Part shown: positions 1 through 36,635 of the stretch, one piece after another
Layout of the letters: every line of letters begins with the position of its first letter
Numbering within the stretch: the stretch's first letter is position 1
Virus record (IMG/VR): IMGVR_UViG_3300030060_000419
Location: 1 to 36,635 of that record
DNA from: a virus
Length of the DNA stretch: 36,635 nt
Direction: 5' to 3' (one strand)
Notes under the pieces: model-generated
The model's database searches: none
Told to the model about the DNA's origin: nothing
What the model saw: only the letters and a program-made list of their open reading frames with translations
Position numbers and translations under genes: made by a program

Positions 1-338
1 GGAGAGTTTGCTAAACTTGCTCTAAAATTAGGTGTATTATTTCCACCTACAGTAGCACTACCACCTAAAGAAACTGCCGAGCCATTTAATGTTATGCTAG
101 AGTTAGCAAGTTTAGAGTTTGCTATGCTACCAGCTAACATATCATTAGTAACTGTTCCAGCAGATGGAGTTTGTGTATTCACTGCTTTTCCAAGATAGTG
201 TATCTCAACAATATCTGAGCTTACAAGTGTTCCACCTAGTGTAATTCTAGTAGAAGTTGTAAGAGTAAGATTTGTTGTATCTTGTTTTACAAAGTTTACG
301 AATACGATTACATCAGCAATAGAACTAATAGAGTGATC
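1..338. repeat. Left copy of the end-to-end direct repeat (matches 36298-36635)
   Basis: These 338 bases align without gaps to the last 338 bases of the window, with about 30 mismatches by eye (roughly 91 percent). Bases 1-77 are identical and the mismatches start at base 78. The reading frame is preserved. I read this as the two ends of a circular or permuted genome carrying two allelic versions, rather than a true terminal repeat. A tandem paralogue is the alternative. Confidence 0.8.
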
Positions 339-428
339 TAAATCTACATAATCATTAGTAGAAGAAGTTACTCTTTGTTTAGCTGTGGTTATAAATCCAC
401 TTTGAGGTGGCGTTCCTAAATATGTCAT
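1..428 (-). CDS. Tail fibre protein with C1q-like end (5' part; continues off the left edge)
   Basis: This is the N-terminal 142 codons of a fibre, starting MTYLGTPPQSGF and running off the left edge in an open frame. The visible part is a virion-attachment-like beta-rich N-terminus followed by the linker VTNDMLAGSIANSKLANSSI, common in marine phage fibres. Its last 338 bases align without gaps to 36298-36635, which belong to a gene whose C-terminus is a C1q/TNF-like jelly roll. If the map is circular, both pieces form one protein of 267 residues (428 + 376 nt = 268 codons, in frame). It starts just after the stop of the gene at 430-747. Known for the family: such fibres bind host receptors. 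The role here is inference. Confidence 0.75.
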   Translation of the reverse strand, partial: MTYLGTPPQSGFITTAKQRVTSSTNDYVDLDHSISSIADVIVFVNFVKQDTTNLTLTTSTRITLGGTLVSSDIVEIHYLGKAVNTQTPSAGTVTNDMLAGSIANSKLANSSITLNGSAVSLGGSATVGGNNTPNFRASLANS

Positions 429-429
429 G

Positions 430-747
430 TTATGCTACATCTGTTAATAGTGAAACAATCACATCAGCTGTGCCACTATCTTTTTTAACTTTTATTGCTC
501 CACCACTAGGTATTACTATCTTTCCTTGCACACACTCTAATGAGCTGCCAGTTGGTAGAGGAGCATTTTTAATAATGTATCTATCATTTGATCCATCATT
601 CATTACTGCATCTACATTTATAGAAGAAGTACCTGTATTAGAAATAAGTAAACCAATTACAATTTGCTTATTACTTGTAGCGGAAACAATAGTAGTCAAA
701 TTATTATTAGCTAGTGTAGCATCTGCTTGACCAAAATTATTTGCCAT
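430..747 (-). CDS. Small beta-rich tail-associated protein
   Basis: A 105-residue protein beginning MANNFGQADATLANN and rich in Val, Ile, Thr and Ser with alternating hydrophobic residues, as in a small beta-sandwich. It has no signal peptide or membrane segment. It lies between the long fibre gene (its start is 8 nt downstream of that stop) and the C1q-like fibre gene at the left edge, so a small tail or fibre structural protein is likely. The reading frame is complete with tight spacing. I recognise the general type from marine podoviruses but no named family. Function is inferred from position only. Confidence 0.7.
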   Translation of the reverse strand: MANNFGQADATLANNNLTTIVSATSNKQIVIGLLISNTGTSSINVDAVMNDGSNDRYIIKNAPLPTGSSLECVQGKIVIPSGGAIKVKKDSGTADVIVSLLTDVA

Positions 748-755
748 AATATCTC

Positions 756-2360
756 CTAACCCAACGCAATCGCAAATGGTATACTGTTATCAGTTGCGGC
801 TATTGTTAAAGTTTCATTTCCACCATCTGAACCCTCAGATAGTGTTACATTTGATCCAGCAACAAGTTTTCCATTAAGGAAACCAGCTGTTGTATCGTTT
901 GATGATACTTTTGTTTTTACATCAGTATCAGCTGTGATAGTCTGCCAAGCAGATCCATCATAATATTTTAGAACATTTGAGCTTGTGTTAAATGCTAGAT
1001 CTCCAGCATCAAGACTAGAACTTGGATCACTAGATCCTACTCTATATCTATCTGCGAAACTATTTACTCCAGAAATATTAGAAGCAACAGTTGAAATGTT
1101 TGAGTTAGCTCCAGCTACTGTACTAATATTAGAATTAGCTCCAGCTACAGTATTAACATTCGATATTGATCCAGCTACTGTATTAACATTACTTATAGAT
1201 CCAGCTACATTACCAATATCAGTTGCATCTCCAGCAACAGCAGTAACATTACTAGCTATCCCAGCCACAGTAGTTACATCAGAACTAACACCAGCAACCG
1301 AAGTTACATTAGAAGCTATCCCAGCAACAGTTGTTACATTACTAGATATACCAGCAACAGTATTTATATTTGCCTGGTTACTTGCAGAAACTGTAACTGT
1401 TTGCCAAGCTGATCCTGTATATACTTTTGTAGCATTTGCAGTTGTATCAAAAAATAATGCACCAGTAATTAAAGCATCACCATCATTATCTACAGATGGC
1501 TCAGAACTTTTTGCACCAAGATAACGATCATCAAAACTATCAAAACTTGCGGCAGAAGAAGTAGCGGATGAAGCCGCAGCTGTCGCTGACGATGCAGCAT
1601 TTGTTGCCTGAGTAGATGCAGTTGATGCTGAACTAGCAGCAGCTGTAGCACTGGAAGCAGCAGCAGTTTGACTTGTAGTTGCTGAAGAAGCATCGACTAA
1701 TAAATCGTATTTAGCGGAGTTTGCATTACTTGTAAGTGGCTGTGAACCACTAGAAGTATGAGCAGTATTAACAATAAAAATATTATTTGTTGATGTATCT
1801 TTTACAATATCACGATCAACATAATCTGTGCTTGCTGCCCAGTTACCTTTAAATGTGCCTAACTCCTGGGTAACAGAAATTTCACCTGAACTATCAAAAG
1901 CTAATATTTTATTTGCACGATCTGTAGATCCAACAGTAAATTCAGTGCTGGTCATTGTATTAGTTCTTGATAGTTTTATAGATCTATCAATTTGTTCTTG
2001 TAGATCTTGACCAATGATTGTGAGTTTATCTAATGCACTTTCATGTGATTCTGCTGGGAAAGGATCGTTAGCAACGTAATCAGTTGCTTGTGTTTTTGCT
2101 GTATTTCTTCGCAGCACTACAGTTTCACTTGCAGTAGGAGCAGTAACAAATGTTACAGTTCCACCTGATGCAGATCCTACACCTGATATGGAATAATTAG
2201 TAGATCCAGTGCCTTCACTTTTTACAGTTTCTGTACCAGTGCTTGATCTAACAATAACCTGAATATCAGTATTAGTTGGTATAAAAAATGTATAGTTAAA
2301 AGCTGTAGCTGATCCATTACCAGAATAGCTATTCTTAGTCGTAGTCGATGATATTGTCAT
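756..2360 (-). CDS. Tail fibre protein with T7 gp17-like N-terminus
   Basis: A 534-residue fibre. Residues 1-140 look like the T7 tail-fibre N-terminal domain that docks on the tail (T-x-N-Y-T-F near 22-26, LRRNTAKTQATDY near 83-95, and FPAESHESALDKL). Residues 223-272 are an Ala/Ser-rich probable coiled coil. Residues 331-436 are about ten 10-residue repeats of the form SNVTTVAGxx, expected to make a long trimeric shaft. A module DRY...GxLxFxT...KxYxGSAWQT occurs twice, at 278-322 and 438-476, flanking the repeats. It is the first gene after the terminator at 2383-2408, so it may have its own transcript. The fibre assignment is firm; receptor specificity is unknown. Confidence 0.9.
   Translation of the reverse strand: MTISSTTTKNSYSGNGSATAFNYTFFIPTNTDIQVIVRSSTGTETVKSEGTGSTNYSISGVGSASGGTVTFVTAPTASETVVLRRNTAKTQATDYVANDPFPAESHESALDKLTIIGQDLQEQIDRSIKLSRTNTMTSTEFTVGSTDRANKILAFDSSGEISVTQELGTFKGNWAASTDYVDRDIVKDTSTNNIFIVNTAHTSSGSQPLTSNANSAKYDLLVDASSATTSQTAAASSATAAASSASTASTQATNAASSATAAASSATSSAASFDSFDDRYLGAKSSEPSVDNDGDALITGALFFDTTANATKVYTGSAWQTVTVSASNQANINTVAGISSNVTTVAGIASNVTSVAGVSSDVTTVAGIASNVTAVAGDATDIGNVAGSISNVNTVAGSISNVNTVAGANSNISTVAGANSNISTVASNISGVNSFADRYRVGSSDPSSSLDAGDLAFNTSSNVLKYYDGSAWQTITADTDVKTKVSSNDTTAGFLNGKLVAGSNVTLSEGSDGGNETLTIAATDNSIPFAIALG
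1053..1370 (-). repeat. 30-bp repeats encoding the fibre shaft
   Basis: Tandem imperfect 30-bp units, each coding for ten residues (consensus VAGxxSNVTT). They form the middle of the 534-residue fibre. Such shafts vary in copy number between relatives, which would change fibre length. Confidence 0.8.
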
Positions 2361-2382
2361 ATTAAAATTTTATGGAAAGAAC

Positions 2383-2408
2383 AAAAAAAAAGCTGGAATA
2401 TCTCCAGC
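2383..2408 (-). terminator. Rho-independent terminator between internal virion gene and fibre gene
   Basis: On the minus strand a 6-bp stem, GCTGGA / TCCAGC, with a 5-nt loop is followed by nine T. It follows the 848-residue internal virion gene and precedes the fibre gene, inside a block transcribed in one direction. It would reduce or end the main late transcript before the fibres. Confidence 0.8.
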
Positions 2409-2455
2409 ATATATAAATTAATATAGAAAAATGTTATGATTGTTAAGTAAAAAAT

Positions 2456-4993
2456 TTATCTAAATGGATTTATTTCAGGTGATCTATCAGGAAGTCCTTG
2501 TCCACCACTCCACCAATAATCTCTACCTGTATTTTTTCTTTCCCTTTTTTCCTTTCTTTGTCTTTTTTTGTTAAAATCTGGATCTATCATTTCTTGCAAA
2601 GTATCTACAATTAATCTTTCAAATGCTAATCGAACATACCAAAGTGATGCTCCAGGAGTATATCTTTTTATAAAATTAGATATATCGCCACCCATGTTTA
2701 CTTTGTAATCATCATCTATAAAAATATTTGCACCCATTTTAAGTGGATTGACAATTGCTATATTTGCTAAATCGTAAGCAAAACTTCCAACTGGCCCAAC
2801 AATTGTTTGACCAAATCCACCGCCAAATCTGTTATTAGATGAATAAAAGAAATCACCAAATATACCTAAACCACCACCATGTATCATCGCATTTAACCAA
2901 TATTTTACATCCATGTTTTCTACTGGAGTAACATCTTTACCTTTAGTAAGATTTTTTAACTCATACGTTAATGCACCAATAATAGTTGTACTTATAACTA
3001 ATCCAGCTAATGCACCTATTTTTCCAGTTAAATTTTTTTGTCCAAACAATGCTCTAGCAATATGTGTATAAGCCATTGTTAATGTAAAGTTTTTATACAT
3101 GGCAGCTGAAAACAATAGCTCGCCACCAAATGTACCTGGTCGGCTGTTACCCATCAAACTAGCTTTAGCTCTATAAGAACTAGATGGTACAGCAAAATTT
3201 ATTTCTCTATTAACACCATCCATTAATTTATTTGCTATTTCTCTAGCAAGTTCTTCACCAATACCTGTGTTTGCATAAATATCGTCTGGTCTAATAAATT
3301 GTACGCCTTTGTATTCGTACATTGGTGTTTGTCTAATAATGTTCCAATGTGTTTCATTTAAACCATTACGTTCAAAAAAACCTCTAAATTTAGGATTTAA
3401 TTCTGCAAATGTTTTATCTTTTTGTCTAGCTATATGTCTAAACATCTCCATACCAAAACCAAACTTACCAGCTTGTGTTATGTGTGATAATCCACTTGCT
3501 CGTAAAATTGTTTCATTTACTCGTTTTGCAAGTTCAGGTGAATAAACTTCTCCTACATATCTAGCCTGGGCGGAGCTTACAGTTAAAAAACTTTCACCGA
3601 TTATACCAGCTGACATAGCCATGTCTGCAAGTTCATCGCTTGTCATACCTTTTGTAAATTGTCTAAGACTAGAAAATATAGCTCTCGTAGCTGGTATACC
3701 ATTCATCTTAGCTGCAATACGAGTAAAGTTAAAATCACCTAGTGCTAAGATAGATGCAGATCCCAGCTGGGCAGCTGTTAATATTTGTCTAGTACCAGCA
3801 AGTGTCCTGGACACAGAAGCATCTACTGGATTATTTAATGTGCCTTGATGCAATCTCCATATATTATTTAATAAATTTATTTTTGCACCAGTTCTATCTT
3901 TGTTAGTTCTACCAGGTAATTGATTTTTTCTTTTTAATCCTTGTTGATCGTCTATAGCTGCTTGTTTTTTTAAATAATCAAACATCCAATTTATTGTTGC
4001 ATTAGGATTTGCACCTAATACTTCCATTGATGCAATATCCCTGGAGATACTATCAATATGCCCTACTACTGTAGAAAATGGATCTGATTGTCCAAATTTT
4101 TTTTGATACGCAAGCCATTTATCTGCATCAGAAAAAATTAAAAAACGATGATCTGTTCTTCTGCTAGCTATACTTTTACCAAAACCAGCTGCACCACCAG
4201 GGCGAACTTTGTTATAACCTTCTGTGGTAATAGTATTCCAAACATCACCAAGTGCAATACGCAAACTGCCTTCATTAAATGGTAAACCAGTTTTTTCATC
4301 AATCATTTTTTTCTTATCAAGCAGCGGTAAAATAAAATCTATCCAATCAGCTTGCCCCATTTTTTGTAATGCTACTGGATCATGGTGTTGCGGCATACCA
4401 TAATTTTTAAGTTTTGGTATTTTGCCACCAGCTCTATTAAATCTAAGTCTTGCAGCTTCTAAAACATTACTGGCAGCTTCTGCTAATTCTCTAGCCATAG
4501 GATTTTTTGTGCTACCAGGAGTAAACATTTCTCTTACTACATCATCCATAAGATACTCATTTCGTACACCACCAGTAAAAGTTTTTTTAAATTTTGTTAT
4601 GTAATTAGTCATTTGTGAATACAATTGACCTCTTACTGTAGTGTATCTTGTTTCAAGATCTGTGAAAGGCATCCTGTTGTTAGATGATAATACAGCAATC
4701 ATAGCTTCTGCTGGATCTAACTCACCAGCAACATTTCTAAATGTTTGTATAAATTTTAATATTCTTGTTTGTGCTTGTATCGTTAATAATGATTGTCGTT
4801 TTTTTTCTGCTGCATTTGCTTTCAATGCATCGTATGTTGCACGACCAGCTTCTCTTTCAGCATCAGCTTTAGACATACCTTGTGCAATAAAATCTTTTTC
4901 AAATTCTTTAAAATTTTCTTGTAATTCTGTTTTTTTTGCATCGCCAATAATACCTTCGTTATTAGCGTTAATAATACACTCATTAAGACTCAT
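2456..4993 (-). CDS. Internal virion (core/ejection) protein, 845 aa
   Basis: A large, mostly helical protein at the end of the T7-like internal core cluster. I use the ATG at 4993, which overlaps the upstream stop (ATGA) and has AAGGA 9 nt before it. A TTG start at 5002 would add three residues. A charged helical N-terminus is followed by long amphipathic stretches, one clear hydrophobic segment near residues 660-682 (LAGLVISTTIIGALTY), a Gly-rich region near 708-738 and a basic tail (KKRQRKEKRERK). Known for podoviruses: the last large core proteins are ejected and help form the channel across the envelope. I see no lysozyme motif. The role is assigned by position and size. Confidence 0.72.
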   Translation of the reverse strand: MSLNECIINANNEGIIGDAKKTELQENFKEFEKDFIAQGMSKADAEREAGRATYDALKANAAEKKRQSLLTIQAQTRILKFIQTFRNVAGELDPAEAMIAVLSSNNRMPFTDLETRYTTVRGQLYSQMTNYITKFKKTFTGGVRNEYLMDDVVREMFTPGSTKNPMARELAEAASNVLEAARLRFNRAGGKIPKLKNYGMPQHHDPVALQKMGQADWIDFILPLLDKKKMIDEKTGLPFNEGSLRIALGDVWNTITTEGYNKVRPGGAAGFGKSIASRRTDHRFLIFSDADKWLAYQKKFGQSDPFSTVVGHIDSISRDIASMEVLGANPNATINWMFDYLKKQAAIDDQQGLKRKNQLPGRTNKDRTGAKINLLNNIWRLHQGTLNNPVDASVSRTLAGTRQILTAAQLGSASILALGDFNFTRIAAKMNGIPATRAIFSSLRQFTKGMTSDELADMAMSAGIIGESFLTVSSAQARYVGEVYSPELAKRVNETILRASGLSHITQAGKFGFGMEMFRHIARQKDKTFAELNPKFRGFFERNGLNETHWNIIRQTPMYEYKGVQFIRPDDIYANTGIGEELAREIANKLMDGVNREINFAVPSSSYRAKASLMGNSRPGTFGGELLFSAAMYKNFTLTMAYTHIARALFGQKNLTGKIGALAGLVISTTIIGALTYELKNLTKGKDVTPVENMDVKYWLNAMIHGGGLGIFGDFFYSSNNRFGGGFGQTIVGPVGSFAYDLANIAIVNPLKMGANIFIDDDYKVNMGGDISNFIKRYTPGASLWYVRLAFERLIVDTLQEMIDPDFNKKRQRKEKRERKNTGRDYWWSGGQGLPDRSPEINPFR

Positions 4994-7900
4994 ACTACAC
5001 AATCCTTCAATCTAGTTATTATTGCCTGGTCGTTTTCTATATCGTTCAACACTTGTCTTGCTGATACAATTTCAGGCACTACTTCATCGTTTTCTAATTT
5101 AGTTCCAACAGAAAATTCTGCATCTTTAAATTCATCTATAATTTTTTGTTCAGGTGATAATTCTACAGTTTTTTGTACTGGTATTTTTGCTTCTAATTTT
5201 TTTACTTCTTCAATTTTTCTTTGTATTTCTTTTTCTAAAAATTCATATCTTTTACCTCTTTTTCCAAAAGCACTTCTAAATGGTGTTTTTTGTAACTCTC
5301 TTAACTCTAAAATTAATTTTTCAGTTTCAGCTTTTTTTGTATTAATTTGATCTACAAGATCTAATCTTTCTTGTACTTCTCTAGTTATTGGTGTTGCAGC
5401 TGTTTCGCCTTGTATCTCGGCTTCCATCCGAGCAAATTTTTCGTTTATATCTTCTAGGCCAAAACCTTTTTGTTCTGTTTCTCTTTTTCCTTCTCCTTGA
5501 ACTTTTGTTCTAGTCTGTTTGCTAGACTTTTCTCCGAGAGAAATCCCACCCTGATTTTCGATGAGTATGGGTTGTTGTCCTTCTTTGACGTAGTTGTCGA
5601 TTTTTTTGTAGCCATCTGCTAAATTACTCTCCTTTACTTGTTTATATACTAGGTTAGGTTTATCAGCAACATCTAGTAAATATGCATGATTTATCAATCT
5701 GCCAGTTTCTAAATATCGCACAAATGCTCGTCTATACGACTCATCACCAGGAATATCTATATTGTGTAGATATACCTTATAACCTTGTTGTTTAAATAAT
5801 GATATTTTTTTTGCAAGAGATGCAAAGTCTGCACCTACTACTGGATATACAATATTATACCCTTTTTCAGCTGATCTTACAGCTAAATCTGCAATAACAT
5901 CTGCACTTTCCTCATGTATAACACCAGCTCCTAAACCATTTTCATATTCTGGAAAAAACTTTTTTGCTTCATCAGGATCTATAAGTACAGCTCTTAATTT
6001 TTTTATTAATGGTGTAGCTTCAATAGAAGATTTACCACTACCTGGTTTACCCATAACAAAAACTATTTGACGATTTGCTTTTGGCTTTCCTCTAAATACT
6101 TGATCTTTTGCAAGTTGATGTCCATTTCTTGCTTCTAATGAATTAGCTATCGCCTGGCGTATTGCTACCCTTTCAGGCTCGTTCATTATGCTTTCAGTAG
6201 TATCTAATTTATTAAGTGCTAACTGATCTGCTTCGTATTGATCGATAGCATCATCTAAATTTTTAAATGGTGGTAAGTTTTGTTTTTCTCTAGCTTTATT
6301 AATATTAAATAATGCTCTTGTAATAGTAGATGCATCAATTTTTTCTAATATTGGTTTTACAATAGATCTATCAATAAGATCTGTATCTCGTAAAACTTCA
6401 TCAACGCCAAACTCTCCTCTTTCAGCTTTAGCACTTACATCAAAAACTTCTTCTAATTGATTTTGTAAATAATTACCTTGTGATACTTGTCCTTCACCAG
6501 CTGGTTCACTAAATTTAGTTTCTTCTATTGTTGGTGTTAGATCTTCTTCTTCAGCGAATTTCGTACTCGTGTCTGGAGATTGTGCATCGTTCCCAGATCG
6601 GCTAACATCGAACCCATCAAAATCGCCTCGTTCATTTGCTCGTTCAACTGCGACTCGGAATTGTTCGATAGCTGCTCTTTCGTTCCCATTTGCATGTAAG
6701 ACTGATGCATTGTTAAGCTCATCGGCAAGAGGCTCTCCTTTGCGGAGGGCTTTTGTTTCGATGAGTTGTAAGATTTTTTCATTTATTAACTCCTGGTTTT
6801 GATTGTATGCATCATCAAGAACATTTTTTCCTGATGAGTTTATTTTAGTTTTGTTTAAATTTAAACCTTTAAATAAAGTTTTATTTGCTTTTAATGCTTT
6901 TATTACAGCATCCAATATATCTGCCTTATTTTTTACTAAAGATGATGTAATAAATTCTGATCCTAATAGATCTATTTGTTCAGTTGTATTAAATTTACTA
7001 TCTAATGCTTGTAAAATAATACTTCTGGCCTTGTTTAAATTTTCAGGTTTTGTTTTGTTTAGCAGCTGCAAGATAGGTAAATGTAAACTTTTATCATTTA
7101 CCAGCTGTGCAACAAGTGCAGCATGGCTTGACTCAGCTTGTCCTCTAGCTAATAAATCAAATGCATCATCGGCTAATGACTCCAGGGCAATAGCTTCTCT
7201 TACCATTACAGATCTAGGTGGTAATGCTTTTTTAAAATTTTCAAAATCTGCTTTGTTGAGTCTTAATATTTTTGCTGCATCTACAGCTGTGCCGCTACCT
7301 TCTTGTATATTTTTTATAGCTGCCCAAACTTTTATTTGATCTGGTGAATATCCATCAGCTTCTCTATACAAATAACCAAACAATCTTGGCTCTTGTCCAT
7401 CGTTTTGTGCTTTTATTCTTTTAGCTAAACCTAATCGTTGATGTCCATCTGCTACGACTTTACGACCATCTAAAAATTCATAAGCAATAATGACATTAGC
7501 TGCATGTGGATTCCACTCAGTTACACCTTTTAATCTTTCTGTAACACCAAACTCATCACCACCTTGTTTGTATTGAAAAATAGTTGCATCTGTTTCTAAT
7601 TCATCAATTTTAAATTCTATTTTATTTGCAGAATAATCTTTTAATCCTTCGTCTAATGTAATAGTTGGTCTTTCAGCGTTTGGTGTATTTTCTAAAACTA
7701 AATTTTCTGTGCCTTGATTTATTCTTTCTTCATGTTCTAATTGATTTTTAACTGTGTTTTCAAATGGATTATTATCAACATCAAATTGTTTGTTCATCTC
7801 ATTTTCAAGAAATGCTCTTACTTCTGGAGTTTTTAATTCATCTGGTAAATTATTTATTAATCGCATGGTTGCAGTTTTAGACAAACCATTAATACTCATC

Positions 7901-8871
7901 TCTACTATTTGTTTGTAATTAAGATCACCAGCATCAATCATTTTGTTTAGTTCTTTACCAAACCATGCAGCCTTATCTTTTTTCAATAATCTGCTATCAT
8001 TAAATGCATCAAATTGTGCTTTTGTAAATTGACCAGATCTAAATAATCCTAAAACAACATCACCTAAAATACCACTTGCAACAGCTACAGTTGTTATTGC
8101 TGTTACAGCTTCTTTAGCTGTGTATTCAATATCTAAAACATCATTGTTATATTTATAAACATCTTTTTGTATTACAGTTTCTGCGACACCACCAATCAAG
8201 GCTTCTACTGCAAAAGTTTTTAAAAATTGCATACCAATAGTGCCTGACCATGACCAACCACCAGTTACAACACCAAGTGGTAAAGTTCCTAAAACTACTG
8301 GATCTGTAATACCAGCTCTCATAGATCCTAATAATTGCCCCCAGTTCCAACCACCTAATCCTGGTTGAGCATTAGCCATTACATCTCTATTAATTGCCCA
8401 GGCTTTTTGTGCATTTTCAACAACCTCTTTATCTATGTCATCTCTTGTTTTTACATTTGCAAATTTGTCTGGTTGTTCTTTTTTTAATCTATCTACTTCT
8501 GTAAAATACCAATCAAGATGTGCTTCTCTACTATTTAAAAAATCATTAAAATCATAAACATCATCTCGTTCCATCAAATCATCGTTAAATGATTTTGCAA
8601 AGTTTTCTACTTCAGGTACTCGTATTGTATCACTATGATTTACAAATAGTGGATTTGGATTTATTTCACCGCCAAGCTCGGCAATCATCTGATCGTTTAA
8701 GGTAAATATTTCTGTAAATGCAGATATTTCTGAATCAGATCGTAATCGTGCAAAAAAATCATTTTTTGCTGCTTCGTAGTTTTGTGCAAAATCTGTGCGA
8801 AAACCTTTGGCTTTATCAGTTACAGTAAAACTAGATAACTGACTACCAGGATCAAAAAAAATACCAGCCAT
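4990..8871 (-). CDS. Giant internal virion protein with ParB-like and zeta-toxin-like domains (polyvalent-type)
   Basis: A 1293-residue protein in the internal core cluster. Residues 1-150 are a charged helical N-terminus and 190-275 are hydrophobic and Gly-rich. Residues about 415-560 resemble a ParB/sulfiredoxin-like domain (VVADGHQRLGLAKR at 472-485). Residues about 930-1090 resemble a zeta-toxin P-loop kinase: Walker A GKPGSGKS at 941-948, IDPDEAKKFFPEY from 964, and RR at 1047-1048 with R1052 and R1058 in a DESYRRAFVRYLETGR stretch. The C-terminus (1160-1235) is coiled coil. Zeta kinases phosphorylate UDP-N-acetylglucosamine, but the substrate here is unknown. Such domain mixtures are known as polyvalent proteins, thought to enter the host with phage or plasmid DNA. 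Packaging and injection are inferred from gene position. No antitoxin is evident next to it. Confidence 0.85.
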   Translation of the reverse strand: MAGIFFDPGSQLSSFTVTDKAKGFRTDFAQNYEAAKNDFFARLRSDSEISAFTEIFTLNDQMIAELGGEINPNPLFVNHSDTIRVPEVENFAKSFNDDLMERDDVYDFNDFLNSREAHLDWYFTEVDRLKKEQPDKFANVKTRDDIDKEVVENAQKAWAINRDVMANAQPGLGGWNWGQLLGSMRAGITDPVVLGTLPLGVVTGGWSWSGTIGMQFLKTFAVEALIGGVAETVIQKDVYKYNNDVLDIEYTAKEAVTAITTVAVASGILGDVVLGLFRSGQFTKAQFDAFNDSRLLKKDKAAWFGKELNKMIDAGDLNYKQIVEMSINGLSKTATMRLINNLPDELKTPEVRAFLENEMNKQFDVDNNPFENTVKNQLEHEERINQGTENLVLENTPNAERPTITLDEGLKDYSANKIEFKIDELETDATIFQYKQGGDEFGVTERLKGVTEWNPHAANVIIAYEFLDGRKVVADGHQRLGLAKRIKAQNDGQEPRLFGYLYREADGYSPDQIKVWAAIKNIQEGSGTAVDAAKILRLNKADFENFKKALPPRSVMVREAIALESLADDAFDLLARGQAESSHAALVAQLVNDKSLHLPILQLLNKTKPENLNKARSIILQALDSKFNTTEQIDLLGSEFITSSLVKNKADILDAVIKALKANKTLFKGLNLNKTKINSSGKNVLDDAYNQNQELINEKILQLIETKALRKGEPLADELNNASVLHANGNERAAIEQFRVAVERANERGDFDGFDVSRSGNDAQSPDTSTKFAEEEDLTPTIEETKFSEPAGEGQVSQGNYLQNQLEEVFDVSAKAERGEFGVDEVLRDTDLIDRSIVKPILEKIDASTITRALFNINKAREKQNLPPFKNLDDAIDQYEADQLALNKLDTTESIMNEPERVAIRQAIANSLEARNGHQLAKDQVFRGKPKANRQIVFVMGKPGSGKSSIEATPLIKKLRAVLIDPDEAKKFFPEYENGLGAGVIHEESADVIADLAVRSAEKGYNIVYPVVGADFASLAKKISLFKQQGYKVYLHNIDIPGDESYRRAFVRYLETGRLINHAYLLDVADKPNLVYKQVKESNLADGYKKIDNYVKEGQQPILIENQGGISLGEKSSKQTRTKVQGEGKRETEQKGFGLEDINEKFARMEAEIQGETAATPITREVQERLDLVDQINTKKAETEKLILELRELQKTPFRSAFGKRGKRYEFLEKEIQRKIEEVKKLEAKIPVQKTVELSPEQKIIDEFKDAEFSVGTKLENDEVVPEIVSARQVLNDIENDQAIITRLKDCVV

Positions 8872-11258
8872 TATTGTTGTAAAGTCAATATTTTATCTTT
8901 CACTAAATTTAGATTTAAAACAAAATATCCATTGTTGCCACCAGTAGATGTACCTATGTACTGTGGATCTGTATTATTCCAAGGTTGATTAAAAGATACA
9001 ACATAGACACCATCATCTATAACCCATAAATAAGGTTGATCTCCTTCTCTATTAAATATACTTTCTTTATCACTGCTTAATTTAAAATTACCTGTTGTTT
9101 CACCATACTTCCACTCAGGTATTTGTCCATTTAACAAATCATCTGAATAAACACTAACAACTAAATTTACTGTTTCTTCAAATTTTTCTGTATCCATCCA
9201 TGAAGGTATAACAGTTGTTTGTCCATTGTATTCACCAAAGCCACCATATTTTCTGCCACCTACTGTGTTTTGTCCTATAAGTTCTTGCACTATAGATGCG
9301 TACAATTTTTTGTCTAAAAATTTACTATCACTCCCACTAGCTCTTTCAATGTAAATAAATTGTGCTAGGTCATAAATATTATTCATAAATGTGCTATTGA
9401 CCTGATGTAATGCTCCATCAACAGTATCGCTAAATACTGTTCTTACATCATCTAAACGATTATCACCTTCACCACCAAAAAATATTTGTTGCGACATTAG
9501 ACTTGTATTATCTTTTTTACTAAAACCATTTAAGAAATCTGTACCAACAGCCATTGTTGTAATGTCAAAATCTCTAGTATTCATAAGACCAGCTATGTGT
9601 GCAAAATAACCAGCTTCGTTTTTACCTTCACCTTTGTATAATATTTCAGAAAATACTGTGTCTGTATCTTCTCCAAATGTAGCAAGTCTTTTCATAATAA
9701 ATATTTTTGTATCAACATCTGTTTTTGGATCTTGCCAAATATTCATCAAAGATATTTGATCTGCTTTAGTTAAAAAATTATCTACAGTTGTAGGATATTT
9801 TGCTTTTACTATTTCACTTTGTGCTTGTCTTGTTGTTACCCAGTTGGCAAATTCTTCATCACTTGCATTAACCCAATCAATACTTTCTAAAGTAATTAAG
9901 TTTGTAGTGTTTGCCCAATTTAATGAATCATTATTTAGTTCAGTTTTCATTTTATTAAAAACTGTCGTTAAGGCTTTTTGTTTCAATAATAGTTCATTTG
10001 TTACACCTGGTATAATTGTTTCTACTTGACCAGTAGCTGTCGATATTTCTGTTGGAATATTTTTTTTCGTAATTTCTGCATTAACTTCATTAAGTTCATC
10101 TTGTAGCTCTCCAGTATTCATTTGTAATGCTGTGTTATAAACTCCATACATAGCGATATAATCTTTTGCTTTTTGCACAGTTACATCATCATCGTATGCT
10201 TCAGCTATAGACATTATTTTGCTGAGTTGCTGCACTCCATCTTCAGGCATATTACCATCATCTAACATTTTTGTTATTGATGTTAGTTCGTTTTGATTTG
10301 CTTTTATGGCTTTGTTTGCACTTGTAGTTGATTGATTATTAATAACATTAACTGCGTTTTGTGCTTTTATTTCTAAATCAGATCGCTGGGCAGATGATAG
10401 ATTTGGAAAAGGATAATTTTCTGTATCTTTTGCTAATTCTAAAAAAGCAACAGGATCATTTGCAACAGCCTTTTTTGCTCGTATAAATTCTAAGTTACCT
10501 CTTGTAACTGACATAGCAACTTCTGGTGTTGTATTAATTATACCGCTTTTAAATGCTTCTTCATGGATGCCTTCTACTAATACTTTACCATCAGTATCAT
10601 ATTTACCAAACAATCTATCTTCAGCTACTTTTTGTTGCATTAGATTTCCATATTCATAATCATAATACAATTGTTTCAGTTCTTGCTCGTAGTTATTTGT
10701 AGCAAACTCCAAACCAGTTTTAAAAGATCCTGATGCTACACTTACAGCACCTGATATTTTTTTCTTATCAAAACTTAAAAGAAAATCTCTTTTAACTACA
10801 TCATCATCAATCTTTGCAGCAATTTTATTTTTCCAATTTTCTGCTGCATTGTTATAATTTACTTCATTATTTTGATAATCTGCACTTGTTGAATATTGTA
10901 AGACAAGTGCATTTAGTCCATCATCAATATCATTACCATCCATAGCTAAATTCATATTTTCAGTAAGTGAATTAGATCTATCAAGTTTTAGTTTTCTTGC
11001 TAAATAATCAACTTCATTTTTTTCTACTTGCTCATATAATTTTAGTTCTTGTCTTTTCTTTTCTTCATATTTTATTGCATCATTTTTTTCTTGTTGACTA
11101 AATAGATCTAAACCAACATCCAAACCAGTTGCAGCAAGTTTATTTAATTTATCTGATACAGCACTAAAATCATTTGGATTAACACGCAGCTGTGTAAATT
11201 CTCTAGCTTGTGATTTATTAATACTTTTTTGTGATTGATACTTTCTAATTTTTACCAT
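8871..11258 (-). CDS. Internal virion protein, 795 aa
   Basis: A large, Asn/Asp/Lys-rich, mainly helical protein with a basic N-terminus (MVKIRKYQSQKSINKSQAR) and no membrane segment or catalytic motif that I recognise. Its stop overlaps the start of the 1293-residue gene (TAATG), and its own start overlaps the stop of the preceding 216-residue gene, so the core genes are translationally coupled. Position after tail tubular B and the gp13-like and gp14-like genes suggests an equivalent of the T7 gp15 ejection protein. No sequence similarity to gp15 is claimed. Confidence 0.7.
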   Translation of the reverse strand: MVKIRKYQSQKSINKSQAREFTQLRVNPNDFSAVSDKLNKLAATGLDVGLDLFSQQEKNDAIKYEEKKRQELKLYEQVEKNEVDYLARKLKLDRSNSLTENMNLAMDGNDIDDGLNALVLQYSTSADYQNNEVNYNNAAENWKNKIAAKIDDDVVKRDFLLSFDKKKISGAVSVASGSFKTGLEFATNNYEQELKQLYYDYEYGNLMQQKVAEDRLFGKYDTDGKVLVEGIHEEAFKSGIINTTPEVAMSVTRGNLEFIRAKKAVANDPVAFLELAKDTENYPFPNLSSAQRSDLEIKAQNAVNVINNQSTTSANKAIKANQNELTSITKMLDDGNMPEDGVQQLSKIMSIAEAYDDDVTVQKAKDYIAMYGVYNTALQMNTGELQDELNEVNAEITKKNIPTEISTATGQVETIIPGVTNELLLKQKALTTVFNKMKTELNNDSLNWANTTNLITLESIDWVNASDEEFANWVTTRQAQSEIVKAKYPTTVDNFLTKADQISLMNIWQDPKTDVDTKIFIMKRLATFGEDTDTVFSEILYKGEGKNEAGYFAHIAGLMNTRDFDITTMAVGTDFLNGFSKKDNTSLMSQQIFFGGEGDNRLDDVRTVFSDTVDGALHQVNSTFMNNIYDLAQFIYIERASGSDSKFLDKKLYASIVQELIGQNTVGGRKYGGFGEYNGQTTVIPSWMDTEKFEETVNLVVSVYSDDLLNGQIPEWKYGETTGNFKLSSDKESIFNREGDQPYLWVIDDGVYVVSFNQPWNNTDPQYIGTSTGGNNGYFVLNLNLVKDKILTLQQ

Positions 11259-11908
11259 TACAATAATCCTTTTTGTGATAACAATGAAATATATTTATTT
11301 TGATTATCAATATAATCTTTTTGAAATTTATTCTGACTATCAATAATAGCTTTGTTAAATGCGTTTTGTGTTGTTATAGATTTGTATTGTCCATAACCAC
11401 CTAGTAAAGATGTGCCAGCTCCTACAATACCATTGAAACGAGCAAACTTACCTTGCATCTTTGATATTTGTGCTTCTGTTCTAAATTGATTTGCAGCATT
11501 GATTTGTGCATTGGCATTTAGTTGTGCTTCATATCTTATGTTTGCTTTTTCAATATCTGATTGTGTTCTGTTTGCAGCTAAAACTTCAATAACACTTGGC
11601 GAGTCAAATGTTACACCAGCTTTGGCATAATTAACAATATTATCACTTTGAAAGGCTTGGAAATCTACTTCTTGTTTTTCAACAAGCTGCTCTCCTACTT
11701 CTATAGCAGCTACTGCATTATTATCTGCAATTGTTGCATTTTGATTTGCTATAGCAGCGTTTGCATCTGATGCTGCTCCTTGTTGAAAACCACTTACTAC
11801 ACTTGTAGCAGCACCTACACCAGCACTTGCTAAAGCAATAGTTGTTGGTTCGTAGTTAGCTAACTGCATAGCAAAACTATCTTCTGGAGATCCAGGCGTT
11901 TTAATCAT
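11258..11908 (-). CDS. Internal virion protein (T7 gp14-like position)
   Basis: 216 residues: a short N-terminus, a small-residue hydrophobic stretch near 24-45 (ALASAGVGAATSVVSG), a long Ala/Asn/Gln-rich helical region and a second Gly/Ala hydrophobic patch near 160-175 (FNGIVGAGTSLLGGYG). This pattern of a long helix between two Gly/Ala-rich hydrophobic segments is typical of small podovirus core proteins that enter the outer membrane on ejection. It overlaps the stop or start of both neighbours by a few bases. The functional call comes from composition and order. Confidence 0.7.
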   Translation of the reverse strand: MIKTPGSPEDSFAMQLANYEPTTIALASAGVGAATSVVSGFQQGAASDANAAIANQNATIADNNAVAAIEVGEQLVEKQEVDFQAFQSDNIVNYAKAGVTFDSPSVIEVLAANRTQSDIEKANIRYEAQLNANAQINAANQFRTEAQISKMQGKFARFNGIVGAGTSLLGGYGQYKSITTQNAFNKAIIDSQNKFQKDYIDNQNKYISLLSQKGLL

Positions 11909-12351
11909 TTGTAAATCCTCGCATATCTTAAATAATCTAATTCATTTTGGTACTTACGCATCTCACCTTCAAGCTGCATACCTAACCACTCGGCAAATTT
12001 TTTACCCATATCAAAATCTTTTTTGACAGCTGTTTGTAATCGTACGACATCGTATTTTTCTACTAAAAAATTTAATCCCTTTTTAATTACTCTAGCAGCT
12101 GTAACAGGATTTTGTTTTGACAAATCACTTGCCATAACCCAACCTTCATAAACACCTTGCCACAAAGGTATTATCCCACCGCTACAGATAATATTTTTGT
12201 TATCATCAATAGCAGTAAAACTCATGTTCTCTACTTCAAGTCCATCTAGTAATGGTCGTAGATCTTCTTCTACTTGTGTGTATGAACTATTCATTATACC
12301 TTGCACCATGCTGTGTGCGTGTTCATTTTTAAAAGGTATAAGACTAGCCAT
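11905..12351 (-). CDS. GNAT-fold-like internal virion protein (T7 gp13 / DUF2833-like)
   Basis: 148 residues with the layout of a GNAT acetyltransferase-like fold: MASLIPFKNEHA start, a central strand and turn (SFTAIDDNKNIICSGGIIPLW), and a C-terminal segment NFLVEKYDVVRLQTAVKKDF followed by WLGMQLEGEMRKY. In T7-like phages a protein of this kind (gp13 family, DUF2833) lies right after tail tubular B and is needed for virion assembly. I cannot see an intact acetyl-CoA pyrophosphate loop, so enzyme activity is doubtful. It overlaps the tail B stop by 8 nt and its neighbour's start by ATGA. Confidence 0.72.
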   Translation of the reverse strand: MASLIPFKNEHAHSMVQGIMNSSYTQVEEDLRPLLDGLEVENMSFTAIDDNKNIICSGGIIPLWQGVYEGWVMASDLSKQNPVTAARVIKKGLNFLVEKYDVVRLQTAVKKDFDMGKKFAEWLGMQLEGEMRKYQNELDYLRYARIYK

Positions 12352-14332
12352 CGTAAGTTGTAAACTGTGGGAACAAAGCTATTACGTTCATTGGTAATGG
12401 TTGATTTTGTTGTATGACAATAAAACCATCATTATCGTAATCAGCATTGAACTCTATTTCTTTATCACCAGTAAATAAAGGCACGGCTGTGTCCATATCA
12501 GCTGCACTAGATCTAAATGGTACTCGGTCTAAATTACTTGTATCTTTACCTACTAATAATCCAACAGTTTCAAATAATCTAACTACCAGGTTATGTATTC
12601 TTTTTATTTTACCCTGGGCAGTACCATCCTGGCTGCCAGCTTCTAATCGCATTGTTTGTAATGTAGAATTATAACTAAGACCTACTTGTACTTTTGTTGC
12701 AGATCTATCTAATGTTATAGATCCACTTGATACTGTTTTGTTTGGATGAGATGATCCATCAGCTAATATTGTAACAGATTGACCTTCTAAATGACCAAGA
12801 CCAGTAATTGTTGATGTAGCACCACCACTGTAACTTAATCCTGAGTCTACAAAAAATGCATCTGTAAGATCTGATCCATAATCAAATGGTTGTAAATATT
12901 CTACATATCTCCTGGTTGTGCCATTGATAGTCCTTTTAACAATAAAGTAAGTTACATCTTCGTTTAGATCTCCAGGAATAGTTGCAACACTTTCTACAAC
13001 TGCATTACCTGAACCAAACACACCACCAAAAATATGTCTATGCCATCCAACAACTTGCTCATTTCTTTGATAAGTAAGGCCACATACTTGCCCATCTTCT
13101 CGTACACACCATAGTATGGAACTTGGTTCTTGCATGTATGACATTTCAGTAATACCACTATCTGTAATATGCTCGGCAAGTATTGTAAGATCTGGAGCTA
13201 TAAAACCATCTGTGTCGTAATTATATACAAGTTCTCTAACTTTTCTTTTTGCTCTTTGTAAAAACATTGTTGCGTTACCAATAGGCACTGCATCTATTTC
13301 TGATGATCCATAACTTGATTGTTTTTTTATCTGTATGTTTGTTGGCGTTATAGGCTCAGAAGATGATGATGCTGTTACAGAAAATTCACCACCTACTGTA
13401 CCAACAATTAAACTTCTTGTTTGTGTTAAATATCGTATTGCATTTACTTTGTTTGATGCAATTGCATAAGTCATACCATCAGCTGCATTACTGCCAACAG
13501 TAAAATCTTCTATGTCTGTAGTTTTAGAAAAAAATATTTTTTGCGGATCATTATTAGTATTTGCAAAAACTAATCGCTGTTCATAAAAAGTAACACATGA
13601 TGGAAAGTTATCTGTGCTGCCAAAAGGATTGCTTGTAAAAGAAGGAGTTGCAAGAGTCCAGTTTGTATGTGCTGTTCTTGATAGTTTTCTTGGAGCATAA
13701 GTAGGATGTGCTAAATACATAACATCTGCGCTTTGTGCAAATTTTACATTAGGTATATCAGCAGTAACATAAGGAGATGCTATTTCGTAAATGCGAGAAG
13801 CTGTGCCACCAGAAGCATAAGCTGTGTACGCACTTGAATTTATATTAGTGCCATCATAGTTTTGTAACTCAAAAGTATTTGTAGTTTTATTAGCTACCTT
13901 AAATGTAATACCATTGACTTGTGTCATACCTACTACACTACTAATAATTACATCATCACCATTAGAAAAACCATGTGAGCTTGCTGTAACCACAGCTGGG
14001 TTCGCTTGTGTAATACCAGTTATAGTTTTGGCAGCTTCTGTAATAATACCACCATCTCTATAAAATCTAATTTTTTGATTACTAAACTCCATGATGTAAG
14101 TATCAGTTGTTGAAAACTCAAAAGGTATAAGCCTTGTTTTGTTTGCACTGTTTTTTACTTCATGTGCAAATCTTGTGCCAGGTCGCCTTGATGCACCACC
14201 ATGAGGAAACACAGTAAAATTTTCTAATGTTTTTGCTCCATTAAAATATTTACCTAGATCTGTTCTACCATCAAGTTGCGGTGATAATTCACCAGCTGTA
14301 AAATTAGTAATTGCAAAAGATGCTCTTGCCAT
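12344..14332 (-). CDS. Tail tubular protein B (T7 gp12-like nozzle)
   Basis: 662 residues with the family's characteristic beginning: NFTAGELSPQLDGRTDLGKY at 10-29, then FTVFPHGGASRRPGTRFAHE and the first beta-propeller strands. The length fits the family (about 600-800). It forms the hexameric nozzle at the tail tip through which DNA leaves the particle. It sits directly after tail tubular A (3 nt between stop and start) and overlaps the GNAT-like core gene. The assignment is confident. Confidence 0.92.
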   Translation of the reverse strand: MARASFAITNFTAGELSPQLDGRTDLGKYFNGAKTLENFTVFPHGGASRRPGTRFAHEVKNSANKTRLIPFEFSTTDTYIMEFSNQKIRFYRDGGIITEAAKTITGITQANPAVVTASSHGFSNGDDVIISSVVGMTQVNGITFKVANKTTNTFELQNYDGTNINSSAYTAYASGGTASRIYEIASPYVTADIPNVKFAQSADVMYLAHPTYAPRKLSRTAHTNWTLATPSFTSNPFGSTDNFPSCVTFYEQRLVFANTNNDPQKIFFSKTTDIEDFTVGSNAADGMTYAIASNKVNAIRYLTQTRSLIVGTVGGEFSVTASSSSEPITPTNIQIKKQSSYGSSEIDAVPIGNATMFLQRAKRKVRELVYNYDTDGFIAPDLTILAEHITDSGITEMSYMQEPSSILWCVREDGQVCGLTYQRNEQVVGWHRHIFGGVFGSGNAVVESVATIPGDLNEDVTYFIVKRTINGTTRRYVEYLQPFDYGSDLTDAFFVDSGLSYSGGATSTITGLGHLEGQSVTILADGSSHPNKTVSSGSITLDRSATKVQVGLSYNSTLQTMRLEAGSQDGTAQGKIKRIHNLVVRLFETVGLLVGKDTSNLDRVPFRSSAADMDTAVPLFTGDKEIEFNADYDNDGFIVIQQNQPLPMNVIALFPQFTTYDG

Positions 14333-14335
14333 AAA

Positions 14336-14905
14336 TTAAAACCTTGCTGTTATGAAATCGTTAGCTTCTAGTTTGTCTGCTGTACCTTCTGTTGCATCCA
14401 AGTATCTAGCTTCTTTAATTTTATCTGCATACGCTTGTTGCATAAGTTGAGCAACGCCAGTTGATTGCGTAATTGCATAAGCTAATTCTGATGCAAGTCT
14501 TGCAGCTATAGCTTCTTGTAATAATACATCATATTGATTAACATCATCAATTCTTGCAACATATACAATCTTAATTTCAGTTTCATCGGTAAGAAGTTTT
14601 CTACCTTCTATTTTGTGTATATCACTATCAACCTTATTACTGTGTTGTGTTTTTATTACACGCAAGCAATCAGCTGGTAATGTATATTGTTTATCATATT
14701 CAAAAGCTGGTGTTTCTGTATCAGCTGCCAGCTCTACTCTTTTTACTAAACAATTCCAATTGTGTGATCTAAATACAGCATCCCTAGCTGACTCATATCG
14801 TTGATTTAATAATCGAGCATTTTTACTATCTTCTGTTAAAGATATAATGTTTGATGCACCCAGCATATTTAATGCTGAGTTACACATTTCTACTATACTT
14901 GCCAT
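14336..14905 (-). CDS. Tail tubular protein A (T7 gp11-like adaptor)
   Basis: 189 residues: helical N-terminus MASIVEMCNSALNMLGASNI, ARLLNQRYESARDAVFRSHN (residues about 30-49) and the PADCLRVI motif around 97-104, all typical of the T7 gp11 / gp4-like adaptor family. Twelve copies form the adaptor ring between portal and nozzle. The gene precedes tail tubular B as in T7. Confidence 0.92.
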   Translation of the reverse strand: MASIVEMCNSALNMLGASNIISLTEDSKNARLLNQRYESARDAVFRSHNWNCLVKRVELAADTETPAFEYDKQYTLPADCLRVIKTQHSNKVDSDIHKIEGRKLLTDETEIKIVYVARIDDVNQYDVLLQEAIAARLASELAYAITQSTGVAQLMQQAYADKIKEARYLDATEGTADKLEANDFITARF

Positions 14906-14913
14906 TTTCTCCT

Positions 14914-15168
14914 CTATGTTTTCTTATGTCTGTTAGCAAAGTTACGAGCCGCTTCCTTAGAGGAAAATCCCCATTTCTTCAGTGCCAATTTTAATCGGCT
15001 TGGAGATCCATCAGGTTTTGTCATACTTCCCTTCATACCTGAAAATCTGGCAGCGAAAGAAACACGCCTTGGATTAACACCCTTTGAAACTGGAGATTTC
15101 ACACCATAGTGTTTTCTGCCAGCTGCGTTAAGTCCACCTGATGGGTTTTGATATTTTTTTAATGTCAT
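14914..15168 (-). CDS. Small basic DUF6321-like protein
   Basis: 84 residues, very rich in Lys, Arg, Gly and Ser, with GGLNAAGRKHYGVKSPVSKG and NPRRVSFAARFSGMKG, then KLALKKWGFSSKEAARNFAN. This matches the DUF6321 pattern that I know from marine phages and cyanophages. Function is unknown; nucleic-acid or capsid contacts are plausible for such a basic protein. Its ATG overlaps the stop of the 41-residue gene upstream (ATGA). Confidence 0.8.
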   Translation of the reverse strand: MTLKKYQNPSGGLNAAGRKHYGVKSPVSKGVNPRRVSFAARFSGMKGSMTKPDGSPSRLKLALKKWGFSSKEAARNFANRHKKT

Positions 15169-15290
15169 TTTTTCTTACGAGCTTTCATCGCTTTTTGTAT
15201 AGCAGCTGATCGTTTTTTTTCGTAACCACTCATTTTGCCATCTTTGTTAAGATCGCCTTTTTTACTTTTTTTACCTTTTCCGTATGCCAT
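15165..15290 (-). CDS. Tiny basic protein with an EF-hand-type loop
   Basis: 41 residues, starting MAYGKGKKSKKG. The segment DLNKDGKMSGYE has the residues of a canonical 12-residue EF-hand calcium loop (D1, N3, D5, G6, E12). The flanks are strongly basic and end in RKKK. The ATG at 15290 overlaps the preceding stop (TAATG) and its own stop overlaps the next start (ATGA), so it sits in a coupled string of micro-genes. Calcium binding is inferred from the motif only. Confidence 0.75.
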   Translation of the reverse strand: MAYGKGKKSKKGDLNKDGKMSGYEKKRSAAIQKAMKARKKK

Positions 15291-15430
15291 TATGTCTTTT
15301 TACCTTTCTTTGGAAATCCAGCTTTCATGTTTGCGTAAGCCTTCGGTGATATTGTTGAATTTTTTTTAGATCTGGATGTACCAGCTTTTTTTCTTTTATT
15401 AATATTTGCGTATAATCCTGGCTTTGCCAT
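15290..15430 (-). CDS. Tiny basic conserved marine-phage protein
   Basis: 46 residues: MAKPGLYANINKRKKAG, then SPKAYANMKAGFPKKGKKT. The MxKPGLYANI start is one I recognise from many marine phage structural regions. It is extremely basic and unlikely to fold alone; a role in virion or DNA contact is plausible but unknown. It lies between the terminator after the 148-residue head protein and the EF-hand-like micro-gene, which it overlaps by one base. Confidence 0.78.
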   Translation of the reverse strand: MAKPGLYANINKRKKAGTSRSKKNSTISPKAYANMKAGFPKKGKKT

Positions 15431-15453
15431 AATTTTTCTCCCTTCGTTAAATG

Positions 15454-15477
15454 AAAAAGGGGGCATATAGCCCCCTT
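15454..15477 (-). terminator. Rho-independent terminator after the capsid-associated gene
   Basis: On the minus strand AAGGGGGC, a 5-nt loop and GCCCCCTT followed by T form a strong GC stem with a T run. It lies just after the 148-residue gene next to the capsid gene. It would favour high expression of the capsid genes over the tail genes further left. Confidence 0.85.
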
Positions 15478-15484
15478 CGTGATG

Positions 15485-15931
15485 TTACATTGAGTAATAT
15501 ACCCAAGCAAAGATAGTACCAGTAATACTAGCACCACCAGTTGTAATTATAATATCAGTTGCTGAAGATACTTTGTGAGCTAACCCAGTTACAGCAGTTG
15601 TTGGCGCGCCAGCTGACGAACCATTTAACATACTTTGAGTTTGCCCAGCAGCGTTCCAAGTTCCAACGACAGCTAAATATCTGTCATCATCACCTGAATC
15701 ACCAACCTTTAATGTGCTTGATCCACCAAGAGCATCGCATTTTAATACGACATCGTGAATTGTTGCACCAGCTGGTACTCTAGCAATTGTAATATCAGAT
15801 CCACTCGCTAATGATGATGCTTCAAAAGTATCATGCCATACTTGCATGTTACCACTATTTAGAGCAGCATCAATCATAGTACTAGGAGTAGCATCTAGTA
15901 ATGTGATGTTTGCACCTTTTACACTAGCCAT
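15485..15931 (-). CDS. Capsid-associated beta-rich protein (decoration or spike candidate)
   Basis: 148 residues, Gly/Ser/Thr-rich and almost all beta: VPAGATIHDVVLKCDALGG in the middle, then KVGDSGDDDRYLAV, ending FAWVYYSM. It lies directly after the major capsid gene (10 nt gap) and before a strong terminator, so it is expected at capsid-like levels. Comparable proteins follow the capsid gene in many marine podoviruses. A head decoration role is an inference. Confidence 0.72.
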   Translation of the reverse strand: MASVKGANITLLDATPSTMIDAALNSGNMQVWHDTFEASSLASGSDITIARVPAGATIHDVVLKCDALGGSSTLKVGDSGDDDRYLAVVGTWNAAGQTQSMLNGSSAGAPTTAVTGLAHKVSSATDIIITTGGASITGTIFAWVYYSM

Positions 15932-15941
15932 TATCTACCTC

Positions 15942-16802
15942 CTATTCCTGACAAGCGATCTCAACAACTTTTTCTTCTTCCATTCTAGTTGCACCAATGT
16001 CCATGCAGTAGTACACCTGAGTAGAATATGATTTGTCATCTCTTTCGCTTATTCTAGCTGTTATATCTTTACCAATACCTAACTTGATACCATCAGAAGC
16101 AAACGCAATAACCTGGCGGTTAGGAGTTGCATCCTGAGTTAATCTGTTAGATGTGATAAATTCAAATCCTAAGAACGAATTGATATCGCCTTGTGCAAGA
16201 GCTTTCACTGTATTGAAATCAGAAGATTTAACTTCTGTAGTATTCAATAGATCTTCTACTTGTTCAGGAGATACAATACAGAATCTCTTGATTGAAGGAT
16301 CAACACTATTTTGATCTAGGATTTTTTTTGCTGATAATAATTTTGCAACAGTAAGTCCAGCTGAACCATGAGCTACTTTCTGTCCAGAAGGTAACGCAGT
16401 ATCAGTACCACCTGATACACCAGTTTTTGCTGTGCCTAATGCAGCTGCAATTATTACATCATCCATAGCTCTACCCATAGCAGCAGCTGCTGCTTTAGCG
16501 TAGCTTGACGTTGGATCGATTAGCATACGAACTTTGTCTGCATCATCGATCAGATCTGCCCACTCATACGCAGCTGTAGATAATCTTCTACGACTGTGGG
16601 GCATATCGATTTGCGGAGTATTTCCGTGCCTGGATGTTCTTAGTTGTGCAGTAGTAGCTCCAATTTGTTCAAAGAAACTATTTTTTCCTTTGATTGTTTC
16701 TACATCAACAGCACCTCTTAATAGAGATCCCATTTGTTGCGATAACATTTGAACATTAGCACTATATTGCTCCACAAAAGCGGTTGTTATATTCACTGAC
16801 AT
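15942..16802 (-). CDS. Major capsid protein
   Basis: 286 residues with features of podovirus capsid proteins of the HK97-fold group: N-terminal arm MSVNITTAFVEQYSANVQML, SFFEQIGATTAQLRTSRHGN, then a spine-helix region (SSYAKAAAAAMGRAMDDVII) and RFCIVSPEQVEDLL in the A-domain part. It lies between the scaffold gene and a small beta-rich head protein. A GGGAAAAG ribosome site precedes the ATG. It has its own 133-nt leader with hairpins, fitting high expression. Confidence 0.88.
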   Translation of the reverse strand: MSVNITTAFVEQYSANVQMLSQQMGSLLRGAVDVETIKGKNSFFEQIGATTAQLRTSRHGNTPQIDMPHSRRRLSTAAYEWADLIDDADKVRMLIDPTSSYAKAAAAAMGRAMDDVIIAAALGTAKTGVSGGTDTALPSGQKVAHGSAGLTVAKLLSAKKILDQNSVDPSIKRFCIVSPEQVEDLLNTTEVKSSDFNTVKALAQGDINSFLGFEFITSNRLTQDATPNRQVIAFASDGIKLGIGKDITARISERDDKSYSTQVYYCMDIGATRMEEEKVVEIACQE

Positions 16803-16935
16803 AACTTTTCCCTTTCATTGATATAGTTTGTATGCAGCATGCTTATCCTTATGGGGCATGCCTGGATTTTAAATCTTTTAGATTTCTAGTCTTTCCTAGA
16901 GTCTTGATCGCCTTGCGGTTATGATCTATCCAGCC
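16803..16935 (-). promoter_or_regulatory. Leader between scaffold and capsid genes, with two hairpins
   Basis: The block is non-coding. Read on the minus strand it holds AAATCT-AAA-AGATTT (16871-16885) and two GCATGC copies (16837-16842 and 16856-16861) able to pair across a 13-nt loop. Neither has a T run, so these are not obvious terminators. A processing site or capsid leader that stabilises the mRNA is possible. I see no convincing -35/-10 pair. Confidence 0.4.
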
Positions 16936-17769
16936 TTACTGCTGGAAACTTAATTCAGCTTCTGGAGATGGTCTTTGTTCTCTCAGTGCTAAAACTCTTT
17001 CAACTATCTTGTCATGGTCTGGATGTGTTTTATTCCAGTACGCAGTGCCAGGCATAGTCAATTCTGATAATTCTTTTTCGATAGCAGCAACAGATACTGT
17101 ACTCGCATCACTTTCAGTGCGTATTACATCTTCACCCATTTTATCTGCAATACCAGCAAACATTTTTATAATGTTTGGATTGTCTGCAAGTCTTGTGCCA
17201 TCTTTTAATTCCATGTTTAGTATTTCTTCACTAGCAAAAGTTTGTGCTGCTTGTTTGCTTTGCACTATTTTTTCATTGAATTGTTGTCCAAATTCATTTC
17301 GTAAATCTAATTCTGCTTTGTGATTTGCTTCTTGAAAGTTAGCTGCCATTGTTTTTTGTGCAGATTCTTCCATCGATTTATAATAATCTAAAATACCTTG
17401 TGCTTGTTTGTCATTTAAACCAAGACTATGCACTTGTGCTTTATATGCATTGAGTGCATCTGGGTTTTCTGTTTCATAATTTAATGTATAGTTACCAGGT
17501 TCATCTGGTCTACCAGCTGCGGTATAAAAATTAGACCAATCATCATCTGTATAGTTTTGATTTGGTTTAATAATTTTATCAGCACCTATCATTTTTTCTG
17601 CATTGACATAACTCTTTGCCAATGACTCTAACGAACTAAATTTTTTTAGTGAGTCGTTTTCTTGAAGATCAGCTGGTAATGTAGTTATCCAGGATTGTTC
17701 TTCTGTTGGTTGCGATACAGGCTGCTGGCTTGGTTGCTCACTAGCAGTTGTCTGATTTTCTTCCATCAT
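16936..17769 (-). CDS. Capsid assembly scaffolding protein
   Basis: 277 residues, acidic and Gln/Glu-rich at the N-terminus, with the common order LPADLQENDSLKKF, SLESLAKSYVNAEKMIG, IKPNQNYTDDDW, then a long helical middle and charged C-terminus. This is the usual pattern of podovirus scaffold proteins encoded between portal and capsid genes. It guides procapsid assembly and is then released. The start at 17769 overlaps the preceding stop; the adjacent second ATG is equally possible. Confidence 0.88.
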   Translation of the reverse strand: MMEENQTTASEQPSQQPVSQPTEEQSWITTLPADLQENDSLKKFSSLESLAKSYVNAEKMIGADKIIKPNQNYTDDDWSNFYTAAGRPDEPGNYTLNYETENPDALNAYKAQVHSLGLNDKQAQGILDYYKSMEESAQKTMAANFQEANHKAELDLRNEFGQQFNEKIVQSKQAAQTFASEEILNMELKDGTRLADNPNIIKMFAGIADKMGEDVIRTESDASTVSVAAIEKELSELTMPGTAYWNKTHPDHDKIVERVLALREQRPSPEAELSFQQ

Positions 17770-17987
17770 TTATCCTTACTTTGTAAAATATTATTAATAT
17801 AAAGAACAACACTACGCTGCCCTTCACGCAAAATTGTTTCAGATCTATCTGACACAAAAGTGCTGCTATTGAAAAAACATCTGTTTTTCAAATCTTGTAA
17901 AACTCTTTGTCCTTCTTCACTGCCAAAAACTATCTTGTAGTCTTTGTGCATTTGTTCAATTACTTTAATTGCTTCATCTTTAGCCAC
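17766..17987 (-). CDS. Bbp19-like small head protein
   Basis: 73 residues: DYKIVFGSEEGQRVLQDLKN, then STFVSDRSETILREGQRSVV. The paired elements VFxxxxGxxVLxDL and REGQRSVV are those of the Bbp19-like family found between portal and scaffold genes in BPP-1-type podoviruses. Function is unknown. It overlaps the portal stop by 8 nt and the scaffold start by 4 nt. Confidence 0.8.
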   Translation of the reverse strand: MAKDEAIKVIEQMHKDYKIVFGSEEGQRVLQDLKNRCFFNSSTFVSDRSETILREGQRSVVLYINNILQSKDK

Positions 17988-19566
17988 CTATTACCTCTTT
18001 CAATGCTGGTGTTGCTTGTCCAGCTGCTTTAGCTACTTGTGATCCTTGATCGATATCAAGTTGATCTTGTGCAGCTTGTTGTCTACTTTCTCTCATTTCA
18101 GTAATCTCACGATTAGATCGTAATACTTTTGATGGCACACCTAATACATCTGTAATATGTGCTGCCATCGCATCAGTATCTAATAGATCCATCACTGGTG
18201 CTACTTGATTGAGAGGAGCTAGTATTTCCATCGCCTGGACAATTGCCTGAACATCTTGCCCTCTTTGTGCTTTCGCTAATGGTGATACATACTCGATATC
18301 AATCTCTAAACCTTGCAATCCTTCTGGTGCTGGAGGTAACATCCCTTGACGCATTAGTATTGCAAAAGATCTTGATATTAGTGGTCGTAACATTTCTGCT
18401 TGTAATCTACCTAACACTGGAGCAAGCAAACGCATTTTTTCTTCGTTACGTTTCATAACTTCAGTAGCTGTCATTTGTACTGATTGCTCCATTAATAATT
18501 GATCGACAAAGTATGCTTGACGAATAGCTTGTCGTCTTTGTTCTTCCATGTTTAGACCTACTGGCGTATTTGCCTGGATCATTAATGGCTCTATTCGATC
18601 TCTTGAACCAGATCTATAAAAGTTTAAACCACCTGGAGTTGTCTTTATCGGTAAAATAAAACTATCATCTGGTACTAATAGTGGAGGATCTATTTGTTTT
18701 TGTGCTGCTCGGATAGTTGTTTCTGACATTTTGTTGAGCATTTTTATGTCTGCAAGTGCAATCATGCTCGGAGATCTTCCATAAACTTCGTTAGATGATT
18801 TACTCCATCTAGGTATTAGATATGGAAACTCCTCAAAACCACCAATAGATATTTCACTCATATCTTCTGGATCAAAATATACTGATACAAAAGGCATATT
18901 TTTATTATCCATCTTGTATGGATTTGCTTCATCGTTCGGCATTACAGCATGAATAATATCTATTTCCATGTATGGATCTTCAGCTGCTAGTTTTGATATT
19001 CTTCTACCAACATTTGCTTCACCAAACATCTCAACAACATTTCGTGATTGCATTTTACATTTTCTAAATACTGTATCTATTCTGCCTTTTGAATTTTCCT
19101 GGACATAGATTTCTTTTATGTGTCTTGTTGTAAATCGTAAAAGATCATCACTATCTTTTTCTATGAACATGCATGCTGTACCAAATGCACACAGATCTAA
19201 ATACAATTCATGTACTTCTTGTTGAAAGTTAGATCTATCAAAAGCTACATACATAGCTTGATTAGCTGACTCTAACCACTCGTTGTTTTCATCTGTAGAT
19301 AATTCTGGATCTTTATAACGCAAAGAGAACCAGGGGGTAGCTGCATTGGTAAGCATGCCATGTAGGGAGGAGCTTAATAAATCGAGAGCATGGAGAGCTG
19401 TTCCATCATAAATAAATTCAGTTCTCTTATCACCCCTGGATCTTTCTTTGTTTACGTCTGCTCTTTTAGGCAAAACGTAATCAGCGATCTCTTGCCAATG
19501 TGATTCCCAATTGCTTCGAAGATCTACTAACTTTCTATATTTACTAAATAATTCTGGTACTGGCAT
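17980..19566 (-). CDS. Portal (head-tail connector) protein
   Basis: 528 residues with the classic T7-like portal pattern: N-terminal LRSNWESHWQEIADYVLPKR, FIYDGTALHALDLLSSSLHG, SLRYKDPELS, FGTACMFIEKD, and the C-terminal region with QSVQMTATEVMKRNEEKMRL and GRLQAEMLRPLISR. Twelve copies form the ring through which DNA is packaged. It is coupled to the Bbp19-like gene and lies 1 nt after the 203-residue gene. Confidence 0.93.
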   Translation of the reverse strand: MPVPELFSKYRKLVDLRSNWESHWQEIADYVLPKRADVNKERSRGDKRTEFIYDGTALHALDLLSSSLHGMLTNAATPWFSLRYKDPELSTDENNEWLESANQAMYVAFDRSNFQQEVHELYLDLCAFGTACMFIEKDSDDLLRFTTRHIKEIYVQENSKGRIDTVFRKCKMQSRNVVEMFGEANVGRRISKLAAEDPYMEIDIIHAVMPNDEANPYKMDNKNMPFVSVYFDPEDMSEISIGGFEEFPYLIPRWSKSSNEVYGRSPSMIALADIKMLNKMSETTIRAAQKQIDPPLLVPDDSFILPIKTTPGGLNFYRSGSRDRIEPLMIQANTPVGLNMEEQRRQAIRQAYFVDQLLMEQSVQMTATEVMKRNEEKMRLLAPVLGRLQAEMLRPLISRSFAILMRQGMLPPAPEGLQGLEIDIEYVSPLAKAQRGQDVQAIVQAMEILAPLNQVAPVMDLLDTDAMAAHITDVLGVPSKVLRSNREITEMRESRQQAAQDQLDIDQGSQVAKAAGQATPALKEVIGG

Positions 19567-19567
19567 T

Positions 19568-20179
19568 TTATTGTCCTAACTTTGTTTTGATATTTGATGA
19601 AATTGCATCTGCACCTTGTGATAATGATTCTAATAATGTTCTTTTCTTTGGTGGTTTTTTACCTTCTTGTTTTGCTTTAAATGTTGCCTGGTAATCAGCA
19701 AATGCAGCATCTGGTGTAGCAGCATCAGCTAATGCTCTTGATGCATCCATACGCATCGCTGTAGCACCTATTCCTGGCATAGCAAATGATGCAGCACCTA
19801 CTGCAATTCCTTTAACCATGTTTTGTCTTTTCAACATTTCTTTTGATATTGGCACTGAAGTTAATGCACCTGATGGATCACCAGTTCCCATAGCTGTAGA
19901 CGTTCCACCTTTTCCATATTTAAGTGATGCCCCATAAGATGTTAAAATAGCTTTACCAGTAGTTGTGCTTCTAATAATATTACCAGCACCATCTCTTAAA
20001 ACTGCACCAGAAATATTTTCTAATTCTTTATCTATTCCAGATGATACTTTGCCACCATACATTTTATTGCCACTAGCTACTGCTTTTTCTTTTATTTGAT
20101 TTGCAGTAGTTGTAACCTGGTTTAGATCACTAGATCTTTTTTCTGCTCGTTGTTCTTTACCAGCTGTAGTTTGCCCCAT
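19568..20179 (-). CDS. Uncharacterised head-region protein, 203 aa
   Basis: No family recognised. The protein is Ala/Gly/Lys-rich: a charged start (MGQTTAGKEQRAEKRSSDLN), a small-residue hydrophobic patch near 122-142 (IAVGAASFAMPGIGATAMRM) and a basic C-terminus (KKPPKKRTLLESL). It lies between the Pro-rich gene and the portal gene, overlapping the former by one base. The composition would suit a minor internal head protein or an ejected protein. That is inference. Confidence 0.6.
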   Translation of the reverse strand: MGQTTAGKEQRAEKRSSDLNQVTTTANQIKEKAVASGNKMYGGKVSSGIDKELENISGAVLRDGAGNIIRSTTTGKAILTSYGASLKYGKGGTSTAMGTGDPSGALTSVPISKEMLKRQNMVKGIAVGAASFAMPGIGATAMRMDASRALADAATPDAAFADYQATFKAKQEGKKPPKKRTLLESLSQGADAISSNIKTKLGQ

Positions 20180-20385
20180 TAACCACTTCCTAATGTTTTC
20201 TTGTAAACTACGTTTGGATCATCCATCAAACCAGCTTTGCCAGTTAGTATAGTTTTTGATTTAAAATTTTTTGCTACATCCATTTTAGCCTGTGCTGTTT
20301 GCGATGCTGTAGCTGTTTGACTAGGCACTGCTGGAGCTGGTGGCGGTGGTGGTGGTGTAGGTGTTTTCGGTCTTAAAAATCCCAT
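20179..20385 (-). CDS. Small Pro-rich protein between terminase and portal
   Basis: 68 residues: MGFLRPKTPTPPPPPPAPAV gives a proline-rich N-terminus, followed by a Gln/Ala helix and a C-terminal LTGKAGLMDDPNVVYKKTLG. Small proteins with a poly-Pro start and a Leu-Thr-Gly ending are frequent next to the portal gene in T7-like marine phages. Function is unknown. It lies 2 nt from the large terminase stop. Confidence 0.65.
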   Translation of the reverse strand: MGFLRPKTPTPPPPPPAPAVPSQTATASQTAQAKMDVAKNFKSKTILTGKAGLMDDPNVVYKKTLGSG

Positions 20386-20387
20386 GT

Positions 20388-21674
20388 TTATACTCCTAGT
20401 GGGTTATAGTTATTATCGGCCATAACTTGTTTAGGCCTTTGTTCGTTAAGATCTATCTCATCAGTTGCCACAGCTGCTGTCATCCATGCATCGCAAAAAT
20501 GACTAGACCAATCGTGTACTGGCTTAGAATAGGTTCTTTGTTTATCTAAATACTTCCTGTGATACCATTTAAGCGAGTCTAACAAAGGCTTGCAGCTGTC
20601 ATTATCAAACCAACACTTACTCAAAAACAATTGAGCAGCATGTATTTGATCTTCTTTAGGTAACTTAGGACAAACTTTTATTGGCCTTAGACCTAAACTG
20701 TATGCGTATTCTTTCCTAGATCTACCAGTAGATAAATCTCTAACTTCAATGTCATGAGGAAAAATAAAATTTCTGTAGAAATAATCTTTTTCTCGTATGA
20801 CCTGGGCATAATGATCTAGCCCTTCATTGTTATTTTCATAACAATCAATGATGTTATAGGATCTACCTTGTTGTTGTATAAAAATTATACAAGTCTTATC
20901 TGATATTCCTAAATCAAAATAACAATCTACTGGAAAGCCAGGATCGTATGGCACTCTAGTAATTTGTTTTTTTTCTTCTATCTCCTGGACAAACTTTGCA
21001 AACACAGCACCAGACCTATTTGCCATCCAAGAACATTCCATCTCTTGTAGATATTGATCCTCGGTCATCAGCTTACGCATCTGTTCGAGTTCTTTTTTTT
21101 CTACAAGTTTAGTCTGTGATACTTTCCATGTAACTGTGTACCACTCAGGATCTGTTTTTGCTTTTTCATACAATGAATAAAAAGCATCCATTCCGTTGGG
21201 AGTTCCGATAAAACAAATACCTCCCTTGCGATCAGCGATTGCTGGTCGAATAATCTCAGGAAACATTCTCTCATCCATCTGTGCATACTCATCACAGAAT
21301 ACATAATCAAAAAACTGCCCCCTGGCACTGTCTGGATTTTCTGCACCAAACAATTGTATACGACTTCCATTTGGAAAATCTGCTCTCAATTCTGTTTCGT
21401 TGTACTTCATTCCAGGTATGACCCTGGTGTAAAGTTTTATCATATCCCAGGAAATCAATTTGATTTGAACCCTGGTAGGAGCAAACATAGCACCTCTAAA
21501 GTTTTCTCTATCAGTTGTTAGAGCTAATTTTATAAGGTGATTGACACCAAATGTAGACTTACCTCCTCGCCTGTGCATGACGCACACACCAAAGCGGTAC
21601 TGATCTAGCTGTTTATGCAGCTCTTGTTGCTGTGGTCTAGGCGAATATGGTATAGATATTACCTTTTCCATCAA
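20388..21674 (-). CDS. Terminase large subunit
   Basis: 428 residues. ATPase: HRRGGKS Walker A at 34-40, VFCDE Walker B at 125-129 and the coupling motif GTPNG at 157-161. Nuclease: FDLGISD with D254, and a late acidic residue in HFCDAW (D395). It packages DNA into the procapsid through the portal. Two adjacent Met codons start the gene, overlapping the stop of the 85-residue gene (ATGA). The nuclease and ATPase motifs are intact. Confidence 0.93.
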   Translation of the reverse strand: MMEKVISIPYSPRPQQQELHKQLDQYRFGVCVMHRRGGKSTFGVNHLIKLALTTDRENFRGAMFAPTRVQIKLISWDMIKLYTRVIPGMKYNETELRADFPNGSRIQLFGAENPDSARGQFFDYVFCDEYAQMDERMFPEIIRPAIADRKGGICFIGTPNGMDAFYSLYEKAKTDPEWYTVTWKVSQTKLVEKKELEQMRKLMTEDQYLQEMECSWMANRSGAVFAKFVQEIEEKKQITRVPYDPGFPVDCYFDLGISDKTCIIFIQQQGRSYNIIDCYENNNEGLDHYAQVIREKDYFYRNFIFPHDIEVRDLSTGRSRKEYAYSLGLRPIKVCPKLPKEDQIHAAQLFLSKCWFDNDSCKPLLDSLKWYHRKYLDKQRTYSKPVHDWSSHFCDAWMTAAVATDEIDLNEQRPKQVMADNNYNPLGV

Positions 21675-21928
21675 TGTATCGTATCTTTTTCAGTAGGTGG
21701 AATACCAATTCTGTCTATTTTGTAGGTTTCCATAAGCAAAAAAGCAAAAGATTTAGCTTCTTCTACGTCTGAAAAACCAGTGAACTGCATAGTAACTTGC
21801 AAATTCTTTTCATCTAAAATTACTGTTGCAGAATAATCTGCATCGTCTGTGTGCATGAGTATCTTTATCTCCCAATGTATATATAAAATAGACCGAGGGT
21901 ATTTTCCTGGGGGTAGGTATTCTGCCAT
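21671..21928 (-). CDS. Small uncharacterised protein next to the large terminase
   Basis: 85 residues: MAEYLPPGKYPRSILYIHWE, an acidic central strand region (HTDDADYSATVILDEKNLQ) and a helical end (DVEEAKSFAFLLMETYKIDR). No membrane or signal segment. It overlaps the start of the large terminase, so the two are coupled. I recognise no family; a packaging accessory role is possible from position alone. Confidence 0.6.
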   Translation of the reverse strand: MAEYLPPGKYPRSILYIHWEIKILMHTDDADYSATVILDEKNLQVTMQFTGFSDVEEAKSFAFLLMETYKIDRIGIPPTEKDTIH

Positions 21929-22080
21929 TTTTCAAAAAATGTGGCTGACTTGCGACTTTTTTTTTAAAAAATTACAAAAAACCTTGCATTTCCAAAAGTA
22001 AACCTATCTCCAAGCGTCTTACATCCTAGGATTTCTGCGACAAATTTTAGAAATGGTAGCATTTATGGTAGCATCGAACT
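21929..22080. promoter_or_regulatory. Non-coding block between terminase genes with paired GCTACC motifs
   Basis: 152 bases without a credible gene. On the minus strand, GCTACCATAAATGCTACCAT (two GCTACC 12 bp apart, 22053-22072) closely matches a pair in the attP region at 28226-28245 that reads GCTACCCTAAATGCTACCCT. The block also holds long A/T runs (21956-21980). Its place beside the small terminase gene would suit a packaging recognition site, but the shared motif points to an integrase or replication protein. Undecided. Confidence 0.45.
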
Positions 22081-22536
22081 TCATATCGTGCGCGCGAGTC
22101 CTTCTACTTTGTCCGACAAAAAACCCTTCTCAGGTTCTTTGTTGGCAGCTGCTATACCATTTGCTTTAGCTTTACCATCATCCCAAACAAATTTGTAAGT
22201 TACATTACTATCTTGTTCGATCTTACTCTTATCACCATAAATACCAATTAGTTTACTTGCTACCCATCTGTAGTGATGCAATCTCTCTCTATTCCATTGT
22301 ACGTCTTGTGGCTTTACATCTTTATCAAGTAAATCAAATGCCTGGTCTAATCTTGTAGCTGCTCCTGTCTTACGAGCTTGTAAGATCTGATCATTAATCT
22401 TTTCATCTTTACGCATCCATTTGTAAACACCAGATAAACTTGGATAGTCTTTAGTCTTGCAGATCTGTGTCAATGTTTCCCCCAACATCAACCTTTCCAG
22501 GATCTTGTCCAATATCTCGTCTGAGTAATTCTTCAT
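22081..22536 (-). CDS. Terminase small subunit
   Basis: 151 residues. The N-terminal helix-turn-helix (EILDKILERLMLGETLTQIC, then YPSLSGVYKWMRKDEKINDQ) is the classic small-terminase pattern for binding the packaging site, followed by a long helical oligomerisation part with WNRERLHHYRWVASKL. The start at 22536 lies 86 nt inside the preceding gene in another frame and has no clear ribosome site. The Met at 22488 is an alternative, but it would remove part of the first helix. Confidence 0.85.
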   Translation of the reverse strand: MKNYSDEILDKILERLMLGETLTQICKTKDYPSLSGVYKWMRKDEKINDQILQARKTGAATRLDQAFDLLDKDVKPQDVQWNRERLHHYRWVASKLIGIYGDKSKIEQDSNVTYKFVWDDGKAKANGIAAANKEPEKGFLSDKVEGLARTI

Positions 22537-22717
22537 TGTTTTTATATTGTTTTAAGTTTCTCCAGGATCTTAATTTGCCCTGGTATGTTTTAGCTCCTGT
22601 ACTCATGCCGCCATGATATTTACAACGACCTGATTCAAGAGCTTTAGCCTGGCAAGGTTGTCCATCATATTTGCGTCTTGCACCACAAATAATTTTCTTG
22701 GATGGTCTACCTACCAA
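22451..22717 (-). CDS. HGG-motif zinc-finger-like protein before the small terminase
   Basis: 88 residues from a TTG start preceded by AAAGGAAC. The segment CGARRKYDGQPCQAKALESG then RCKYHGGMSTGAKT (Cys11, Cys22, Cys32 and His35) is a pattern found upstream of, or fused to, terminase small subunits in many proteobacterial phages. It probably binds zinc. It overlaps the small terminase by 86 nt, so the two may work as a pair. Function is unknown. Confidence 0.75.
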   Translation of the reverse strand: MVGRPSKKIICGARRKYDGQPCQAKALESGRCKYHGGMSTGAKTYQGKLRSWRNLKQYKNNEELLRRDIGQDPGKVDVGGNIDTDLQD

Positions 22718-22751
22718 GCTAAAGTTCCTTTAATTTTGAAAAAAGAAATAT

Positions 22752-22771
22752 AGATGCACATTTCGGCATCT
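22752..22771 (-). terminator. Weak hairpin terminator before the HGG gene
   Basis: On the minus strand AGATGC, an 8-nt loop and GCATCT are followed within a few bases by a T-rich stretch. It lies at the 3' end of the DUF6362-like gene. The stem is short and the T run interrupted, so leaky termination is the most that can be claimed. Confidence 0.35.
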
Positions 22772-23268
22772 TATGTAGTTTTGTAAGTTATTTTGTTAAT
22801 AATGTAAAGTTTATTGTCTTTGTTTTTATTTATTTTGTAAGCCATGATTATGAGAGCTTCCAGGTACTTCTCTTTGATCCATTGTCTACTCATCTTAGTT
22901 CTTTTAGCTAACCACACCCAGGATGCACCATTAGCTTTTGCCCAAATAACTTTTCTCATGTTCATATCTTCTATTTCCATCAATATTTTCGTAGCTATTT
23001 CCCAACGATCTATTTGAATTTGATCTGGTAATACTGCTATTAAATCTTTTATATGCGTATAGCCATAAGAAGTAATCTCATCAGGATAATCTACCCAGCT
23101 ACTCATTTTCTGTTTGCGAATTACTCTAGGTAATAATTTATCTGTTTCAGCTGCATCATCAAATAATCTTATGAGATGCGTAACATCAACTTTACTTCTT
23201 TTTTTATTCAATACCAAGGAGGTGTTTTGCATATTGTCTTGCTTTCTTTTTTTGATTGTACTTTCCAT
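22771..23268 (-). CDS. DUF6362-like HTH protein
   Basis: Up to 165 residues. The core RKVIWAKANGASWVWLAKRT then MSRQWIKEKYLEALIIMAYK resembles the DUF6362 family (R-I-V-W-A-R-A-x-G-x-x-W ... S-R-x-x-x-x-R), which looks like a DNA-binding HTH and is common just upstream of terminase genes in alphaproteobacterial phages. The start is uncertain: ATG at 23268 or 23232. Both overlap the preceding gene and neither has a good ribosome site. Likely a packaging or late regulator (inference). Confidence 0.7.
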   Translation of the reverse strand: MESTIKKRKQDNMQNTSLVLNKKRSKVDVTHLIRLFDDAAETDKLLPRVIRKQKMSSWVDYPDEITSYGYTHIKDLIAVLPDQIQIDRWEIATKILMEIEDMNMRKVIWAKANGASWVWLAKRTKMSRQWIKEKYLEALIIMAYKINKNKDNKLYIINKITYKTT

Positions 23269-23461
23269 GCAGCATTACATTGAGCCAATCGATATAATTT
23301 TCTTGTGTTATTTTTTTTACCATTTTACTCATTAACCACTCATCACTACCTCTAGGAGCATAAGTACCTTGAACTACAGATTTATAATTAGCATTTGTAT
23401 TCTTCGTAACTTTTTCAATTAGTCTTTGGAGGTCAATATTATTTTTATCCACCACCACCAC
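23204..23461 (-). CDS. Uncharacterised small basic protein
   Basis: 85 residues, starting MVVVDKNNIDLQRLIEKVTK and ending KARQYAKHLLGIE; basic and mostly helical, with no recognised domain. It overlaps the end of the winged-helix gene by 17 nt, where a run of GGTGGTGGTGG codes for Gly in one frame and Val in the other. It also overlaps the start of the next gene. Possibly a DNA-binding accessory; unknown. Confidence 0.6.
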   Translation of the reverse strand: MVVVDKNNIDLQRLIEKVTKNTNANYKSVVQGTYAPRGSDEWLMSKMVKKITQENYIDWLNVMLHGKYNQKKKARQYAKHLLGIE

Positions 23462-23852
23462 CAGTAATAATTTTAATTTTATCTTCTTCTAAATATGTTC
23501 TTAAATTAGTTCGTAGGAAGTATTTTTCCTGGTCATTTGGAAACATTTTTCCTGTAGCTTGGAAGAATTTTTCCTGTAGCTTGAAGTCTATGGAATATTG
23601 TGTGGAAAACCCAACATTACCTTTTTTAATAATATCAATGTAACCAAGCTGTCTAAGTTCAGCTAATCCATTTCGTACAGATCTATCACTTACGCCCAGG
23701 TCATTTGCTAGTCGCAGCTGTGAGGGATTGCATTGGCCAGTTTTCTCATTGTGATAATTTAATAATAACGTAAGCACCTGGCGTGATACTTTTTGTAATC
23801 GTCTATCTTTAGTAGCAAATATAACTAACTTCCATTTACTTACGATAGACAT
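23445..23852 (-). CDS. Winged helix-turn-helix protein (HTH_36-like)
   Basis: 135 residues. Residues about 18-75 follow the HTH_36 pattern: SRQVLTLLLNYHNEKTGQCN, PSQLRLANDLGVSDRSVRNG (recognition helix) and LAELRQLGYIDI, then a beta wing. Such domains occur in replication initiators and phage regulators. With no other replication protein visible, an origin-binding role is possible, but a regulator of the leftward operon is equally likely. The C-terminus contains a direct repeat of TTTTTCCTGTAGCTTG (plus-strand text), which duplicates about five residues, and ends in five Gly. Confidence 0.72.
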   Translation of the reverse strand: MSIVSKWKLVIFATKDRRLQKVSRQVLTLLLNYHNEKTGQCNPSQLRLANDLGVSDRSVRNGLAELRQLGYIDIIKKGNVGFSTQYSIDFKLQEKFFQATGKMFPNDQEKYFLRTNLRTYLEEDKIKIITGGGGG

Positions 23853-24054
23853 TTAAAACCCTATCAGCTTCCATGCACAATTGCTCATCCATGTTTCGCC
23901 ATGTATAAAAATTTTCCATACATATTTTTTTGTAATGTGAAGCTAATTTGATTGTTGGTTCTGAATATATTTTAACTGTTGCAATTTGCTTACTACCGAG
24001 CCTGGTGATAGTTACATCGCTTATAACTGGAGCTGATTTTCTTTTTTTTGTCAT
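23836..24054 (-). CDS. Small uncharacterised basic protein
   Basis: 72 residues from the ATG at 24054, which overlaps the stop of the upstream gene as ATGA; a start at 24075 would add seven residues. MTKKRKSAPVISDVTITRLG, then LASHYKKICMENFYTWRNMD, ending DRVLNVYRK. The protein is basic and compact, with no recognised family. It lies in the early part of the leftward operon after the Cro-like gene and before the winged-helix gene, so an accessory regulatory role is plausible. Confidence 0.6.
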   Translation of the reverse strand: MTKKRKSAPVISDVTITRLGSKQIATVKIYSEPTIKLASHYKKICMENFYTWRNMDEQLCMEADRVLNVYRK

Positions 24055-24332
24055 AAGCTCCAAAGATATCCACAATTAATTTCATTAAATTCTTTGATGC
24101 AGCCAAGAGGTATAACCTGAGATCTACCTGATTCTTTATCTTCAGGATCTGTCGGTATATCAGCTGATATTTTAATTTCATGGTTTGTCCTTTCAGCGAG
24201 CCATCCAACACTTAAAATTTCTGGAGCAGCTGTCTGTAAAATATCAGATCTATCATGCCACCCAGACTCAATTTCTTTTGCATCAATCCATTTTATTATG
24301 ACTAATTTACCGAGGTATTCCGAGGAAATCAT
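24051..24332 (-). CDS. Uncharacterised protein in the early leftward operon
   Basis: 93 residues beginning MISSEYLGKLVIIKWIDAKE, with WHDRSDILQTAAPEILSVGW in the middle and the strand-rich segment RSQVIPLGCIKEF near the end. It may be a small beta-barrel. It overlaps the Cro-like gene by 26 nt and the next gene by ATGA, so it is translated as part of one operon. No function can be assigned. Confidence 0.6.
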   Translation of the reverse strand: MISSEYLGKLVIIKWIDAKEIESGWHDRSDILQTAAPEILSVGWLAERTNHEIKISADIPTDPEDKESGRSQVIPLGCIKEFNEINCGYLWSL

Positions 24333-24516
24333 TAGGTGTTACTTCTCCATTTGTGTTATCTGAAATTCTAGTCAATCTATCTGGTCTAGGTGTTACACCT
24401 CCTACACAATATCGTTTGACTTCTTGTGTTGGATTTTTTTTATCTTGGAGTCCTAGCTGCCTGGCAAGTTGTGTCCAGGTAAGTTGATATTTGATTCTGT
24501 ATTCCTCTAAAGTCAT
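24307..24516 (-). CDS. Cro-like HTH regulator
   Basis: 69 residues with a helix-turn-helix: YQLTWTQLARQLGLQDKKNP then EVKRYCVGGVTPRPDRLTRI, a YdaS/Cro-type layout. It is the first gene of the leftward block and diverges from the repressor gene across a 90-bp control region, as cro does from cI. No ribosome site precedes the ATG, and the predicted TATAAT (24525-24530, minus strand) is so close that the mRNA is probably leaderless. Expected to bind the shared operators. Confidence 0.75.
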   Translation of the reverse strand: MTLEEYRIKYQLTWTQLARQLGLQDKKNPTQEVKRYCVGGVTPRPDRLTRISDNTNGEVTPNDFLGIPR

Positions 24517-24523
24517 ACAATTG

Positions 24524-24552
24524 AATTATATTATGTTAGCATTTTTTGCAAA
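24524..24552 (-). promoter_or_regulatory. Leftward promoter with operator in its spacer (cro side)
   Basis: On the minus strand TTTGCA, 16 nt and TATAAT (24525-24530) form a plausible promoter for the leftward block. The spacer and -35 contain an operator-like dyad, read on the plus strand as TTAGCATTTTTTGCAAA (24536-24552), so repressor binding would block RNA polymerase. Predicted by eye. Confidence 0.55.
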
Positions 24553-24581
24553 CTTTAAAAAAATATTTGCATATTATATCG

Positions 24582-24598
24582 ATAGCATTTAATGCTAG
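24582..24598. promoter_or_regulatory. Operator-like palindrome in the repressor control region
   Basis: TAGCATTTAATGCTA (24583-24597) is a perfect 7-1-7 inverted repeat. It belongs to the group with consensus TTAGCATTTAATGCTAA. It lies directly before the repressor start and next to a TATTAT box (24602-24607), so autoregulation of the repressor is likely. Confidence 0.65.
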
Positions 24599-24605
24599 AT
24601 ATATT

Positions 24606-25247
24606 ATGAATATAAGCATGGAAAAGTTAGTAGAAAATATGAAGCGAGTTGGTTTAACTCAGGAGGTATTAGCTAAAAAAATAAAAATTAATAAAATACA
24701 TCTTAATAAAATTTTAAAAGGTCGAGCATCATTAACAAAAACTATGGCTCACAAGATTGCAAACTTAGATGAAATAGATCTTACAGAAGAAGAACTGATG
24801 TACCCTAAGTTACCGCTAAATATTATTGGTCAATTTTATAGTGGGTATAAAGTAGAAAAATATGAATTACATAGGCCAACAATACAATTAGCAAATCCAA
24901 TTTTACCAGGTTGGTTTGGCATACTGCATAGAGGTAACAAAAACAAATTAAGTGAGTGGCATTTTGCACCTAATAAAAGCTGGATAGAATTATACGATGG
25001 AAGATTTGCTGAAGAAAAAATTATAGATCCTAAATCTATTCATAATTATGGCATTGTATGTGATGATAAAAATGATTGGCGTTGTGGATATCTTTATGAA
25101 AAAGATAAAAAATCAGGCACACATAAATTTGAAGGTATAGGCAATACTACACCTAAATACTTAAAGGTTAAGTGGACAAGTATGTTCTTAGGAATAGTAA
25201 ATTTACAAGCTTTAGAAACTGACTTTGATATACACATAGAAACTTAA
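24606..25247 (+). CDS. CI-like repressor (XRE-type HTH)
   Basis: 213 residues from the ATG at 24606; ATG 24618 is an alternative and could be leaderless. The N-terminal HTH is VGLTQEVLAKKIKINKIHLN then KILKGRASLTKTMAHKIANL, an XRE-type fold. The C-terminal half (PILPGWFGILHRG, WIELYDGRF, WRCGYLYEK) looks like a small beta-rich domain. I see no LexA/S24 Ser-Lys dyad, so RecA-driven self-cleavage is not supported. It faces the Cro-like gene and probably keeps the prophage silent through the TTAGCATTTAATGCTAA-type operators on both sides of its gene. Confidence 0.82.
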   Translation: MNISMEKLVENMKRVGLTQEVLAKKIKINKIHLNKILKGRASLTKTMAHKIANLDEIDLTEEELMYPKLPLNIIGQFYSGYKVEKYELHRPTIQLANPILPGWFGILHRGNKNKLSEWHFAPNKSWIELYDGRFAEEKIIDPKSIHNYGIVCDDKNDWRCGYLYEKDKKSGTHKFEGIGNTTPKYLKVKWTSMFLGIVNLQALETDFDIHIET

Positions 25248-25260
25248 CATTTTTTGCTAA
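25244..25260. promoter_or_regulatory. Operator-like dyad at the repressor 3' end
   Basis: TTAACATTTTTTGCTAA has arms TTA-CA / TG-TAA and overlaps the repressor stop codon. It matches the 17-bp operator consensus except for changes near the middle. With the dyad at 25275 it forms a pair 31 bp apart (about three DNA turns) before the recombination operon. Confidence 0.55.
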
Positions 25261-25270
25261 TATATTTTAC

Positions 25271-25295
25271 ATAGTTAGTTTTTAATGCTAACTAT
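25271..25295. promoter_or_regulatory. Operator-like dyad before the exonuclease operon
   Basis: The 8-bp arms ATAGTTAG / CTAACTAT are separated by 9 bp. The core TTAGTTTTTAATGCTAA (25275-25291) matches the other operator-like sites. It lies 25 bp before the exonuclease start, so it probably controls the rightward recombination operon. No clear -10 box is seen. Confidence 0.6.
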
Positions 25296-25319
25296 CTACC
25301 CTCGATATAGGGGGAGCAA

Positions 25320-26234
25320 ATGGACAAAATAGGATTTACACCTGAATACTGGTTAAGATGGGGTTTAGATCACACATCACCAACACAATCAAATAAATCA
25401 AATGGTATTTGGGCAGCACAATATTTAATCTGCACTAACGAAGAAAGAAGGAAGTTTACAAGCAAGCCAGTAATGACAGCTGGTAATGCAGCACAAAGAG
25501 GAATTGATACATGTATTGTTGATCGTTTAACTGTTGATACAGCAACGAAAGAAGCAGTGTACCAATACACAGAAACAGCTCCAGCCACATGGGATCTTGA
25601 TGATGATTATAAAATACAATTCAATGCTATCAAAGATGGTATGCCACAAATGGTTGCCAATGGTATAGCTGCATTGAAGGAGATCTTTCCTAAATACGAA
25701 AAAACAAAAATTAAATCTGAAACAAGAGCATCAAAATATTTAGAAGGTATTGAAGTGCCTATGGTTGGTTACATTGATTATGAAAGTAAAGATGTAATTG
25801 TAGAACTAAAAACAAAACAAAGAAAAAAACCCAGATATAATAAAGATGGCACAGCTAGATGTGATCATGGAGTATTACCAAGAAAACCTGAGATTGCACA
25901 TGCTAAACAAGTTGGTTTTTATAAACAAGCAACAAACAAACAAATATTTCTTGTTTATGTAAACGACAAAGAACCAGGATTTAACAAAAGAACAAAAACA
26001 GATGAACCTGGTTATGTAATATTCGATCAAACACATGATATGCTCAATGATGAAAGTTTAGATTTTTATTGGGAAAATTATAGAGTTACAAATACTGTAA
26101 GACAAAACATTTTAAAAAATAACAGTGAGCTAAAAGATATTTTATCAAACATAGATCCTGAGTTTCATAGTGGCTTTTGGGATTATGGTGATGAGTATGT
26201 TGCTAGGGCAAAAAAATTGTGGGGCGAGGTATGA
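25320..26234 (+). CDS. Phage exonuclease, PD-(D/E)XK (YqaJ/Cas4-like)
   Basis: 304 residues. MTAGNAAQRGID at 52-63 resembles the N-terminal motif of phage recombination exonucleases. The core is VGYIDYESKDVIVELKTKQR with D153 and E162-x-K164, the metal-binding PD-(D/E)XK residues. It would resect double-strand ends for the annealing protein encoded two genes on. GGGGGAG precedes the ATG. It is first in an operon whose genes overlap by a few bases, after two operator-like sites. Confidence 0.85.
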   Translation: MDKIGFTPEYWLRWGLDHTSPTQSNKSNGIWAAQYLICTNEERRKFTSKPVMTAGNAAQRGIDTCIVDRLTVDTATKEAVYQYTETAPATWDLDDDYKIQFNAIKDGMPQMVANGIAALKEIFPKYEKTKIKSETRASKYLEGIEVPMVGYIDYESKDVIVELKTKQRKKPRYNKDGTARCDHGVLPRKPEIAHAKQVGFYKQATNKQIFLVYVNDKEPGFNKRTKTDEPGYVIFDQTHDMLNDESLDFYWENYRVTNTVRQNILKNNSELKDILSNIDPEFHSGFWDYGDEYVARAKKLWGEV

Positions 26235-26410
26235 ACTTACCAGCAACTAATCATCTGCATGAATACAGAATAAAAGTTAAAAATTATTATAGAGAAAAAC
26301 AAATACAAAAAGAGTGCAAGGAAAGAAAAAAAATAAAAGGATTTACTGAACGAGGACACCAGGTCGTTTGGCATCACATAAAAATAAACAGTAGAGGATT
26401 AAATGGATAA
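26231..26410 (+). CDS. Small basic protein in the recombination operon
   Basis: 59 residues from the ATG at 26231, which overlaps the exonuclease stop (ATGA). MNLPATNHLHEYRIKVKNYY, then KECKERKKIKGFTERGHQVV; very basic, with no recognised family. It sits between exonuclease and annealing protein and overlaps the latter by 8 nt. Nucleic-acid binding is plausible from charge only. Confidence 0.6.
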   Translation: MNLPATNHLHEYRIKVKNYYREKQIQKECKERKKIKGFTERGHQVVWHHIKINSRGLNG

Positions 26411-27047
26411 AAAAACAATGGAGCTTGCAAAAAAACATGGTCTTAAAAAAGAAGATCTATGGTTTATGAAACATGCAAAGAAGTGGGCAATAACACACAA
26501 AGCTATGGAACGTATTGCCATAGATGAAAAAATTACAATTGTAGATCTTAATTTATCTTTCGTAGATCTATCGATCGGCAGCTGCGTGGTCAAATGCACA
26601 GCTGTCAAAGATGGTTTAAAAGTTATAACATTTGGAGAAGCCTCTCCAAAAAATAGTCATAATGCATATCCAACAGCTATGGCAGAAAAGAGATCTATAG
26701 ATCGTGCTGTATTAAAGTTAGCTGGTATGCATGGCGATTTCTACAGTGAAGATGAAATCGATCAAAGAAATTCCCAGGTCAAAAATGAAGCTAAAAATAA
26801 TGATTACGATTCTGGGATAGGGAGCAGTAAGAATACGCTTGCTGCTCCTGATGAATTTAATAATTTACGAACTGACGAGGAGAAAAAAGATTATGTCATA
26901 GCTATTATTAAAAACACAAAAGATACACATTTGGGTAATCTTGCTGAAAATGTAACACCCTACCAAAATTTTATTGAAGGTGGAAAATATGAGCAAGAAA
27001 TTACTAAGGCTTATAGAAATCAACTAAAAATATTGGAGGGCAGATGA
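26403..27047 (+). CDS. Single-strand annealing protein (ERF/Rad52/Sak-like)
   Basis: 214 residues. The stretch NAYPTAMAEKRSIDRAVLKL (87-106) followed by AGMHGDFYSEDE resembles the conserved region of phage annealing proteins of the ERF/Rad52/Sak kind, after a strand-rich segment (KITIVDLNLSFVDLS, then VVKCTAVKDGLKVITFGEAS). The C-terminal third is charged and variable. It would anneal resected DNA together with the exonuclease and SSB on either side. The exact subfamily is uncertain. Confidence 0.72.
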   Translation: MDKKTMELAKKHGLKKEDLWFMKHAKKWAITHKAMERIAIDEKITIVDLNLSFVDLSIGSCVVKCTAVKDGLKVITFGEASPKNSHNAYPTAMAEKRSIDRAVLKLAGMHGDFYSEDEIDQRNSQVKNEAKNNDYDSGIGSSKNTLAAPDEFNNLRTDEEKKDYVIAIIKNTKDTHLGNLAENVTPYQNFIEGGKYEQEITKAYRNQLKILEGR

Positions 27048-27388
27048 TACGAGGAGTAAAGCCTAATAAAAAAGGGCAGCATGTTATTTACATAGATGTG
27101 TTTGCACAAACTGATGAACTTAAAGACGCTGTAAAAGAAGTGCCAACAAATCCACCTAGACCTGGATTTAAATCGCACAGCCAGGGCGTTGAGTTCAAAG
27201 AAGATATAACAATACCAGCTGGTAAGTATGATGTTGTTATGTGGCGTGGATTTACACAAGGTGGAGCAGATAAGATGACGATCAATATACAAGATCATAA
27301 TCCTAAATATGCTAGTGGTGGCGGAGGAGCAACACAACAACCACCAGCAGCAGCTGCAACAGTTGAGGAGGATGTTCCTTGGAACTAA
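27044..27388 (+). CDS. Single-stranded DNA-binding protein (short, SSB-like)
   Basis: 114 residues: a strand-rich body (GQHVIYIDVFAQTDELKDAV, VEFKEDITIPAGKYDVVMWR, DKMTINIQDHNP), a Gly/Gln/Ala-rich linker (GGGGATQQPPAAAAT) and an acidic tip EEDVPWN. The linker plus acidic tip with a terminal hydrophobic pair is the arrangement of bacterial SSB tails that recruit repair proteins. The body is shorter than a normal OB-fold domain and I do not recognise SSB core residues. A GGAGGG ribosome site precedes the ATG, which overlaps the annealing gene. Confidence 0.65.
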   Translation: MIRGVKPNKKGQHVIYIDVFAQTDELKDAVKEVPTNPPRPGFKSHSQGVEFKEDITIPAGKYDVVMWRGFTQGGADKMTINIQDHNPKYASGGGGATQQPPAAAATVEEDVPWN

Positions 27389-27582
27389 ATCCAGATAAAT
27401 TACTGACTACTGCGGAGGTAGGAGATATTCTCTTTAATCCGCAGATGTCAAAATTAGCTAAACAAAAAAGAATCAGAAGGCTAATTGATAAACATGGTTT
27501 ACCCATGCAAAAAATAGATAAAATTTATTACATAACATATAACAAATTACAGGCTTGGAATGACAACAGAACTAGATCTTAA
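27379..27582 (+). CDS. Excisionase-like small HTH protein
   Basis: 67 residues from a TTG start with GAGGAGG 7 nt before it. LLTTAEVGDILFNPQMSKLA then KRIRRLIDKHGLPMQK and KIYYITYNKLQAW follow the winged-helix pattern of MerR/excisionase (HTH_17) proteins: AEV helix, recognition helix, then a strand ending in the segment before the LQAW helix. It overlaps the SSB-like gene by 10 nt. It may act as the recombination directionality factor with the integrase at 29216, the attP lying between them. Confidence 0.65.
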   Translation: MELNPDKLLTTAEVGDILFNPQMSKLAKQKRIRRLIDKHGLPMQKIDKIYYITYNKLQAWNDNRTRS

Positions 27583-27916
27583 ATCTATAATTTTAGACAA
27601 TACACCACCAGGTAAATCAAATGATCCATTGGTACAGGACATCATTAATAAACTCGCTGAGAGGTCAAATAAAGGCATTTTAAAGTATAAAAATACTATG
27701 GTTCAGGCTGAGCTAACTATGGATAAATGGCTAGATAATGCAATTGAAGAATTACTGGATGCAGCTGTATATCTAACTAAGATCCAAAAAGAATTAGCTA
27801 AGAATAAAACTTCCTGGAAAGTAAAATTTGCAGAAGATCTCCTGGACAAAAAGATAAAACAAAACAAAGAACTAAGAAAAGAAATCACAGATCTTAAAAA
27901 TAAATTTACAGTGTAA
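27560..27916 (+). CDS. MazG-like helical protein (possible NTP pyrophosphohydrolase)
   Basis: 118 residues, all helical. DIINKLAERSNKGILKYKNT followed by LTMDKWLDNAIEELLDAAVY resembles a phage family with a MazG-like EE-x2-D motif (EELLDAAVYL). MazG enzymes hydrolyse NTPs and can affect the stringent response. The N-terminal metal-binding Glu residues are not obvious, so activity is uncertain. The last 35 residues are a Lys-rich coiled coil. It is the last gene of the operon before attP and overlaps the excisionase-like gene by 23 nt. Confidence 0.6.
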   Translation: MTTELDLKSIILDNTPPGKSNDPLVQDIINKLAERSNKGILKYKNTMVQAELTMDKWLDNAIEELLDAAVYLTKIQKELAKNKTSWKVKFAEDLLDKKIKQNKELRKEITDLKNKFTV

Positions 27917-27994
27917 ATGCTAAAAAGGTAGCGGTACTTTTTTCCTTCATATATAAAAATAAATAACAAAAGAGTTAGTAAAAAAACGACTACT

Positions 27995-28016
27995 GCTACC
28001 TTTTTTGCTACCTTTT
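27995..28016 (+). repeat. GCTACC pair, left attP arm
   Basis: Two GCTACC motifs start 12 bp apart (27995 and 28007), each followed by a T run. The same motif is inverted at 27927-27932. Candidate integrase arm-type sites on the left of the core. Confidence 0.5.
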
Positions 28017-28082
28017 TGATTTTTCAAAATTGTAGCTGTTCTTTGTAATGTTAATATTTGGCGGAGTTCTGGGGTAAATAGC

Positions 28083-28127
28083 TGGCGCGCCCGAAATGAT
28101 TCGAACATTTGACCTACCGCTTAGAAG
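28083..28127 (-). other. attP core: 3' part of a tRNA-Arg(UCU) gene
   Basis: Read on the minus strand, these 45 bases run from tRNA position 32 to the CCA end: loop CTTCTAA (anticodon TCT), GCGGT, AGGTC, T-arm AAATG-TTCGAAT-CATTT (5-bp stem), CGGGCGC, G, CCA. The bases before the loop do not complete the anticodon stem, so this is not a full tRNA gene. It is the shared core by which the phage would insert into, and rebuild, a host tRNA-Arg gene. Confidence 0.88.
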
Positions 28128-28170
28128 TTGGCTTACTTACCTTGTAAAATAAATTTTTTCAAGTTTTCTG

Positions 28171-28230
28171 CGACCATGTACGACCAACCACGACCAGGTA
28201 AGACCACCTAAGACCACCTACGACCGCTAC
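28171..28230 (+). repeat. Six 10-bp phased repeats beside the attP core
   Basis: Six consecutive 10-bp units of consensus CGACCANNTA (units four and five begin AGACC; the last runs into GCTAC). The 10-bp period puts every unit on the same DNA face. Candidates are integrase or excisionase arm sites or replication iterons. Confidence 0.75.
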
Positions 28231-28248
28231 CCTAAATGCTACCCTAAA
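28226..28248 (+). repeat. GCTACC pair, right attP arm
   Basis: GCTACCCTAAA occurs at 28226 and again at 28238, 12 bp apart. It matches the inverted pair at 22053-22072 and resembles the pair at 27995. Candidate right-arm integrase sites. Confidence 0.55.
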
Positions 28249-28278
28249 AATTGTTAATAAAAAAGATTGACTAACCGC

Positions 28279-28308
28279 TTGTATATTAGCATTTAATGCT
28301 TATATTAT
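28279..28308 (+). promoter_or_regulatory. Promoter with built-in operator before the integrase operon
   Basis: TTGTAT (28279-28284), an 18-nt spacer and TATTAT (28303-28308) form a plausible promoter. The spacer contains TTAGCATTTAATGCTTA (28286-28302), close to the perfect palindrome by the repressor gene. Repressor binding would cover both hexamers. Predicted by eye. Confidence 0.62.
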
Positions 28309-28346
28309 AAATGTAAGTGATAAAAAAAACTAACAGAAAGGAAAAA

Positions 28347-28715
28347 ATGCAAGATTATAATATGCAAGTTGCTCAAACTATTAAGGGGCAAATTAGCAAG
28401 TATCAGTTGATGTGCTATGCAGCTAGAGATTTTAGAGCTGTTGGCGGAGATAACAAATTACCTGGTTTAAAATTTACTGTTAGCGGTACAACAGTTCTAA
28501 AAAACAGAAAAGGCACTATTGAGATTTTGTTAAATGGTGCAGATCTTTATGACATTACTTTTAGTAGAAAAAACAAAGATGATGTTGTTAAAAAAGATGT
28601 TTATGCCGAGGATCTTAATGGGATTTTAGATCTTCTCTTAGAAACAAAAGATTATCTTAAAAATGTAAATCCAAACATTGTTGGAGTTAAATTAGTGGAG
28701 GTTAATAATGGTTAA
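28347..28715 (+). CDS. Uncharacterised protein, first gene of the integrase operon
   Basis: 122 residues from the ATG at 28347, chosen because AAAGGA precedes it; an in-frame GTG at 28317 has no ribosome site. It starts MQDYNMQVAQTIKGQISKYQ and continues with alternating strands and helices (GLKFTVSGTTVLKNRKGTIE, ILDLLLETKDYLKN). No family recognised. As first gene behind an operator-controlled promoter it may be an early or host-takeover protein. Confidence 0.65.
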   Translation: MQDYNMQVAQTIKGQISKYQLMCYAARDFRAVGGDNKLPGLKFTVSGTTVLKNRKGTIEILLNGADLYDITFSRKNKDDVVKKDVYAEDLNGILDLLLETKDYLKNVNPNIVGVKLVEVNNG

Positions 28716-28896
28716 TAAAAAAGTTGTTTATAATTTTAAGCCAGACTCTATCGTAAGCATAAAAGAGTATGAGTACGATAGCGATGGTAAATTAGTTTTA
28801 GTTAAACAAGATAAACCACAGAAGGTAAGTACCTGGGCAAAAAGTCTTGTCGAAGAAATTAAACAAGATCCACAATGTGTAGGAAAGGAGAAATAA
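28708..28896 (+). CDS. Small uncharacterised protein
   Basis: 62 residues: MVNKKVVYNFKPDSIVSIKE, then WAKSLVEEIKQDPQCVGKEK. The YDSDGKLVLVKQDK part suggests a beta hairpin. It has a good GGAGG ribosome site, overlaps the preceding gene by 8 nt and ends directly before the next TTG start. Function unknown. Confidence 0.6.
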   Translation: MVNKKVVYNFKPDSIVSIKEYEYDSDGKLVLVKQDKPQKVSTWAKSLVEEIKQDPQCVGKEK

Positions 28897-29202
28897 TTGA
28901 AAAAAGTTAAAAGTTTAGAAAACCAACATATTGATCTAAAAAATAATCTTTCTTTTTTTGATAGAGTAAAAGATTATCCAAAAACTGAACCAGATCCTGG
29001 CTATCACTGGGAGAGAATTAATCGTCATAAATTATATAAGGCTTGTAATTCTGGATATCATAAAGGGAAATGGAGATTATATTTCTCATCAGATTCATTA
29101 GACAGCTGCAAAGAAGTTGAAGCTGAGATTAACAAAGATTTGTACGATACAAAAATTGTCGATGCTGGCAAAGCAGTGTGGGTACAAAGATTAATTTATT
29201 AA
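28897..29202 (+). CDS. Uncharacterised protein, 101 aa, TTG start
   Basis: Begins at a TTG with AGGAAAGGAG 6 nt before it, directly after the previous stop. KKVKSLENQHIDLKNNLSFF at the start, GYHWERINRHKLYKACNSGY and KGKWRLYFSSDSLDSCKEVE later; the protein is aromatic-rich and basic. No recognised domain. It precedes the integrase gene by 13 nt. Confidence 0.6.
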   Translation: MKKVKSLENQHIDLKNNLSFFDRVKDYPKTEPDPGYHWERINRHKLYKACNSGYHKGKWRLYFSSDSLDSCKEVEAEINKDLYDTKIVDAGKAVWVQRLIY

Positions 29203-29215
29203 GGAGGTTAAATAA

Positions 29216-30445
29216 ATGTCTGCACCATTTTATAACAAAGAGGGCAATAAGGTATTATTGTTTTATTATTGCCCTATTACAAAGCAAAGGCGTAAAAAAA
29301 GCTGGACAATAAAACCAGGTCTTAAAAGAGAAACTATGCAGATGGCTAAGAACTTTAACAAGCAATTAGCTACTGACATAGCTACAGAAAAGTATGTGCC
29401 TAATGATGTTAAGTTTTGTTTTGCATTAGATAAGTTGGAGGAGATCTACAGAAACAAATATAATCAAAATAAAAAAGATCCTCACACTGGTATTAGACCA
29501 AAGACTTACGATGAGTATGTAGGTTATCTTAATGTTATTAGAGGTCAATCAAAAGATAATGTTTTGATACAAGGTCGTAGACTTACTGATTATATGTGTA
29601 GTGAAATAGATCCACAGATTGCTGACGAAGTATCAAGAGTTTTTGCTAGCACATTATCAAAACATAATAATACTAAGTGTTGGTTTAAGTTTGAGGCTGC
29701 ATGTAAGATTGCAATCACCCAGGGTTATGGATTAAAATTTAATCCTTGCGACCAGGTTGATCGTAGTTTGCACATGTCTAAATCAAGAGTTGTTAAGAAG
29801 ATAGCTCCTACAAAAAAAGATGTAGAGAAACTTAATCAACATTTAAAGTTTAATAAAGATCGACCAACAAACAATTGGAGAGTAAAATTTAAAAGAAGTT
29901 TTGATTATATTTATAATAAGTTTTCTCAACAATCAGGTCTTAGAGGTTGTGAGATTAGACCTTTATTAATTAGCGATATTAATCTTAAAAAAGGTTATGT
30001 TACAGTAACAAAATCACATTGTGGCAAGACAGGTAATATTAGTATTACTAAGACAGATGCTTCAGATAGGATTGTTGCTTTATCAGATGATATGATTACA
30101 GATCTAAAAGATTGGATTAATTTTATGATGACCAACGAAGGTGTATTTAGTAATCCTAAGTGGTTATTATTTCCATCATTAAAAGGTCAAATTGTAAACC
30201 AGGCTAATGTTAATAATAGAGTTATAAAAGATAATGCTATAGCTGCTGGATTAGATCCAAGTTTATTTAGTCCACATCAATATAGAAGATATAATAACTC
30301 ATTAAGAAGAACAGCTGGCCATAACAAAGATAGAATTAAAAAACAGCTGGGGCATGTAGATGATAAGATGTCCGATCTTTACAATACTACTTGGGATGAT
30401 CTTGATAAAGATAGAGATAATATAAACGAGATCTTTAATGGCTAA
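29216..30445 (+). CDS. int: Tyrosine site-specific integrase
   Basis: 409 residues with the full catalytic set: R243 (QSGLRGCEIRPL), a beta-hairpin Lys near 279 (ISITKTDASDR), H354-Q-Y-R357, H380 (QLGHVDDKM) and the nucleophile Y389 (DLYNTTW). The N-terminal part (about 1-190) has a small arm-binding-like domain and the core-binding helices. AAGGAGG precedes the ATG. It would recombine attP at 28083-28127 with a host tRNA-Arg gene. The gene reads toward the terminator at 30624. Confidence 0.93.
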   Translation: MSAPFYNKEGNKVLLFYYCPITKQRRKKSWTIKPGLKRETMQMAKNFNKQLATDIATEKYVPNDVKFCFALDKLEEIYRNKYNQNKKDPHTGIRPKTYDEYVGYLNVIRGQSKDNVLIQGRRLTDYMCSEIDPQIADEVSRVFASTLSKHNNTKCWFKFEAACKIAITQGYGLKFNPCDQVDRSLHMSKSRVVKKIAPTKKDVEKLNQHLKFNKDRPTNNWRVKFKRSFDYIYNKFSQQSGLRGCEIRPLLISDINLKKGYVTVTKSHCGKTGNISITKTDASDRIVALSDDMITDLKDWINFMMTNEGVFSNPKWLLFPSLKGQIVNQANVNNRVIKDNAIAAGLDPSLFSPHQYRRYNNSLRRTAGHNKDRIKKQLGHVDDKMSDLYNTTWDDLDKDRDNINEIFNG

Positions 30446-30593
30446 GAAAAAAAAAGAAGAACTTAACAAGCAGCAGCTGCAAGATCTAAAAGAGATTGCA
30501 GCTGTACTATCAGATACATTTACAATTGGTAAAGATAAATCATTTTGGCAAATAAAAAAAAAGGTCAAAAAAGGTAAAATTACCCAGGTCTAA
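30438..30593 (+). CDS. Small basic protein coupled to the integrase
   Basis: 51 residues beginning MAKKKKEELNKQQLQDLKEI. The ATG overlaps the end of the integrase gene (ATGGCTAA). A Lys-rich start, one amphipathic helix (QLQDLKEIAAVLSDTF) and a basic end (KKKVKKGKITQV) suggest DNA binding. It could be an accessory to integration or excision; no family is recognised. The gene ends 31 bases before a strong terminator. Confidence 0.6.
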   Translation: MAKKKKEELNKQQLQDLKEIAAVLSDTFTIGKDKSFWQIKKKVKKGKITQV

Positions 30594-30623
30594 TCATACA
30601 GCCGACTTGCTACAAACGCACTG

Positions 30624-30651
30624 AGAGCCTCCTGAGAGGCTCTTTTTTTTT
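30624..30651 (+). terminator. Rho-independent terminator of the integrase operon
   Basis: AGAGCCTC, loop CTGA, GAGGCTCT and a run of eight T or more form a textbook terminator. It separates the rightward integrase operon from the converging leftward lysis genes; the T run touches the holin stop codon. On the minus strand no T run follows, so it acts mainly on rightward transcripts. Confidence 0.92.
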
Positions 30652-31051
30652 ACTTTTTCTTAGAAAATATGCCCATAGCACCTTTTGCACCCTTAATACC
30701 AAATGATGCAGATATACATAAAATCAAACATGTGCTGAACCAGGAAGGTGTATGCTCATCTAAAAAGACAAAACCTTTGGCAACATAATCTTGTGTCCAG
30801 GGCAAAAAACATCCTAATAATATTCCTCCAAAGATTAAAGTCCAAAATTCATCTTTCCAGCTGCTTGCCATTTGATCGACAGCTGATTGCTCCCAGGCGA
30901 TTTTACCAGCTGCGATGTCCTCCATCCTTTTTTTAGATGCTTTTATCTCAGTTAATTTTAATTCGTTTTTAGCTGCTTTGTTAGCTGCAAAGGCTTTTAC
31001 ACCATCAGCTGCTACACCTAAAAGTGGTTTTGCTAATAATTGCCAAACCAT
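30650..31051 (-). CDS. Holin (GTA/3TM-type)
   Basis: 133 residues. A hydrophobic N-terminal segment (VWQLLAKPLLGVAADGVKAF) is followed by a charged helix (NELKLTEIKASKKRMEDIAA), then SSWKDEFWTLIFGGILLGCF and a third membrane helix near 103-122 (FSTCLILCISASFGIKGAKG), ending KKK. The SSWKDEF element before a membrane helix fits the GTA-type 3TM holin family. It would permeabilise the inner membrane so the lysozyme encoded two genes upstream can reach the wall. Its ATG overlaps the stop of the 34-residue membrane peptide. Confidence 0.8.
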   Translation of the reverse strand: MVWQLLAKPLLGVAADGVKAFAANKAAKNELKLTEIKASKKRMEDIAAGKIAWEQSAVDQMASSWKDEFWTLIFGGILLGCFLPWTQDYVAKGFVFLDEHTPSWFSTCLILCISASFGIKGAKGAMGIFSKKK

Positions 31052-31155
31052 TAGAAGCTATTAATTACTACGAGTACAGCTATAACAATTACAGCTACAG
31101 CCAGAATCTTTCCTCTTTTAGAAAGTCCTTTCCATACTTCTTTAATTGTATTCAT
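31051..31155 (-). CDS. 34-residue single-membrane-span lysis peptide
   Basis: Starts MNTIKEVWKGLSKRGKILAV and continues with a hydrophobic run of Val and Ile (AVAVIVIAVLVVI) ending NSF. A basic N-terminus followed by one membrane helix gives N-in topology. Both ends overlap: its start with the lysozyme stop, its stop with the holin start (TAATG). The sequence resembles a pinholin-like or holin-regulating peptide by size and place only. Confidence 0.7.
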   Translation of the reverse strand: MNTIKEVWKGLSKRGKILAVAVIVIAVLVVINSF

Positions 31156-31589
31156 AAATCCCTCACTAAATTTGCAAGACTTTCACATCTTGTTTTTGTT
31201 TGTCGATACCATTTGGAATCACACATCTGTGCAGCCATTTCGCTGTAGTTCTCATCTGCTATCGCCTGGTGCATCTTCTTAAATTTCATGCAGCCATTTT
31301 TCCCTAATTGGAAAATCATTTCTGTAACTACGCCAAAGGCTATTGGATTAATTTTATCTGGCGTAATCTCATCAGCAGCTGCTACAGCTGCATCAAAATC
31401 TTTATCATACAATGCCATCCACCCTTCTTCAGTTTTTGGCACATCTTCTCCAGGCATAATCCTATGCCCTACTCCTCCAGTTAAATAATTTTCGGTACAA
31501 TAATAAGGCTCTAATTTAAAACCTTCATGTTCACGAACTCGATCTTTTACTATCTGCAAATCTGCACTCGTTATTTTTTCTATCGACAT
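31152..31589 (-). CDS. Endolysin, T4-type lysozyme (GH24) with a Cys in the catalytic Asp position
   Basis: 145 residues. REHEGFKLEPYYCTENYLTG then GVGH aligns with the T4 lysozyme active region: E22 is the catalytic Glu, T37 the Thr, and C31 takes the place of the Asp (spacings of 9 and 15 residues match T4 E11, D20, T26). It cleaves the N-acetylmuramic acid to N-acetylglucosamine bond in peptidoglycan. It has no signal peptide, so it needs the holin. AGGAG lies 11 nt before the ATG. Known from T4 mutants: Cys at this place can keep activity. Confidence 0.88.
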   Translation of the reverse strand: MSIEKITSADLQIVKDRVREHEGFKLEPYYCTENYLTGGVGHRIMPGEDVPKTEEGWMALYDKDFDAAVAAADEITPDKINPIAFGVVTEMIFQLGKNGCMKFKKMHQAIADENYSEMAAQMCDSKWYRQTKTRCESLANLVRDL

Positions 31590-31845
31590 ATAAAATTATA
31601 ACTCCTAACTTCTTTTGTATTACACTTGGCATCCTACTAATCAGTGTACCAGGCTTCCAGGTTTTTCTTCTGCTTACAGTTTTGACATCTATTTTTAATG
31701 TTTCACCATTATCTCTATTTACTGCAACAAGATCTATCGGATCGTTATCACAAGTTTTCCAGTAGATAGAATAATTTAATTTACTTAACCAGGCAGCTGC
31801 TATGAACTCAGACTCTAGTCCAAGTTTCATTTTATCAGTTGGCAT
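31531..31845 (-). CDS. PD-(D/E)XK nuclease-like protein in the lysis region
   Basis: 104 residues: GLESEFIAAAWLSKLNYSIY (helix with E12), NDPIDLVAVNRDN (D38) and TLKIDVKTVSRRK (D53-V-K55), the usual order of a PD-(D/E)XK fold as in endonuclease families such as PDDEXK_5. The first helix, acidic residue and D-x-K are all present. It may resolve or trim DNA or degrade host DNA. Its end overlaps the lysozyme start by 59 nt in another frame. Confidence 0.7.
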   Translation of the reverse strand: MPTDKMKLGLESEFIAAAWLSKLNYSIYWKTCDNDPIDLVAVNRDNGETLKIDVKTVSRRKTWKPGTLISRMPSVIQKKLGVIILYVDRKNNECRFADSKRSSS

Positions 31846-31849
31846 TAGC

Positions 31850-32089
31850 TCAAATACCTAACACCATATTGTCAAATTTTTTTATAGGATATGAATCTAC
31901 TTCAAAACAAATAGAACTAAAGTGTGCTGCATCATCTCCATTTTCTTTTGCAATCTTTTTATATTGCTCAACATATAAATGTGTAGATGCATAACAGCTT
32001 TCCATATCAGGATATAAAAAACCTTGATATCTAACAGACTCCCAACCAGGCATGGTTGTTATGATAATAGCCATAGCTAATTTTATCAT
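31850..32089 (-). CDS. Small exported or membrane-anchored protein with two Cys
   Basis: 79 residues. The hydrophobic N-terminus (MIKLAMAIIITTMPG) looks like a signal or anchor, followed by a region with Cys32 and Cys61 (MESCYASTHLYVEQYKK, SICFEVDSYPIKK) that could form a disulfide in the periplasm. I know similar small proteins from marine podovirus lysis regions but no assigned function. A spanin-like or envelope role is possible. Its start overlaps the previous stop by one base. Confidence 0.62.
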   Translation of the reverse strand: MIKLAMAIIITTMPGWESVRYQGFLYPDMESCYASTHLYVEQYKKIAKENGDDAAHFSSICFEVDSYPIKKFDNMVLGI

Positions 32090-32322
32090 TAGTATTTATC
32101 TTCTATTATGCGTAATATTTTTAGATTACCTTCACTATCAGGAACTAACTCAGCTTTTACTTTACCGCACTCGTAACGTATTACATTTTCTCTTGATCGT
32201 GATAAGTTGCGTTCAGCTTCACGCTTTGCTTTTAGGCAGTGTGCCAAACCATCTGTTATCATGTGTCCATCTAACGAACCATTAACCCACATACATAAAC
32301 TAAACACATACTCAATGACCAT
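32089..32322 (-). CDS. Small conserved marine-phage protein with hydrophobic start
   Basis: 77 residues: MVIEYVFSLCMWVNGSLDGH, then AHCLKAKREAERNLSRSREN and RYECGKVKAEL. The hydrophobic start is short and could be a membrane anchor or a buried strand; there are three Cys. The EYVFxxCMWVNG beginning recurs in marine phage genomes. It overlaps the membrane/coiled-coil gene upstream by 11 nt. Function unknown. Confidence 0.6.
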   Translation of the reverse strand: MVIEYVFSLCMWVNGSLDGHMITDGLAHCLKAKREAERNLSRSRENVIRYECGKVKAELVPDSEGNLKILRIIEDKY

Positions 32323-32707
32323 TTCCGTTTTCCCTAACTTTATCTTTTAATTTTTCAACATCAGCTTGTAACTTCATTACTTGATCTTTTAAAAAATCAA
32401 TATTCACTTTGTTATGCATGCCACCTTCTAATTGTTCAGTGTGTTTTTCTACCTGGCCAGCTATATGTTCTATTAACATGAACTGCTCATTATCTGCTGG
32501 CAGTGATCCCATTTCACCTCTAGGCCATTTAATACGAAACTCAGTATTTTCCTTTACATCATTTACCATTAACTTACCTTGGGTTTCTATATTGTTTAAT
32601 CTTTCAATAATTCCAAAGTATGCCCATACAGCTGTTGCTACAGCTGCTAGTAAACCTAATAAATTTTTGAGAGGAAGTCCGATCTCAGTTGATTCGCTTA
32701 CTTTCAT
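32312..32707 (-). CDS. Membrane-anchored coiled-coil protein
   Basis: 131 residues. One membrane segment near 12-33 (LKNLLGLLAAVATAVWAYFG) is followed by a long helical part: LNNIETQGKLMVND and a C-terminal heptad region (VNIDFLKDQVMKLQADVEKL). TM plus coiled coil is the shape of an i-spanin or a holin-associated protein, and it lies at the start of the lysis cluster. A motif IKWPRGEMGSLPADNEQ lies between. Its ATG follows directly after the stop of a 16-residue Cys peptide. Confidence 0.68.
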   Translation of the reverse strand: MKVSESTEIGLPLKNLLGLLAAVATAVWAYFGIIERLNNIETQGKLMVNDVKENTEFRIKWPRGEMGSLPADNEQFMLIEHIAGQVEKHTEQLEGGMHNKVNIDFLKDQVMKLQADVEKLKDKVRENGNGH

Positions 32708-32758
32708 CTACTGACAATCGCACTCGTCTTTTCCGCAATCACATTTAGGATTAAGCAT
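32708..32758 (-). CDS. 16-residue Cys-rich micro-peptide
   Basis: MLNPKCDCGKDECDCQ, stop directly before the ATG of the next gene (TAG-ATG), start overlapping the stop of the 78-residue gene (AATGCTTAA). Four Cys in CDCGKDECDC could bind a metal. Its ribosome site is weak (GGGAT), so translation would rely on coupling. It is very short, but the exact fit between both neighbours supports it. Confidence 0.45.
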   Translation of the reverse strand: MLNPKCDCGKDECDCQ

Positions 32759-32987
32759 TGTTACTATCCCATTCATCTTGTAACTCTTTTAGTTTTGCAT
32801 TTACTTCTTCTTCACTAGGAAGTTCAGTAATTGGATTATCAACAATGTTTCCATCTATTCCAACTTTTTCTGTTAATCGTAAGTTAGCATAAATTTTATT
32901 TTTACTATCTGTCCATGTAAACCACTGTCTAGAATGTATTCTTATTAAAGCATCTTCTATGTGGTCTGGTCTGCCATCATCTCTCAT
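32751..32987 (-). CDS. Small tail-fibre assembly-like protein
   Basis: 78 residues. MRDDGRPDHIEDALIRIHSR and QWFTWTDSKNKIYANLRL at the start; the end ITELPSEEEVNAKLKELQDEW is a helix like the C-termini of XkdW/fibre-chaperone proteins. It directly follows a C1q-like fibre gene (1 nt gap), matching the fibre-then-chaperone pattern to its right. Chaperone role is inferred. Confidence 0.62.
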   Translation of the reverse strand: MRDDGRPDHIEDALIRIHSRQWFTWTDSKNKIYANLRLTEKVGIDGNIVDNPITELPSEEEVNAKLKELQDEWDSNNA

Positions 32988-32988
32988 A

Positions 32989-33540
32989 TTATGTATCTCC
33001 TATTCTTATAAAACTAAAATGTGTTCGGTTGTATGAACTTGCTCCAGCAGTTGAAGTTGCATCAACACTAACACTTGAAGTAAATCTAACTTTTACATTT
33101 GATGTATCAGTTACATCTATTATAACTTGGCTAGAACAACTGTTATATGTGTGAGTAGATTCTGCTACTGCAACACCACCACTTGTTTTTGCAGCTTCAG
33201 AATAAGTATTATTATCAGTTGTAACTTCAATAATTATTTGATTATATCTTGAATCTGCGTTGTGAAAAAATTCTCCATGAGCTGTTACTAAATACATACC
33301 AGTTGATGGAAAAGTAAATATACCAGAAGATTGTGTCATAGCACTTCCAATCGCACCAGGACTATCAGTATCTGCTGCTTCTAAATTTGAAGCAATAGGT
33401 GTAGCATCACCAGTAAAACTTGATGACAACCTCCACATTTGAGCTTGTGAAATACCAGCACTAATCCCAGTTAGAGCCGAGCCATCTACAGCTGCCAAAG
33501 CTCCATCAATAGAACTTCCTTTTACTTTAATTAAACTCAT
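32989..33540 (-). CDS. C1q-like fibre/receptor-binding protein
   Basis: 183 residues. The short N-terminus MSLIKVKGSSIDGALAAVDG joins a C1q/TNF-like jelly roll: SGIFTFPSTGMYLVTAHGEF, then VIIDVTDTSNVKVRFTSSVS and the final THFSFIRIGDT. This fold makes trimers and is common at the tips of marine phage fibres. It overlaps the preceding chaperone gene by 4 nt. Confidence 0.8.
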   Translation of the reverse strand: MSLIKVKGSSIDGALAAVDGSALTGISAGISQAQMWRLSSSFTGDATPIASNLEAADTDSPGAIGSAMTQSSGIFTFPSTGMYLVTAHGEFFHNADSRYNQIIIEVTTDNNTYSEAAKTSGGVAVAESTHTYNSCSSQVIIDVTDTSNVKVRFTSSVSVDATSTAGASSYNRTHFSFIRIGDT

Positions 33541-33860
33541 GGTTTACTCCATACTGTATGTGTTAAGTTACCTTGCTCATCAGTAGCAAGTAAATCGTCA
33601 TAGTCTGCTTCAGAATAATCTTGTGGTATATCTCGCATAGATTTTCTAAATGCTTTCATTTCATCAGACATAGTATTATCTGATGTAGCAAGATAATCTG
33701 TTTCTTTTAATTTTTGCAATCTTATATCTTTTATTTCAGCAAGTTTTCTTTCACCAGATTTTAACTCGTAAGCAGTATCTCTATCTTGTAATTCTTTTAT
33801 TTCTGCATCTGTTAATTTTATATTTTTACCACTTACATTTTTATATTCGTAATCAATCAT
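33537..33860 (-). CDS. Tail fibre assembly chaperone (phage APC-like)
   Basis: 107 residues. The C-terminal motif RLQKLKETDYLATSDNTMSD followed by FRKSMRDIPQDY is the signature of the phage tail assembly chaperone family (R-x2-L-L-x2-T-D-(W/Y), then Y/F-R-x2-L-R-D-(I/L)-P). The end HTVWSKP is also typical. It helps fold or trimerise the fibre encoded just before it; start and stop overlap both neighbours. Confidence 0.85.
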   Translation of the reverse strand: MIDYEYKNVSGKNIKLTDAEIKELQDRDTAYELKSGERKLAEIKDIRLQKLKETDYLATSDNTMSDEMKAFRKSMRDIPQDYSEADYDDLLATDEQGNLTHTVWSKP

Positions 33861-34927
33861 TATAAAACTCCATAAACTTTGATACTACCAGATTTTAAAT
33901 TACCTGTTCCAGCTGCAATTTTTATATTATTTAAGGCATCAGTTCCTATACCACCTCCAAAAGTTCCAGTACCCATAACAGTAATTTCTTGGTTAGAAGT
34001 GTTTGAGTATCCAGCATGAAATAAAACCCTTTTGTAATCATTGCCACCTGTTGGATTGTACAATTCAATTCTTGCGTCAATGTGTTTATCATTTGTTATT
34101 GTTTGTGCATTTCCAACAAAGTCTATTGCACTCGCACTATTATTCATTCTTGTATAATATTCGTTGTTGCTCATAGAAGAAGTCATAATAAAATTTGTGT
34201 ATTGATATCCAGAAGAAATATAAGAACTGCCGTTGTTTGATGAACCTGTTAATGCAACATGACTTTGAGATTGCAATTCTAAATTTACGCAATCAATAAT
34301 ATATTTTTTATATGTTGTTGTAAGAATTGTATTATCAGCAGTAAAACTAGCTGAGTTACTTAATGTTGTATCTAATAATAAATTTAATCCAGCACTAGGA
34401 GCATCAACAAAACTTAAATTACCTGAGCCATCTGTTTGTAACATCTTATCAGCTGCTGGATCAGTACCTGGGAAGGTAAGTGTGTAACTACTTGAAGTGC
34501 TGTGTGCTGGCGATTTTAGCTTAATCCCATGCGATCCTTGGGAACACGAGAGCTGCAAAGTGCCATCAGTTGTACCATCACCTTTTATTTCTAAACCAGC
34601 CGAGCTAGAAGTAGAAACAAAATTAGTTTTATCTTTTGTGATTGAATTATCAGCTGGAGTAAAAGCTACGCCAGTTCCATAATGTAAAATAAAATCACAA
34701 GTGTTACTTCCAGTAGGAGAAAAGTTAAATACTATGTTTGTACCAGATACTGAAAAGTTACCTTGTTGTATTACGCCATCAATAGATATTAGTAGAGCAT
34801 TACTGCTTATAGGAGTAAATGCTGCACTATCTTTTGTTAAGGCGTATGTTGTCCCACCATTGAATGTGAGGTTATCTAATTTCGATATGTTATCTACCTG
34901 TTCTAATCCACGGCCTAAGTAACTCAT
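33860..34927 (-). CDS. Tail fibre protein, 355 aa
   Basis: The N-terminus MSYLGRGLEQVDNISKLDNL, followed by TYALTKDSAAFTPISSNALL and SIDGVIQQGNFSV, is a well-known marine phage fibre start. The middle has KGDGTTDGTLQLSCSQGSHG and TLTFPGTDPAADKMLQTDGS. The C-terminus (from about residue 185) is beta-rich with alternating Ser/Thr/Asn, perhaps a receptor-binding jelly roll. It overlaps the preceding small chaperone by ATGA and its own chaperone by one base. Confidence 0.85.
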   Translation of the reverse strand: MSYLGRGLEQVDNISKLDNLTFNGGTTYALTKDSAAFTPISSNALLISIDGVIQQGNFSVSGTNIVFNFSPTGSNTCDFILHYGTGVAFTPADNSITKDKTNFVSTSSSAGLEIKGDGTTDGTLQLSCSQGSHGIKLKSPAHSTSSSYTLTFPGTDPAADKMLQTDGSGNLSFVDAPSAGLNLLLDTTLSNSASFTADNTILTTTYKKYIIDCVNLELQSQSHVALTGSSNNGSSYISSGYQYTNFIMTSSMSNNEYYTRMNNSASAIDFVGNAQTITNDKHIDARIELYNPTGGNDYKRVLFHAGYSNTSNQEITVMGTGTFGGGIGTDALNNIKIAAGTGNLKSGSIKVYGVL

Positions 34928-35091
34928 TTATTATCCTCTATTTCCTGTAATCTTTCTTGTTCAGCTTTTATATCTTCTAAAGAAATTGGTGTTGTACCCT
35001 CTAACCAATTAATATCTTCATCATAGTATGAAAAAATTGCATTTGGATTAAGAGATATAATTGCATCACCTAAAGGTATTTTTTTAGCCAT
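34924..35091 (-). CDS. XkdW-like small chaperone, 55 aa
   Basis: MAKKIPLGDAIISLNPNAIF, then NWLEGTTPISLEDIKAEQER and a short acidic helix. The PLGDAI ... W ... TPIS-EDI-AE pattern follows XkdW-like proteins next to fibres. Its start overlaps the previous gene by 8 nt and its stop overlaps the next start (ATGA). A role in fibre assembly is inferred. Confidence 0.7.
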   Translation of the reverse strand: MAKKIPLGDAIISLNPNAIFSYYDEDINWLEGTTPISLEDIKAEQERLQEIEDNK

Positions 35092-35599
35092 TAACAACCT
35101 CCATTATACAAAATCTACAAATACCATTACTACCACCATTGTTTGCATAAACTGTGCCACTGCCACCTCGTCTTTTGTACATACCTTGATATGTTCTAGC
35201 ACCACTTCCAGCAGTTTCCATAATATACATTAAAGTTATTGGCTCGTTGCTGTCATCTGTTGAATATTTAGTTGACATTCTTCCAGCCGCACCAGTAACA
35301 TAAGTAGAATTAGTTTTATCATATATTGTTAAATCAATATTTTTAGAACTTGTTACATACACATCTGATAAATGAAGATGAAAGATTAAAGCATTAGATG
35401 AACTTGTTGGAGTAAAAGATAATTCATTTCCAAAATATTGAAAACTATCTGATGATGTACCAACATCTCCAGAAAAATTAATACTACCTGTCATAGCTGT
35501 TTTAACTATTTTTCCTCCACCAGCTCCAGTTACAGTACCAGTAAAAGCAAAGTTTTGTGCTAGGTCAATAGAAGTAGGTAATAATTTAGTAAAAGGCAT
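35084..35599 (-). CDS. Fibre/receptor-binding protein, 171 aa
   Basis: MPFTKLLPTSIDLAQNFAFT is a typical beginning of small marine fibre proteins, followed by GTVTGAGGGKIVKTAM and a beta-rich body (NALIFHLHLSDVYVTSSKNI, SGARTYQGMYKRRGGSG) ending CRFCIMEVVNG. Probably a jelly roll-type tip. It overlaps its neighbours by 1 and 8 nt and is flanked by chaperone-like genes on both sides. Confidence 0.78.
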   Translation of the reverse strand: MPFTKLLPTSIDLAQNFAFTGTVTGAGGGKIVKTAMTGSINFSGDVGTSSDSFQYFGNELSFTPTSSSNALIFHLHLSDVYVTSSKNIDLTIYDKTNSTYVTGAAGRMSTKYSTDDSNEPITLMYIMETAGSGARTYQGMYKRRGGSGTVYANNGGSNGICRFCIMEVVNG

Positions 35600-35925
35600 T
35601 AACTATTCTCCTTTGGGTATTTTGTTTTTATTTCTTGAACTTTTGATTGCCATGCTTCCAAACCATTTTCTGTAATGTATTCTATTTGCTCAGCTGTACT
35701 TCCATATTCTTTTTGTCTGTTAGCTACAGCAATAGCATTATTTTGTAATTTAGTTGCTTCAGTTTCTAATGCGTTTAATTGGTCTAAAGTTGGTTTTGCT
35801 TTTCCTAAACTTTCTTCATTCCAATGAGTAATTGTAATAGTTCCGTTATCATCTTCAAAACTTACTTCTTTTTTTAGCTCAAAATCTTTTTCTAAATAAG
35901 CTCTAATTTTATAATAAATACTCAT
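35599..35925 (-). CDS. Fibre assembly chaperone-like protein, 108 aa
   Basis: MSIYYKIRAYLEKDFELKKE and ITITHWNEESLGKAKPTLDQ are followed by a long helix (NALETEATKLQNNAIAVANR) and a second helix at the end. This layout, a beta-rich start with TxxQL then a coiled coil, resembles XkdW and fibre chaperones. It lies directly after the C1q-ended fibre gene (4-nt overlap). Function inferred. Confidence 0.7.
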   Translation of the reverse strand: MSIYYKIRAYLEKDFELKKEVSFEDDNGTITITHWNEESLGKAKPTLDQLNALETEATKLQNNAIAVANRQKEYGSTAEQIEYITENGLEAWQSKVQEIKTKYPKENS

Positions 35926-36635
35926 ATTAATTTAAATCCTTGAAAAAAAGTAAATCTGCTATTTTCAGCTAATGTTTTATCGCTTCCAGCATTTTGAAAA
36001 GCTCTAACTCTAAAATAATCGCCAACACTCGCATTAACTAAAACACTCACACTTACAGTATTTTCATGGTCATGATAATGTCTTGCTTCTGCAATAGACG
36101 AACTATTTTGAAAAATTTGCACTTCAAACATATTAAAGTCTGCACTTGAAACAGATTTTATTTGTGCTTGAAGAAAATAAAGTCCTGCTTTCCCTGATGG
36201 CACAGTAAATCTCCCTGTTGATGTATCGTATGCACTATCTGAATCAAAAATTTCATTATCCATTGTAACATAAACTTCTGCACCTGTTCCTAAAGTTGGA
36301 GAGTTTGCTAAACTTGCTCTAAAATTAGGTGTATTATTTCCACCTACAGTAGCACTACCACCTAAAGAAACTGCTGAGCCATTTAATGTAATACTAGAGT
36401 TAGCAAGTTTTGAATTTGCAATACTACCAGCTAACATATCATTAGTAACTGTTCCTGTAGCTGGAGTTTGTGTATTCACTGCTTTTCCAAGATAGTGTAT
36501 CTCAACAATATCACTTGAAACTAACGTACCTCCTAATCCAATTCTAGTAGAAGTTGTAAGACTAAGATTTGTCGTATCTTGTTTTACAAAGTTTACGAAT
36601 ACAATTACATCAGCAATAGAACTAATAGCGTGGTC
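35922..36635 (-). CDS. Tail fibre protein with C1q-like end (3' part; start lies beyond the right edge)
   Basis: The open frame enters from the right edge (DHAISSIADVIVFVN) and ends ENSRFTFFQGFKLI. The N-terminal part and the linker VTNDMLAGSIANSKLANSSI match the gene at 1-428 almost residue for residue. The C-terminal half is a C1q/TNF-like jelly roll (NFRASLANSPTLG, GRFTVPSGKAGLYFLQAQIK, RVRAFQNAGSDKTL). The ATG at 36479 is internal: sequence before it is also conserved. On a circular map it is the same gene as 1-428. It would bind the host surface. Confidence 0.82.
   Translation of the reverse strand, partial: DHAISSIADVIVFVNFVKQDTTNLSLTTSTRIGLGGTLVSSDIVEIHYLGKAVNTQTPATGTVTNDMLAGSIANSKLANSSITLNGSAVSLGGSATVGGNNTPNFRASLANSPTLGTGAEVYVTMDNEIFDSDSAYDTSTGRFTVPSGKAGLYFLQAQIKSVSSADFNMFEVQIFQNSSSIAEARHYHDHENTVSVSVLVNASVGDYFRVRAFQNAGSDKTLAENSRFTFFQGFKLI
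36298..36635. repeat. Right copy of the end-to-end direct repeat (matches 1-338)
   Basis: It aligns without gaps to bases 1-338 (about 30 mismatches). Identity is perfect for the first 77 bases and lowest around 36500-36530. Both copies keep the same frame and mostly the same protein, so selection has acted on both. Confidence 0.8.

Follow-up and report, generated by a model that had tools for sequence, protein, structure and literature searches.

The window analysed here, the whole 36,635-nt stretch of IMG/VR virus record IMGVR_UViG_3300030060_000419, raises the question of what a single protein with ParB-like and zeta-toxin-like domains might be doing among the virion genes of a phage. The window phage is a HTVC010P-type pelagiphage and encodes an integrase. 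HTVC010P-type pelagiphages have been counted among the most abundant viruses of the sea, and their hosts (SAR11) are the ocean's commonest bacteria. The open reading frame in question starts with ATG, and all motifs that a first-pass annotation had reported for its product were found at the residues given there (VVADGHQRLGLAKR at 472, GKPGSGKS at 941, IDPDE at 964 and YRRAFVRYLETGR at 1046). From N to C terminus the protein is laid out as a gp16-like region, a ParB/Noc-like module, a zeta-like kinase payload and a conserved tail. When the 1293-aa protein was shuffled 500 times, our homology profiles of its zeta and ParB regions never matched. No match to the protein (P0001) was found in NCBIfam or PADLOC, and searches of viral contigs with single proteins returned near-copies or one relative only. 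The gene lies in the following surroundings:

2456..5002, minus strand: downstream virion structural protein (phrog_684; profile match, synteny)
4990..8871, minus strand: putative ejection/internal virion protein of the gp16 slot, 1293 aa (homology, domains, synteny)
8871..11258, minus strand: gp15-slot protein, 795 aa (synteny)
11258..11908, minus strand: gp14-like internal virion protein, 216 aa (phrog_418, 2.6e-16)

The relatives kept the order gp14-like gene, gp15 slot, payload gene and phrog_684, with the payload gene before the tail fibre genes. The proposed location among internal virion genes was thus borne out by the flanking phrog_418 and phrog_684 genes, and, judged by gene order and homology, the gene stands in a conserved operon for ejection proteins, in the slot of T7 gp16. 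Its product very probably helps to push phage DNA into the cell; we infer its status as a "virion core protein" from synteny and homology. Eight of 31 relatives matched phrog_342 (best 4.9e-7), an internal virion protein with endolysin domain of the T7 gp16 family, and the version of one relative (L089) carried a transglycosylase. The window protein resembles T7 gp16 in gene order, size, a hydrophobic N-terminal region and a C-terminal part predicted to bind DNA. To our knowledge T7 gp16 has neither a ParB/Noc-like module nor a kinase payload.

7672..8871, minus strand: putative N-terminal delivery region, residues 1-400 (hydropathy, alignment, phrog_342 matches in relatives)

Within this region we found a hydrophobic stretch at about residues 255-280 by hydropathy and a conserved '..G....DP..' segment by alignment. 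The link to gp16 rests on the relatives, because the 400 N-terminal residues of the window protein alone matched no phage protein even at E 1; their comparison with phrog_342 stayed below significance and no transglycosylase was detectable in the window protein. No significant PDB match resulted from profile searches with three families (N-terminal, 795-aa and 848-aa). The best PDB profile match, Gp29 of 9vvp (0.045; domain E 1.1), was set aside.

6994..7638, minus strand: ParB/Noc-like NTP-binding domain and helix-turn-helix DNA-binding domain, residues 412-626 (fold match)
6568..6984, minus strand: helical domain, residues 630-768, always next after the ParB module (relatives, AlphaFold model)

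HMM search and structure prediction, the checks suggested for the two annotated domains, recovered both folds. An AlphaFold model of residues 400-800 (pLDDT 83) matched ParB/Noc over residues 412-626, i.e. model residues 13-227 (Foldseek E 7e-5, Z about 10). The ParB-like assignment therefore held, but its extent did not, as the module is larger and comprises an NTP-binding and a helix-turn-helix part. DGHQR (476-480) stood where canonical ParB has GERR, and in the second ParB motif model residue 122 (N521) was an invariant Asn. A C-terminal dimerisation domain was not identified in the module, and hhalign of the ParB profile with a single P1 DdrB sequence detected no relation.

5572..6087, minus strand: zeta-like P-loop kinase, residues 929-1100 (Pfam, profile, AlphaFold fold match)

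The kinase assignment was confirmed by Pfam Zeta_toxin over residues 930-1084 (4.8e-15; score 56 versus a cut-off of 22.3 bits) and by a model of residues 915-1115 (pLDDT 91.7), for which zeta (3q8x/1gvn, Z 19.0) and PezT (Z 18.2) were the best PDB fold matches. Zeta K46, D67, R158 and R171 corresponded to window K947, D967, R1052 and R1058, which were invariant in 22 ParB-zeta proteins, so that the residues of phosphotransfer, including the catalytic base (D967) and the lid arginines (R1052, R1058), were kept. The likeness to zeta/PezT (1gvn, 3q8x, 2p5t) thus extends over the fold, the Walker A Lys, the catalytic Asp and two lid Arg. It ends at the acceptor site: residues described as contacts to UDP-N-acetylglucosamine (UNAG) in zeta (PMC3062530) were replaced, namely T118 by V1012, R120 by A1014 and E100 by A994, and the acidic residue E116 by P1010, a proline invariant in 21/21 slot proteins. 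Around E116, T118 and R120 the alignment had no gaps and was anchored by GYN. PezT with the same T-to-V change is nontoxic (PMC3062530). In contrast to zeta/PezT, the domain is also fused into a virion protein, and no epsilon/PezA-type antitoxin gene adjoins the reading frame, whose neighbours are virion genes overlapping it. Since the UNAG contacts were lost while the phosphotransfer residues were kept, the suggested action on cell-wall precursors was weakened, and the acceptor is, as far as the alignment tells, probably not UNAG. The proline that invariably replaces E116 in this subfamily predicts a kinase with a new acceptor.

A true zeta toxin, phosphorylating UNAG and thereby weakening the wall so that DNA entry is helped or the host is killed, is therefore quite unlikely, although zeta/PezT was the best family by both fold and profile, D967 and the lid arginines are present, and such a role has been proposed for MuF-fused zeta domains and for those in polyvalent proteins of conjugative elements (PMC5512222). 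The second-best fold family was polynucleotide kinase (Z 15.7), and Pnkp1 was among the profile matches of the kinase region (1e-13). The domain might thus heal or modify the ends of nucleic acids, for example to reverse damage done to incoming DNA or tRNA by host nuclease or tRNA-cleaving defences, and be brought to the DNA by the ParB module to which it is fused. We consider this unlikely, since both profile and fold scores were below those of zeta, the R...R...GR pattern of the lid agrees with zeta, and the alternative payloads of sister phages (see below) are of RelA/SpoT type, enzymes that would not heal ends.

That the fold is structural filler or a dead enzyme, with ejection alone being important, is highly improbable. 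Other gp16-slot proteins do lack a kinase, but only 17 of 172 columns of the kinase were invariant among slot proteins, and the Walker A Lys and Ser, the two aspartates of IDxD and the arginines of the lid are among them. Comparison of the window with one relative (L015) indicated purifying selection, with dN/dS of 0.20 in the ParB and 0.29 in the zeta domain. Moreover, unrelated enzyme domains occupied the same slot.

5137..6459, minus strand: payload cassette, the part that sister phages exchange or lack, roughly residues 805-1245 (boundaries transferred from the breakpoints between sister phages L064 and L061)
4993..5136, minus strand: conserved C-terminal tail, residues 1246-1293 (alignment of payload-bearing and payload-free versions)

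The first-pass annotation had missed that several payloads, among them the kinase, are interchangeable. Among 59 complete homologues we found a zeta-like kinase in 21, a RelA/SpoT-type (RSH) domain in 24, no payload in 13 and another payload in one; an ART domain was also found as payload in sister phages. Both payload-bearing and payload-free versions ended in a tail with the motif 'L.DIE.DQ.I..RLKDCV' and a near-invariant Cys. L064 and L061 showed 98.7% DNA identity both upstream and downstream of the gene, 98.8% over nt 1-2136 of the reading frame and 95% over its last 126 nt, with unrelated payloads in between as the sole difference; the payload of L061 is of RSH type. The ParB tree required at least 18 payload changes. 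The best profile match of the RSH payloads was Tas1 (6ox6; 7e-23), a (p)ppApp synthetase and type VI secretion effector, whose like is absent from the window itself. As Pfam misses most of these payloads and only that of L072 passed (1.9e-13), the RSH assignment rests on the Tas1 profile and comparison with L072. Since 13 relatives do without one, a payload is not generally essential. The slot has the look of an exchangeable weapon, not of a fixed component of the particle.

No immunity gene was found directly 3' of the payload gene in the window or its relatives. The downstream gene overlapped it by 13 nt in the window and by 4 nt in nearly all relatives, in agreement with the earlier statement that no antitoxin gene adjoins; with the stop codon normally overlapped by the next gene, there is no space for an immunity gene. 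The downstream gene was rejected as a payload-specific immunity gene, since it belonged to the same family whether the payload was zeta, RSH or absent.

These observations bear on a further explanation, in which the protein would be a MuF-like polymorphic toxin directed against competing bacteria or phages, or linked to lysogeny, and would not aid the infecting phage. MuF toxins (Jamet et al. 2017, PMC5576092; Apk2, PMC12226406) follow the same logic of a constant, virion-associated carrier (here presumed to be so) with a swapped enzyme domain; RelA-like domains are frequent and zeta domains occur in some of them (PMC5576092, PMC12226406, PMC5512222), and the window phage has an integrase. In contrast, Pfam found no MuF domain in the window protein, the portal/head-tail adaptor gene (17980-19566) is not adjacent, the payload is internal and followed by a conserved tail, and a small immunity ORF, present after 89.4% of MuF toxins, has no room here. 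Prophage relatives in sequenced bacteria were mostly without payload (7/9; two RSH, no zeta). We thus regard this explanation as very unlikely.

With moderate confidence we propose instead that a gp16-type ejection protein delivers a ParB module into the host together with a zeta-like kinase, whose acceptor would probably be other than UNAG. Entry into the cell together with the DNA, as had been suggested, is probable. A few copies would be expelled ahead of the phage DNA at infection; with its N-terminal part inserted into the envelope, the protein would, like T7 gp16, place its C-terminal two thirds in the host cytoplasm. The C-terminal part of T7 gp16 is cytoplasmic and binds DNA, with four copies in the core stack and six after ejection (PMC8954989). 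The ParB/Noc-like module may then bind incoming (or host) DNA and the kinase may phosphorylate a host small molecule or nucleotide, so that host metabolism or defence would be altered within the first minutes. At T7's 4-6 copies per particle, an injected enzyme must presumably be fast or its target rare. Given the very small size of SAR11 cells, even a few injected molecules could plausibly have an effect. Alternatively, the kinase could be made by the phage to act late, in the cell that produces the new particles. Within the gene, a constant front (gp16-like and ParB) and a constant tail of 40-50 residues enclose the recombination-prone slot that holds the kinase.

More broadly, chances seem even that the ejection proteins of podoviruses form a polymorphic platform for the delivery of effectors, used by some of the most abundant ocean phages. 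Without immunity genes, a constant gp16/ParB front and a constant tail would bring exchangeable enzymes into the host cytoplasm as infection begins, among them alarmone synthetases resembling Tas1 and a clade of zeta-like kinases whose substrate would be new and other than UNAG. Little is known about the non-DNA cargo injected by phages, and proteins of the gp16 slot tend to be regarded as plumbing. Phage pairs that are 98.7% identical around the gene and differ only in the putatively injected enzyme represent natural controlled experiments.

The concept of such carriers is already known from polyvalent and MuF proteins, and the swappable ejection-protein version appears to be new. Polyvalent proteins of phages and conjugative elements include DdrB-type ParB, RelA/SpoT and zeta-like domains (Iyer et al. 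2017, PMC5512222). The window protein was rightly likened to these, being a big product of a late virion gene that combines a ParB-like module and unrelated enzyme domains in one polypeptide. It differs in its carrier, a putative podovirus ejection protein of gp16 type whose single defined slot lies between constant front and tail, and in its zeta subfamily, which lacks the UNAG contacts; no metallopeptidase domain was found in it. Gp114 of halovirus HCTV-5 ('zeta toxin and ParB nuclease domain protein') likewise unites a zeta-like with a ParB-like domain and is also 1293 aa long. In this archaeal virus, however, zeta precedes ParB and a Mu gpF-like gene is nearby, and similarity to the window protein was weak (24% over the zeta part).

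The record is 36,635 bases long. About 340 nt at one end recur imperfectly at the other, so it is close to a complete genome. Positions 1-338 and 36298-36635 are the same stretch (91-95% identity): either the genome is circular or terminally redundant and its overlapping ends were left unmerged in assembly, or these are two variants. The phage groups with the HTVC010P-type pelagiphages by its major capsid protein, which shares 71% identity with Pelagibacter phage Lederberg and 70% with HTVC010P, and by its terminase (about 51%); an integrase gene is present. The gene of interest is:

4990-8871, minus strand, slot-protein ORF, 1293 aa

Upstream of it come the tail-tube genes, then genes for a 148-aa protein, for a gp14-like internal virion protein (phrog_418) and for a 795-aa protein; downstream, the gene of an 848-aa virion structural protein (phrog_684) precedes the tail fibre gene. 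This arrangement matches the gene order of T7, gp11-gp12-gp14-gp15-gp16-gp17. Searches of viral contigs yielded 127 relatives with a four-row ParB alignment and 84 with a zeta alignment (80 kept in each case), and a profile scan of all ORFs found the order gp14-like, 795-like, N-terminal region-ParB-payload, 848-like in most ParB loci. The window's own N-terminal region was too divergent to show a link to phrog_342 or gp16 alone. Among relatives, 8 of 31 N-terminal regions matched phrog_342 (internal virion protein with endolysin domain), and the slot protein of locus L089 contains a transglycosylase, a T7 gp16 feature here combined with a payload, which at the sequence level supports a gp16 identity of the family. 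The L089 protein (6576-10334) joins transglycosylase, ParB module and zeta-like kinase.

The payload, between the ParB module and the conserved C-terminal tail, is inherited but often replaced. The 59 complete, non-redundant slot proteins comprised 24 with a RelA/SpoT-type domain, 21 with a zeta-like kinase, 13 without a payload and one with another payload (an ART, in L076). The RelA/SpoT-type profile (A7) matched Tas1 (6ox6) at 7e-23, and the payload of L072 scored above the Pfam RelA_SpoT cut-off. The related loci L064 (zeta) and L061 (RelA/SpoT) were 98.7% identical both over 2.5 kb upstream of the gene and over 2.4 kb downstream of it; within the ORF, identity was 98.8% over nt 1-2136 and 95% over the final 126 nt, and the sequence between these two parts was not alignable. 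L035 and L038 showed the same kind of exchange, and in L060 the payload was absent altogether. Mapped on the ParB-module tree, payload state requires at least 18 changes, against a possible minimum of 3 and a value of 27.6 for shuffled labels; payloads are thus both inherited and exchanged. In L028, L039 and L052 the ParB module is separated from the RelA/SpoT-like payload by a second short ParB-like segment ('DGNSTY').

All four motifs quoted in the first-pass annotation were found at the residues it gave, and its zeta-like kinase was confirmed by Pfam (Zeta_toxin, residues 930-1084, 4.8e-15), by a profile of eight relatives (best PDB chains PezT, 2e-27, and zeta, 3e-26) and by an AlphaFold model of residues 915-1115 (pLDDT 91.7, 50-row alignment), which matched zeta (Z 19.0) and PezT (18.2), then polynucleotide kinase (15.7) and AvrRxo1 (14.9). 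The catalytic residues K46, D67, R158 and R171 of zeta are kept as K947, D967, R1052 and R1058 and are invariant among 22 ParB-zeta proteins. Of the substrate contacts listed for the zeta-UNAG structure, T118, R120 and E100 (PMC3062530), the window has V1012, A1014 and A994, respectively. The alignment is firm from E116 to R120, as no gap separates these residues from a shared GYN, and less certain for E100. The T-to-V exchange renders PezT nontoxic (PMC3062530). From these sequence comparisons we conclude that the phosphotransfer machinery is under selection and that UNAG is an unlikely acceptor, which speaks against the cell wall precursor target proposed earlier. At the position of zeta E116, which an acidic residue occupies in 36 of the 41 other phage zeta domains, the window has P1010, a proline invariant in the 21 slot proteins. 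Since all zeta payloads of the slot share this proline, a dedicated pool supplying them is suggested. In a 1724-aa ORF of contig L126 (5850-11024), two zeta-like domains precede two ParB-like domains, a reversed order; the one zeta domain that was aligned keeps the acidic residue.

The ParB-like domain likewise stood up to structure prediction. Residues 400-800 were modelled with AlphaFold (pLDDT 83, with low values towards both termini). Model residues 13-227 matched ParB and Noc (Foldseek 7e-5, Z about 10) and span the NTP-binding and helix-turn-helix domains; the module is thus predicted to have folds of ParB/Noc type. The canonical GERR position is occupied by DGHQR. A comparison with P1 DdrB gave no detectable relation, and the label 'DdrB-like' is therefore not claimed.

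The N-terminal part of T7 gp16 crosses the periplasm and the inner membrane, and the portion from residue 411 onwards is DNA-binding and reaches the host cytoplasm; the protein is seen in four copies in the core stack and in six after ejection (PMC8954989). ParB module and payload of the window start at about residue 410, so both would face the cytoplasm if this topology holds here. We infer packaging, ejection, activity, target and benefit of the slot protein: by analogy, ParB module and payload would act in the host cytoplasm within the first minutes, the former on DNA and the latter on a host metabolite or nucleotide.

No immunity gene directly follows the slot protein in the window or in payload-bearing relatives, in agreement with the earlier remark that no antitoxin gene is adjacent. 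The next gene, of the same family whatever the payload, starts before the slot ORF ends: the overlap at the stop codon is 13 nt in the window and 4 nt in nearly all relatives that carry a payload. MuF toxins, in contrast, have a small immunity ORF downstream in 89.4% of cases (PMC5576092). Among nine slot proteins in prophage-like loci of sequenced bacterial genomes, a small number, seven had no payload, two RelA/SpoT and none zeta; selection in lysogens may disfavour the payload, or the pattern may be a clade effect. The prophage-like relatives (L181-L192, bacterial genome contigs) are mostly from Alphaproteobacteria.

Polyvalent proteins including RelA/SpoT domains and zeta-like kinases, the latter both as MuF fusions and in conjugative elements, were described by Iyer et al. 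2017 (PMC5512222), and MuF polymorphic toxins, the nearest known concept, by Jamet et al. 2017 (PMC5576092). MuF-borne synthetases (Apk2) make (p)ppApp (PMC12226406), and a variable island with an internal virion protein is known from HTVC010P-type phages. What appears new is the exchangeable payload within a gp16-type ejection protein, of which no description was found in the literature searched, a scope outside which most subscription journals fell.

The polyvalent-protein domain LPD38 occurs in the corresponding late region of the cultured relatives HTVC010P (L008 14832-16346, 9e-49) and Lederberg (L011 3953-7717, 2e-33). The C-terminal segment 'RLKDCV' of slot proteins in the window (4993-5040) and relatives includes a near-invariant Cys, 1-4 residues before the end; in the downstream 848 family Cys9 ('MS...CI') is invariant, and the two cysteines are possibly linked in the particle. 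Elsewhere in the window, the tail tube B protein (12344-14332) contains an E1_FCCH-like domain (Pfam 2.4e-11, residues 113-179), a 171-aa ORF (35084-35599) has a weak, probably chance Cas6 match in PADLOC (5.5e-4), and the tail fibre gene (534 aa) carries an imperfect 30-nt tandem repeat at 1083-1142.
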